From: Cliona cf. orientalis
Taxonomy: Eukaryota; Porifera; Demospongiae; Clionaida; Clionaidae
Assembly (NCBI GenBank): GCA_963930775.1
Contig: OZ005706.1
Location: 4,702,545 to 4,766,544 of the forward strand
DNA length: 64,000 bases
Reading direction: 5' to 3'
Shown here: in pieces, positions 1-64,000 of the stretch
Position numbering within the stretch: position 1 is the first letter of the stretch
Layout: each line of letters opens with the position of its first letter
The notes under the pieces: generated by a model
Database searches by the model: none
The model's input: only the letters and a program-made list of their open reading frames with translations
What the model was told of the DNA's origin: nothing
Translations under genes and position numbers: made by a program

Positions 1-157
1 TGTTGCACTGATAAGGAGTAAGGCAAAACTTCAAAAGGAGCTAGAAACATTGTCAGTGGGAAATACGAAGGTCATCTATGAAGAGGTGAATAATCATCCT
101 TCCCCCTCTCTTGCTCTTAATACTCGAGAAAATTCTGCTTACGGAGTATGCATATAG
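1..157 (+). CDS. 3' end of an Ig-family-type receptor gene (cytoplasmic tail only)
   Basis: An open frame enters from the left edge (codons from base 2) and stops at TAG 155-157, giving 51 residues. The peptide is basic near its start (RSKAKLQKELE) and then has VIYEEV, followed by ENSAYGV near the end. The tail of the receptor encoded at 4056-6294 on the opposite strand has the same layout: RAKAKLKVKLEQ, then IIYEEI, then NVAYAS. The two are therefore paralogous tails. VIYEEV fits the ITIM consensus [ILVS]xYxx[ILV]. The ectodomain and membrane segment lie outside the window. The family link is seen directly; signalling through the tyrosine is inferred. Confidence 0.62.
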   Translation, partial: VALIRSKAKLQKELETLSVGNTKVIYEEVNNHPSPSLALNTRENSAYGVCI

Positions 158-1358
158 ATAGCTAATTCAAACATTATTGGTGACTACCTGCGTGGGCAAT
201 ACTAATATTTATACAATACTATTATAGACTATAATGTAGCATGGACCTTGTCTAAACTATTTCAATAATAATCTTAAGTTCATCAGTGTTGATTTGATCA
301 AGATCTGGTTGAAAATTTAAACAGTCAGGGATAACATTTACGGAAAGCACCAAATTTGGAAAATAGTAGCAAACTGTTGTGCTAAAGTGGCCAAGTGTGT
401 TTTCTCCAGGTGCCACTAACTCAGCATAGTTTAGACAACCTTATTCCTCTTGCTTAGAACTGACATAAGAAAAACATAACTGTTGATTTTACTTCATTAA
501 TTTTATTGGATACACAGAGATTCATTTAGGGAGGGGGTACCCTGGGATATATCCTCCCCTTCAAGGAAAGGTGTCGCCATCCCACCTCTCCCTCCCCTCC
601 CCCCCCCCTCCCCCCCCCAAATGTTGAGAAATTAATAATATTATATACATTTGCAGATAAATAATTAAGTTAATTGATTTTCCTGTTTGACTCTCAATAA
701 ATATAATATTATTGCATTAATTCAACAATATTTTTACGCTAGAAATTCAATCTCAGGGATCTTAAAGATACATTATTCCAGCCCCCCTCCCCCAAGAAAA
801 AAACCTGCATATGTACGCACACGTACTGATTGGACATCCCATTGTGAGAGGGTTATGCAAAACATTATCAGTATCAAGTAGAAAGACAATGTCGTATGCA
901 TAGACAACATGCATGCACACAATAATAATACCCTGAATCAGAGAGGAGATCAACCCAGTTTTATGAAGATATAATAGCAGTCAAAACTCAAAAACTTCAA
1001 CCATAAATGTCCACATATGAATAGCCTAGCACAGACACAGCATATTGGGCAGGATTATATAGCTGCATGGGCGAGTTCACTAGCTGCTGTCCAGTGCTGT
1101 GTTTGTGCTAGGCTAATTTGGTTGAGTCAATTCACATGCTTGAAAGCATACCAGACTTACCCCAGACTGGAGTAGAAGAATCTAGATAATGAGATACTCA
1201 AGGATTAGAGTGAGGCTGTGGTAACTCTTTTAATAGATAAATCCCACGATATAATTCTCCCATGATATTGATATCCCTGCTTGGCAGTGTCCATATGTCT
1301 ACTACTATAGTACTAACTCTTATATTGATAATACATAATTATTGATGTTGTAGCTAAA
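158..1358. other. Intergenic, no gene recognised
   Basis: AT-rich sequence between the convergent ends of the first two receptor genes. It holds a C/CT-rich run at about 560-620 and another around 781-792. I could not find a YEE-type tail exon for the adjacent minus-strand receptor here. Confidence 0.5.
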
Positions 1359-2889
1359 TTAATGTAGATGATTACTAGTAATTAAATACCTCTTCAATGC
1401 TACCACCATTGCTATAATTATGACTATTAATATGATTATGGTAACTACCGACAGTCCTGAGATAAGAATGAGATATGTATTTGCATCTGGTTCTTTTTTT
1501 CTTGTAGTTAGATCATCCCCAGTTTTTCTTGAGCTGTATACTGTAGTCAGATCTACCCCTATATATATACACGGAAAGTTTATACCACATTGCATGGAAT
1601 AGCATATCACATGCAGTTACGGTATACTACTGGCATGAAATTATAATAATAATATAGGCTACCTACTGTCGATAGGCTCAACTTGTATTATCACAAATTG
1701 AAAGCTCATGCCACACATAAGCTACTAAAGTATAATATAATAATATGGTTGGTGGTATTTGAGTTCATCATAATAATAATAATTTTATTATTATCATGGA
1801 TAGCAAACCAGGATGGTACCTGATGATAAACTTTTCTCTTTAGGTCCCCCACCTGCAATTATTAATGTGGATGCATGACATTCAGATATTTTCATTGATT
1901 CAGAGTTAACATACCAAACATGCTACATGTTACGGATTCATTGTTTTTCATAGCGATTGTAGCATTAATAATAGGTGAGCATGAAAATGAAGTGCCACAG
2001 ATATCAGCTTCTGTGCTTGGGAGGAAAATTTGTAAAGATTGTCCATGGACAGGGTACTTATAATATATTGACGATTTAAACATCCTTATTTTGTGTAATT
2101 AATCACACACTTCTGAGTACAATTAGGATAGTAATCAGTACTGTTGTGTGTACGAGTACAGTCAGTATTATAGCATGAGCGACAGCGAGTTCTATTCAAG
2201 TTGGCCGTATGAGTACATGTAAGAATACTGTTGCTGCCCTAATTGTACGAGGATTAAAGTGTATGATCAGCATAGAATTTGCCCTAGGCTATAGCAGGAG
2301 TACCAATAATTACTGAGTAAGAGTACAGTTACAGCTGTAATCTGTACTCTTGCCTATGGGAGTAATGTATTGTGACTGTAATCACTATAGTATTATACAC
2401 TGTATAGTTACTGCTCAGTATTGTACCTGAGTAGCTATACCTTTTGTCGAAACAATTTGAAAGAGGGTAATACTGCTTTCATCATCCACATTATTAGTAC
2501 AGATTATTTGACTTCCAATTATCCGTTGAGTATCTTGAATAATGAGGTTGGATGTAAAAGATCCATTCTCAGTAGATATCGCTTGGCCAATTACTTGTCC
2601 AGTAGTACCACATGTCTTATTGATAGTGGTTCCATTACCAAACTGACTATGGCGTAAGGTAATGGAGCCATCTGAACAATTCTCTAGAGCAGACCCTGTC
2701 CAAGTAGTTGTTACTCCACCATTAACTGTACATCTGAACACAGCTTCTTGTCCAGAACAAATGCTTAAATTAGTGAGCATAGTTCCCTCAGACAAATCTA
2801 TATTATCATATTCACACATTAAAAATAAAGCATACTGCAACAATAGTATCACCTGGTTTAATCAGATACAGAATCAAAATGAGTACCAT
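1359..2889 (-). CDS. Ig-domain transmembrane receptor, short-tailed paralogue (partial model)
   Basis: Secure exons on the minus strand are: signal peptide 2889-2853 (MVLILILYLIKPG), then a 55-bp intron, then an Ig-like exon 2797-2441. That exon has cysteines at CSGQEAVFRC and NKTC and many N-glycosylation sequons, and it is nearly the same as the Ig exon of the 4056-6294 gene. A terminal exon, about 1558-1359, encodes Ser/Thr-rich linker, a strongly hydrophobic segment (YLILISGLSVVTIIILIVII) and a short basic end, ALKRYLITSNHLH, before TAA. Possible middle exons are 1852-1820 (33 bp, phases fit) and one within about 1892-2083. No FN3 exons and no ITIM-like tail were found, so this may be a reduced or decaying copy. 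Joining these exons is an inference from order, strand and phase. Confidence 0.5.
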
Positions 2890-4055
2890 TCTGTTACTTC
2901 CAGTAGCTAATATCCAGGTAGAACGTCAACAGAAATTCTGTACTCGCATTTCATAATACGTGCATATATCATTCATACACAGCTAATATTATATCATGTG
3001 ACCCGTAATAAGTTTTGAAAACACTACCATTTATATATACTTGTAGACTGCACATGAATATCTCGTGTGCTGTTGCAAAAACAGTTAATAATAATACTGT
3101 TACTATCCTCTGTACTCTATAGTGATTGCAATCAAAACGAATAACCATGTACTCTGTTGAATATTTTGAGTGAAGATTGACCATAATTATTATGCTCATG
3201 CAGCTTGCATTTGTTCTCTGTGTACCATTACACTCATTGACAAATGAGTATCTGTAGATCTAGAGTATAGGAGAGACAGTGACCCTAAAATCAATGTCAC
3301 AAGTACAATTTATCCCTTTGCGTCCTATTTTTGGACTTTCCATGGATTAGTGCGATGTGGCAGTAGTTTGACACACATGTATAATCAGGGTGATAATAAA
3401 GATATTCATAACTGTAATTCCAAATAACCATGCATCATTGATAGAATTTGGAAAATATACCTGCACTATAATAGCAACTATCATAATAATTTTAATCATG
3501 GAAATATTTTATTTCAGGTATCATTAAATCATAATACTATCATTGCAATCTGATAGGGTACTTTTTACAGCTGTCTCATTTGCTAATCCTCACTGAGTAT
3601 TTTTCTGGCATAATATTATAGAGTTTCCCTTCCAGGCAATATTACTATGAATGTACAGTTTTTTTGTATTGTTTTGTTGGTTGAACCCTCTAGTTGCTTT
3701 AGAACTCTGGAATTCTACAAAATAATAATAATGTTATAGAGCCAATCGATCTTCGACATTGATACTTCGATCATGCAGGATAATTAGTTATGAGGGATGA
3801 GCATGCATGGCCTTAGTGGAATCCCTCTATAGTGGCCATCATTATGGCTGAGTTTATCTGAGTGACCATTATAGACAGAATGGCTGCTCATCATGGGTAG
3901 CCATTAAGAGGGGTCCCACTGTACTAATTATTATTAGTATCACAAAAATTTAATTTGAACTGCTACAGTTACTATAGTGCTGACAACCATTCAGTAAACC
4001 TATACACTCAAAATTCAGTGGCTATTAGGGTAGTCACGTCCACAGTGAAGGCAAG
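2890..4055. other. Intergenic, no gene recognised
   Basis: AT-rich spacer between two minus-strand receptor genes. It should contain the promoter of the 1359-2889 gene. No motif or open frame here resembles a known protein. Confidence 0.5.
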
Positions 4056-6294
4056 TCAAGTACTTTTGCATGTAAAGGCTTGGCATGAAGCATAAGCAAC
4101 ATTATCAGTGGTATCCATGTTTGATGGAGGGATTTGCTTAATTTCTTCATATATTATTATTCCGTTTTCAGTGCCTTCAGCTTGTTCCAGTTTTACTTTA
4201 AGCTTGGCTTTTGCTCTGAGAAGGGTGATGATGGCAATAGTAAAGCATGTGGTGACGATAAGGATGGTCACCACTGACACTCCACCAAATACTCCATAGA
4301 GTAATTCAGGATTCGAACCAATGATACCTGGAATATTAATGCCATTATAATAAAATGATAGCTGCAATAGGTTAAGACTTACTAGCACATTTACAGTTAG
4401 GAATACTTCCATTCCACTTTCCATTGTGTTTGCAAGATCTGACTAAAGACTGTCCTGATTTTATGAGTTTTTTGTAGCCACAGTCATTACAGTAATAGAT
4501 AGCTGTTGATCCAACTTTAGTTCCACTAAAGCAGACAATTCCATTTTCTATTCCAAGAGCTGAGTGGAAGTTTCCACATACATTACTGTTTGGGATGCTC
4601 ACACCATCGCTTAGCTGATTTGGATTACATTCTGTTGTATTGACAAGAACCCAGATTTGAATTAGGTTCACTATGAGATTGAGAATCACCTACCTACGAA
4701 CATTCCAGCTACTGCAACTGTATGTATTCCATCACTTGCTATCAAACGGTAGCAGTATACATAGTCTTGGTTGCTTAGAGGCTGCAAATTAACAGATACA
4801 ATGTCCGAAGTTGCAGTTGCATTGCTGCTTAATTGTAGGAAACCATTACACTGTGTTCTTTGCTTAGGAAATCCATAATAAATTATGCATGATTTCTCAA
4901 CACTTTTGTTTTGTTTTAAGAATCTACATTTTGCAGTAGATCTAACACTGAAGTCCAAATCAATATCAATAAAATTGTTCATCCCATCTGTAAAACCGTA
5001 TAATAATATATTGCAACTTTTTATATGATGACAATTATCTTAGCTACTTATTAGAGTAGGATCTGAGCTTGGTCCATTTCCCAGTCCATTGGTGGCAAAT
5101 ACAGTCACGGAAATATCAGTTGAGGGATGACACTCTGATGATGACGTGATAGTAAATATGCTAGTACAGACTCCTCCTCCACAAGAGGAACTAGAGGTTG
5201 GTACAAATGCTGAGCCACAGTGAATACCAAATATGGTATCAGTAAAGTTGATAGTATAGGAGACTGCATTGCCGTTTAATACAGTTTGAAGTTGATTCTG
5301 TATCGATAATAAAGTATGTTACTAACTTCATACTTATGAGTGTAGTAAAACTGCTTACGTTGGCACCAATTTCCACTATTATCTTGTTGAGGTACTTTGT
5401 TTCACCTGAATATTCTGGTGTGACACTAAAACTGGGGGCATCTAAGACTATTGGAAAAAAATAATCAAGTCTGCATTATTAGTAGCTAAGCTATGTCAAA
5501 CCTTGCAGAGACACTATCAGCTGTTCGCTGGTGGGTCCATATACATCATTGCAAGCAACTGCTTGAACAACAATACTGCACTCTTGTGGCAGCACAAGTG
5601 ATGTGATATTACATGTAATTGAGTGAGAGTATGTAAAGTTGGGACATCTACCACAGTTTGTTGCATTGATGCTGTAGTGTACAGCTGGGCAATCTTCATT
5701 GACTGGCGTCCAGCTAACTGTGAGCTGATGACGGCTGATCTGGGATACTTGAACATTGCTAGGGTGTGAAGGTATTGTCCCTACAAGAAATATTCAAGGT
5801 GTGTCTATATTATGTGTGATCTCGTTGCATATAAATACCTTCTAACTGAATGCCGTCACCATCCATAGTGCAAGTAACACGATTACCACTTATTAGTGTC
5901 TGTTGAGTGATTTTCCTAATGGTGAGTTGGGATGTGTAAGATCCATTTTCAGCAGATATCGCTTGGCCAGTTATTTGTCCAGTAGCACCACATGTCTTAT
6001 TGATAGTGGTTCCATTACCAAACTGACTGTGGCGTAAGGTAATGGAGCCATCTGAACAATTTTCTAAAGCAGACCCTCTCCAAGTAGTTGCTACTCCGCC
6101 ATCAACAGTACATCTGAAGGTAGCTTCATATCCGGGACAGATACATGAGCTTACTATTTCAAGCAAAGCTCCATTGGATAAATCTAATCAAATTTATCAT
6201 ATTATGTAAATACTACAAGCACTAATCAATACACAATAATACCTTGTGCAGTGAAATAAATGATCAATAGGAATCTTACAGTTGATAAGGCCAT
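4056..6294 (-). CDS. Ig-FN3-Sushi single-pass receptor with ITIM-like tail
   Basis: Eight exons on the minus strand: 6294-6243, 6183-5839, 5780-5502, 5447-5359, 5297-5048, 4987-4694, 4631-4383, 4327-4056. All phases join (1,1,1,0,1,1,1), giving 609 residues. Order: signal peptide (MALSTVRFLLIIYF); Ig-like domain with CPGYEATFRC; FN3 domain with LTVSWTPV and an NCGRCPNFT turn; second FN3 split by a phase-0 intron; an unassigned Cys-containing domain; a Sushi/CCP domain (YYCNDCGYKKL, then GKWNGSIPNC); a transmembrane helix (VSVVTILIVTTCFTIAIITL); and a tail of about 55 residues. The tail carries IIYEEI (Tyr about 579), matching the ITIM consensus, and NVAYAS. It likely sits in the plasma membrane and binds an extracellular ligand. 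Ligand and signalling partners are unknown. The gene diverges from the ACT-domain receptor at 7247. Confidence 0.82.
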
Positions 6295-7246
6295 AATCAA
6301 TACCTTCTATCAATAGTTGTATTATGAGGGATACCATCTGAATCTTGGCAATTTATGTGAGCCTCCTCTTGTTGTTTTCACAAATGGTTGCTTAGCTGCA
6401 ATGGATGATTATAATACACTTTTGGTTAGTTTTTCCTATAGCTCTACTATATAGAAAACATTTGGTGCACTTTGACATTTTCTTACGTCAATTATAAGTC
6501 ACGTTCGTCATTGATTTTGTGACCAATACCATCATTATTACCATATATGACTTACTGACAAACTGAGAAGTTCACTGACTGCCACTTTCCTGGAAGACTA
6601 TAAAATAGCAAACTTTATCCCTTTAGATAATATTATGATAATAGTACCGCGCAACACGTGTACACTTGGTCTAGTGTTTGTTGTTACTCTTCAGATACTT
6701 TATAAAAAATCACGTGAGATATCATAATATCTCACTAGACTGTAGTATCAACATTATCGTGCTACTTGAATAAGGTACCCACAAGAGTATCATGAGATAG
6801 GCAGAGCACATTGACAGTAGTGAGTGATAACCATGCAATCATCAGGCTCCCTAGTCTCATGTACCAGACCACTCCCTACCCAGCTCTAGCTGAAAGTATT
6901 GCATCCGTGAATTTCCCTAGGTGCTTGCATGTACCATTAATTCTATCATGGAAAAAGATCGATGGCCTGCATGTGTGCCGCATAAAATTTGTTATTCATA
7001 ATAATATTTGTCAGATTCATAAAATTATTCATTGATAATGGTAATGATCACTGACGTAGTCACTGCATGAATATCTTTATGAGCCCCTCCCCCTTATTTA
7101 TCGGAGAGGATTATCTGATAGATAAAACTTGTGGTTGATATGACCTGTGATAATTTTGTGAGTTCATTAAACATATAATAATGTTTGACCATAGTATGTG
7201 CAGATAATATTATAAATATTTGTTCTTCAACTCAGCCAGCATAACT
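6295..7246. promoter_or_regulatory. Shared intergenic region between two divergent receptor genes
   Basis: This 952-bp gap separates the start codons of the minus-strand Ig-FN3-Sushi receptor (6294) and the plus-strand ACT receptor (7247). It must hold both promoters. A TATA-like stretch (ATATTATAAATATT) at about 7207-7220 lies 27-40 bp before the plus-strand ATG. No other defined site was recognised. Confidence 0.45.
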
Positions 7247-10200
7247 ATGCAATCTTATTTTGGGCTTCTTTGCTTCACTTCACTACTACTATTAAATTTT
7301 GGTAAATAAAACTTGGAGAGTCAATACCAATAAGCTTTAAATATCAAATCATCTCTACCATAGGATTAATTGAGTGTAGTGAGTTAGTTGCAACAAGTGA
7401 CTGTGCTTGTGTGGGACAAAGCTACACTTACCGGTGTTCTGTGAATGGTGAATCTGGAGATCTGACAGTGTGGAGTGGAAGTGTAATAGAAGTAGGGTGT
7501 GAAATTGTCTTGTATCATAATCGATATGAGAGTATGAGTGGTGCTTCTGGAGAGTGTAACAATGGAGCAATTTCTGGTCGAAGCATTGAAGTGATAAATA
7601 ATTCGTATACTTCTCAGCTGACAATACAAGTTAGTAATGATTTGGATAGAAGAACAGTTGAATGCTCACATGACAATGGAATAGAGGCAACTTTGATCAA
7701 TTCCAGTACACTACTAATCACAAAAGGTACACCACAATAATAATATAGGATTGGATGGTCATATAACATTTTTTTCTAGCACCTTTGCCACCACCCAGAA
7801 ATGCCAAACTCTTAGAGGCAAATCCTACAGAACTGACGTTTAATTGGATTCCACCTTCAGAGTTGTGTCCGTTTCTTACTTACAATATTGAAGCAGAAAA
7901 CTGTGGCATTTGTCCAAACAGCACAGCTCAGCCAAATGTGACTTGCACCAACTTCACGTTATCCACTATGTGTACACTAAAGGTGTACAGTGTTGTATGT
8001 GGAAACCTTATCTCAACTAATCCAAATGTTATTTTAGCCAATTTATCAGGTCAGTTATTACTATATTATTATAGCATATTGAACATCTCTATGATTAGTA
8101 TGTACTACTTGCATCATCCTGCAGTTCCAAATATTACTTCAACGCTATCAACTCCATACTATTCTGATGGTAATAACGTGCTTATCAGAGTGGAAACAGT
8201 CTTTACTCCTGCTGTGAGATATCATTTTCACATCATGTTATCCTTTGCATGACATTGTTACATTATAGTGGTACAACTATACTGTGTAGATCAATTTCTC
8301 ACCCAGAATCTGGGGGAGAAAATATATTATTATCACTGTTTCTACAATGTCATGTTATTTCATAACGTAGGAACCAATGAATATTTCTGATGGAATTAAT
8401 GGCTCCATAACTTCATTCAACATTATCTATTCTGATGCCAATTCTGGTAGTGTATGTGGGTCATCAGTGATTGTCCCAGATGCCACATGTGAGGGGGGAA
8501 TCTATAGAGATGTGTTCAACACTTCCTCATCTCTGTGCTCTCTGGCTGCTGACATCAGAATAACCATAGTAGCGGCAAACATTATTGGAGAGGTACCAGC
8601 AATCAGTGTATCCAAAGGTAATTACTTTAACTGTCATAACTACGATGTGATTCTTGTCATAACTTGACATCTACTATTAGTTGGAACTAACAAGTTTGTA
8701 GATGTGAACTTCATTTCAAGTTTAAGAAGCATAGAATGCAACTTCTTAGACAATCCACTGGCTGGTGTCACCACATGCTCAGCCAATTTAACATATGGTG
8801 CTAATTGTGATGTCCCATTGGGAGTTTACAGCAGTTCTGGCCCAACCAATCTTCTGAGAACAACAGCCATAACTTTTATCAATGAAATTTCTGATTATTG
8901 TTTCACAATTAATGCAAGTAATGCCTCACAGACGGTGATCATTGAAGGAACCCTGAATGTAATTAGTCTAGGTAGGTGCCCATTCAAAATTTGATATTCA
9001 TGCGCATGTAATGAATTATTATAATCCTTTCAGGATCTGCGGATATTGCACCGATTGTTGCTCCATTTGTGTTGGTAGCTATCATCTTCGGAGCACTGGC
9101 TTTGACATTTGCATTACTCCTGTGGTACAAGTATGAGCCACCAATACCAGTAACTATAAGGTTCTCCAATGAGGACAAGCCAGGGTCACTAGCCAAGATG
9201 CTCAAAGTATTTAAGGTAAAAATGTATTGATGTGCATCAATTCTATTATCAAGTTAAATGACTACAGGATTACAATGTCAATATTATTCGTATTAATGTC
9301 CACTGGCAAGAGAGTGATCTAAAGCGAACCTTCCGAACCAGACGGAAAGAGAATTTTCTGCACCTAATGTGTACAGAAAGTGAAATGGATTTTTTGAGGG
9401 GGGCATTTGACTTTGAATTTCTAGATGGTGAGACATGAATTGTTTTTAGGATACGTGGTTGACCATAAATAATTATAGATTCAAGCCAAACAGAATCAGA
9501 TACTGATGCAACCATGCGTAGATCAGCCACAGCTGTATTTTACGTATCTGACAAATCTGGGGTTCTATATAACATCCTGAGGACCTTCACTACTGAGGTA
9601 GCTTTTTGGATACATGACTATGAACTATACCAATATTGTAATTCTTCAGGGCCGTAGGATAAATATTCTTGGATTAAATACACGTTCTAATCGTGAAAGC
9701 ATTGAAGGATACAAAGATAACTATGTAAGCTGTTCCTGTTCAGACAGAAAGCGAAAAAAGATTCAAGAAGCTCTCGAGAAGGCTGGTGCAATGAAAGTTT
9801 CACAAGGTATTAAATCACTGTCAAAGCCTCATCGATATTCATGCCTGAATGATGAATTTCAGAATTAATTACTCCTACTTCAAGAAGGTTGAAATTCTTC
9901 ATCAGAGATGAAGTTGGATCTCTTGTACAAGTTCTGAAAGTGTTTAGTGTAAGCTGTGGCTATTGATAAAATGTTGCTATTTGAGCTCATTGACATTGTT
10001 TCATAACAATTCAGGATCTCAATATTAATATTACTAGCATCAATTCCACTGCTCTGGATGTTGGCAGGCCACTAACTCACATTGTGGAATGTAAATGTGG
10101 AGGAGATCATCGTCAAAAGTTAATAAGTCAATTAAGAAGCTGTGCAACAAATGTTAAGGAGTGTGAAGGTCATTAAAGATAATGCTTATAACATCTAACA

Positions 10201-11165
10201 ATAATATTACTATTATCAAGTTTCTCTGCAATTACAGAAGCCTTGAATGTAGAGATAGGAACTGAAAATGAAAGTGAGAGCAGTGACAACTTTTCTGTTG
10301 AATTTACACTCAGAAATGAAGTTGGATCACTTGTTTCAGCACTAGAAGTATTTTTTGTGAGTTGATAAACTGTGATTTCTGCATTACCAATAATGTAACT
10401 ATTAAAACTACACGTACACAGACACTACATATCAACATTATGGGCATCAACACTCAAAAGAAGGATCCGAAATATTTTAATACACTTAAAGAGGTTGACT
10501 ATCAGTACATTGAAATAGCATTTGGTGTCAGTAATGCAGACCAGGAGCAAAAACTGATTGATAACCTTAAAGCTACTGGCATGGTGATCGAAGCCAAACC
10601 TGAAGGTACTAACTGCAAGAATACCATGATTGTAAGACCATTGTATACATACAATATTATTATGGTTTTCACATTCACTTTAGAATCTGATCCTGATGCT
10701 GATGTGCAATCAGATAGTAATATGTGCAAAAAGTATTGCTTTGCTGTCAGGGATGAACCAGGAGCTCTTGCAAAAGCCTTACTAGTTTTTAACGTATGTA
10801 CTATTGTTATTATTATTATGCATATTAATTTATTAGTATCCATTACTGTATTCATCATAGTTTTACTGTTTCTGCAGGAGCAAAAGGTTAATATCACTAG
10901 AATTCAAGATTTGCGTCTAAATCCTCATTTTAAGTACACACCTCTGACCGTTCAATATAAATGCAATTATGTTGAATTTGTGTCTACTTCTGATCAAGAG
11001 GCCAAGTTAAAGAAAAACCTTCAAGCAACCGGTCTTGCAGTTGACGTAAAGCCATATGACCCAGATGATCTTCAAGGTGCTGATGATCCCAGTGGCAACT
11101 CACTTGGTATCCAATCCAAGCGTCCTCGGCCAGATAATGCTGGTGATAATAACATTGTTGTTTAA
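7247..11165 (+). CDS. Ig-FN3 transmembrane receptor with five cytoplasmic ACT domains
   Basis: Sixteen exons: 7247-7301, 7364-7726, 7780-8049, 8125-8213, 8371-8617, 8681-8971, 9034-9215, 9268-9427, 9479-9597, 9650-9806, 9863-9948, 10015-10168, 10238-10356, 10422-10605, 10684-10793, 10878-11165. All phases agree, giving 957 residues. Order: signal peptide 1-18 (MQSYFGLLCFTSLLLLNFG); Ig-like domain about 19-139; FN3 about 140-229 and about 230-341; a third ectodomain module about 342-438; transmembrane helix about 446-469 (VAPFVLVAIIFGALALTFAL); then five ACT-like repeats starting near 477, 553, 645, 725 and 826. Each repeat has the beta1-alpha1 signature, for example DKPGSLAKMLKVF, DKSGVLYNILRTF, DEVGSLVQVLKVF, NEVGSLVSALEVF and DEPGALAKALLVF. 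Each is followed by a beta2 strand such as VNIIRIN, INILGLN, INITSIN, INIMGIN and VNITRIQ. ACT domains bind small ligands, often amino acids, in phenylalanine hydroxylase and prephenate dehydratase. The C-terminus is hydrophilic with a basic KRPRP patch. Coupling extracellular recognition to intracellular metabolite sensing is inference. Confidence 0.88.
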
Positions 11166-12380
11166 TGGTTGCAAACAGTGCTCTAGATATACTACTATAA
11201 AATAATTAGGTACTGTCACTTTAATTATAGAATTTGACGTTATTACTTGAATCAAGTTGATATATATTTTCAGTCGTATAATATTAAACACTGATTTACT
11301 ACTATGATATAATAATATTATTATAACTCCCACAAGCTGGACATGGGCATAAGACTAATAATAATAATACTTACGCTATTAACTAGATTTATCTTCAGGG
11401 GATCATGAATTATGTACTCCTTAACACTACTGTCTCAATCTACCGATGGATCAAGGAAGTATGGAAGCGCTTAAGCCGAGAGAGGCAATTCAATACCATC
11501 GCTGACGCTGTCGCAGACGTCATCACCGGGAGTCCAGATTCAATGGAACGTGGAACTGTGGAATGGAATACCTGGAATGGTGGAACGAGCGATTAACGAC
11601 CCTGTACCGTTTTTACTCGTACAAGTGGGCCATTGGGCATGCGCACTAGCAATATTATTGACGTTGAAAAACATGGGATGGCCTGGATACGTGTACCTGT
11701 TACTGGAGAATTATGGACATCTCTGTAAGTTGGAAAGAATGTTCCACGGTTTAAAGCGGTGAGAAAGGGAGCCTGTGTATGTGTTGTTGTGTAGCTATAG
11801 CTATCTGACTGACAAATTATTCTCAGTGGAGTATTATTAAAGTCATATCAACCCCTGGCACACCTAGCCTGTGATAGCTAGCTACTGAAGCATTGATTGA
11901 CTCATCAGCCATCATTGGACCCTGGCTGAAAGAGGAAGGAAGAGTACCACATTCAGGGAGATCGAAGTATGCAATACAGTGGAGAATTATCATAATTAAA
12001 GGAACTATGCACACACATACACCATACACAGAGTCACTTGTGGTACTGTCATACACACATAATGGGCTATTCCAATATATAAAGATACACCCCCACGGAA
12101 GACTAAGTTTTGATTTACCACATCAGGAAGCCTAATTATTGACTTTAACCATTAAGAACTAATTAAAAAGAGGACTTGATCCCTCCAAGACTCATTAAAA
12201 TGCAACAAGATGCGATGTCATTTGCATGATAAGCCCCAGGATTCATTAGTGTCTTCATGGTAACCATCTAGATTTCATTAAAATTGGGTGCTTACCCAGT
12301 AAGATTTCATTAAAAACCTATTTTTTTTCCCGTCAAGAACTCATTAAAATGGCATAAATTTAGACCCCTCAGAAGTAATC
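11166..12380. other. Repeat-derived intergenic DNA
   Basis: No gene was recognised. A segment at about 11500-11605 (GGAACGTGGAACTGTGGAAT, then GATTAACGACCCTGTACC) reappears inverted at about 14703-14760, so it is repeat DNA. At 12187-12355 a short motif resembling GATTTCATTAAAA recurs about five times with roughly 30-50 bp spacing. The sequence at 12080-12110 (GATACACCCCCACGGAAGA) is an inverted partner of the element end near 12385-12412. Confidence 0.4.
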
Positions 12381-12390
12381 GTGGTTCTTC

Positions 12391-12622
12391 CGTGGGGATG
12401 TATCATGGAAAAGCCCAATATTATTATTTCAGTGATAATATTATTATACCATCAAGTCCTAATAAGTTAAACTTATTAGCGATATTATATAAACCATCAA
12501 GTCCTAATAAGTTAGGACTTGATGGTTTATATAATATCGCTAATAAGTTAAACTTATTAGGACTTGATGGTATAATATCACTGAAATAATAATATTGGGC
12601 TTTTCCGTGATACACCCCCACG
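12391..12622. mobile_element. Nearly perfect palindromic MITE (foldback element)
   Basis: The two halves are reverse complements around a 4-base loop (TAAG, 12508-12511). The inner stem is CCATCAAGTCCTAA/TTAGGACTTGATGG, and nested copies of the same stem sequence extend outward. The outer ends are CGTGGGGATGTATCATGG and, inverted, CCGTGATACACCCCCACG. The left arm carries a 6-bp extra TAATAT-like stretch. It has no coding capacity. The structure is seen directly; non-autonomous DNA transposon status is inferred. Confidence 0.75.
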
Positions 12623-13142
12623 TACAATACACAAGTGGCATACTTCATGAATATTAATTTGATTGATTGACTAGGGCATCCAGCTGAGTGCCACGGGAGT
12701 CTGCAAAAACTGAGTGGTTTTTTAGTTGGAAAGAAACGGTGTTGATGAGTCTCATTCCCAGGCCCTGATAACAAGGCTAGGTGTTGATAAGCTCGAGATT
12801 TAAGTTCAATATATCTCACCTATCCTGTAGGTTTTAACAATGAAGGAACCGTTAATTTCAGTATTAAGCTCGGAACCTCACTCTACCCTGCCAAACCAAC
12901 ATCATGCTAGTGCCAGTTTTGCAAATGTTCTGCAAACAGCTAATAATTAACTCAGGCTAGATGTGTATCATATCCCAGGATCCCCAGCCTTATGATATAA
13001 ATTGAAGACCTCCACGACTCAAATATCAAGGGATTATACACTAGATCATCATACTTTGAAGAAGGCACTAATTTTACATGACATTATTAAATACTAGCTA
13101 TGTGCATGAAGCAGCTAGCCTACACAATTAAAGTGATTGTGC

Positions 13143-13405
13143 AAAGGTGTAACATAATGTTATTGGTGCCAGGTGGGGGAACCTGGAGGATTCTAGTAGA
13201 TCTATCAGTTTAATTTAAACTGATAAATTTAGCTAGCTACTAGAATCCTTCAGGGTCAAAAAGTGTGTAACAATGTTATTGGTGCCAGGTGGGGACCCTG
13301 GAATTCTAGTAGCTAGCTAAATTTATCAGTTTAAATTAAATTGATAGATCTACTAGAATCCTCCAGGGTCCCCACCTGGCACCAATAACATTATGTTACA
13401 CCTTT
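13143..13405. mobile_element. Four-armed palindromic MITE
   Basis: The outer arms (AAAGGTGTAACATAATGTTA at 13143 and its reverse complement ending at 13405) enclose GGTGCCAGGTGGGG. They also enclose two further inverted blocks built on GATTCTAGTAGATCTATC and ATTTATCAGTTTAAATTA. The central part repeats TGTTATTGGTGCCAGGTGGG, so the element looks like a dimer of a foldback unit. No open frame was seen. Confidence 0.7.
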
Positions 13406-13507
13406 ATTTCATGAGGTCAAATGTCAGCAGTCCAGTAGTCCAGTCCAGTATCAAGTTAATCATTCGAGTAGTCCAGTCCACTGTTCACAGACTCCCGAGT
13501 GCCACAA

Positions 13508-13754
13508 GTTTTCCCTCTGGCTTTAGCAATACAAAGTTATATGATCTAAATTTGTTAGACACTGTTTAGGAGGTTTCTATGTGATTTTAATAGAAGACTG
13601 AAGGACTCTATATAGAATCGCGAGCGAAGCGAGGGTTCTATGATAGCCCTGAGATCTTCTAAATCACAGACATGATAGAAACCTCCTAAACAGTGTCTAA
13701 CAAGTTTAGATCATAATATTATAGCTTTGTATTACTAGAGCCAGAGGGAAAAAT
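13508..13754. mobile_element. MITE with about 80-bp inverted repeats
   Basis: The left arm TTTTCCCTCTGGCT..., running through TTGTTAGACACTGTTTAGGA, is mirrored on the right by TCCTAAACAGTGTCTAACAA..., ending AGCCAGAGGGAAAA. About 95 bp of unique sequence lies between the arms, including GCGAGCGAAGCGAGGGTTC. It is noncoding. Confidence 0.7.
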
Positions 13755-14128
13755 CTTGTAGGTGACTACGAGAAGCTTGTAGGTGGCTATGAGACATAGA
13801 TACCTGTCAGTAGCCAATTAAATTGCAGTATTTGTCACAGCTATGATCTAAACAATTATTTTGATAGATAATAAATGTAACAGGCATCATGATCATCCAG
13901 GCCTTGGTCCTACTCTCGTAGCCCAGCCCCCCCCCCCCTTGCGTGCGTTTAGGGGACTGGGTCACGAGACTAGCCTTGGTCCCAGGGCTATCTAGTATTC
14001 AAGGCCATAAATATTATGGCATGGTAACACGCCGAGCAACAAATTAAACAGGCACCATACTCCGCGAGACTAACTCAGTGACGGCAGATATTCTATCTGC
14101 GCTGGAAGTAGCAGTATATTATAGATCT

Positions 14129-14530
14129 AGCCTCGTACCCAGGCTCTTTGAGTAGCGATATCAGACCTCCAAATTTCACCGATTTTTCCGCGGAGTATTT
14201 CCCAGTGGGATATCAATGTTCGAGTATCAGAAGTTAGCTCTCCACGAGCGCTATCCAATGGTGCGTTCGTAGGTAAAACCGTTACGAAGCCACGCCCACC
14301 TAAACTTTCCCCATAGAAACTTAATACAAACAAAAACGAAGCTAGCAGCGGTTCCGCGGAACCGTTTTGCACAGTTAAGGCGTCAGTAAATAGCTCATTC
14401 AATGAGCTATCTAGCGCAATTTTTTTCACGAGTGTACTCCTAACCACAGCCGAGATATTATCGATTTACTGGAGCCCCCGGAGGTCTGAAATCGCTACTT
14501 TGAGGACTGGAGGCCTGCGTACGAGGCTAC
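14129..14530. mobile_element. MITE with TAGCCTCGTACCCAGG-type termini
   Basis: The ends AGCCTCGTACCCAGG... and, inverted, ...CTGCGTACGAGGCT continue into matching AGTAGCGAT and GACCTCC blocks, for terminal inverted repeats of about 50 bp. The interior about 14151-14505 is an inverted homologue of 15951-16305. It includes a GCGGTTCCGCGGAACCG hairpin and an AATGAGCT palindrome. TAGATCTAG occurs just outside both ends and may be a target duplication. A 106-codon open frame inside is not protein-like. Confidence 0.65.
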
Positions 14531-14909
14531 AGTAGATCTAGATTTAGCTAGACTATCAGCACGTGCTCTGTGGCTTTTGCCTTTGTCTTTCTTCAAGTCT
14601 ACATCCCTGACCAATTTTTCTCTCTCGTCTTTCTGACCATAGTATGTTCTGACTGTTCAAGCTGAGATATAAGTGTGCACGCTTGAATAAGTAGGTGTGG
14701 TACAGGGTCGTTAATCATAGTTGCCCATTCCACTGTTCCATCGTTCCACGTCCATTATCGCCGAACACCATCGCCGCGCTGACGTCGTCGCCGACACCAT
14801 AGATGAGTTTGTACCAAGAGTTGGTAGAACGGATATCTATGCCGACACCACGTCTATTATTATTCGTAGATCGCGAATACTCGGCTCTGGCAAGGAGTCA
14901 ATGTTCTAG

Positions 14910-15252
14910 TTAGTCTCGTCCCCAGACCCTCCAGTGCGCGAGAAGAGAGAGGGAGGGTCTGGAACATAACCCCGGGCGGAAGTGTCCCGAAGGAATGCTG
15001 CGCACAAGTAATCATGACGCGTAGTCTGGCCTTTGTGGTTTCGCGCGCGTACAAAGAATGCAAATTACGTAGTATCTTACTGAAGTGCGCACGCACACGA
15101 ACAGTGCATGCAGCACGTTTGGGCACGTTTTGCCGTCCGTTCGAGTATAGTGGTTTAACACCCTGTATTGTGGCCAATCAACACCTGTCGCGGAATTTCT
15201 GCCTTCGGGACACTTCCGCCCAGGGTTATGTTCCAGACTGGGGACGAGACTA
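14910..15252. mobile_element. hAT-like MITE (TAGTCTCGTCCCCAG termini)
   Basis: It starts TTAGTCTCGTCCCCAGACCC and ends CCAGACTGGGGACGAGACTA. The ends continue inward as inverted CATAACCCCGGGCGGAAGTG and its complement. An 8-bp flank TGTTCTAG (14902-14909) is matched on the right by TGTTCGAG (15253-15260), one mismatch. An 8-bp duplication fits hAT-superfamily insertion. A diverged, right-truncated copy lies at 18251-18522. Confidence 0.72.
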
Positions 15253-15434
15253 TGTTCGAGTAGCTTGTAACGCGATCGTAGGCAAAACCGTTACGAAGCC
15301 ACGCTTCATTTGTCACTCGCTATTGGGTGCTCGATATCTGTGCCATCTGGTTCTAGCCTCAATTTTGTGCAACAACGTCAGTGCAGACGATCGTGCGATC
15401 GATTGAGACGTCCGCAGATCCGCATGCGTAACGC

Positions 15435-15660
15435 TGCCCGCCACTGGAAATCCTATTCAGAATGTGATAAGCTTTGTGCCAATTTCATCCGTGATGCCAG
15501 ATTGAATCCTGATATGAATCATCGTTTTATGGAGGACATAAACTATAATATTATGTGCTGTACTTAATCTAACTCACTAACAATACTCTAAATTAATTAT
15601 TACATACTGTATTTTACATTTGCACCTCAAGTGGTGTGTGAAAAAATATATACTTTAATA
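15435..15660 (+). mobile_element. LINE 3' end relic
   Basis: The frame CANFIRDARLNPDM matches the C-terminal CANFIRDVRLAPDI of the LINE remnant at about 23790-23830. A stop and AT-rich tail follow. The tail (CACTAACAAT, ACTCTAAATTAATTATTA) reappears at 16570-16640, so two 3' ends of one non-LTR family are present. The copy is 5'-truncated and nonfunctional. Confidence 0.6.
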
Positions 15661-15950
15661 CTACCTACTCCGCGAAGATGCGTCGGCGACGTCTGCGATG
15701 GTATTGACGATTGCGTCCGCGGCGATGGTACCCGCGACGATGTTGGTACTACCATCTTCCACAAAAATCTACGTACGACATTGATTCTGATGTGATTTTC
15801 GCCTACGACGGTCACACGCGATCGCTAGCGGCAGTGTGCTAAAGTACGGACACTGCACATTTATGTTTGCGAATTTATTAATAATAATCGCGAAACACAG
15901 TAACAATTCGCAATTAAAAATCCGAATCGCACTGTTGCACTAGCTATATA

Positions 15951-16305
15951 TAGCGATATCCAACCTCCAAGGGCCTCCAGTAAATCGAAAATATCTCAGC
16001 TCTGGCTAGGAGTACACTCACGGAAAAAGATGCGCTGGATAGCTCACTAAATGAGCTATCTACTGACGCCTTAACCGTGCAAATCGATTCCGCGGAACCG
16101 CTGCTAGCTTCGATTTTGTTTGTATTAAGTTTCTATGGGGAAAGTTTAGGTGGGCGTGGCTACGTAACGGTTTTATCTACGGACACGTTACAAGCACCGT
16201 TGGATAGAGCTCGTGGAGAGCTACCTTCTGATGCTCGAACATTGATATTCCACTAAAAGATAATCAGCGGAAAAATCAGTGAAATTTGGAGGTTGGACAT
16301 CGCTA
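15951..16305. mobile_element. MITE, inverted relative to the 14.15-14.50 kb copy
   Basis: The ends TAGCGATATCCAACCTCC and GGAGGTTGGACATCGCTA form inverted repeats. The interior carries the same hairpins as the 14.2 kb copy (GATTCCGCGGAACCG, AAATGAGCTATC) and the same TTAGGTGGGCGTGGC block on the opposite strand. A third, shortened fragment of the family is at about 16855-16980. Confidence 0.65.
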
Positions 16306-16440
16306 CTATATACCGTATACCGTAGGTCGGGTTTAATAGCGAGTTTTTCTACGTTTCGCAATTAATAGATTCGCAAATCCATCGCAATTATTGGATTCGC
16401 AATTTGGCCTGACTTGACTAGAACGCAATTCCTAGCCTCG

Positions 16441-16638
16441 CGAGCCTTCCCCCCCCCCCCCCCCCCACGCAAAACCCCCGTTCTGCGGTTGATATGTCAG
16501 GAGCATATAAGCCGCCCGAAGGGCGGACGTCCGGACAAGGAGCGACATTATAATATGTGCTGTACTTAATCTTAATCACTAACAATTTATATTATTACTC
16601 TAAATTAATTATTATATACTGTATTTTATTTGTGTGAA

Positions 16639-16669
<31 letters not shown>

Positions 16670-16670
16670 T
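16441..16670 (+). mobile_element. Second LINE 3' tail ending in an ATA microsatellite
   Basis: A poly-C run lies at about 16449-16466. From 16548 the sequence repeats the 3' tail of the 15.4 kb LINE (TATGTGCTGTACTTAATCTT) and ends in (AATA/ATA)n at 16639-16670. Such 3' microsatellite tails are usual for some non-LTR retrotransposons. Confidence 0.5.
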
Positions 16671-16815
16671 GGAGTGGCCAGCTGGTTAAGCTCTGACCGC
16701 CCGTAGTACACAATTAGCAGTGCAGTGTGGCTTGTACACGGAAGTAACCGCACGTTACAGCGAGCTCATATGCTCCTGCTACTAGGTGAGCCTTCGCGAC
16801 TGCAATGCAAATTCA
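16671..16815 (+). mobile_element. Probable tRNA-derived SINE head
   Basis: TGGCCAGCTGGTTAAGC resembles an RNA polymerase III A box (TRGCNNAGYNGG). CAAATTCAAACTCC about 125 bp further on is a weak B box. No cloverleaf was found, so this is at best a SINE or tRNA relic. Confidence 0.3.
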
Positions 16816-16990
16816 AACTCCAGAAAAGTTGCATCAGAAGGTAGCTCTCTCTCTCTATGAGCTCTATCCAACCAAGGATCCAACGGCGCCTGTAACGCGA
16901 TCGTAGGCAAAATCCAAATTTTCTCCATAGAAACTAAATACAAGCAAAAATGGAGCTAGCGGCGATTCCGCGCGACCGATATAAAATATG

Positions 16991-17200
16991 TATCGTATAG
17001 CCGGAAATATTGGCGGGAATTAAATTTGGCGGTTCAGCCCAAAATCGTTATTACAAGAATATTGGCGGATTTAAATTTGGCGGTTGGGTACGGGATCGCC
17101 ATAATATGAGAGTATGAAATTTTGGCGGATTTTAATTTGGTGGTAGTAATGTAGACCGCCAAATTTAATTCCCCGCCAAAAATTCCGGCTATACGGTATA
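16991..17200. mobile_element. TAYCGTATAGCCGG MITE
   Basis: The ends TATCGTATAGCCGGAAATAT and, inverted, AATTCCGGCTATACGGTATA flank an interior with at least four copies of AAATTTGGCGG in both orientations. The same element occurs at 44767-44993 and, decayed, at about 40905-41101. Confidence 0.7.
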
Positions 17201-17679
17201 GCAATGTAACTGTGGCTCCCAGGCTGGAGTACGCGCGCCAAATTTTAAGCCATGCCCACTTGTCTTCTTTTTTTTGTAGTTTGGAGTAGCCAAGGGGGTG
17301 CTTGGATGAGGCTGTTGTATGGACTATGCATGAGTAGGCTAAGAGCAGAGGGGGGTTCCTCCTGAGCACCCCCCCCCCCCCCCCCCGCCTACGCCACTGG
17401 CTCAAGTATGGTACACATTTGTACGCGAGCCATGTGGAATTGGTTGATGACGTCACGTGCAGTCGCTCCTAGATCCTCTAGCGGTGGTGGTGGGGGGGTT
17501 TGGGAACAAAAACAATAAAATTGAAGGATGAAGTAGGGATGGCACACCATGCAGGGAGTTTTACCATTGAGGCTTCTAGGAATTTTTGTATATTATTATT
17601 ATTATATTATGGTGGGTTTGTAGGTAAAATTGCCTACTTTTAAAATCGCCTACTTTTAATGAGCCACGCCCATTTTTTT

Positions 17680-18085
17680 ACTATGCGCGCGCCCCACAGT
17701 ACTAGACAAGTACAGTATACTACGAGCGGCGTTATATACCCGAAACCCGCTCCCAACTTAGAAAATTTCCAGAGTATAAGGGAAAAAAAAAGAAAGTCAA
17801 TAAATGGAGCAAGGATCGAACTGGGGTCCATGGATCCATAGACCAGAGCCATAGCCACTGCACCACGGTGAACGCCGCTGCCGGTTGCAGCTTTTGTCAC
17901 GACTTTATAGACAATAGTAGTACTAACCCTTGTGTGTCAAACACTATATACCCTAAACCAAAACCCTACCTAGCCTTAGCGTTCATATTATAATACTGTG
18001 TGATTTAGCCCAGCCCCCTACGGGGGCTGGGTCGTGCGCCTATTGCGCGCGGAGCGCGCGGGTTTCGGGTATATAACGGGATTCG
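17680..18085. mobile_element. Composite repeat with inverted CCCGAAACCCGC blocks and an internal tRNA-like SINE
   Basis: TTATATACCCGAAACCCGC (17731-17749) is mirrored by GCGGGTTTCGGGTATATAA at about 18058-18077. Inside, on the minus strand (about 17875-17805), GTGGTGCAGTGGCTATGG and CAGTTCGATCC resemble A and B boxes at normal tRNA spacing. It is noncoding. Confidence 0.45.
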
Positions 18086-18250
18086 TATACTACAAGGTAT
18101 AACGCTTTACCACACCTAGCGGTTTATTCATATGTTCAGGGTGTACCACTAACCATCGTGCACCATCTGTCGGTTTAATTCGAAATGGTGTCCGGATAAT
18201 TACTGATGTCCGTTAAATTAGAGGCAATACAATAATTATCTACTACACAG

Positions 18251-18522
18251 CTTGGTCTCGTCCCCAGACCCTCCAGTGCGTGAGAAGAGAGAGGGAGGGC
18301 CGGGTCTGGAACATAACCCCGGGCGGGAGTGTCCCGAAGGAATGTTGCGCACAAGTAATCATGACGTGTGGTCGGTTTCGCGCGCGTACAAAGAATGCAA
18401 ATTACGTATATAGTATCTTACTGAAGTGCGCACGCGCACGAGGAATGCATGCAGCCACGTTTGGCCGTCCATTCGAGTATAGTGGTTTAACACCCTCCAT
18501 TGTGGCCAATCAACGCCTGAAC
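18251..18522. mobile_element. Right-truncated hAT-like MITE copy
   Basis: Begins GGTCTCGTCCCCAGACCCTC and follows the 14.9 kb element almost base for base through GTGGCCAATCAACGCCTG, then diverges before the right terminus. The two copies are in the same orientation. Confidence 0.65.
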
Positions 18523-18984
18523 CCCCCTGGCTACATGTACATGTATGTGGCTACAGAATTGTACAGCTAGCCCTTAGCCTTCAAAATTTCTGTACTTGTA
18601 CTGATGCCTTACGGTACCTTTTCTCGCTTTCTAGCAGTCTACTCGATCGAATGGATGGATGCGAGCTGCATCTTTTGGTGAGCTATCGTATATTATTATT
18701 TTCGCGGCCAACGTTGACGATCTTAGCTTAACCGCGATAAGGCCACTCCAAATCAATTAGTTGTTTCTCATCCCCCCTTGATTTCCGCCCGCATGTATTT
18801 CCATCAGCACTAGCACAATACAAAAGTATACCGCCTCGATTTTTTGGACCCCTGAACTTATGGTTTTGACGACCATTTCCCATCAAACTTGTGAATAAAC
18901 GACCATTTCCAGCCGCCCGCCCGCATCAGTTTTTGGCTCAGGGGGGGATGAGAAACAATGAATTAATTTGGAGTGGCCTAATTA

Positions 18985-19155
18985 TGCGCTGCAAAGAGCA
19001 CTGTTGAAGGATTATCTCGCTCCAGGGATCAGTATGCTGAGGCCATAGGATGCTTGAAGGCCTAATTCATCAAGCACACGTCAAAAAGATTGTAGATATC
19101 CCTTCCCTCAAAGATGGCAGTGGCAAGGAGCTTCGCCGATTTCATGACACGCATC
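18985..19155 (+). pseudogene. BEL/Pao LTR-retrotransposon gag relic
   Basis: Broken frames read QYAEAIGCLKA, then KKIVDIPSLKDGSGKELRRF. This fits the DUF1759-type gag region of Pao/BEL elements (Y..AI..L, then a basic/proline/LRRFHD segment). An in-frame stop and a frameshift separate the pieces. Only about 170 bp survive. Confidence 0.5.
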
Positions 19156-19479
19156 GATCGGAATATTTTCGTCGGTAAAATATTTCGCTTAGTCTAAATT
19201 TCGTCGCCAGACTTTAGCGACCAAAATAGATCTATCGACATCGACGAAAATTTTTGAACTGCGAAAATTTCGCGATCTACGGTAAGGTAAACCGGGGTAA
19301 TTTCGCGGTAGTATGCGGAGCAATTCCGTATCCTCGCGTTCCCCGTTCCACAATGCGAGCAAAGCTACTGCATGCTCCACTCAATCAAGCAGGGCTTGTC
19401 AACTCAGCATTGTACGGGTCTCATAAAAAATGTCATTGCTCGTTACCGGATATAATATCAATGATTCTAGTGTTTATGG

Positions 19480-19729
19480 CTGTTTTCTGGATACAGCATT
19501 GCTAGCAAAGCTTTGACTGAGTCAATCATTCCATTCTTTTTGATACGTACTTCAGTGTGATTTATCTCCTCAATTGGTACTCTGATCAGAATGTCTGTGT
19601 ATCTTGGAATGGTCAATTTTCTAATAAAATTAATTCTCTGTTTCAAGTGGGGTGCATCAGGGTGGAGTAGTAGTGTACTTTCTCCTATCTTGTTCACTGT
19701 TTATTACTATATTATTGATGATTTATTAA
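19480..19729 (+). pseudogene. LINE reverse transcriptase, 5' part (dead)
   Basis: The frames read VNHSILFDTYFSVIYLLNWY, then SWNGQFSNKINSLFQVG, then VLSPILFTVY...DDLL. This matches the AFDxVNHxxL, ...LSPxLFxxYxDDLL region of non-LTR reverse transcriptases. Stops and one-base shifts show it is dead. The coding line breaks exactly at TTAA 19726-19729, where an inverted-repeat element is inserted, and resumes at 20723. Confidence 0.7.
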
Positions 19730-20722
19730 GGTACCATTAAATTGCGTGGGCGTGAGGTGGGGGATATGACACCTAAACCACATCAAAGTCATTAGTGAGG
19801 TGCATGTTGTGTAACCACGCCCTTTTAATTGCACAGGTCTCAGGGGTGTGGCTGCTAGAGCCGGAAGTGTTCATTTAATATCCTCCATGGACCGGAAGCC
19901 GAGCCGGAAGGGAGGGGCCAGGCCACGCCCAAAACAGCCCCACCCTGTTCCCCAAGGACCACCATTCTCAATCAAGTGCCTACTAACCACCGGATGTCCA
20001 CCGGAAGCCCACAATCAATCCCAATTAAAACACACAGCTTCCTCAAGGCCAAAACACACACAAACACTTGGAGGCCGTTCTGCCACACCGCCCACGCAAG
20101 AGCTCACCTCATTTCCTGTGTGGGCGGAGTAACAACACGTCATCGCAACCACATCCGCTTCAAACCATCGTCAGCTTCCGTCCAGCCGTACAGGCCCCTC
20201 GATCGCACCGCCGTACAGTGCCTCATTAACAGACATGGCCTCACCTTTGACCTCCTGCCACGCCCCCAAAGCCTCCTCGCGGGGTTCAAAGGTCACCACC
20301 GCTTCCGGGACACGCCCACCTATCGCCGAGGCCAAGTCCCAGGCGCCGATGTCCAAGCACTGGCCCGTGAAGCCACGCCCAATCGGAAGCAATAAAACCT
20401 GCATTAACGCACACGCACACACTCCACACAGTGCCAGCAACACGCCCACATGCTTAATTAGGCCCAATAAGCTTTTTTTTTTTTTAAGTCGTTGCGGTTA
20501 ATAGAATGCTTTGATCTTGCTTTGATGTGGGCAATTACCGGCCTTTTCTTCAGGGGCCACTTCCGGTCGCTAATTACACGCGCATAATCATCCCTGGCCG
20601 ATTCTGGACACGCCCACCTTCGACCAAAAGCACTCGTATGGCCTCTTCGGCCACGCCCCTTCACGATTCGCTAATTGAATTAGCCATTCCTGACGCTCAC
20701 GCCCACGCAATTAAATGGTACC
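19730..20722. mobile_element. TTAA-flanked inverted-repeat element, copy 1
   Basis: A 993-bp element with 27-bp terminal inverted repeats starting GGTACCATTAAATTGCGTGG and one mismatch between ends. It is bounded on both sides by TTAA (19726-19729, 20723-20726). The interior is rich in CACGCCCAC and CCGGAAG motifs and contains a T14 run. Open frames of 94, 139 and 158 codons overlap in different frames and carry no transposase motifs, so it looks non-autonomous. The TTAA duplication is typical of piggyBac-type insertion, but the GGTACC terminus is not the usual CCY. Confidence 0.8.
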
Positions 20723-21024
20723 TTAAGAAAAACGGTGTCGGTTGTTACTGGAACAATCACTTTCTGGGTGCTCTATGCTATGCTGATGACATTGCTCTCC
20801 TTGCGCCATCTGCTGCTCTTCGCTTGATGCTTGATACTTATTCTTCCTTTGTATCCTCTTGTAGCCTATTGTTTAATGTAAGTAGCTTAAGACCCAACTT
20901 GTTCGTTTCTCACACACTTGTTCTTCATAGTAAATTTAATTTAATTTATTATTATTGTTCTCCTGCAGCTAGTTTTTCTTCAATGGCTTGGAGCTTAATT
21001 TGAGTCACTCAGCCAAGCACTTAA
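20723..21024 (+). pseudogene. LINE reverse transcriptase catalytic segment, tandem copy 1
   Basis: Reads RKNGVGCYWNNHFLGALCYA, then DDIALLAPS, so the YADD catalytic box is present. A frameshifted stretch ends ELNLSHSAKHL at TTAA 21021-21024. It is flanked on both sides by the TTAA element. Confidence 0.75.
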
Positions 21025-22018
21025 GGTACCATTAAATTGCGTGGGCGTGAGGTGGGGGATATGACACCTAAACCACATCAAAGTCATTAGTGAGGTGCAT
21101 GTTGTGTAACCACGCCCTTTTAATTGCACAGGTCTCAGGGGTGTGGCTGCTAGAGCCGGAAGTGTTCATTTAATATCCTCCATGGACCGGAAGCCGAGCC
21201 GGAAGGGAGGGGCCAGGCCACACCCAAAACAGCCCCACCCTGTTCCCCAAGGACCACCATTCTCAATCAAGTGCCTACTAACCACCGGATGTCCACCGGA
21301 AGCCCACAATCAATCCCAATTAAAACACACAGCTTCCTCAAGGCCAAAACACACACAAACACTTGGAGGCCGTTCTGCCACACCGCCCACGCAAGAGCTC
21401 ACCTCATTTCCTGTGTGGGCGGAGTAACAACACGTCATCGCAACCACATCCGCTTCAAACCATCGTCAGCTTCCGTCCAGCCGTACAGGCCCCTCGATCG
21501 CACCGCCGTACAGTGCCTCATTAACAGACATGGCCTCACCTTTGACCTCCTGCCACGCCCCCAAAGCCTCCTCGCGGGGTTCAAAGGTCACCACCGCTTC
21601 CGGGACACGCCCACCTATCGCCGAGGCCAAGTCCCAGGCGCCGATGTCCAAGCACTGGCCCGTGAAGCCACGCCCAATCGGAAGCAATAAAACCTGCATT
21701 AACGCACACGCACACACTCCACACAGTGCCAGCAACACGCCCACATGCTTAATTAGGCCCAATAAGCTTTTTTTTTTTTTTAAGTCGTTGCGGTTAATAG
21801 AATGCTTTGATCTTGCTTTGATGTGGGCAATTACCGGCCTTTTCTTCAGGGGCCACTTCCGGTCGCTAATTACACGCGCATAATCATCCCTGGCCGATTC
21901 TGGACACGCCCACCTTCGACCAAAAGCACTCGTATGGCCTCTTCGGCCACGCCCCTTCACGATTCGCTAATTGAATTAGCCATTCCTGATGCTCACGCCC
22001 ACGCAATTAAATGGTACC
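21025..22018. mobile_element. TTAA-flanked inverted-repeat element, copy 2
   Basis: Almost identical to copy 1 (for example CACACCC instead of CACGCCC near 21227). TTAA lies on both sides (21021-21024, 22019-22022). Confidence 0.8.
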
Positions 22019-22320
22019 TTAAGAAAAACGGTGTCGGTTGTTACTGGAACAATCACTTTCTGGGTGCTCTATGCTATGCTGATGACATTGCTCTCCTTGC
22101 GCCATCTGCTGCTCTTCGCTTGATGCTTGATACTTATTCTTCCTTTGTATCCTCTTGTAGCCTATTGTTTAATGTAAGTAGCCTAAGACCCAACTTGTTC
22201 GTTTCTCACACACTTGTTCTTCATAGTAAATTTAATTTAATTTATTATTATTGTTCTCCTGCAGCTAGTTTTTCTTCAATGGCTTGGAGCTTAATTTGAG
22301 TCACTCAGCCAAGCACTTAA
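22019..22320 (+). pseudogene. LINE reverse transcriptase catalytic segment, tandem copy 2
   Basis: Same segment as 20723-21024, including LGALCYADDIALLAPS and the AKHL/TTAA junction. At least one difference is visible (GTAGCCTAAG against GTAGCTTAAG). It shows duplication of the unit element plus RT segment, period about 1295 bp. Confidence 0.75.
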
Positions 22321-23314
22321 GGTACCATTAAATTGCGTGGGCGTGAGGTGGGGGATATGACACCTAAACCACATCAAAGTCATTAGTGAGGTGCATGTTG
22401 TGTAACCACGCCCTTTTAATTGCACAGGTCTCAGGGGTGTGGCTGCTAGAGCCGGAAGTGTTCATTTAATATCCTCCATGGACCGGAAGCCGAGCCGGAA
22501 GGGAGGGGCCAGGCCACACCCAAAACAGCCCCACCCTGTTCCCCAAGGACCACCATTCTCAATCAAGTGCCTACTAACCACCGGATGTCCACCGGAAGCC
22601 CACAATCAATCCCAATTAAAACACACAGCTTCCTCAAGGCCAAAACACACACAAACACTTGGAGGCCGTTCTGCCACACCGCCCACGCAAGAGCTCACCT
22701 CATTTCCTGTGTGGGCGGAGTAACAACACGTCATCGCAACCACATCCGCTTCAAACCATCGTCAGCTTCCGTCCAGCCGTACAGGCCCCTCGATCGCACC
22801 GCCGTACAGTGCCTCATTAACAGACATGGCCTCACCTTTGACCTCCTGCCACGCCCCCAAAGCCTCCTCGCGGGGTTCAAAGGTCACCACCGCTTCCGGG
22901 ACACGCCCACCTATCGCCGAGGCCAAGTCCCAGGCGCCGATGTCCAAGCACTGGCCCGTGAAGCCACGCCCAATCGGAAGCAATAAAACCTGCATTAACG
23001 CACACGCACACACTCCACACAGTGCCAGCAACACGCCCACATGCTTAATTAGGCCCAATAAGCTTTTTTTTTTTTTTAAGTCGTTGCGGTTAATAGAATG
23101 CTTTGATCTTGCTTTGATGTGGGCAATTACCGGCCTTTTCTTCAGGGGCCACTTCCGGTCGCTAATTACACGCGCATAATCATCCCTGGCCGATTCTGGA
23201 CACGCCCACCTTCGACCAAAAGCACTCGTATGGCCTCTTCGGCCACGCCCCCTCACGATTCGCTAATTGAATTAGCCATTCCTGACGCTCACGCCCACGC
23301 AATTAAATGGTACC
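22321..23314. mobile_element. TTAA-flanked inverted-repeat element, copy 3
   Basis: Nearly identical to copies 1 and 2 and shares the CACACCC variant with copy 2. TTAA on both sides (22317-22320, 23315-23318). After it, the LINE frame continues with new sequence rather than another catalytic segment. Confidence 0.8.
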
Positions 23315-23870
23315 TTAAGTCATATACTTTCCTCTAAACTTTCTGACACTGATGATATTGTTCGAGTGAAGAAAGATCTTGTTCGCAAAGCTAACTGCAT
23401 GCTCCACTCATTCTCTCCTTGCAACCCACTTGGTAAAACTAAGCTATTTGACAGCTTTTGTCTATCCCTTTATGGCTATGATCTTTAGTTTTCTTCTCCT
23501 GAACTAAGGTCACTTAAAGTTACATTCAACAATATCCTCCGTAGGATTTGGTCTCTCCCTCGTATGTGCCATACTGGTATACTTCATTGTACAGCTCAAC
23601 TCCACAGCTTGTATATATAATATTATTGTTCAGAGGTCATCCAAGCTTTTATCTGCAGCCTGGATGTCTCATTCTTTGCTGGTTTGAGATGTATTTGTTC
23701 AGAGCTCAACCCTTACTTATACGAGCATAGGGTATAACTTGGCTCCCATCATAAGAAGATTTACACAGATCAAGATAGTCTTTGTGCTAACTTTATACGA
23801 GATGTCAGACTTGCACCAGACATTTTAATAAGTGAAGAAATTATTTATATCTGTTCAGCCTAACATTTCA
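23315..23870 (+). pseudogene. LINE C-terminal region and 3' end (dead)
   Basis: Reads SHILSSKLSDTDDIVRVKKD, then RKANCMLHSFSPCNPLGKTK, LSLYGYDL, NNILRRIWSLPRMCHTGILH and, after shifts, CANFIRDVRLAPD. It joins seamlessly to AKHL of the upstream segment when the TTAA element is removed. In-frame stops and shifts are present. Confidence 0.72.
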
Positions 23871-24579
23871 CTTTCTTTCTATACTTTATCACCCTAAAAA
23901 ATAATAATTACAATTATAGTCAAATGTGGTGTGTTTATCAAATCAATAATAATAATAGGTTTTCTCATAGCACTGATTAGTGTGGGGCTCGCTCCAATTA
24001 TTCAGTCTTCAAAGCTTCTGCAATTTAATTTTCATGGGTGAGCACGATGATGCCCATACAGTCGTGCTTATTAAGGTTTAATTTTGCGGTAAGCTGATCA
24101 TTGAATATTATTATGAAAAATGTAGTGGTGAAAATTGGATCCCTCGAAATTTCCCACTATACAGTAAGCAATAAAAATTTTATGCATGTACATACTGGTA
24201 TGATTGTGCACATCTGCACTAGCATAATAATATAGGTATAATATTATCCTCTATAGATATTCTGCTCACAAGCCTTATGGCTGTTGAAGTGTTAAACCTC
24301 ACAAAAATTATGGAGCCACTCCACTGTGTTCCTTATGCTCATCAAATTCCATGGATAACTAATCAGTTTTTTTAAATAGACTGTTAGCCAGAGATATGTA
24401 CTATTATTATCAAACTATTTCACTGTGTGCACTTCAGCTAGAGTACTAAAAATAATTAATGTTATATGTGTACCCAGCAATATTGGAACGTTGAGTGAGA
24501 TCCACCTAATGTTAGTGATTAATGTCATAAATAGCACGGGCTTTACAGTGAGCAAATTGACTTCTATGAGTTCTATAAG
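23871..24579. other. Intergenic spacer downstream of RBM42
   Basis: AT-rich sequence with no recognised gene. It separates the dead LINE from the RBM42 stop codon at 24580. Confidence 0.5.
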
Positions 24580-27500
24580 TTATTTGAAACCAAGTCTCTT
24601 CTTCTCTTTGTCCCTTTTTTTGACAACCTCAAAACATCGATCTCTCCATGTGCTCTTTCGAAGTTTCACTGGTCGATTACCAATATATTTCCCTGCACAT
24701 AACAATTACAACCTATTACAAATGATAAAATTCAATTTTGTTTGTCTGTCTACTATGGGAGGTCATCAGAATGACATGATACAAGAAACTATATTTCTGG
24801 CTATAAGTAGGCAATCTGCATGAACGGCACAAGCTACATACGGACTATAGAATAACTGTGACAGTGGACATGTACATATAGTGGACTGCTATAAGCAAGA
24901 GTATATAATAGAGAGGGAGGGAGAGTGTCCTACTTCACTATGGGCCTGTGACTTTACGGGGGTCATGACCTTTGTAATGATATTCACATCGCATTATCCG
25001 CATATCCACATACTAGCATACGAGGATTGGACGCGTCCATTCCGCGGATCCGCAGCGGCTTCCGTTTACCTTTCCACTGATCTGTACTGTACATGTATTA
25101 GGCACTTGTAATCCTTTTTATGTGACTGAGATAGACAAGATAGTCGCTCTCTCCCTCTTTCCTTGTCTCTCTCCCTCCTTTCTCCCTCTCTCTCTCACAT
25201 GCATGTAAACACACTCAACCACTCACCATTCATTTCTCTCATGGCTTGCATGAAGTCATGAGGATCTTTGAAACTGACAAAGCCATATCCTTTTGTCTTC
25301 TTGGTATACTTGTCCCTAATAACCTTGGCCTTGAGGAATGTTGGATACTTAGAGAATGACCTCGCTAGCGTGTCATCATTGACATCGTTGCCAAGATCTC
25401 CACAGAAGATACGAAAGTCATCTGTGTACAGTGGGGAAGAATAGTAATGGCTATATTAGCTGTGGCTCAATTACAAATTATACAGTGCAAAATATCAACT
25501 TTCAGAGTCTTATGATGCTAAAATCACCTTTAATTCAATGTGCACACACTGTTAAACCTGTTGTGTCTTGCAGTGTATGAATTGGACTTTAATACTCGAG
25601 GCACAAACACATGTGGTCTGGTTTTATGGCTACATGTACCTTAGGATGCAGGGCCGTAGGAAGCAATTTTTAAGTGGTACGGCCATAGGATACCTGTGTG
25701 TACGTACCCAATTGCACATGTACGCAGGTGTATCTTCTGTCCAGCTAAGCTGCAGAAATACTTTTCCATTGCTAAACCAAGAGGTTTGAAAAGAACGACT
25801 TACAATTGAACAGTATTCTGACTAAATTTATGCCTTGGGAAGTTGTAAATTTCAAGGGCTGGCTGATAAGGCTCTTCTGGGATGGGGATCCAGATATCCA
25901 GTAGCCAAGAGTACACGGTAGCTAAGTTGGGCATCGGGCTCCGCCCACAAGTACGTGCTTTATCAATATCGCGCTTGCGCCATACCATAGCTATAATATA
26001 TTATATGAAAGTTGGGCATGGTTGGACGAAAAAACCGGCACGGCCATGGTCGTGCCGGCCGTGCCGTGTCCTATGGCCTTGGGGTGATAATTATTCGCAG
26101 CTACATTTTTCTACAATTTTGTCTTTGTAACTACTAAATTTTGTAATTTGTATGCGGAAATGGTACAGGGTCAACACATTCTACTGCTCCCTACATATAG
26201 TGTGTTTACATAATACCGTAAAGTCTGGTTAATAAGCGCACATGCTTATTAAGCGCATATTTTTTAATAAGCGCATGCTTCCTTCCTGTTATTAAGTATT
26301 GTCTAATAAGCGCATGCGCCCAATAAAGACGACAGTAATCTTCATCGTTCGATCAAGAGTGTTCCATGCTCTACATGGCTAGAACTAATTTACCAACCTA
26401 TTTTCGAATAGCCAGCTGCATGAGATCGGCTATACTCAACACTTCGATGCAAGTTCCTCGGACTCTTGACCTCTGCCTTGACCGAAGCGAGCGCCAAAGA
26501 AATCAGCTATTTTTCCACGGTTTTCTTCCAGCGATGGCTTCCGATCATACTCCCATGAACTATTACAGAGCTTAGTCCAAGAAATGCTGTGTTCACAACT
26601 TGCTAGCTTTGTCATTGAGCGCTCGAACGTGCTGGCAGTGGGCGGGGCCAAAACTTCACTCTCTATTAAGCGCTAGCGCACGTCGTCTAATAGGTGCATA
26701 TTTCCTTACCACCGAGAGTGTTAAGCGCATGCGCTTATTAACCAGACTTTACGGTATTATCATTATACTAAATTGTAGTTGTCCGTGCATGCGTGCGTGC
26801 GTGCGTGCGTGTGTGCGTACGACCGGAAAGGTGACTGGAAGTGATTCGACCCAAGCTAAAACGTTTTATTTCTAGGCATCGCTGGACTTGGGACGATGCA
26901 ACAGATACCCCACTGACACGGCTGGGTATGGCCCCAGCAGTGACTAACGTCAGCTGCTCCAAAGAAATACCTGTCTATGATTAGATTGAACAGTACCACT
27001 TACAATGGCGGTCTGGAGAATGCAAAGGGGTGACACTCTGGAGTCAATATTGCCCATAGGTGCTTTCCAGAAGGAGGCGATTCTATTCTAAGCGTCTCCT
27101 CTTGGGAGCCCTTGCAAGCGACGCTGCAAGATGACTAACGAATTTCTTCAGCTAGCTGATTGACAAAGTCACATGATCAGGAAGGATGTGCACATGTGCA
27201 TGCGCAAAAATATGTAGGTAAAGGTCGCCGATGGTACATGCACAATAATAAAAAGCAGCATAGAGATAAAGGAGTGAGCGAGCGAAGTGAGCTCACTCCT
27301 TGTAGTATCAAATGTTAGCAACTACAAAATTTTGTGTTTTTGGGCCAATCCGCAAAATATCAAACAATAGTACCTTAAAAGCTATGTAGGAACATAATCA
27401 CTGCGTTCGGCATGTGTGCAGTGCTGACAGACACATTTGACTCACTTTGATCCCAGTCATCCAGAGAGTGGTCCTCCCACACTTGACCCCCTGCCAACCG

Positions 27501-30222
27501 TAACTTCTTAGGGTCTCTCTTTGTCTTCAGTGGTCTGGTTGGTGCTGGAAAGATCTTTGTCGTTGTTGTGCCCGTTGCTCCGGCAGCTGCAAAAATGCAC
27601 AACTATAGTATAGGTAGATATTACAGTGATCTATTTTGACTTAATATAGACCAAATTGAATTTAATAAAATTGCAATAATAATTAGGAATATTGCACAAG
27701 AAAATCAATGATTTACATTGCATTGCTAATCATACATGCATCTTTGTCAGTCCAGTATAACTCGTATATTTAAAGGTTGCCTCCTCTCATGCAAACCTAG
27801 CCTTGTACCCAGGCCCTTCAAGAGGAGGAGAAAGGGCCTGGTACACATTGCACGTGCATGCACTGGGACCCCAGAAAATGTGCGGGTTGAGCCCAAGACT
27901 ACTGTACTTAATCTAATAGAATGTACATGTATGGTTGAAAAATGGGCGCTTTTCTGGTAAAGATCATCAATCACTCCATATTATGAGAATTTGTAAAAAA
28001 ATTGGATCATACGTTGTATTTGATTAACTACTGCAAACCAGTGGTCATTCCCACCAACATGCCTAAGTGCTATATAGAAAGTACAATGTTATAGCACGTG
28101 TAACTCACTGTCATTCCCGGTTGGCTGAACAGGAACGGCAGCAACGACGAGTGGCTGAAATGGAATTGAAAAGTAAATGTAATACCTTCACTAGCCAGAG
28201 CAATGAGTGCTTAGTAAGGCCAATCAAACTACATTGTTAGTTTTTCGTCCACCTCCTGTTTTTGTATTTCCATGCAGGTGGGTGGTCATTATTCAATATT
28301 GTGGCATTTTGAGGGTGTGGTTTCATGGAACCACCCAAATAATTAACAAAAAAGAGGTGTGGCTGGTGTTTCAAGGCAGCAGATGCAGAAGGTGACGAGA
28401 AACTAATATTCAAGTTTGTGTGACCTAACTTACCCTTGAAGGAGCCGGAGGTGGTGCTATTGTTGGCATCATGGGTGCTGGAGGGGTAGGGGCGGCCATA
28501 GCAGCAGGAACGATGGGACCACTGCCTGCATCCATGGATAGGTGCATGCAGAAGAACTTTGTAATTTAGACCTGAAATTTTGCCAGGAGAGTAAAATCTA
28601 CACCTATCTTGCCACGTGTTCTATTTAAGAAAAATTTTATCCACAAACCTTTTCTCCAGACTGGACCAGTATTAAATGAATTGCAGTAATTCACAACAAT
28701 GGTAAAATTAATATGGATCCCATGAAATGTCAAGGTTGGGCTCGGATTTTTCCCCAATGGAAAATTTCCGCTATACTGTATGAGATAGTTTACTGATCAT
28801 AGTGCAATCACCAAGGAATAGTTTATATACAAAGTCAATATGAAGTGCTCCTGCTGTCACTAGTCTGGCGGGCCAGCCCCTTCGCAAGAGAGAGGAAGGG
28901 TCTGGTGTCATGCCTATACGCGACTTGTACCGCTGCAGCCAGGAGTGCAGCCCAATCAGATCGCGCCACATCACTGCCAATATTGTGGAGCTATCTAAAT
29001 ACTCGGGCTGACCAATCAGATGCCTGCTCTTTGTGTTCAACAAATTGTTATGATCGCCAGCCGCATGAAGATCTAGCATCTGGTTGGTCAGAACGCGTGG
29101 TAGGGACAGCCCCAACAGTTTATTGAACAAGAAGAGTAGGCATCCGATTGGTCAGCCTGCATACCAGTAGCCACACAGCATTAGTAGTGACATGGAGCGA
29201 TCTGATTGGGCAGCACTCCTGGCTGCAGCGGTACAAGTCGCGTATAGGCATGACACCAGACCCTTCCTCTCTCTTGCGAAGGGGCTGGCCCGCCAGACTA
29301 TGCTGTCACTGATGACCTAGACCACTGACAAGTTGCTTACCAGTTGCAGGAGTTGGTTGAGGCAGCAGAGGTAAATGAGGTTGCTGCAGCATACCCTGCA
29401 GGTGAATTAGCAAAGTAATCTCTATATTCCCGTATCCTTATCTAATGTAGTATGTATATGAATGTGCTCTTACCGGAGCTGGAGGATGTCTATTGGGAGG
29501 TGGTCCTCCCATTGAAGCTGGACCAGAGGAGTTTGTTGGGTACTGAGGGGCAGATGGCATACCAGGTGGGGGTCTAGGGGGGCCAACTGCTCCAGGGGGA
29601 GGTCCTAGAGGGGGGCCACCACGATGTGGCCCATCAAGTAGAGGACGTGGAGGGAAAGGAGGCCGAGGTACACTGCCTGGTGCACCACCAGACATGGAAC
29701 CCTGTGGACGTCCAGGAGGCGGACGCATTCTGGGGGGCAATCCTCCAGGTGGACCAGGGGGCATTCCTCGAGGAGGTCCAGGGGGCATGCCACGAGGTGG
29801 ACCAGGAGGCATCCCTCGAGGTGGGCCAGGGGGCATACCTTGAGGTGGACCGGGGGGCATATTTCGAGGAGGTCCAGGAGGCATGCCTTGAGGTGGACCA
29901 GGGGGCATTCCTGGAGGTGGTCCGGGGGGTCGGACTTGTGGAGGAATGGGTGAGGAGAGTAGAGGCTTCGGTGGACCTGCAGGGATGCTGCTTCCACCCA
30001 AAATTTCCTGCTCAAACCTACAGATAAGAGAAGTTCAAATAAAGACGTTACTGTCAGCATGGAGGTTCTGTAAGAGAGGGAGGGCCTAGGGTCGAGGCTT
30101 ATTCCTTCACAAGATACCCCAGGCCACATTCTCTCTCCCAGATCCAAACCTCCCCATAAATTAATGTCTTATAGAAGTAACCTCGACATTTCCTCTGCCA
30201 AATGATCTGACTGCCTCGCCAT
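24580..30222 (-). CDS. RBM42: RNA-binding motif protein 42 (RBM42)
   Basis: Eight exons on the minus strand: 30222-30182, 30017-29474, 29395-29341, 28525-28434, 28154-28109, 27586-27446, 25421-25227, 24692-24580. All phases join, giving 408 residues. The N-terminus (MARQSDHLAEEMS, then RFEQEILGG) matches the conserved FEQEVLG start of the family. A long proline-rich region with repeated GMPPGPPR follows. Then come the linker GGQVWEDHSLDDWDQ and one RRM (about residues 307-385) with RNP2 FRIFCGDLG and RNP1 KGYGFVSF. The C-terminus, GNRPVKLRKSTWRDR then KKRDKEKKRLGFK, matches the family. RBM42 is a nuclear RNA-binding protein linked in other animals to hnRNP K and splicing; that role is family knowledge. 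Introns carry several MITEs. The start is 245 bp from the divergent TRIM-NHL gene. Confidence 0.93.
25648..26085. mobile_element. Degenerate inverted-repeat element in an RBM42 intron
   Basis: The left end GCAGGGCCGTAGGAAGC and the right end GTGTCCTATGGCCTTGG are imperfect inverted repeats of a type common in hAT elements. A GC-rich hairpin GGCACGGCC...GGCCGTGCC lies near the right end. Confidence 0.4.
26214..26756. mobile_element. TACCGTAAAGTCTGG MITE in an RBM42 intron
   Basis: Terminal inverted repeats TACCGTAAAGTCTGGTTAAT (26214) and ATTAACCAGACTTTACGGTA (ending 26756) are perfect over about 27 bp. AATAAGCGCATGCG-type blocks recur inside. A decayed relative is at about 51415-51500. Confidence 0.78.
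28861..29300. mobile_element. hAT-like MITE with very long inverted repeats in an RBM42 intron
   Basis: The left half (TAGTCTGGCGGGCCAGCCCC...) and right half (...GGGGCTGGCCCGCCAGACTA) are inverted repeats over about 100 bp or more. They include GCGACTTGTACCGCTGCAGC. A direct flank TGCTGTCAC (28852-28860 and 29301-29309) is the likely target duplication (8-9 bp). Confidence 0.78.
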
Positions 30223-30467
30223 GTTTGCAGACCTTCACTTCAAACTTGAATAATCTCTATACTCATTCAAAATTTCTTACCGCTATCGTTTTAATAGGTA
30301 CACTTGACCTTTGGCCTTCAAGTGCTAAGCCACACCCCACAATCCTGTGGGTTGGGCTAACCGGCTGCGGCGAAGTCAAGTGCATGCAGCCGCACCTGAA
30401 CCCGCAAAATTAATCTCTGAAGTGTAGGTACTCAGTACGCTGCTGCCTTGTCAGCTTTAATAATATT
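30223..30467. promoter_or_regulatory. Bidirectional promoter between RBM42 and TRIM-NHL gene
   Basis: The start codons of two divergent genes are only 245 bp apart, so both promoters and 5' UTRs must overlap here. No clear TATA box is seen; TAATAATATT lies just before the plus-strand ATG. Confidence 0.6.
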
Positions 30468-32729
30468 ATGATGGCCTCTACGACTGAAAAGGAAGGAAAG
30501 ATGATCCAGGAGCAGTTGGTGTGTGCCCTTTGCTTTGATTTTCTGAAAGAGCCCAAGATGTTAGCGTGTGCACACTCCTTCTGCCGAGATTGTTTGCAAA
30601 AGACGAGTCCTCGGATTCAAGACAATGATGCCGAGCCGATTGCTCTAAATGGTCGAAGACAAAGCACGGGAAACGAATCGGAGCTCGAAGAAGACGCAGA
30701 AGTGCTGCAATGCCCCAGCTGCCATCGGAATACGGAGCTCGCGAATGGAATCGAAAGCCTTTCCTCTCCGACCCGTTTGACAGAACTCCTAGAAGCCATG
30801 TCAAGTCAAGAGCTAGAAAGGGGACGTATCCTACTTAAGGAAAAAGAAAAGGAGCTGAACAGTTTAGTTGAGAGAGATGATACAGAGTTACTACCTAAAT
30901 GCAGTGAGCACGGAAAGGCCAAGGAGTACTTCTGCAATGACTGTGATGAGCTGTTGTGTATGCGATGTATGATGGATCAGCATAGGACTCATGACTATGC
31001 AGAAGCCATCAAAGCCCTTCCAGGTTGCCTCCAGTCTGTAAGGAGTGTAGTTCAGCCTGCGTATGAGCTGGTGGGGAGGGTTGAGGTTTCGCTGAAGCAG
31101 CTGGTGCAAGATAGCGAATCGATTGAGGCAAACCGTAACATCTGTACTGAGGCGATACATGAAGAATTCAACAAGGTGAGAGCGGCAATTGACACTCGGG
31201 AAAAAATGCTGCTTACCACTGTCAACAAGTATGTTGACCACAAGTTGACCAAGGTTGAGCACCAAAGCGAACGACTCGCCAAGGCCAAGGGAAAGGTGGA
31301 GAAAATCGCTAGCAGGGCAGAAGAATTGCTCAGTGAGAATTTATGCAATCTGACAGCTCTTGCAGAGAAGGATCATTTATCCGAAGACCTGCACGATCAA
31401 TACCAATCTCTAGCTGAGGTAGAGAGTGAGATCTTTGACTCAATGTTCTCTTCGACATATGTTGGCTTCAGAGACGACAACATCAAAGCAGTGCAGCAGC
31501 AGATTGGCCTCCTGGTGTCCCTCTGTGAATTTTTCCCAGACGCTGACTCTGGCTACTATCTCTCACGGAAGATGACAGTGGAGGGTGAGGAAGACCCTTA
31601 TATTCAGTCGGTGAACAACACCAGGCAAGAAGAGGAGCCATGCCGGCCGAGATCTGGTACAGTGGGTACCAGCTCAAGGATAGAGCCTATCCAGGAGGAA
31701 CCAGAAGAGCAGGAGTTCTACTCCAATCCTAAAGCTATTGGTAATCTGGTTCGCAGCAACTCCTCTCCAGTGATTGCACTAAAATCTATTCTCGAGCGCA
31801 GATTGAGCCATGATCTCGTCGGTAGCTGCCCTCCGGTTCCAATTCGCTTCAATTCGCTACGTATCAAAACCCCAATCATTCAGCCCCTGAAAATAATTGA
31901 CAAACTCTGTCGATCAAAAAAGGAAGTGGTTCATCCCTGTGGAATTTGCATTGGTGACAATGACTGCATGATCGTGTCGGATGTCAAAAACCACTGCCTA
32001 AGGATGATTGCCAGCAACGGCAAGTACATTGATTCGATTGGCTGTGAAGGAAAGAGTTCTGGAGAGTTTGAAGAGCCGTGTGCACTGGCTGTGGATCACA
32101 AGAGGAACATCCTCGTAGCTCAGAGGGAAAACCCAAGAATTCAGAAACTGACGTCCAGTGGTAAATACTCCACCAAATTTGGTCACAAAGGTCTCCGTGG
32201 TACTAGCCTAGGTGAACCCTGGGGCATAACTGTTGGTCCAGACCACAAAATCTACGTCTCTGACTGGGATAAGAACTGTATCCATATATTTCACAGCAAC
32301 GGTCGCTATGATACCATCATTGGCAGTGATAAGTTCCCATCTGGAGGAGAAACCTTGTCACTACCTGCTGGTATTGCAGTTGCTGTTGACGGAAACCTGC
32401 TAGTGGCTGACAGGGGAAGTCACTGTGTCTGGGTACTCAAGACAAATGGCAGCGTCTTATCTCGCATTGGATCCAAAGGTCATGCTCCAGGTGAACTCTT
32501 CTATCCCTTCGGCATTGCTGTGGACAAGGAAGGAAATATCATCATTACTGAGAGTGGGAACAATCGCATTTCTGTGTTTTCGTCTTCAGGAGCGTTTTTA
32601 AAGCATTTTGGTCGTAAAGGTTCTGATCCGGGCATGTTCCATCACCCACGACACGTGTGTGTCAACACTAAAGGTGAACTGATCGTGGCAGACGAACTGA
32701 ACCATAGGCTGCAGCTGTTCAAGCTGTGA
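30468..32729 (+). CDS. TRIM-NHL protein (RING, B-box, coiled coil, six NHL repeats)
   Basis: A single uninterrupted frame of 753 residues. RING finger C3HC4: C19, C22, C34, H36, C39, C42, C82, C85, with an acidic insert of about 40 residues before the last pair. B-box 2: C145, H148, C156, C159, C164, C167, H172, H175, with exact family spacing. A helical coiled-coil region follows at about 185-345. A polar linker leads to six NHL repeats (about 480-753), e.g. PWGITVGPDHKIYVSD, PAGIAVAVDGNLLVAD, PFGIAVDKEGNIIITE, closing a beta-propeller. Such proteins are E3 ubiquitin ligases and/or RNA-binding regulators in the TRIM2/3/32/71 class. No filamin-type Ig domain is evident between coiled coil and NHL, unlike TRIM2/3/71, so I assign no orthologue. 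The frame starts ATGATG; either could be used. Confidence 0.92.
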   Translation: MMASTTEKEGKMIQEQLVCALCFDFLKEPKMLACAHSFCRDCLQKTSPRIQDNDAEPIALNGRRQSTGNESELEEDAEVLQCPSCHRNTELANGIESLSSPTRLTELLEAMSSQELERGRILLKEKEKELNSLVERDDTELLPKCSEHGKAKEYFCNDCDELLCMRCMMDQHRTHDYAEAIKALPGCLQSVRSVVQPAYELVGRVEVSLKQLVQDSESIEANRNICTEAIHEEFNKVRAAIDTREKMLLTTVNKYVDHKLTKVEHQSERLAKAKGKVEKIASRAEELLSENLCNLTALAEKDHLSEDLHDQYQSLAEVESEIFDSMFSSTYVGFRDDNIKAVQQQIGLLVSLCEFFPDADSGYYLSRKMTVEGEEDPYIQSVNNTRQEEEPCRPRSGTVGTSSRIEPIQEEPEEQEFYSNPKAIGNLVRSNSSPVIALKSILERRLSHDLVGSCPPVPIRFNSLRIKTPIIQPLKIIDKLCRSKKEVVHPCGICIGDNDCMIVSDVKNHCLRMIASNGKYIDSIGCEGKSSGEFEEPCALAVDHKRNILVAQRENPRIQKLTSSGKYSTKFGHKGLRGTSLGEPWGITVGPDHKIYVSDWDKNCIHIFHSNGRYDTIIGSDKFPSGGETLSLPAGIAVAVDGNLLVADRGSHCVWVLKTNGSVLSRIGSKGHAPGELFYPFGIAVDKEGNIIITESGNNRISVFSSSGAFLKHFGRKGSDPGMFHHPRHVCVNTKGELIVADELNHRLQLFKL

Positions 32730-35380
32730 GGCTTTGTTTGATGTGTGTATTTATACTGTGTGTTGTGTGCGTATGGTAAGTACATTGTTGCTCATTTGTG
32801 TGCAGTTGTATCACCTCAACAAAGGTGGTTCCTTGTGTGGCATCATGTGTGGTTTCTGCTTGGAGTAGGCAGGGTGTGGGTGCACTAGGTAAACCATGTT
32901 GTCCATAACTGGAGTTGCTTTCACATCTATTGTAATTGGCTGACACTGTATGCAAACGAAAACTGATTGCCAAAGTACTGAGGTATGACATTGTATATAT
33001 ATATATAGCAGCTACATAATATTATTATGGCACAGTATGTAGCAGACGTCGACATAGATCACACACACAATAACTATACTCATACGTGCAGCGAGCTACG
33101 TATAGTCTGCCACTCCTGTTATAGTGGGATCGATGCCACCTATCTGGTGATTCAGTGTTCAGTGATAATGCATGGGTAGGATAAGCTTTGCTTTCTAGAC
33201 AATAATATATACGATAGTATTACTGTATCTGAATTTTACTATAATACATGAGTTTTGTAGTTATGTAAACTCAACAGCCAAAGTTAGTCACCCAATAACT
33301 CACAAACCGATACTATGAATACAATTGTTTAGTCATTTTCATAGCACATAATTATAAAGAATTCATCTCAAGAAATTCCCTGCCATCTTATCTGATTATC
33401 ACTAATGCAAGTATATATGGTGTGGAGGGGGAGGATACTGATAATGGTGATTCGATCTATTCATTAGCTAGGTGCTGAGTGTTACATTCACCACCAGGTA
33501 CACTATGCATGACATTGTTTGCATACAGTCCACATAATTACTGGTTGCATAGCACCCCAATTACTGGCAGATAACTATTTTGTTGGTAGTTGACCTCTGT
33601 TCATCATTGGCCTACTTTATGATGACCCAATCCCTTTCCATAGCTGGCAAATTGCCTATAAAAACTTTGGTTGCTAAGCAACTACCAACAACTTGTGCTG
33701 CTTGCCCACTGCTGACTCTGCAACACAATCTGGATGTGATATGAGGATACTCTCTTGTGAAGGGGCTGGTTGTTGGTATGGATGGAGATAGCTATAATGA
33801 GACTAAGATTAATTTTAATTCGTGGCACTATTTACTTGTATAGTCGCTTCAGGAATTAATGCCTTACTGACCCAAGAACAGTACACCACAATCAACATGA
33901 GCAAACTCCTCTATGGTATGGTATGAACCCTCTATCTGTGAAAAACAGTCACTGTGGCATTTGTATGACATCCACATCCTAATGTGTGTGCCATTCCTTT
34001 TGGTTTGGGAATAACAATGCACACCAAAGTTGCTATATATATAGAAACGGCACTCATCTCACTTAAGAGCTTAGAGATTATCCATTAATGTGCAAAGACA
34101 CATGTAGTAGTACTCTTAGTTTTCTGCATGGATTTGACATCAATCTTTTGGGGTCTATAAGCCCTTAACATCATGCCATCATGTGGTGGCAATGGGTTAT
34201 ACTACAAGATTTGCGAGACATTCTTAGTTTTGTGCCCTGGATGGTATAATATGGACCAATGAAAACCAGTCAGCATCACACCCCCCCCCCCTTTCTTTTT
34301 AGTTAAACTATAAGTCTACTGCTGTTAAGTTTGTTTGTTTTATTGTGAGATGCGTGAGATGCCAATCCTTATTATGTATCGTAAGAGCCATAGTTAAGTC
34401 ACTTATGCTATGATTAATGATCCATACTGATATTTATTCATCCGGTCCATGAGTACATAACAAAATGAATGCACTTGAGTGCAGAACCCTCATACATGCA
34501 TGACTCATGTGTGTGCATGTATAGCATGGCTCACTGTGTATGTTCAGTATCAGGAGTATTGAACTACGTACATGCATACCTTGCACCTGAACATGTTTAT
34601 GGTACTGTTCAATACGTAGTTCAAGTCTCTTTGGAGTTGGTGCATGATCTAGGAGTAGGGGAAGGCACCTGGCTATGTCACTATACAAACTGAAAGCTTC
34701 GGATTCTGTGACTACCTAAACTGAATTATCCACTTGAGAGCCACTGCCTGACTGCATTGACAACTGAGCATTTTCAACAAACTACAGTAGTTTACTCTTG
34801 TGAACACGGTAAATGATGTGCAATCACTGAGGGCTGCTTATGTGGCTCCCTACAGAAGAGAAACTAAGTAAGGGTATGTTGAGCAGACCGGTAGAGATGT
34901 GGGGCTGCTCCACTGGCTCCAGCAAGATGGGAGGGAGGTGACAGTGACTTATTTGGAGCTCTGTATGATGTATAGGTTCTTTCGGTCCCTTGCCAACCGT
35001 TTTATGGTTGCTGTGGCGATGGGTGTGTCAACAATATCCGAGAAACAACCAGAACTTTGGAGATACACACAGTACATGCAAAAGAATGAAGTATAATCTT
35101 TTTTCTATGATACTGACAATGTATGCACAATATTATAATTGAGGTGTCTTCATACTAATGCTATGAAACATAATTATGATACTTGACAATTGAAGCCTTC
35201 TGTGATAAACAACCCAACCCAAAATAATATTACACAACAAAATTTATTAAAAGTCATCAATCTGCAGGCTGAGGCTGTCGTGGATTGACAAGCCACTGAT
35301 ATTTTTATCATCACTGGTCCCACTTAAATCATAATTATTATTATTATGACATTGCATGTGTTATACGTACACACACACTT
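32730..35380. other. Intergenic, no gene recognised
   Basis: AT-rich DNA. Small inverted repeats are visible: TTGGTAGTTG (about 33594) with CAACTACCA (about 33680), and TATTGAACTACGTA (about 34557) with TACGTAGTTCAA (about 34614). A TATATATATATATA run lies at 32993-33007. Open frames are short and unlike known proteins. Confidence 0.5.
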
Positions 35381-35384
35381 TGAC

Positions 35385-36290
35385 TAGAAGTATTATTAGT
35401 AATAAACTTCTAGTCTACTTCTAGTACTTCTAGTAATATGCTTCTAGTCTACTTCCAGTACTTATAATAAACTTCTATTCTACTACTTATTCTGGTGGAA
35501 GTACTTCCTGGTTACACATGATTTTTGGCTGTATCATAGAGCATGAGTATTATAATAATAATTATGCTTCTAATTACTTTAAATCTACTTCTAATGTACT
35601 TCTAATGACAAGAGGATAGGATATCAATATTAAGCTTAAACTTGGATATACGACCAGAGATAATTGTTTTCCACATTCACATGGCAAGGAGAACTCATGA
35701 AGTGGAAAAGTATAAGTGAAGTATATTATGTTAAATGCTGACTTCTAATCTACTTCTAATGTACTTCTAATTACGAAAGTACTAGAAGCACTAGTAGACT
35801 AGAAATTTTTAAACCCAAACCCAAGAATGTATTGCTGGGATGATACTCTTGATGTCATCTGTTATCCCTATCGATTATTGCAGTGTGTTCTTGTGCTTCT
35901 TTAACCATCCTGACAATGATGTGGTGATATGGTTTGATGTGCTTGGCTTGAACTATAGTACATAAGCACCCTGCTTCTAATAAACTGCTAGTTCACTTCT
36001 CGTGCTTCTAACGACTTCTAATATAAACTTCTAGTCTACTACGTAGTTCATGCTACTTGTATCATAACAATAATCTAGGACGCGTACAAAGCAGCATATA
36101 CATCACATCAGTACAGTACTTGTGAGTATAGCACTAGTATGTATCATAGCAATAATTGCAATGATCTCTGTATCATTCATACAGCATAAGTATCATAAAA
36201 CAATGTTCATAATTATTTCTAACAATTATGCTTCTAATTACTTTTATTCTACTTCTAATGTACTTCTAATGATGAGAGGATAGGATATCA
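35385..36290. repeat. Degenerate ACTTCTA-rich repeat tract
   Basis: Many copies of the heptamer ACTTCTA, often as CTACTTCTAATGTACTTCTA or AACTTCTAGTCTACT, occur in clusters at about 35388-35490, 35565-35605, 35738-35800, 35980-36040 and 36225-36275. The segment TAATGA..AGAGGATAGGATATCAATATTAAGCT occurs twice (about 35600 and 36265). It is noncoding and looks like an old tandem array broken by other sequence. Confidence 0.65.
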
Positions 36291-38577
36291 ATATTAAGCT
36301 GATTATTCTTATCAATGACTTGTACCTTGTAGCTGCCACAAATATTTCCAATGACCCTATTATATACTATTGCTCCCACAGCTATCAATTTTACATTTTT
36401 GCTCGGCCAGATTCTTCCCTTTAAAATTAGGTAGTACAAGAATAATGGGTGATTGAAAGAGGATCCATTTGCAAAGAGTAAACTACTGTAGTTTGTTGAA
36501 ATAATATTATTATTCTAATGGACACACCCACATGACCTACAACAGTACCATCCTGTGCCTCAAGAATCCACTCCTCAATCAAATATTTATTGGCCACTAC
36601 AAGCTCATAAACATAAGCGTAGGAACCGAGGGGGGGGGGGGGAGGGGGGCACCAGGGGCACGTGCCCTCCCCAACCAGCAAGGAAGGGGGCCAGTGCCCC
36701 AACAGCCAGAGCAATTGCCTGTACGTGCTGTACGTTATAGGCCCGACTATGAAATATAATAATTATTGAATTTCAAGAATAAGTAGCTATATACAAACTT
36801 CAAAGTCTGTTCTGATCAACTTACTCCTTGTTTCTTCATTGGCATACAACCAAGAAACTCTTGTCACAGTGGCCTGAGACTGTCATTAACACCAAAAGGG
36901 CCCCCAACCATTTACACCTATGATAAAACCACGTAGCTAGTTCCCATTCTAATTCTGCCACACAAGAGCTCACAATTACTCATTACCCACTGGCATATAT
37001 AGGAAGCATGGGTGCACTGGGTGCTGGTGCAAAAAGAAGTCATACTTTGCTCTGAATTGTTTTTTTTTAATATTATTGATTTAGTGTACACATAGGCATC
37101 AGAGCACCCATTTAAGCTAGTGTGTGAAATTAAACCCTAAGCAACTCGTAGAACCATGATTAATGAGATTATAATATATGAGAGTTACGTATACCTTGGG
37201 GCAATGCAAGTAGTGTGGGGGATGGGACATCACACTACATGGTTACCATGATTATCTGGAATATGATTCAACCATCATGTTCTATGACAATCTGGGAATA
37301 CCATAGAATTACCGTGATTATACCTGAATTATTAGAGAAACTATCATGGGGCACTTACTAGCGAGTAGAGTGCCACGGTGTGAGGGACTAATAATGCACT
37401 ATGGTATATTATGTTACCTGTAGTACGTAGATATAGTTAAGATTACGAGAACTCATGGGACAAGTAGTTATGTTTACTGCGATTATGCAAGGGACAGATA
37501 TAATATTATACTATTATGAGGGAATGAGTGCTGCAGCGTGCTATATTGCTGGAATGGCTCGGCTGATCCTACGAGAACTTAGAAAAATATCGACAAGTGA
37601 AACTTGAAATCAAAGCATAAAGCGATATTTGAACCCAATACATTCTGTTCCACACGCAAGAGCCCCAACCACTACACCACCGCTGTTGTCGCTGCGGCCA
37701 ATCATTATTCCCCCCCCCCCCCTTCATAGACAAATCCTAGAGACTAACCCTGCTAACCATTGGCAACCCCACCCCCCAGCCCCCTCCCATCCATACCAGC
37801 CATTCCAGCATGGAGCCATGACGTTAATTTGTAGCCATGATTTTGAGATGATTTGTAATTAACCACATGATTTGTGAATTAGTACTGACATTATACTGTA
37901 ATCCTTAGGGACAGAACGCTTCCCAGTATAAATGAATCTGGTGAGCAAACCTGTCATAATATTATTATGGGACAAAATTTAACAGTAAATTACAGTAGCG
38001 CACAGTGGGGAATTGAAAGCACTGTTATTAATTAATTCTAGTATAGCTATAATATTATTATATCAACACTAAATGCATGCCTTTGAAAACTCCATGGAAA
38101 TTTTAATTGTACCCAATGACTTTTACTAATAGCTATAATTATCTCAGAGTCTATGGAGTACTATTGGTATTAATATTGTTATTATGGCATAATTATTATG
38201 AGAATAATAGTATTTGTATAGCTATGTCTCTCACAACTATAATTATACTGATAATTACAGAATATGTTACTAGGTATTTTCTCCTCAAATTTAACTACTG
38301 ATGAATAATGTTGCAATCAACAGTTCCAAACATAATGAATCAATGGCTATTAATAATATCATGGCTAAAATATTGCTATACATGATTATAATTAAAGTAT
38401 CTACTATAAGTTTATCAACATCTACAGTTTAAGATAGTTATATCACTTGCAGTTAATTATGACTTCCCTTCCTGACTGAGCTAAGTACTCTAGAACTACC
38501 AATATGAGATACAAAAGTTGAAGCAGTAGGGTAGTCTCTCTCAAAGAATGACTCCCTTGCCCGTATAGCCAGCATCT
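36291..38577. other. Intergenic, simple-sequence and SINE-like fragments
   Basis: A G-run at about 36630-36645 is followed by a short inverted pair, GGGGCACGTGCCC. On the minus strand about 37695-37625, GGTGGTGTAGTGGTTGGGG and TGGGTTCAAATATC resemble tRNA A and B boxes, so a tRNA-derived SINE fragment is likely. A C-run lies at about 37711-37722. No gene was recognised. Confidence 0.45.
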
Positions 38578-39043
38578 TCAAAGTGTCCAGACGCCTCCAG
38601 TGATAATAAAGCTGCCAGTAGCATCATTGAAATCAATAGTCGAGAGATCGTCAATACTATCTGTCAGAACCACCATACGTCCTCCAAAGTGTGCATACTG
38701 AAAAAGGACTATTGCTTCAGTGCCACTCTCAGGGAGAGGTCTAACGGAGGATATTTTATCGGTATAACCACCCCATGTTGACGGGGTGAAATAATCTGTT
38801 GGGTCTCAAAATATAAGTATAGACTTCAAAGTTAGGAGCTCGATATGCTAGCCACCTACATTCTCCAGAGGTACTTATAGATTCAATCCGATCGTCAAAG
38901 CCTTGATTCTTAAGATGTCCTACCTCACTGTATATATGCACTTGGCGTCCTTCCAATCCTTCATTATCAAAACCCACAAAAGTGGAGATGGGATCAGTGA
39001 TATTTACACTAAGCCACTCTTTGTCACAGTTCTCATTTCCAGG
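38578..39043 (-). pseudogene. Beta/gamma-crystallin-like gene with a frameshift
   Basis: On the minus strand an exon opens after an AG at 39044 and reads PGNENCDKEWLSVNITDP, then VHIYSEVGHLKNQGFDDRIE and CRWLAYRAPNF. At about 38796-38806 a run CCCAACAGA has one base too many. In the next frame the protein continues DYFTPSTWGGYTDKISSV, IVLFQYAHFGGRMVVL and FNDATGSFIITGGVWTL, stopping at TGA 38578-38580. These are two halves of a beta/gamma-crystallin domain pair (FxG..., sSfxVxxGxW). Sponges have such a protein (geodin). The frameshift may be real or a sequence error. A 5' exon with a start or signal peptide was not found. Confidence 0.7.
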
Positions 39044-40750
39044 CTAGCCTTAAATGAACACTAACTGTAAAATTAACTGAACCCCTCCCGGAGGAATTTA
39101 TTATCCCTCTTGCTGCAAGAGGAGTGTAACTAATTATGAATGGGGATCCATTAGAGACTGAGCAACGATCAATGGCCGGAGGGACTAGGATATTATATGA
39201 AATAATTATTAATTTTATTCTATGACTGGTGACATGTAAGTTATTAAGTGCAAAATACTTCTGGCTTCCCAAAGAACAACGATAAAAATTGAAAGGTATG
39301 CAGTTGGTGAAGGAGGTTAGTCTTGTGTACCAGACCACGAGACTAGAAGGAGGTATGATGATTGCTTTATGATTCATCCAAAACCATACTGCTGGCTTAT
39401 CCATACGTGTGCATGAGAACTGTTAGTACATAATATTGTCAAAAGAAATGTACTTATCACCAATTAAAAATGCAGTTCATCCTATGAATGCAGACGAGTT
39501 ATAGCAGCAAAAGCTTTGGATCTGAGACTCGTCCACTCTGCACTCATTCCGCTCACCCTGCTAGTTTAATAATTACAATCCCACACTATAATAATTATGG
39601 CTTGTAATAAACGTGGAAACATTGACACAGTGAAAACTATAGTGTAATATTATAGTTAAGCTTCTTCGAAGAGGTAAGAATTAAATTCCATGTCCATATA
39701 CTGAGGGTATGCAAGCAAGGTGATGTAGATGTGAGGTGTTAAGTTATTACTTTGCCCACACATGCAGGGTATGAGGTGAGCTTTTGTGTGGCAGTTAGAA
39801 TCGGCACTATGATGTGGTTTTTATGAGAATGTTTAATATATATAGAGCTTGTGGCGGCCAGTGAACACTTGGTTAAGGATGTGGGTCCTTGAGGCATGCA
39901 TGGTATGGTACTGTTGTGGATATGAATAATATTATAAGTGACCACTTCTGGCTTCTCTTGAAAGTTAATTAGAAACGGGCACATTGTTCTAAATGGACAT
40001 GGTTACACAATTTACATCTCACTGATGTTCTTGATGTGTGGTTTGTAGGGCTCGTATACACAATTCCCGTACAATTAATAACTAGCTATATATGATATAT
40101 AGGGAGGATAGGGAAGTTTCTTATAATGTTTGATAGAACAGAGTCACTGAATATAAGAAGACCCCAGCATAATAGTTATTGACAGCAAGGAGTCGAGTTC
40201 AGGATCATCTTCCATCGTAGGATGATTGCGAGGTATGTGTAGCTCTAGTTTATTATATATAGCTAGATTTACTACAATTGAATTCCACATCTTACTACTA
40301 CTCACCAATTAAGTTACACTGCTAATGATATAAATTGAGTCAGTGCAAGCATTTTAGATATTACTATATAGTATTGTGACTGCATGATGTTGAATGTGTG
40401 TTTAACTTATAGGAACATTCTCGCACTTAAAATTAAGTGCAACTGCACACTTTGTCAATTGCGAAGTGGCTCTGAAAGAACAATGGCCAAACTTGTCAAG
40501 TTCAGTATACTTATTTTGTTGCTGGTATCAGTGAACAAAATTGATGTCAACCCTTGCTAAATTTCAGCGTTGAATCTGCAGCTGCCACCCAACCCGAGTA
40601 AGAACCAAAATAATTTAATCTGTAGATAGTATAAACATTAATCTTGGAATGCAAGAGATTGATTTCTACTTTGCTAATGTATGTAAATTGTGAGAAATAG
40701 ATATTATAGCCAATTTTGCTTGCAGAATCACTGCACCCAGTGCTCTTGTG
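39044..40750. other. Region between inverted crystallin copies, no gene recognised
   Basis: Probably includes upstream exons or promoter of the crystallin-like gene, but none could be fixed. No recognised protein motif. Confidence 0.4.
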
Positions 40751-40759
40751 GATTTCTGA

Positions 40760-40905
40760 GTGCAGATGGTGATGGATGGACGCAAAATGCTCATACAATC
40801 AGTGAAGTGAGATCCCTTGAAAATTAAGGCTTTGATGATCGAATTGAATCCATCAATTCTGTATCATAGGAGAGTGTAGGTGGCTAGCTTATTGAGCTCC
40901 TGACT
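40760..40905 (+). pseudogene. Decayed beta/gamma-crystallin fragment
   Basis: The plus strand carries GGCTTTGATGATCGAATTGA (GFDDRIESI), then after a frame change GECRWLAY, a stop, and APDF. This aligns with GFDDRIES and GECRWLAYRAPNF of the crystallin-like gene at 38.6-39.0 kb, on the opposite strand. Stops and shifts make it a relic. Confidence 0.65.
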
Positions 40906-41101
40906 TTGCCGCTTTGGTGGTTTGACAGTCTATATTACAACCGACAAAACTTCCTACTCACATAATTATTATTAATTTTTATACGTATGGCAATCCCGTA
41001 TACCGAACCACCAAATTTAAATCCACCAATATTCTTGCAATAGCAATTTGGGCTCAACCGCCAAATTTAATTCCCGCCAATATTTCTGGCTATATGGTAT
41101 T
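40906..41101. mobile_element. Decayed TACCGTATAGCC-type MITE
   Basis: Contains the interior blocks of the 44.77 kb element: GTCTATATTACAACCG, CCAAATTTAAATCC.CCAATATTC and CAACCGCCAAATTTAATTCC. It ends GGCTATATGGTA. The left end is degraded. Confidence 0.55.
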
Positions 41102-41375
41102 AAAATAAATGCTTTCAATTCCCCACTGTGCAATTGCTAAGATTATACCTAGTTGCACTTAGTATCCATGCAAAGACTGGGCACAATCTTCATGTTGAAA
41201 CTAGCAATTTACACATTGTCAAATTCCATTGTACTTGCCACTAAAAACAATTAAAATATATTATATCCATGCAATGAGGAGCTTATATATTATTATACAG
41301 GACTAATATTATCAATTTACATGAGGAGGCCCTAAATAAACTTAATCACTGAAAAATTAGTTTTGTTCCTAATAG

Positions 41376-43097
41376 CTAGTATTCCAGATGAAGTTCATCT
41401 GCTTTTAAGATAATAAATTGTATATTCAATGAGTTCTTTCCCTTTTCTTTGATAAACTTGCTATTACCATGCATGCTGGCATATTTCTCTGTGAACAACG
41501 GATTAGTAATAATGTAGAATACAACTTCATCTTTTTCTCTGTCCAGTTGTAAACGTTCAAAGAACCTCTCGTAAGCACTTAGTGGCTTTTGATGTTTCTC
41601 AGCAAGAGTAACTTGTATACAAAATACCCGACGTCTCCCATTCTCCACTGGTTCTTCTTCTATCCAAAACATATCAGCAACAGGAAAAGCTTTATCAGCA
41701 GGCTGGTACAAAACATTAGGCTCCATCTTCAGCAGCAATTGATCAGTCTTCTCCTTCAATGTTCCAAAACGTAACTTTTTTTCAAAATTAAACTTGCGTT
41801 TCTGCCATTTACCACCTACATACATTTCCCAATTGAACGTGTTTCTTTCTAATGCCAAAGATACAACTAACTCAAATAATATTAAGTATTTATCTGTATC
41901 ACCTAGCGCAAAATTGCAGTTCAATTGATGAACAAACTCTACGAACTCTTCTCCACTGACACGTGTTCCTTTATGAAGATAATCTTTCACATACTCACTA
42001 GCAAGCACTAGTTCAAAGTTGGTAAATTCATCTGCAGCTCCTTCATGCTCCCCTCCATAAGCTACTCTGTACTGCAGAATGAGATGACTAATACTCTCCT
42101 TGACTTCATCTCTTCTTTCAATGTTGGCACCAGGTCGAAAAATGTGCGATGGTTTTGTTAAGTTTAAGACATCACATTGATTTCGTTCTGCTATTTGTAT
42201 CATGCGAAGGTCACGGGGAATTACCCAACGAAATATTCCACCAAACTGGTAGTATCGAGCCTCAATCTTCTCTGGATTCAATTCTTCCTTCAGCCAATCA
42301 TCAGTGGTATGGGCTTGAATGTGAGCTCCTACTGATATTAGTTCATCAAGTTCCCACACTGGCATATAAAATAATGTTCCACCTCTCTTGTTAAATTCCT
42401 TGTATCGTCTCCGGTCTGGTGAACTTGTAATAACTGTTTTTATACCAGTTAAACGGGGTTCTTCCAGAGAGGCAAGGGGTTCTACCAAATATAGCGCTAC
42501 ATCAGGATTGATCATACTCAAAAATTTTGTCCCTTGGGATATCGATATCGTCTCAAAAACCTGGCAAGTTTGAGGAAAATAAAAAGCCAGATCTTGTCCT
42601 TCTTGGCGAATAATCACTTTGTAAGGGTATTCAGTATCATGGACTAAGTTATACATCATGTACCACTGAAACCATGATTTTGAAATGCCAGGATTTCCCA
42701 TCAAAACTGCACGTTGACCACTCAGCAGCTGGTCATAAAGTCGGGGATAAAAATCACGTACATACAGAGTGCTTCCAAGAGGACTTTCTTCATCGATTTC
42801 CTGATGAAATGTAATCTCTTTAACTCGATTATTCGGTATCTCTTTAATTCTTGCTTCTTTTAGCCCCAACATGAGAGAACTTTTCTCATATTCTTCTTCA
42901 AAAGTATAGCGTTGCAAAGCAGCTTTTGGAATTATGGGTCGTAGTACATCCTCGAAGAGGGACATTGTAGGATGCAAGTGCTTACTCAATGAACGCCACT
43001 TTAGGGACGATATAGGCGACATGATCTGCTTGCTTGAACGCCACATTAGGGATGATACAGTAGACAAGGTCTGCTTACTCAAACTCCACAATAACAC
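41376..43097 (-). CDS. Crinkler/RHS-like P-loop NTPase with nuclease-like C-terminus
   Basis: A single 573-codon frame. The Walker A motif GNPGISKS is at residues 134-141, in the context VLMGNPGISKSWFQWYMMYN that typifies the RHS/Crinkler NTPase family. A Walker B-like hydrophobic stretch (VALYLVEPLA) is at 200-209. A helical region follows. Near the C-terminus, VADMFWIEEEP and VFCIQVTLAEKHQKPLSAYE resemble the D...QxT...H layout of the restriction-endonuclease-like domain joined to this NTPase. Family members occur as Crinkler effectors in oomycetes and chytrids, as RHS in trypanosomes, and in scattered animals including sponges. The first 44 residues are a WRSLSK/SSL repeat; the methionine of MSLFEDVLRPI (about 42965) is a better-looking start. 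Function in an animal is unknown; defence against selfish DNA is speculation. Confidence 0.78.
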   Translation of the reverse strand: MLLWSLSKQTLSTVSSLMWRSSKQIMSPISSLKWRSLSKHLHPTMSLFEDVLRPIIPKAALQRYTFEEEYEKSSLMLGLKEARIKEIPNNRVKEITFHQEIDEESPLGSTLYVRDFYPRLYDQLLSGQRAVLMGNPGISKSWFQWYMMYNLVHDTEYPYKVIIRQEGQDLAFYFPQTCQVFETISISQGTKFLSMINPDVALYLVEPLASLEEPRLTGIKTVITSSPDRRRYKEFNKRGGTLFYMPVWELDELISVGAHIQAHTTDDWLKEELNPEKIEARYYQFGGIFRWVIPRDLRMIQIAERNQCDVLNLTKPSHIFRPGANIERRDEVKESISHLILQYRVAYGGEHEGAADEFTNFELVLASEYVKDYLHKGTRVSGEEFVEFVHQLNCNFALGDTDKYLILFELVVSLALERNTFNWEMYVGGKWQKRKFNFEKKLRFGTLKEKTDQLLLKMEPNVLYQPADKAFPVADMFWIEEEPVENGRRRVFCIQVTLAEKHQKPLSAYERFFERLQLDREKDEVVFYIITNPLFTEKYASMHGNSKFIKEKGKNSLNIQFIILKADELHLEY

Positions 43098-43330
43098 TGT
43101 ATGGTAAAGAACATAGGTGTGGTAGGCTCACTATACATCAAAATGTGTAACTTGCTATCTCAAGTGCAAGCAAACGCAAGCTGAATGCCAACAAATTGCA
43201 ATACATAAAGAATCTATTCACATAAGACGAGAATTCATAAACAATCTAAAATTCGCATGGGATGCATTTAGTGCTCGTAATCCTGAGCCTCGGAAAGATT
43301 GAGTGCCGTATAGTCTATTTTGCATCTCAA
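43098..43330. promoter_or_regulatory. Upstream region of the Crinkler/RHS-like gene
   Basis: Likely 5' flank of the minus-strand gene. No clear core-promoter motif was identified. Confidence 0.3.
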
Positions 43331-43746
43331 AAGTGATAGGATCTGAGAAAGGGACCACTTCCTGCTAAATATGATCTTTTACTGTTTTTCAAACTGTCCC
43401 ATTCTAAGCCCTCGAGAGCCCCAGACTTCAAACTTTGTTTATAAGCAGTTTGGGCCTTCTACTTTATAGATCCATCGTTATAAGGTACAATAAGTCTCCA
43501 TTTCCGAGCGGTGAGCTGCCAGAATGAGGCATAAAATGGCAATTTTTGAATGTGATCGACGTGTGCTCACCCCGCCCACACCGGATATGGGCGTGGCTCT
43601 GAATTTGTAGCGAGTGTAGCAGGATGATGGAAGAATATTCATGCCAGGTATGAAGTTCATAGCTGCTATGGCTTCAGGTAAATAAGCATTTTAAAACCAA
43701 AATTTGGGAATAGCGTCAAGTGGTCCCTTTTCTCAGATCCTGTCAC
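43331..43746. mobile_element. MITE with GTGATAGGATCTGAGAAAGG termini
   Basis: The left end GTGATAGGATCTGAGAAAGG and the right end CCCTTTTCTCAGATCCTGTCAC are inverted repeats. A related copy in reverse orientation covers about 53970-54250 (GTGACCGGATTTGAGAAAAG, TAGCAGCTATGAACTTCAAA, GCCCACTTCCCGTGTGGGCG). Confidence 0.65.
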
Positions 43747-43819
43747 AAATGTTGCAACACTTTACTAAATGTGACCTTCCATGATAAAACCATCCATATT
43801 GCACTGACAATTGATTTTT

Positions 43820-44765
43820 AGTTAAGGCCACCATTACCAAAGAACAAGCTTTGAACTATTGCTCCTGCAAATTTGAGGAGTCTAGCCCGTGTAGTCATGG
43901 AGATATGTAGTCTCGTACCCAGCCCCCAAATCCCCGCGCGGGGAAGGGTCTGGTGACATTGGAACGATTTCTTGGTTGCACAGGCGCGTGATTTCATGCC
44001 AATATTATGCAATCAATCACGCGCCAGTCCCACGTTGCTACGCAATGCAACGCACAATCAAAGAACTGCGTTCTCATTGGCTAGCGCTAAACCGCCAGCT
44101 AGACATTGCACGATCGTTGCTGCGCGACCAGATGCAAGGTCACATGAAAATCGTGGAGCTGCAATCTGATTGGCTTTCGCAAAAGTAAGAATGCTGAGCT
44201 TGCAAGAACCAAGAAAGCGCTCAAATGTCACCAGACCCTCTTCCTCCTTTTGGGGGTGGGGTCTGGGGACGAGACTAGGAGATATGAGCCAAAATGTACC
44301 CGGATCACCTGTAATAAAAATGTTCAGCAAGCACAATGAAACATTAATGCTACGTACGTTGCACGCGGAAGTCCGTATACTCGCCGTTTATGCAAAGTAC
44401 GTAGCCACGCCCACTAAGTCAAAGAGCCAGATGGTGGCCAAAATGTTGGAAAGAAAGCAGCAGCCGGCATTTCGATGGAAAAGAACGAAAAGATAAGCAT
44501 GTCTAAAGATCATTAATACATAAAATCGAAGAAAGAAGAGTCTGGAGAGTTTTTTCTGTGCAACTCAGTGCCATGCTTGCCTACTTGCAACTATGGCAAT
44601 GGCTCCGTATCATGGACGGTCAAGGTTGGCCACACGGCAGACTTCTTTGAGCCATAACTCAGTAAGTATAGCGTTCTAGAAGCTACGAAGCAGATATTTG
44701 TGTAGAGGAATGATTCCTCTATCGATCCATACCAAAAAGTGAAAAATGATAATTATCACCTTTGG
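43820..44765. repeat. Duplicated segment, copy 1 (interrupted by two MITEs)
   Basis: From GTTAAGGCCACCATTACCAA (43820) through TTCGAGCCATAACTCAGTAA-like sequence it matches 47382-48010 in the same orientation. This copy is interrupted by the elements at 43912-44278 and 44767-44993, and resumes to about 45020. Confidence 0.7.
43912..44278. mobile_element. hAT-like MITE with 8-bp target duplication
   Basis: The element runs TAGTCTCGTACCCAGCCCCC ... GGGGTCTGGGGACGAGACTA and is flanked by GAGATATG on both sides. The paralogous segment at about 47460-47468 contains a single GAGATATG with no insert, so the filled and empty sites can be compared directly. Confidence 0.8.
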
Positions 44766-44766
44766 C

Positions 44767-44993
44767 ACGTATAGCCGGAAAATTTGGCGGGGAATTAAAT
44801 TTGGCGATTTGGCGGTCTATATTACAACCGCCAAATTAAAAAAAATCCGCCAAAATTTCCTACTCGCATATATACGTATGGCGATCCCGTACCGAACCGC
44901 CAAATTTAAATCCGCCAATATTCTTGCAATAGCGATTTTGGGCTCAACTGCCAAATTCAGTTAATGCCCGCCAATATTTCTGTCTATACAGTA
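44767..44993. mobile_element. CGTATAGCCGG MITE
   Basis: The ends CGTATAGCCGGAAAATTTGG and CCAATATTTCTGTCTATACA flank interior AAATTTGGCGG repeats. It is absent at the matching place in the paralogous segment (about 47935-47975), which supports insertion. Confidence 0.7.
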
Positions 44994-45066
44994 GGCCTGT
45001 ATCTCAGATTGATATCCAGTGCAATACTGTTGGTTTTGTCGTGGACGGTCACAAATTATTGAAAAT

Positions 45067-45410
45067 TGCAGTGGCGGATCTAGGATTTCTAAAAGGGGGG
45101 TTCTAATATACTGTTGCGCGCGAAGCGCGCGCGAATTTTTTAGAAACCACGCCCACTTTTGGGTAAAACCACGCCCACTTTCGATCGTTTTTGAGACAGT
45201 CTACCAGCTCTTTCAGTCCAATCGATCCGTTTTCGAACAAATTTCTTCTAAAGCAAGCTAAGGTGAGCCATAGCAGCAGTTTTCTTAGTTCTGTAGCCAG
45301 AAAGGGGGGTTCCATTTACCTATCATCAGTATACTTCTTAGTGCTGGGTGTAGCCAAAAGGGGGGTTCCTGTGCACCCCTGGATCCCCCTCTGGATCCGC
45401 CACTGCAAAC
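45067..45410. mobile_element. Element with CAGTGGCGGATC inverted ends
   Basis: Begins GCAGTGGCGGATCTAGGATT and ends ATCCCCCTCTGGATCCGCCACTGC. Interior copies of AAAGGGGGGTTC and ACCACGCCCACTTT are visible. These termini are common in hAT-like elements. Flanks do not show a clear duplication. Confidence 0.6.
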
Positions 45411-47381
45411 TCTGCCAATAAGCAAACCACCTGTAGGTAAGAGGCTTGCTCTGTATGACGAGGAATGGGAATATTTATCAATCCACCAATGAATTATCCA
45501 AACTATAAAGGGCTCAGGGCTTGAATTAATGTTCGACAACCAGATAATTTCCGCGAAGTATTAAATTTGACAGTTTAAACATTACGTTGTCCAGACATAC
45601 TGGTAGTACAAACAGTAGTACACAGGCAATGCACTGAGCTGTCGGTGTGGTCACAGTTTGTAGAGTAAATCTGTTCAGTGATGATATAGCACCACCCAAG
45701 ACTGGCAGGCTTGGGTTATTTTATGTACTTAAAGAAAGCTGTATGTGAGTCCTGGATATGTCTACATGGATTTTTCTTAGTCTTGCTGAGTTTTGATCAC
45801 ATTTATAGGTAAAACAACATTGAGAGAGCACTATAAATGTTGGCAATCTTTTGTCCATCATCAGCAGGAAAGTATGAGTGAACAGGATAAACTTGTACGT
45901 GTCTGGACAAAGTTAGGCTTATACTGACATTTTGACGGTACAAGTGAAAAGTTATCAAGGAGTCTTCTTGCTTGTGTACATGTATGTTATCATACTATTT
46001 GTGCTGTACACATAATATTATATTATTACCGTACCCTTGCGAAAGAGGGCCCATGGGCGGTGCACCTTACATTGGGCCAAGATTGGGGGATGGACCGATA
46101 TTCGAGGTATCAGTATTGCGTTTATACGCGAAAGAGCGCCCAGGTAAGTTACCCACGCTGGCTTCATAATTTGAATAGTAGCTGCGGCTACTATTGATTT
46201 CAGTCTTATTCAAGCACGGTTACCAATCCAGACTGAGAGCAAGGGCGGCCACGATACTTCACCGTGTGTCGTTGAGTGCAGCTGTATTAAGTGGACGTGG
46301 TTATGATCGCTAGCCGTGTACGATCGTTGATTTCTGCTGAAACGTGGCATAAAGCTAGCTAGGCTTAGTTTTACGGCTGTTTAGCATGTTATTTATCGAT
46401 CTTACATAGGATATTCGAAGTTCAGTCCTCATAAACCAGCCATTTGAGCTGCGTTTTCAAGGGCAGCTACACATGGACGCATATTCGAGTAAACACTAGA
46501 CCTTAGCAGGAACTTGTTGGTGCAATAATTGGACCATGCCCCATATGTACTCGCGAGTGCATGCGGATATGCGCGAGCGTGTGAGTAATCGTGCTTGCAC
46601 GTCGAGGGCACCCTTTGCACCCGTGTGTGAACCTCTAGGCCACGCGAGTCACCTCCTCGCTACTCGCACTCGTTTATCAAGCCACCTGTGATTGGTACTG
46701 TACTGTAAACTATGGTTAGGTAGCCCACCCTACCAGTTAGATAGTGCTTCCAGTAGTACTAGTACCCATACCACAGTATAGAGCTTGCTGCCTAGCCCAG
46801 TACACAACTACAGGAAATGAATGGAAAGGAATAGTGGGTGCTAATCTGCATTTGCAATCTGTTCCTACTCTGTTTTTCAAGCGTACTAAAGGTACAGACG
46901 GCAGAAACAGCAACAATTTTTGACGGCTACTGTATGCGCACACACATGCTCATGCATACCATGCATTGTCAGCAAATTTGTTCCATGATCCGTTCACAGG
47001 AAGTGAAATACAAAGTTACCCCTTTTCTCAAATTTGCTCACAACTGGTCCTAATAGGTATCATTAGCCTGAAACGATGCCAATGAAAATGATTGTTTGCC
47101 ATATTTGAGGTTAAAGTTCACATTTACAGACAAATTAGTGAAAAAATTCCCAGCTTTTACGGAAAAAATAACGCATGCGTACATAGTGTGTACCAGGCCC
47201 TTTCTCCTCCTCTATGGACCTGGGTATGAGGCTAGTTTAACAATATTATATCGAAGCTAGGCTCACTATGCACGTGACAGATAGGTTACATGGCATACTG
47301 TCTACAAATTTTTTTAAAGGATCATCACATTTGTGACCGTCCACAAGAAAACCATGCATAATGCGCTGAAAAATGTTTTGA
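45411..47381. other. Intergenic, no gene recognised
   Basis: No recognisable protein. A short fragment at about 47190-47237 (ACCAGGCCCTTTCTCCTCCT, ending GGGTATGAGGCTAG) matches, inverted, the fragment at 27797-27846, so both are pieces of one TAGCCTCGTACCCAGG family. Confidence 0.45.
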
Positions 47382-48010
47382 GTTAAGGCCACCATTACCA
47401 ACAATAACCTTTGAACTATTGCTCCAGCAAATTTGAAGTCTCTAGCCCGTGTAGTCATGGAGATATGAGCAAAAATGTACCCGGATTGCCCGTACTCCGA
47501 GTTTTGCAAAAAAATTGCAATGAACATTGCTACGTACGTTGCACGCGGAAGTCCGTATACTCGCCGTTTATGGTAAATACGTGGCCCCTCCCACAAAGTC
47601 AATCAGCTAGCTGGCTGCCAAAACGCTCGAACGAGAGCAGCAGCCAATGTTTCGATCGAAAAGAACAAGAAGACAAGCGTGTCTAAAGATCATTAGTACA
47701 AAAATTCGAAGAAAGAAGTGACTGGAGAGTTTTTTTCTGTGCAGCTGCCGTGCTTGCCTACCTGCAACTATGGCAACGGCTCCGTATCATGGACGGCCAA
47801 TGTTAGCTACACGGCCGACTTCTTCGAGCCATAACTCAGTAAGTATAGCGTTCTAGAAGCTACGAAGCAGATTTTTGTGTAGAGGAATGATTCCTCTATC
47901 GATCTATACAAAAAGTGAAAATCGATAGTTATCACCATAGATGACTATTTTGGCCTCTATCTCAGATTGATATCCAGCGCATTATGCATGGTTTTCTCGT
48001 GGACGGTCAC
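47382..48010. repeat. Duplicated segment, copy 2 (uninterrupted)
   Basis: Same-orientation paralogue of 43820-45020. Shared blocks include GCTACGTACGTTGCACGCGG, AGTCCGTATACTCGCCGTTT and GTAGAGGAATGATTCCTCTA. It lacks both MITEs and so serves as the empty-site reference. No protein recognised. Confidence 0.7.
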
Positions 48011-49408
48011 ATTTGCGTTACTGAACATGTCAGATACAAATATTGCATCATGGGCGTCAATTTAAATCGCTGGCAGCTCTTATAATATTGTCTTTAGCAT
48101 TCACTCCAATATGATTCCGAGCAAAGCGAGGTCTCTAATTGGGCTCGAGAGTCATAGTATGGCTTCTGGGCGTATCTTTCGCGTGTGTCTAAATTTTCTT
48201 TCTTCAGCCACGTCGCTATGTGTTACTGAGTCAAAAGTTGTGGGTTCCCTCGAGATAGTCATACAAGGCCTACAAACTCTTTCAGCTGCTCACCGGGTTA
48301 ATCAATATTCCCACGGCCAAAAATTATCACATTTTCTTGCTCTAAGTTGTTCATCCTGTCGCTGATGGTAAAGGTGTTGCTAGATGTGGCCTGTCGATTG
48401 GCCTATTCTTGGCTTCATTATTCCAAGATTGATGATAATATATTATAATGGACCTTCTTTTGTTGACTTTTGCACATGCGTGTGCATGACTGCCATATAC
48501 ACAGAGTACAGAGAATGGTTGTAGGGAAAACTCTAAAATTATATATGATAAAAAATAACAGATATTGGCATAGTGATTCGCTGATCATGAGCGAGGACTG
48601 CTACACCCAGAGTAACTCTAGTAATAATAATATTATACTAAAACTTACTGGTTTGGGTTTGGGATCAGGTATCAATACGTTTATGGTTCACTTGTAGTAG
48701 GCACCACCAAAGATAGCTTCACCTGATGTATCGGGCCGAGATCAACGTGACAGACTGAAAAGAAGTTTAATAGCCGCATGCACATTCTAGTATGGAATTC
48801 CAAAGCCCCACATTCCAGCGGTGCTCGAACTCAACCGCATATTTCAGGGCCAACATTCCTATTCCCATTCCCATGCCACGCTCGCAATACGTATCGCTGC
48901 TATAGGTAGCGATTCCGGGCTATTTCTAAATGTGGTAGAAAACATCTCGATGATATAATGAAATGATTTGTTATCCAATTGCGAGTCTAATGGTTATTGT
49001 TTGGTAAAAAATGGTTGAGTAGATCCCGAGATATTCACAGTTTTAGTGATCAAGGTAGGGCAAAATATTCTGCCAAGTTTCTGTAGTAAAAATGGTACAA
49101 CTTTCAAAAATTTTCATCCTAGTTTTCAGGCCATATCTCAGTAACACAGTAGAATTAAGAGATGGTTCTTGCGCCGCCACGCCCACAATCGCTTGCAATA
49201 ACAATAATTGTAATTTTCAATATCTGGGCACTAGTATTTCACCCGAGTCCTATAGTTTTGTATTGGAAGTTTTTCTTGCAGGTACTAGCAACGCTTCAAA
49301 TAATACACTTTTGGTGGTTCTTTGTACTATTTGGCACGAGAAAGTGAATGGTAACTGTTTCCACATGAAAGGAATAAATCGTAAACCACAACGTAATATT
49401 TAAAGATT
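48011..49408. other. Intergenic, no gene recognised
   Basis: Contains short unconvincing open frames and AT-rich DNA. No repeat or protein motif was assigned. Confidence 0.45.
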
Positions 49409-49412
49409 TTAA

Positions 49413-50415
49413 GGTACCATTAAATTGCGTGGGCGTGAGGTGGGGGATATGACACCTAAACCACATCAAAGTCATTAGTGAGGTGCATGTTGTGTAACCA
49501 CGCCCTTTTAATTGCACAGGTCTCAGGGGTGTGGCTGCTAGAGCCGGAAGTGTTCATTTAATATCCTCCATGGACCGGAAGCCGAGCCGGAAGGGAGGGG
49601 CCAGGCCACGCCCAAAACAGCCCCACCCTGTTCCCCAAGGACCACCATTCTCAATCAAGTGCCTACTAACCACCGGATGTCCACCGGAAGCCCACATTCA
49701 ATCCCAATTAAAACACACAGCTTCCTCAAGGCCAAAACACACACAAACACTTGGAGGCCGTTCTGCCACACCGCCCACGCAAGAGCTCACCTCATTTCCT
49801 GTGTGGGCGGAGTAACAACACGTCATCGCAACCACATCCGCTTCAAACCATCGTCAGCTTCCGTCCAGCCGTACAGGCCCCTCGATCGCACCGCCGTACA
49901 GTGCCTCATTAACGGACATGGCCTCACCTTTGACCTCCTGCCACGCCCCCAAAGCCTCCTGGACGGGTTCAAAGGTCACCACCGCATCCGGGACACGCCC
50001 ACCTATCGCCGAGGCCAAGTCCCCGGCCCCGATGTCCAAGCACTGGCCTGTGAAGCCACGCCCAATCGGAAGCAATAAAACCTGCATTAACGCACACGCA
50101 CACACTCCACACAGTGCCAGGAACACGCCCACATGCTTAATTAGGCCTAATTAGCTTTTTTTTTTTTTTAAGTCGTTGCGGTTAATAGTTAAGCAAGAAT
50201 GCTTTGATCTTGCTTTGATGTGGGCAATTACCGGCCTTTTCTTCAGGGGCCACTTCCGGTCGCTAATTACACGCGCATAATCATCCCTGGCCGATTCTGG
50301 ACACGCCCACCTTCGACCAAAAGCACTCGTATGGCCTCTTCGGCCACGCCCCTTCACGATTCGCTAATTGAATTAGCCATTCCTGACGCTCACGCCCACG
50401 CAATTAAATGGTACC
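49413..50415. mobile_element. TTAA-flanked inverted-repeat element, dispersed copy 4
   Basis: A 1003-bp copy of the 19.7-23.3 kb element, again bounded by TTAA (49409-49412, 50416-50419), in unrelated flanking DNA. It differs by scattered substitutions (for example CCTGGACGG for CCTCGCGGG near 49957) and a short insertion near 50190. It confirms the element ends independently of the tandem array. Confidence 0.8.
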
Positions 50416-50419
50416 TTAA

Positions 50420-52263
50420 AGTGGAATTTCCGGTAGAATCATTGCTCCATTCTCCGGGAAACATACATTTTTGGAATCTTCTATCTTTTCTCATTCTGAA
50501 ACACTATTTAAGTATAAAATTTGGTTGGAGTGAGTGCCTGCAAGAAATCGTTTATTATGCCACTTTTCTGTACCATTTTTCCCTATGCAAATGCACGTAT
50601 AAAATTTTGCCGATTTTACAAACTTCCGGAATCACTACTATAGGTAGCAGCGCCGGTGATCGGATCGGAGGAGCCAGTACTGTCTATGTATATATGCATA
50701 AGTTTATGCATGGATCTATTCTATGTACTTGAACGAATGTGAGGCTGGCTCAGATTGGTGCAGGTAGTGTCCACGCATGGATCTAAGGTAAATATGGTGA
50801 ATCTATGTAAATAAGGCCACTTCAACTTAAGCTTTCTACAGTGCTATATACTGTGCACTGTAGATAAGTCTTAAGCGTATCACTTTGTGTGAGCTTTACC
50901 GCTCTTTGTTAGGCTCATAAGGCCAGACCAATTTAATTTGTTGTTGCTCGGATATTGTGAGGTAAAAATTGGAGCGAGCGATCGAAAAAAAAAAAAAGAA
51001 AAAAAAGCAATTAATTGGGTGTGGTTATAGACCACAATCTAATTAAGACAGACTAATGTGACTATCTAGGACCAGGAAATCAAGATAGAATACAAAAACC
51101 ACTCTACTGTACATAAGCTCCACCCAACTTAATTAAATTTTTTTTTTCTGTTTGCCCAAAAATTGGAGCGAATCCGTGCAACAACTTATTTAATTGGTGT
51201 GACCTAATATGACATGCCCAGCAAGCCATGGCAGCCGCTGAACGATGAGCGATTGCCGTGCATGAGCCCAGAAGGAAGGCTAGAAGTAGGCTTGAGAAGA
51301 AAATGTCGAGAATTACACTCTCTGGTCGCTTCTTGGCCACCGTTGTAGGCCTTTCTACCCTCGACACGTTCTTTACGCACGCCCTACCTACAGTGTTTTA
51401 GCACTTATAGTTATAATTAAGCGTATGCTTCCTGCATATTAATTTTTCTTGCTGCCGCGTGTTATAAGCGCATGCGCTTAACAACCAGTTTCTACGATAT
51501 CAGTCTAAATAGTAGCTACTCCTATCAATGAGTCAACTGCTTGGTTTGCACCGAGTATATATACCGGTATTAAATTTGGAAACTCTATTTGCTTGTGTTG
51601 TATGATTATACACATTGTTTGAATCACGGCCAAACTATCAGTCATGCTATATTTTTTGCATCGGCTATGATAATCCAGCAGCATTAATTCCTCGAAACTT
51701 TGGCAGAATACAAGCTCTATGGATTGATGTGCTTGTATATAGCTTGCACCCAATGCATGAGGTACGTCTGCAAACTGGCTCAAAATATAATAATAATTAT
51801 ACCACCTAACTATAATAATAATAATTATTATAGTCATGGTTTTTGAATGGAATGGTCTCAGCTCATCAATCTAAAGGTGTATGAAGATGCAGTGGACTGC
51901 AATGTACGAAACCCTACATCTGATATGCATGCAAGTTGCAATGCAGTAGTTTACTTTACATCAAGTCAGAACACATGGCTTTGCTGCTAACCTTTGATCC
52001 CAATCATTATGAGACTAATGGGCCATACATTGAGATGATAGGTGGTACCTTGGTATGGGCTTGTACACTAACTTGAAGGGAATTGTTAGAAAACAACAAA
52101 ATTAATACAAACGCTATAGTCCATTTCTGTATTAATTTCCAACTCTATTGGCCCTACCAAAGTATTATTATTATAATCCAACACTTCTAATAATAAAAAC
52201 CAGAAACAGTACGTACTGTATTACTATTAACATTATCATAGTGTAAATCATGATGCCGTTGAG
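50420..52263. other. Intergenic with a decayed MITE
   Basis: About 51415-51500 (TTAAGCGTATGCTTCC..., GCGCATGCGCTTAACAACCAG) is a decayed relative of the 26.2 kb MITE. An A-rich run lies at about 50986-51007. Nothing else was recognised between here and the LIPE stop codon. Confidence 0.45.
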
Positions 52264-55200
52264 CTATTTTCTCTTCTTTGAAGAGGCAGGAGTTTCTAGC
52301 TGCAGTTCTTTCCTGAGGTATTCCAGGCAGAGCTTTTGGGCTCCACTGAGGTCAATATTGTTTCCTGCACTGACCATGCAGAGGAAGCCATGAGGAAGGT
52401 GATCCAGAATATTAAGGGTCACTGGTTGATCAATTGACTTGAGCTTATGGGCCATCCCCACAGCATCATCCAGCATGGGATCCAGCGCTGCTCCCTATAT
52501 TATGTACATGTAGGTGCAACAAAGATTTATTAACCGTTGTTAACCCCAACTTCACCATAAAAATCGAAACTAATGACACTCTTGCCATGGTAAAGGAACA
52601 TGATGATACAATGACATTGTCATACACACATGCACATACATACATTCTTGTAACATTTTGACCAATGAGATTGCTCACCGTGACTAGAGTAATTTACCAA
52701 TCATCGGATATCGTCGAATCCCAGACATGCGGTTTTAGATGAGTTTGGTCGGAATCACAGTCATGGTAGGCCATATACTAAAATTATTCCATGCTTCCTA
52801 CAACTTTCTTTAGCTTACAAGTGGAGCTAGCCAGTAGTCATCCTCTATTTGTGTCCGATTCATCGAAAATGATTGGATGGAGTCCCACTGGTGGGCGTGG
52901 CTAAACACGATCGAAATGGTGGACCGGAGCTAGCTGCTAGTGTATGTACCTGTAGCAGCGTTGACCGATTCTGATCATCACCAAGATAGAATATGCAAGC
53001 ATGTCCGAGATTTGAAGCGGAGGTCCGGTTTATAAATTTGTAACACTGTATCTTTGAGCACAATTTGCATGCGTTGCAACAAAGATTGGGACATACAGTT
53101 TGCATCATTTGTTAGCTGACTGGTAGCTCTATCTACTGAGTACTCTATCATTTAAAACCATTGTTATGTCCGAAAGTTATGGGTTGCTTTATAAAAACCA
53201 TCCGGATTTTGATGATCTACTCTATAATAATATAATACACTTCGTCTCCAGGCCTACATGTGTATTCCCTGGCTTTCAACGTTGCATGCAAATCTGGAAA
53301 AGGGCAACCAAAGGCGATCTGCTTCATATGCAGATAAGGAACATGTATGTGTAAACGTGGGTTATGCAACTGGCTAGTGTATCAAGTAGTAACTCAAGGA
53401 GGAATGTACTATGTGCCTAAATCAAAATACATGTTCACTACACTTAAATCATTACTTAACCTAAGAATAACATACTATAATTTTTGTAGATGTATATTAT
53501 TATACTACATGGAAGCCATTAGAGGTAATTACTCACGATAATGTGAGCCGTGGGCAGACCAGTGAGCAGGTCGGCAGGTGCCAGCAGTGGAGACATGTAT
53601 GGGTCCTTGGTGACCTCTGGGTCATGGTATGTCTTTGTCACCTCCATCACTAGAGCCTCTATCTCATCGCTAGAGAGCTTATCACGCTCATCAGGGTCAC
53701 GGTTATGGCGGACGGTCAGCGGCAGGGGCATCTGTGTATGAATTTTAAATCACATACTGAGCAATAGGAAGATGAAAGATCAATGTTTGGTAAGAGGGGT
53801 TCCATTGTATAAAGGGACAAAATTTCTTGTGATGCACAATGTGCATGTGCAAGTATACACGTACATGTAGTATATGACAGTAATGTGCTTGTCTATGTCG
53901 GCACGCCAGCAGATCTACATTATAGTGGCTGCTAACATGGTACTAGGGTATCGAACACAATAATAATATGTGACCGGATTTGAGAAAAGGGGGAACTTCA
54001 CGCATTTCCCGAATTTTGGTTTTAAAACGCTTAAATCTCTGGAACCATAGCAGCTATGAACTTCAAACCTGGTATGAATATTCTTTCATCATCCTACTAT
54101 ACTCGCTGCAAATCGCAGACCTGCCCACTTCCCGTGTGGGCGGGCGAGCGCTCGCGTCGATCACGTTCGAAAATTGCCGTTCTATACCCCTCTTTGGCAG
54201 CTCACCGCTCAGGACAGGAGGCTTGCTCAGGGTTCTAACGTTGGATCTGTGAAGTAGAAGGTCCAAACTGCTAACAAAGCAAGTCTGAAGCCTGTCTCTA
54301 TGCACACCTATTGCAGTCTGTAATAAAATTTTCACATACGTGTACATTGTAGAGGCCACCAGAAGCAGTCAGACGTTGGTTAAGTGCACACCCTCACAGT
54401 GTCAGACCTCACTAATAAGGCTATTCTATTGCATTCGTATGTAAAAACATCCCATATTAATCCCTGGAAACCTTCGAAAATCTACCACTATATACATGTA
54501 CATGTAGCAACAGACATACTGTGCATTAGAACTTACAGTAGTAGATGGTTTATCAGTGGCTGCCGTCGTTGTTTGTGATTGGTCCTCAGTTGCTTCTGAC
54601 TTGATTGAGGTAGCACTAGCTGCCTCCAAACCATCACCATTCATAGTGATGTCTGAAAACTGAGGCAGGCCAAGCTCCACCTCCTGGAATGACTCAACCA
54701 TGCCTACATTAATTTTGTACATGTACGTGTAAGTATGGCTGTATTATACAGTGATGGAAGTTGTATACTATACCAAATAGACAGTGTACCCATAAGGTGA
54801 TAATTTAATTTTCAGTATTAATTTTACATTTCTGACATAAACAAAACCTTGCACGTAGTAAATTTTGCGATTTATATACAGAAATGGTATAGAACCACCA
54901 AACTCTACATAATTAATACACGTTAGCTGCTATAAAACTTTGCACTTTTGAGCCTAGCTACATGTACATGACGAGCTTTGCCAATACAGTCTATTATAGT
55001 AAAGGTCGCCACACAGGTGGTGAAAATGTTTTCTCCTGGAGAAAATTTCTGGCCATAATTCATTTATGGCTTATGATGTACATGTAGTTGCTGTGTTGAA
55101 CCCAACAAATCATAGGATACCACTGATCTCAGTCATTGCTCAATGGGGATCCGGAGGGATTACTATCATCAAAAGTTGGTATAATTATTATACCAATTTA

Positions 55201-58200
55201 ATATGGAAGTGAAAAAATTAATGATGACACAGCAGTTTCGCTCAAGCATATGATCATTGCGTATGCCCTGATTTGAGATGATTTTATATGAGCTGATGAT
55301 GTAATCATGTAATATGAGCAGGGGTACCACCTTATAAGGAAAGTGCAATTGAAAAAATTAATGATGGTAGAGAACGGACTTCATCATGATGTCACACTAG
55401 TGTATGGCTTTCATGTGTGTGCTAGCTAGCATCCACTGGACAAAAACCTTAATAAATTTTGAAAATGACATAACTAGTTGGTGAAGAACATGACCGGTCA
55501 TCCTCCGGTCAAGACTAGCAGGGAAACATTATCAGCACACACCTATGCATCAGTAGGGCAGCATCACTGCAGCTACCATGGCAATTGAAGGGTTAACAAA
55601 ATAATGACTAAGCAGCAGAGGGATGAAGCTAGAGGCCATACAGTGGAGGAACAGCCATCAGGCACAAGATGGATCTAGCTACTATAAAAAGAGGCTTTCT
55701 AGTCCCAACAACCCATCATACTCTCAAGAGGCAATATCACCTCCAGCAACAACTACAAGAAGATATATTCACTCAAGATGAAGGTAGCTATGCTCAGTAT
55801 AGCAGCTGTGGCAGTCATTCTACTAGCCACCTCCTCTCAAGCTGCAAGGGTATGTATTCTTATTGTATACGCTTACTGTAGAGAGGAAGTCATGTACTTT
55901 ATTGAGATTTGTCCATTACACAGACAATGGACCCAGTGTGCACCTGTCCAACCAACTACTTTCTCAACAGCCACAGGAAGTGTGAGTGTGCATTTACCCC
56001 AGCAAACCCTTGTACCCATGGCAAATCATGGAACCGCCAAATCTGCCAGTGCCAGCAGCAGGGCTGCAATAGGTGGTGCCTTCCTCGCCAGATCCTCAAC
56101 CTCAATACATGCACTTGTGAGTGCCCACCATGCCCGCCAGGTCAAATTAGGAATGTGGACTGCACTTGTGGCATTCTCCCTGTTTTGGGCCCCCTTGAGT
56201 AGGAGAGGGCTGTGCCACAGGGGCCAGTTTAGGGAAGAACAGCTAGCTAGTACAATTTATATATACATGTCAGTGCTCCAAGTAATTTTTGAAAGTGCAA
56301 GGACACAATGTCTTTCCATATCAAAAACGGACTGACATCCACAATAAATGATCAGACAATGACATAATAATAAGTATTTCCGGGGTGGCTTATCAAAGTC
56401 CTCACTAGTGCTGAAAGTACCAGCGTCTGTCTCTTCAAAACTTCTTTTTCTATACAACACTAAAATATTAATACAAATGGCAATAGTCTACAGTAAGAGT
56501 GCATGCATACAATCAGGTGACTTGAAATACTGTACACTCGCAGTAGTCTGCATTCCATATGCATACAATCAGCTGACTGTACTCAAGTCCAGTATAGTGC
56601 AGTGCAGGCATACAATCAGGTGAGCGTTAACTTGACAGGACATTATGTCAGCCTAAGTTGATAATAGTCTGACATAGTTAAAAATTGACCGGAAAATGTC
56701 CGGTGTCTGACTGTTAATTTGAGCACTGCATGTACTCTTTTACCCACGATGATTAATGCTGACTGTTTTAAGCAATTGTAGATTATTTGCTAGTGATCAA
56801 TAATATTATATTACACACTCTTGAATAACAATGCTTAATCTACTGAGGAATGCATGTGCAAAATTGGAAAAGTTGTCCAAAATTTTGCACAATTACACAG
56901 ATAATGGACACAGACCCTACTATCATGTATATTATATATACCGTAGAATCCCGCGATTACGCCCCCCTTTGTGCATGTTAGGATTGGGCAAAAGTGGGTA
57001 GGGGGCTTATACGCGGGATCCTAACATTTCCGTGTGACGACCATTACCGACCGCCGAATATCACGTGGGCGCGTGATCTCTGTACTTTCTCTGGCTGTTT
57101 GGTGGGCAAAACTCGAGAAAAACGACAAAGTAAGGCATATTGTGACACAAATAGCTAGTTTGCTAGCTGTAGCTACTGTTTTTATTGACTTATGGACCCC
57201 ATTTAACAGTCAGGGAGGGGGGGCTTATACGCGAGACAAAACTACCTATGCAGGAACTTGAGCTAAAAATGCAGGGGGGGCTTATGCGCGAGGGGGGGCG
57301 TAATCGCGGGATTCTACGGTACATGTAATTGCGAGGAGTAAGTACATTTACAATGTACATATACAGTAGATATACATGTACATTGCATGTATACTGTTAT
57401 GATAGGTTGAATACTAATCGTAACAGTGATAATACTCAGGGGGTAAATGCCCCACACCCCCCCCCCACCACAAACCAAGCTGTGCATCACTGCGTATACA
57501 TGTACATGTACATACACATGCATATACCAAGGTCTTACCATTAGTGCCTTGTTCATCTGCCTCTGAGCTGGTGTTGGTTGCATACTTGAGGCTGGCTGTA
57601 CTGGGAGGGGGAGGGGGGCGTGGCGGAGCCCTGCCACTGGACTTTGAACCATCAGTTGAGTTAGAACGGCGGCGGTTGCCACGGCGACTCAACCTCCTGA
57701 ACAGTGTAGTAAAGTCGTTAACATACATGTATCAATGCAACTAGGGACAGCATAAACACAAGCTAGAAATATATAATCATACAATCATTGTCATGTACAT
57801 GCAATTGATATCATACCAGAAAATTGCTGCATGGATACTTTGGGGTGTACATACAATGTACATGTAGCGATTATGTCATCCATTTGTTCATCATGTACAT
57901 GCACATGTTGATATAGCTTGTGAGACTAAAGAATAATGTTTTGAAAGGTAGAAGAAGCACACTCAGAGAGAATGTTTATGTGTACTGTACATGTACACAT
58001 GAAGCTTCTATGATTTCAAATAAATAAGCACTTTTCAGGAATAGCAATAAGTGCATGGTCCCTCACACCAGATCCCATCACATAAATGTATTACTAATAA
58101 TTACCCCAAGGGGTAAGGTGATCAGTTGTGTCGTTGTCGTTGTCGTTGTCGTGGACACAAAAATCGACTGATCTCAATATACATCTAGGCGCCTGAGCGA

Positions 58201-61200
58201 CTCGTAAGCACAACGAATCAATCGAATTCGGCAAAAAATGGCTGCCAAATCGAGGGATACGGTCCACAAGCATCACGAATAGTGCGTTTTTGTTGGCCAC
58301 CGTAGCCACGCCTATCGACAGTGCCCATCAATGCATGATGCATGCCCATTGTGCTTTCTGCTCATGCGCACAACTAACAAGCGTATGACTGGTGAAGATT
58401 GTTGATGTTCTAAATAATGCTCGTGACGTCTATAGTGACTGAAATCTGAAGCTCCATGGAATCAATCACCAGTATAATTATGTAAGATACATGTAGCTAT
58501 ACTATTATTACAATAAATGTTCATGTCTTCCTAGTCTGGGTGCAGAGAGCGCTGTTTCAAGTGTCACCGGGACAACTAACTTAGCATTTCCATTATTTCT
58601 CTCAAGTTCACAAATTATAGCCATGCACCGGCCAAAAGTAAATCTATAGATTGCACAATGTGCGTGCAGGGTATGTGCTCTACAGAGCTCTAGTTATTAT
58701 CATAATTCAAGCTTACTTGATTCTTTCTACAGTTGGGGAACTTTTCTTTGCATCTGGATCAGGCAGATAGTAGCCTTGAGCTTTGAGGATTTTTGAACGA
58801 CTCTCCTTCCTCATTCTCAGTGTTTCAGGGGTGGGTAGCTCACCAGTGTATGCCTGCACATAATAATAATATCAATATCAAAGAATTGAAGACTTGTCCC
58901 TACTGTAGCATTTTTTGCTAGCTATAATTATACGTTTATTATTCATTGACCATGCGTGAGGGCTCTGATGGTTGCTCAATGAGTGAGTGTGTCTGTTGCC
59001 ACCCCATCCTAGCTACTACTACTACTACAGGTCTGGTTTACACATCAAAAGTTATTTAAGTTTCTTGTAGGCTTTACATATAAAAAACATTCAATTTTAT
59101 TTGGGAGATATGGTGTCATGATGATTGGTGCATGACATAATTGGCTCTTTCTACACGCACAAATGGTTCTTGAAATAGCATATTATCGTGACCCGCTATG
59201 AGAAAAGGGTCCATAATAATATTATTATTACATGTACATGTATATGAAGGCTAGGTAGCTTTGCTGAGTCATTGATCCGATCATGATATCAGCATGTGCT
59301 TTACCCATGCAGCTGGCCTCCATGCATGGAAAAACTAGGGGTGGTATATTTCTAACTCTCTCTTCCAACCTCTGTGGTTCGCAGATGTGGGTAGCAAAAT
59401 ATCTTGTGTGTGCATGCAAATCACATACATGTACATGTACATGCATATACTGTACATGTACAATGTACACGTACATGTTATAACTTACAGCCTGACAGGC
59501 CAGCATGACCCCGAGGGGCAGTATTGGGTCCCACAGGGCAGTGATTCTTGATGGAGTGGCAGAGGAGCTGGTATTGACATTGGGGTAGATGGAGAGAATG
59601 GAGTCAGGCATCCTCAAACCAAGCTCTTTCAGTTTCATGCTAACACCGAAAGCAAAGTTTCCACCAGAAGAGTCACCAACAAGTACAATACGCTCTCCAG
59701 TAGTGCCTGCACGCAACAAAACAATGTCATGTACTACATGTATGCTTGCAGGCCTTCATTTAGTATTATCGTCAAGGGGGGGGGGGGCTATAGCAATGAT
59801 TGCCGAATTAAGGGAGGGCATGGGTATGGCCTATCATATACACTTCATATAATATTATTGTTGTAACAACCCTATCATTAAATTTTTAATAGAAACAGTG
59901 CAGTGTATTAATAGTGCTACATAATATGTACATGTGCACAGCTATTTATATATTTAATTAATACCAAGGGGTGGGTGCGGGTCCCGCGCGGAGCGCGAAG
60001 CTGTCAATAATTCACACGTTAAAATGAGCAAGAACGTCTGATTTAGATAGCTTTTTGTATCAATCAGGGGAAAACTTTCTATATTATGTATATGAATGGT
60101 AATAATTTTCAAGGAGGGGCAACCAACGTCCAAGGGGGGGGGGGGTGAGTGCCCCCCCCGCCCCCCCCCCCCCCCCCCCCCCCCCAAATGAAGTCCTGGC
60201 TTGTTACAGGATGCACGTGCACATGATAGATAACCTGACTAGTGGTGACAAAATGATCAGAACACACTAGTGTATTAATTTTGTTAATGCACAATATGAT
60301 TAATCATGCACCCATGTAGCATAGCAATGGGCTGCTACATACAAGTATTATGTTCATATGTACTATACACACGCAAATGTAGTTACCTATTTGTTGCAAG
60401 TTGAGTAGTATCCAAGCGTATGCCAATACACATTCCTCGAGAGCTCGAGGGAAGGGAGCCTCTGGAGCCAGGGAGTAGTCTATTGACACGATGGGAACGT
60501 CAAGCTGGAGTGACCACTGACGAAGGTAGAACTGTAGCAATAACCGTAAAGCAAGCTTTAACTTCTATTCAATGTCAGTACAGTGTTCTCCCAGCACAGT
60601 ACTGATTATTCCATAGTTGATGCAGTGAAAGCCTTTGGTGTGAATTCAGGTTCCGTGACCCTAACCCCACCCCACCGAGTACACACCTACTATGGAAACA
60701 GTCATGTATATGTACTAAATCCAGGCTAATTTTAGGTTTTATAAAGGGTAGGCTTACATATTATTATAGCTACTGTGCACAATGTAGCCTTCGACAAACC
60801 TCGTGAGTGCATGGTGACTGTGCAACATATCCTCCACCATGCATGTGTATTATCAGTCCCGTGGCTGGAGGGGCAACCTCCTTGCGACCATGGTGAGTCC
60901 TCTCCTACATGTGTGTCATGGTATGTGTGTGGTATAATATTATACATGTACATGTACTTGTGCATGATTACATGTGTTTACTTGTACATCTATTATGAGT
61001 ATATGTAAGTCATGATCAGTGTGCTAGTCAGCAGATGTGGATATATACATGTATGTGTTGAAGGAGATTTGGGAAGTCAGTTGTGTGCATACTGTGCACA
61101 AATCTAATGCCTGTTTCAATATCTTGAGTCCCTCTTACAGTCTACTTCTTGGTCTCTCTCCCCGCGCGCATGCAAAGCTATCAGTTTGTCTATGTTGTCC

Positions 61201-64000
61201 ACACAAAAAGCATCATACATTTATCTCAAGATCTAGGCACCTGAGCAACTCTTACGCACAATGAATCAAATGAATTTGGTGTAAACTGACTCCTACATAC
61301 TATAATTTCCAGATAATTTGTAGTATTGCCATCTTACATTATTGCGCAATGTGCACACAAGGTATGTGCTCTATAGAACTCAAATTGTAACCATGATGCA
61401 TCTTAATTACCAACACAGTAGACTAGCTGGCATACAGGGTACACTCACATACATGCAGTCCCTCATACATGTAACCCACCTGTCCTTCCCTCCACTTGTG
61501 GGACAGCAGTAGCAGTCGTAGTGGTTTGTAGCCGAGACCAAGATGAGGAGGTTTGATCACCACAGGTCCCTTGGATCCCTGTATAATGATTTCCTTAGCA
61601 GGCACCTCCAGCCAGCTCCTTACTCCAATGCTCTGTGCCACCAGCTTCATCGCTCCCTATGGTTAACACAGACAGCACATACTTGTTGTCGTAATGTACG
61701 CATGTACAGTGTATAGCATTGGACAGGCAGGATGTGTGGTTTATTTAATGACTGCGTTTGCACTAGTGAAATTCAACTGCAAATCTAATCAAAATGGCAT
61801 ATGCAAATCCCATACTCTCAACAGGGGACTTAGGAAAAAGTCACTATTATGGATTCTCAACTTGTATGTGTACATCATAAAAAGACAGAACACTCTGAAT
61901 ATTATGTTGGTTGATACAGTTTACTATGCCCTATTTGCTCATGGCTGGAATGCCAAGTCAAATACATACATGTACCGTACCATCTCAATCAGCAGGTTCT
62001 GGCCAAATGCCTTACACTTTGAGTTATGTACATTATAACACTAGAGCTCTGTAGAGCACATACCCCACGCGCACATTGCGCAATCGCTATGGAGTTGTTT
62101 TTGTGTGCATGGCTATAATTTTGTGAAATTAGTGGAAATGCTGTATGACGATCTTTACCAGTCACAACATTATTCTTGGCTACTTAGTTGTGCGCATGAG
62201 CAGAAAACACATTGGGCATGCATTATGCATTGAGTAGGCACTGTCGATAGGTGTGGCTACGTTAGCCAACAAAAAGGCACTATTTGTGACGCCCGTGGAC
62301 CGTGTCCAACGATTTGAAGCACACTGAAGCCAGTTTTTCGCCGAATTCGATTGATTCGTTGTGCTTATGAGTCACTTAGATGCCTACATCTCGAGATATG
62401 GCAATTTTTATGCGCACGACAATAACAACAACGACACGACCGATTACTTTATCCCTTGCGCATGTGCGCAGGGTAAATATTATACGTATATTGCTGTAGA
62501 GGCTCATTGCTACATGTATGATAGACTTAAGAGACTTTAATTACTGAGCTTGACGTACATGCAGCATATACACATAAACATAAAAATTCACACCAGGACA
62601 TTTGATCCGAGGATCTTTGTCAGCTGATTGCTGGGTTGCACAAAAAACCACAACTAAATATCAGATGATTGTATCATGTGACATTGTATATATTGAATAG
62701 GTGTGGCAGATATTAATGGTTTATTTGGAGTGAATTTGGTCTATATTGAACATCATCACCATGTGGCCAGTAATGAGTACTTTCATTGTAAATCTACCAT
62801 ACTGAAAGATGCATCTATACAAAGCACAATGGCCATTGAAATATACACTCCATAGCGGAAAATATCCCTGCTATACCGCAGTATCTGCATAACAGTGGGT
62901 TAATCCTACAAAGAGCAGTGACATACAATAGGCACCCGAGGCTTCAGCAAACTGATATCTAAACATTCAATACCTTCTCGAGTGTCAACAATGACTATCA
63001 ATAGAGCACCTTACACAAGAGCTGACCAGAGATAACACACACCAATCTTTATTACAGTGGAACCCTATGGACACAATATGTAAAGTTCCCAATTAATGAG
63101 GTGTCTTAATTCAGAGACCGTAAATTTTTCTTTGTAGCTAGGACAATAGATAATGTCCTGGTTGGAGCACCTGAGGTGTCCTTATGTGATGATCCATACT
63201 ATGGAAGTTTAACGTGTAGCCACTCCAAATTCTGTACATTTCAGTTGCTCTGCTTCTATTTACAGTACAATGTACATGTAGGTATACCTAAGCATTTGCA
63301 AGCACTGGGACGGTTTCCCCTAGGTTTTGGAACCAAAGTTCTATAACACTAGGCTGTACCAAGCTCTGGACTTGAGGCTACCATAATACCATAATTATTA
63401 TTAATGTATCACTCTGAAATCCCATATACACAATGGATCTGATACCCAGCCTGATGAGGTATCCGACCATACACGTACTTTGAGTGGAGCAACACACTGA
63501 CCTATTGAGTCAGAGAATCCCGATACTGTGTTTGATCAAGCTACATATGTAGTTGTACATAATTTTATTAGTTGATATCACCGTCCAATCATATAATTGT
63601 CACAGAAAAACATTACACTACATTCACTATTGGGTTTAAAGATATTCTAAGACTATTACCTTAACAGCGTCCTGCTCCATAAGTGACCAGAAGGCCTTCA
63701 CAAAATGAACAGAGCATTCATTAGTCAAACTGTCCAGCTTTAGACCCATTTGGACCGGATTCTGTAGGAGATACAATACAACAGCTTTCAACAATGATTA
63801 TTTAGCTGTAACACAACTACAAAATATCACTCAAGATCCACAATGAGAAAATTTTCTTTCCATTAATTTTAGAGTGGTCACATGATCACATTTGATCAGT
63901 ATGAGTGGAATCTTGTTCCTCCCTTAGGTAACCTAGGTATGTAGTCTATGGCTGTGGTATTGGTTGCATCATACCTGTAGATATTCCCTTCCCTTCCAGA
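52264..64000 (-). CDS. LIPE: Hormone-sensitive lipase (LIPE), 3' eleven exons, open at right edge
   Basis: Minus-strand exons: 64000-63975 (partial), 63761-63660, 61656-61480, 60904-60800, 60531-60387, 59706-59489, 58853-58717, 57696-57539, 54703-54537, 53731-53537, 52494-52264; every phase agrees. The N-terminal HSL domain shows [18 protein letters not shown] and ends [10 protein letters not shown], like vertebrate HSL. The alpha/beta-hydrolase core has the oxyanion motif [10 protein letters not shown], then [20 protein letters not shown] and the nucleophile motif GDSSGG. After a variable regulatory insert come [24 protein letters not shown] (catalytic Asp) and HLPHGF (catalytic His), so the triad is intact. 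The enzyme hydrolyses diacylglycerol, cholesteryl and other esters in the cytosol and on lipid droplets. The insert contains RRRSNS, a PKA-type consensus. Introns hold MITEs, inverted repeats and a nested gene at 55778-56202. The start lies beyond the window. Confidence 0.93.
53970..54250. mobile_element. Partial MITE copy in a LIPE intron
   Basis: Starts GTGACCGGATTTGAGAAAAG and follows the reverse complement of 43331-43746 through TCATAGCAGCTATGAAC-type sequence. The far end is less clear. Confidence 0.55.
55683..55690 (+). promoter_or_regulatory. TATA box of the cysteine-rich gene
   Basis: TATAAAAA lies 88 bp before the ATG at 55778, a fitting distance for a short 5' UTR starting near 55715. 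Confidence 0.55.
55778..56202 (+). CDS. Small secreted cysteine-rich protein, nested in a LIPE intron
   Basis: Two exons, 55778-55849 and 55924-56202, joined in phase 0 across a 74-bp GT/AG intron, give 116 residues. Exon 1 is a signal peptide ([24 protein letters not shown]). Exon 2 encodes a mature chain of about 92 residues with 18 cysteines in motifs such as [20 protein letters not shown] and CTCG. The CxCxC spacing recalls the silk-homology/BR3P repeat of VEGF-C/D tails and other secreted cysteine-rich proteins; that is a resemblance, not an assignment. It lies on the strand opposite to LIPE, with a TATA box upstream and AATAAA at about 56343. Possible roles are matrix, defence or signalling; none is shown by the sequence. 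Confidence 0.75.
56939..57321. mobile_element. TACCGTAGAATCCCGCG MITE in a LIPE intron
   Basis: The ends TACCGTAGAATCCCGCGATT and AATCGCGGGATTCTACGGTA are perfect inverted repeats. GGGGGGCTTAT.CGCG blocks recur inside. The first bases TACCGTA equal those of the 26.2 kb MITE and match the 17.0 kb family. Confidence 0.78.
58094..58695. repeat. Dispersed repeat in LIPE intron, copy 1
   Basis: Starts at a (GTCGTT)n-like run and includes GCACAACGAATCAATCGAAT, CTATCGACAGTGCCCAT, TCATGCGCACAACTAA and GTATGTGCTCTACAGAGCTC. The same blocks occur inverted at 62040-62450, and a shorter same-orientation piece is at about 61150-61390. Confidence 0.65.
59755..60190. repeat. Simple-sequence region in a LIPE intron
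   Basis: Contains a G-run at 59777-59787, a G-run at 60137-60147 and a long interrupted C-run at about 60153-60185. It also contains a GCGCGGAGCGCG hairpin near 59985. It is noncoding. Confidence 0.6.
62040..62455. repeat. Dispersed repeat in LIPE intron, inverted copy 2
   Basis: Begins AGAGCTCTGTAGAGCACATA and ends with an (AACAAC)-like run and ACGACACGACCGAT. It is the reverse complement of 58094-58695 with about 20-30% differences by eye. Copies 1 and 2 could pair in the LIPE pre-mRNA. Confidence 0.65.
62460..63659. other. LIPE intron sequence, nothing further recognised
   Basis: AT-rich intron between the 63660-63761 and 61480-61656 exons. No repeat or gene was identified. Confidence 0.5.

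Follow-up and report, generated by a model that had tools for sequence, protein, structure and literature searches.

The window, a 64,000-nucleotide stretch of the Cliona cf. orientalis genome, contains a receptor gene at 7247-11165 on the forward strand, arranged head to head with a divergent sibling receptor at 4059-6187 on the reverse strand. Its contig is labelled C18 here, and the other contigs mentioned below are labelled C1, C3, C5, C10, C11 and C13. Spliced from sequence, the window gene has 16 exons, GT-AG introns and a fully open frame of 957 aa. The features are as follows.

4059..6187, - strand: divergent sibling receptor with the same ectodomain type and a short YEEI tail instead of ACT (inferred exon chain, unspliced)
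7247..7301, + strand: exon 1, start codon and signal-peptide-like stretch running on into exon 2 (splice model, hydropathy)
7364..7726, + strand: exon 2, cysteine-rich N-terminal ectodomain, Ig-like by eye alone (splice model)
7780..8049, + strand: exon 3, FN3-like domain (Pfam fn3, weak fibronectin match)
8125..8617, + strand: exons 4-5 (8125-8213, 8371-8617), another ectodomain module (splice model, paralogous exons)
8681..8971, + strand: exon 6, membrane-proximal module (paralogous exons, genome matches)
9034..9215, + strand: exon 7, transmembrane helix (about 9066-9122) and ACT1 beta1-alpha1 in a single exon
9268..9427, + strand: exon 8, remainder of ACT1 (splice model, Pfam)
9479..9806, + strand: exons 9-10 (9479-9597, 9650-9806), ACT2 (splice model, Pfam, tree)
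9863..10168, + strand: exons 11-12 (9863-9948, 10015-10168), ACT3 (splice model, Pfam, PDB match)
10238..10605, + strand: exons 13-14 (10238-10356, 10422-10605), ACT4 (splice model, Pfam, PDB search)
10684..11165, + strand: exons 15-16 (10684-10793, 10878-11165), ACT5, C-terminal tail and stop (splice model, Pfam)

Enumeration of GT-AG options up to 6 bases from the approximate boundaries gave 12 fully open models of the window gene; among six of these and a rebuilt one, the differences amount to a few residues, located at junctions 6/7, 12/13 and 15/16. Introns in the tail alternate, with phase 1 between ACT repeats and phase 0 within each. Introns 14 (10606-10683) and 15 (10794-10877) are without an in-frame stop, exons 14-16 forming one 281-aa open frame, and their retention would therefore preserve the frame. 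In the hydropathy profile of the 957-aa protein, aa 5-23 form a signal-peptide-like hydrophobic stretch at the N terminus (mean 1.85), and a single strong membrane helix at aa 450-468 (mean 2.88) separates ectodomain from tail; a helix is likewise present in the seven paralogues read. This hydrophobic start and single strong helix fit a type I membrane protein, and the gene would encode a single-pass surface receptor.

The tail is built of five ACT repeats

Pfam ACT (PF01842) matched the 957-aa protein in five stretches (E 2.3e-25, 88.4 bits against a cut-off of 27), ruling out a chance repeat. Scanned singly, repeats 1-5 gave best ACT-family E values of 1e-7, 0.032, 2.7e-8, 0.00081 (ACT_4) and 0.0027; an ACT family ranked first for each repeat alone, and two of the five, repeats 1 and 3, passed the single-repeat cut-off. 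Across seven genes, 26 of 29 repeats matched the ACT family at E up to 1. Seven Pfam families matched the window protein at E up to 10, namely six ACT models and fn3, and these included no catalytic or kinase domain and no biopterin-dependent catalytic domain. The C terminus of the ACT-array receptors is short and varies between paralogues. A Pfam ACT profile search of the species' own genome (216.8 Mb assembly) found five places. The window was not among them, its repeats being interrupted by introns, and the spliced protein is required for the gene to be detected. The open GT-AG model, the hydropathy and the Pfam ACT matches together bear out the sequence-only reading of this locus as a membrane receptor with five ACT repeats encoded by 16 exons.

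The ectodomain is shared with receptors carrying other tails

The Ig domain that had also been proposed for the ectodomain was not confirmed: no Pfam Ig family matched window exon 2 or three homologous domains at E up to 10, and 'Ig' describes a residue spacing seen by eye. The proposed FN3 domain in exon 3 does have a profile match to Pfam fn3 (E 3.8e-5), yet one that at 24.2 bits falls just below the curated cut-off of 25, and with a weak match to fibronectin (E 0.013) the assignment appears weakly supported. The exon 6 module matched 44 places in the genome at E up to 0.1, and the 11 closest include all eight ACT-array genes described below. Among the other three closest places, one C10 copy showed no ACT half within the next 8 kb, and at a further exon 6 place, on C5 at 10.68 Mb, a helix is present and no ACT half was found in 6 kb. 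The ectodomain of the window gene belongs to a large lineage family of receptors that look FN3/Ig-like.

Some members of this family end in tyrosine motifs. In seven short receptor tails, YEE[IV] occurs together with a second tyrosine motif; the C10 stretch contains five of these tails and the window the other two. By comparison, base shuffling of the C10 stretch gave 1.2 matches of YEE[IVL] by chance. Six of the seven tails are preceded by the same ectodomain exons; for the seventh, at the left edge of the window (near 77, + strand), the tail alone is visible. These siblings share the ectodomain modules and a membrane helix (seen by eye) with the window gene, whereas their tails carry YEE[IV] and the second tyrosine in place of ACT. 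The ectodomain chassis thus carries at least two tail types, ACT and a YEE[IV] phosphotyrosine type, the phosphotyrosine role being one that we infer from the motif.

Several further observations concern the surroundings of these genes. The sibling gene in the window contains an extra cysteine-rich stretch at 4375-4689 (- strand) that is CCP/sushi-like by eye, and in the C10 cluster (stretch from 7584001) first ectodomain exons occur in repeated head-to-head pairs. Elsewhere in the window, 19815-23262 and 49498-50729 carry near-identical ORF sets, with ~1.3-kb units that lie at 19.8-23 kb and recur at 49.5 kb (by eye), suggesting a repeated element.

At least eight genes carry the ACT array

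Genome searches with the window tail and with the tail of a paralogue, followed by scanning of the stretches found, identified at least eight ACT-array genes: the window gene on C18, two on C10, two on C1, and one each on C3, C5 and C11. Gene numbers are lower bounds, and each paralogue is a chain of exons read off the sequence rather than a spliced model. All eight have the same order, in which the same ectodomain exons are followed by a helix with the first ACT half and then by about four to seven repeats; the repeat numbers of C1b and C5 are rough, several of their second (B) halves being weak (E 0.035-0.31). The repeat alignment and profile comprise 29 rows from seven genes, with two further C10 repeats omitted; the tree and residue table comprise 31 receptor repeats and three rows from the species' own PAH genes, with three partial or doubtful repeats left out; and the C11 gene is counted only in the helix-frame, splice-position and shuffle analyses.

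In the tree, one clade (96/97) unites the first repeats of five genes and another (97/99) the second repeats of four, indicating that the front of the array predates these gene copies. The tree does not separate later repeats: no supported clade includes window repeats 3-5, support for deep branches is weak, and the bootstrap had not converged.

On C10, a partial and apparently broken extra ACT array on the minus strand (region 51244-52737, numbered from 7584001) adjoins an intact array. A remnant also lies at region 35515-35994, and the FN3 exon of an ectodomain copy at 65383-66950 is interrupted by a stop, with no ACT half found over the 8 kb that follow this copy. These three C10 copies would be expected if the family consisted mainly of decaying, functionless copies. 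We regard that as very unlikely, however, given that the window gene is fully open, that first and second repeats retain their identity between genes, and that the two intact C10 copies have no stops in 14 aligned pieces and show Ka/Ks of 0.36 in the tail and 0.32 in the ectodomain. Ka exceeds Ks in two short tail pieces of this pair, helix-A1 and A3.

A single exon of the window gene encodes both the helix and the first ACT half

Exon 7 of the window gene encodes the helix and ACT1 beta1-alpha1 uninterrupted (open frame 9015-9230), so that the fusion is independent of any splice choice. In every one of the eight ACT-array genes read, including the window gene, a single open frame spans the helix and the first ACT half. 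By profile, this half is clearly recognisable in five (window, C10+, C10-, C1a and C3) and degenerate in three; in the latter, C1b, C5 and C11, it scores 4.9, 3.5 and 7.4 bits, and of 200 shuffles 2, 3 and 0, respectively, scored as high. In the C3 gene, the helix and the complete ACT1 lie within a single 139-aa frame.

These data bear on whether two adjacent genes, one for a receptor and one for a cytosolic ACT-repeat protein, were wrongly merged. The partial C10 array, which from its sequence appears to lack a helix of its own, would favour such a merger, but it sits just downstream of an intact array. Given the common frame of helix and first ACT half across eight genes, and the whole of ACT1 in frame with the helix in the C3 gene, we reject the two-gene artefact as exceedingly improbable.

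The repeats resemble the regulatory domain of aromatic amino acid hydroxylases

We compared the 29-repeat profile with the PDB and obtained 34 sequences at E up to 1. TPH2, PAH and TPH1 take all of the first 11 ranks (E 2.4e-10 to 3.2e-5), ahead of bacterial aspartokinase (4.9e-4) and prephenate dehydratase. The TPH2 regulatory domain was also the top single-sequence PDB match of ACT3. The NCBIfam PAH model matches 22 of the 29 repeats at E up to 1, and Pfam TH_ACT matched one of the 29 (E 0.16). No CASTOR chain appears among the PDB matches at E up to 1, and an origin from CASTOR is rejected by this profile ranking.

The intron within each repeat provides a second comparison. Human PAH intron 2 is reported to follow c.168 (c.168+5), that is, codon 56, in phase 0 (PMC6081236). 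In window repeats 1, 3, 4 and 5, a phase-0 intron immediately follows the counterpart of PAH residue 56, in a register anchored on the published PAH residues 43-48 and 61-67; in repeat 2, the 3' side is in register and the 5' side has two extra residues. We estimate that agreement in place and phase would arise by coincidence about once in 200 for a 70-codon domain. Among the seven paralogues, a phase-0 splice dinucleotide coincides exactly with the start of 34 of 40 B halves and with the end of 25 of 34 first (A) halves; for 2/40 and 3/34, respectively, none lies nearby. Trimming of the half profiles at the intron draws match ends to it, and three spurious B-half matches were excluded. Looser counts of halves near such a dinucleotide, 38/40 and 31/34, carry no chance control. 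The window model and the PAH-gene intron position are independent of how the half profiles were cut.

The species' own genome contains three tandem PAH-type genes (C13:536001-545900), with ACT and biopterin-hydroxylase exons in all three. One of them has, by eye, a GT-AG intron at the PAH-56 place and a phase-1 donor soon after ACT; an intron within ACT is absent from the other two and likewise from C3 repeat 1.

TRADD-N immune adaptor domains, with an ACT/RRM-like fold, are described as structurally related to ACT and as greatly expanded in the sponge Amphimedon (PMC8195603), which would favour TRADD-N-like domains over true ACT domains in the receptor tail. However, the TRADD-N model is absent from the Pfam matches of both the whole protein and the 29 repeats, PAH and TPH lead the PDB profile matches, and the PAH intron position is shared. 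TRADD-N, or another non-ACT fold, is accordingly rejected on profiles and intron as hardly credible.

The PAH/TPH-type assignment thus follows from two independent lines, the top PDB profile matches and the shared intron position, which show homology at the level of sequence; the repeats very probably descend from the regulatory-domain exons of a PAH/TPH-type hydroxylase. The array would have arisen by tandem copying of a pair of exons (phase 1, A half, phase 0, B half, phase 1). We place the probability that receptor architecture and hydroxylase origin of the repeats both hold at roughly 93%. The sequence-only reading had the architecture right; it did not mention the hydroxylase regulatory domain, from which the repeats most closely derive, or CASTOR1, an ACT sensor of animals.

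The ligand-site frame is retained and its specificity side altered

In PAH, Phe is described as bound between two ACT domains, one of which contributes ExVxAL (43-48) and YxF (77-79) to the contact and its partner NLTIxS (61-67), and the Phe-binding motifs are given as GAL and IESRP. We counted the corresponding residues in the 31 receptor repeats, covering all but the YxF site (77-79). G46 is found in 30/31, L48 in 29/31 and N61 in 26/31 repeats, and position 43 is D in 21. At position 66, which is E in PAH, N occurs in 27/31 and E in 1/31, and R68 and P69 are found in 3/31 and 0/31, respectively. The repeats therefore do not show the GAL plus IESRP pair: the GxL half is retained and the IESRP half is gone in nearly all of them. 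Window repeat 3 reads NITSINS, with N, T, I and S of the PAH pattern N-x-T-x-I-x-S all present. Retention of GxL and N61 together with the changed IESRP suggests that the frame of the pocket is kept and its specificity side altered. Residues of the GxL and N61 type are widespread in ACT domains generally. These residues do not predict binding of Phe itself, and another amino acid, a metabolite or no ligand is possible.

Discussion

In the mechanism we propose, ACT domains of the same tail, or of adjacent receptors, would form side-by-side pairs; a cytosolic amino acid, or a metabolite similar to one, would bind at the ACT interfaces and shift this pairing; and the metabolic state of the cell would thereby set receptor clustering or tail partners once the ectodomain is engaged. 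By analogy with the hydroxylases, in which Phe binding between two ACT domains is reported to drive dimerisation of PAH and L-Phe to move TPH2 towards the dimer, the array may serve for pairing, in a state set by a small molecule of the cytosol; we rate this reading as the likeliest, at even odds. Gating of the receptor by amino acids, which the sequence-only reading had inferred, is plausible on the same analogy.

The array could instead act as a ligand-free oligomerisation module or scaffold, with constitutive pairing and downstream recruitment and no metabolite sensing. Loss of IESRP from nearly all repeats would fit this, as would published accounts that the regulatory domain of TH is an unliganded ACT dimer, that some ACT domains pair without ligand, and that the ACT-like domain of plant bHLH proteins modulates dimerisation. 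On the other hand, the G-x-L turn and N61 are strongly retained, and the nearest relatives, PAH and TPH2, are reported to respond to L-Phe. Our confidence in ligand-free pairing falls somewhat short of even; it is nearly as likely as small-molecule-dependent pairing and follows close behind it.

Each part of this receptor has known counterparts. The regulatory domains of PAH and TPH1/2 are the nearest sequence family and share the phase-0 intron and the G-x-L turn, but these enzymes have a single ACT before a catalytic domain, whereas the window receptor has five repeats and a membrane helix, lacks a catalytic domain and has lost IESRP. CASTOR1, the arginine sensor of the mTORC1 pathway, is built of ACT domains like the receptor tail and is described as an animal amino-acid sensor, but as a cytosolic protein, and it is set apart from the receptor repeats by the profile ranking above. 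We know of no plant ACR protein with a receptor ectodomain or membrane helix. The ACT domains of CASTOR1 are arranged in tandem. Like the receptor tail, plant ACR proteins are described as having ACT repeats and no recognisable catalytic domain (PMC6081435). A membrane receptor with an ACT tail was not found among the open-access PMC matches listed, although an unremarked database entry may exist. Receptor chassis and ACT sensors are thus each known, and their fusion as a gene family appears new.

Taken further, the gene family may represent a new class of animal surface receptor, in which an exon-shuffled PAH/TPH allosteric module serves as a repeated tail, one molecule reads both an outside signal and amino-acid state, and metabolite-driven pairing is the switch; we advance this tentatively, with doubt slightly outweighing belief. 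If true, the output of a receptor would be set directly by intracellular metabolites, through a tail with no recognised kinase or adaptor domain, and the family would clearly exemplify recruitment of an allosteric domain from a metabolic enzyme into surface signalling. The ACT tail, being compact and expressible, offers a direct test object for ligand-driven ACT pairing. Such a receptor would bear on how early animals coupled feeding, immunity or self-recognition to metabolism.
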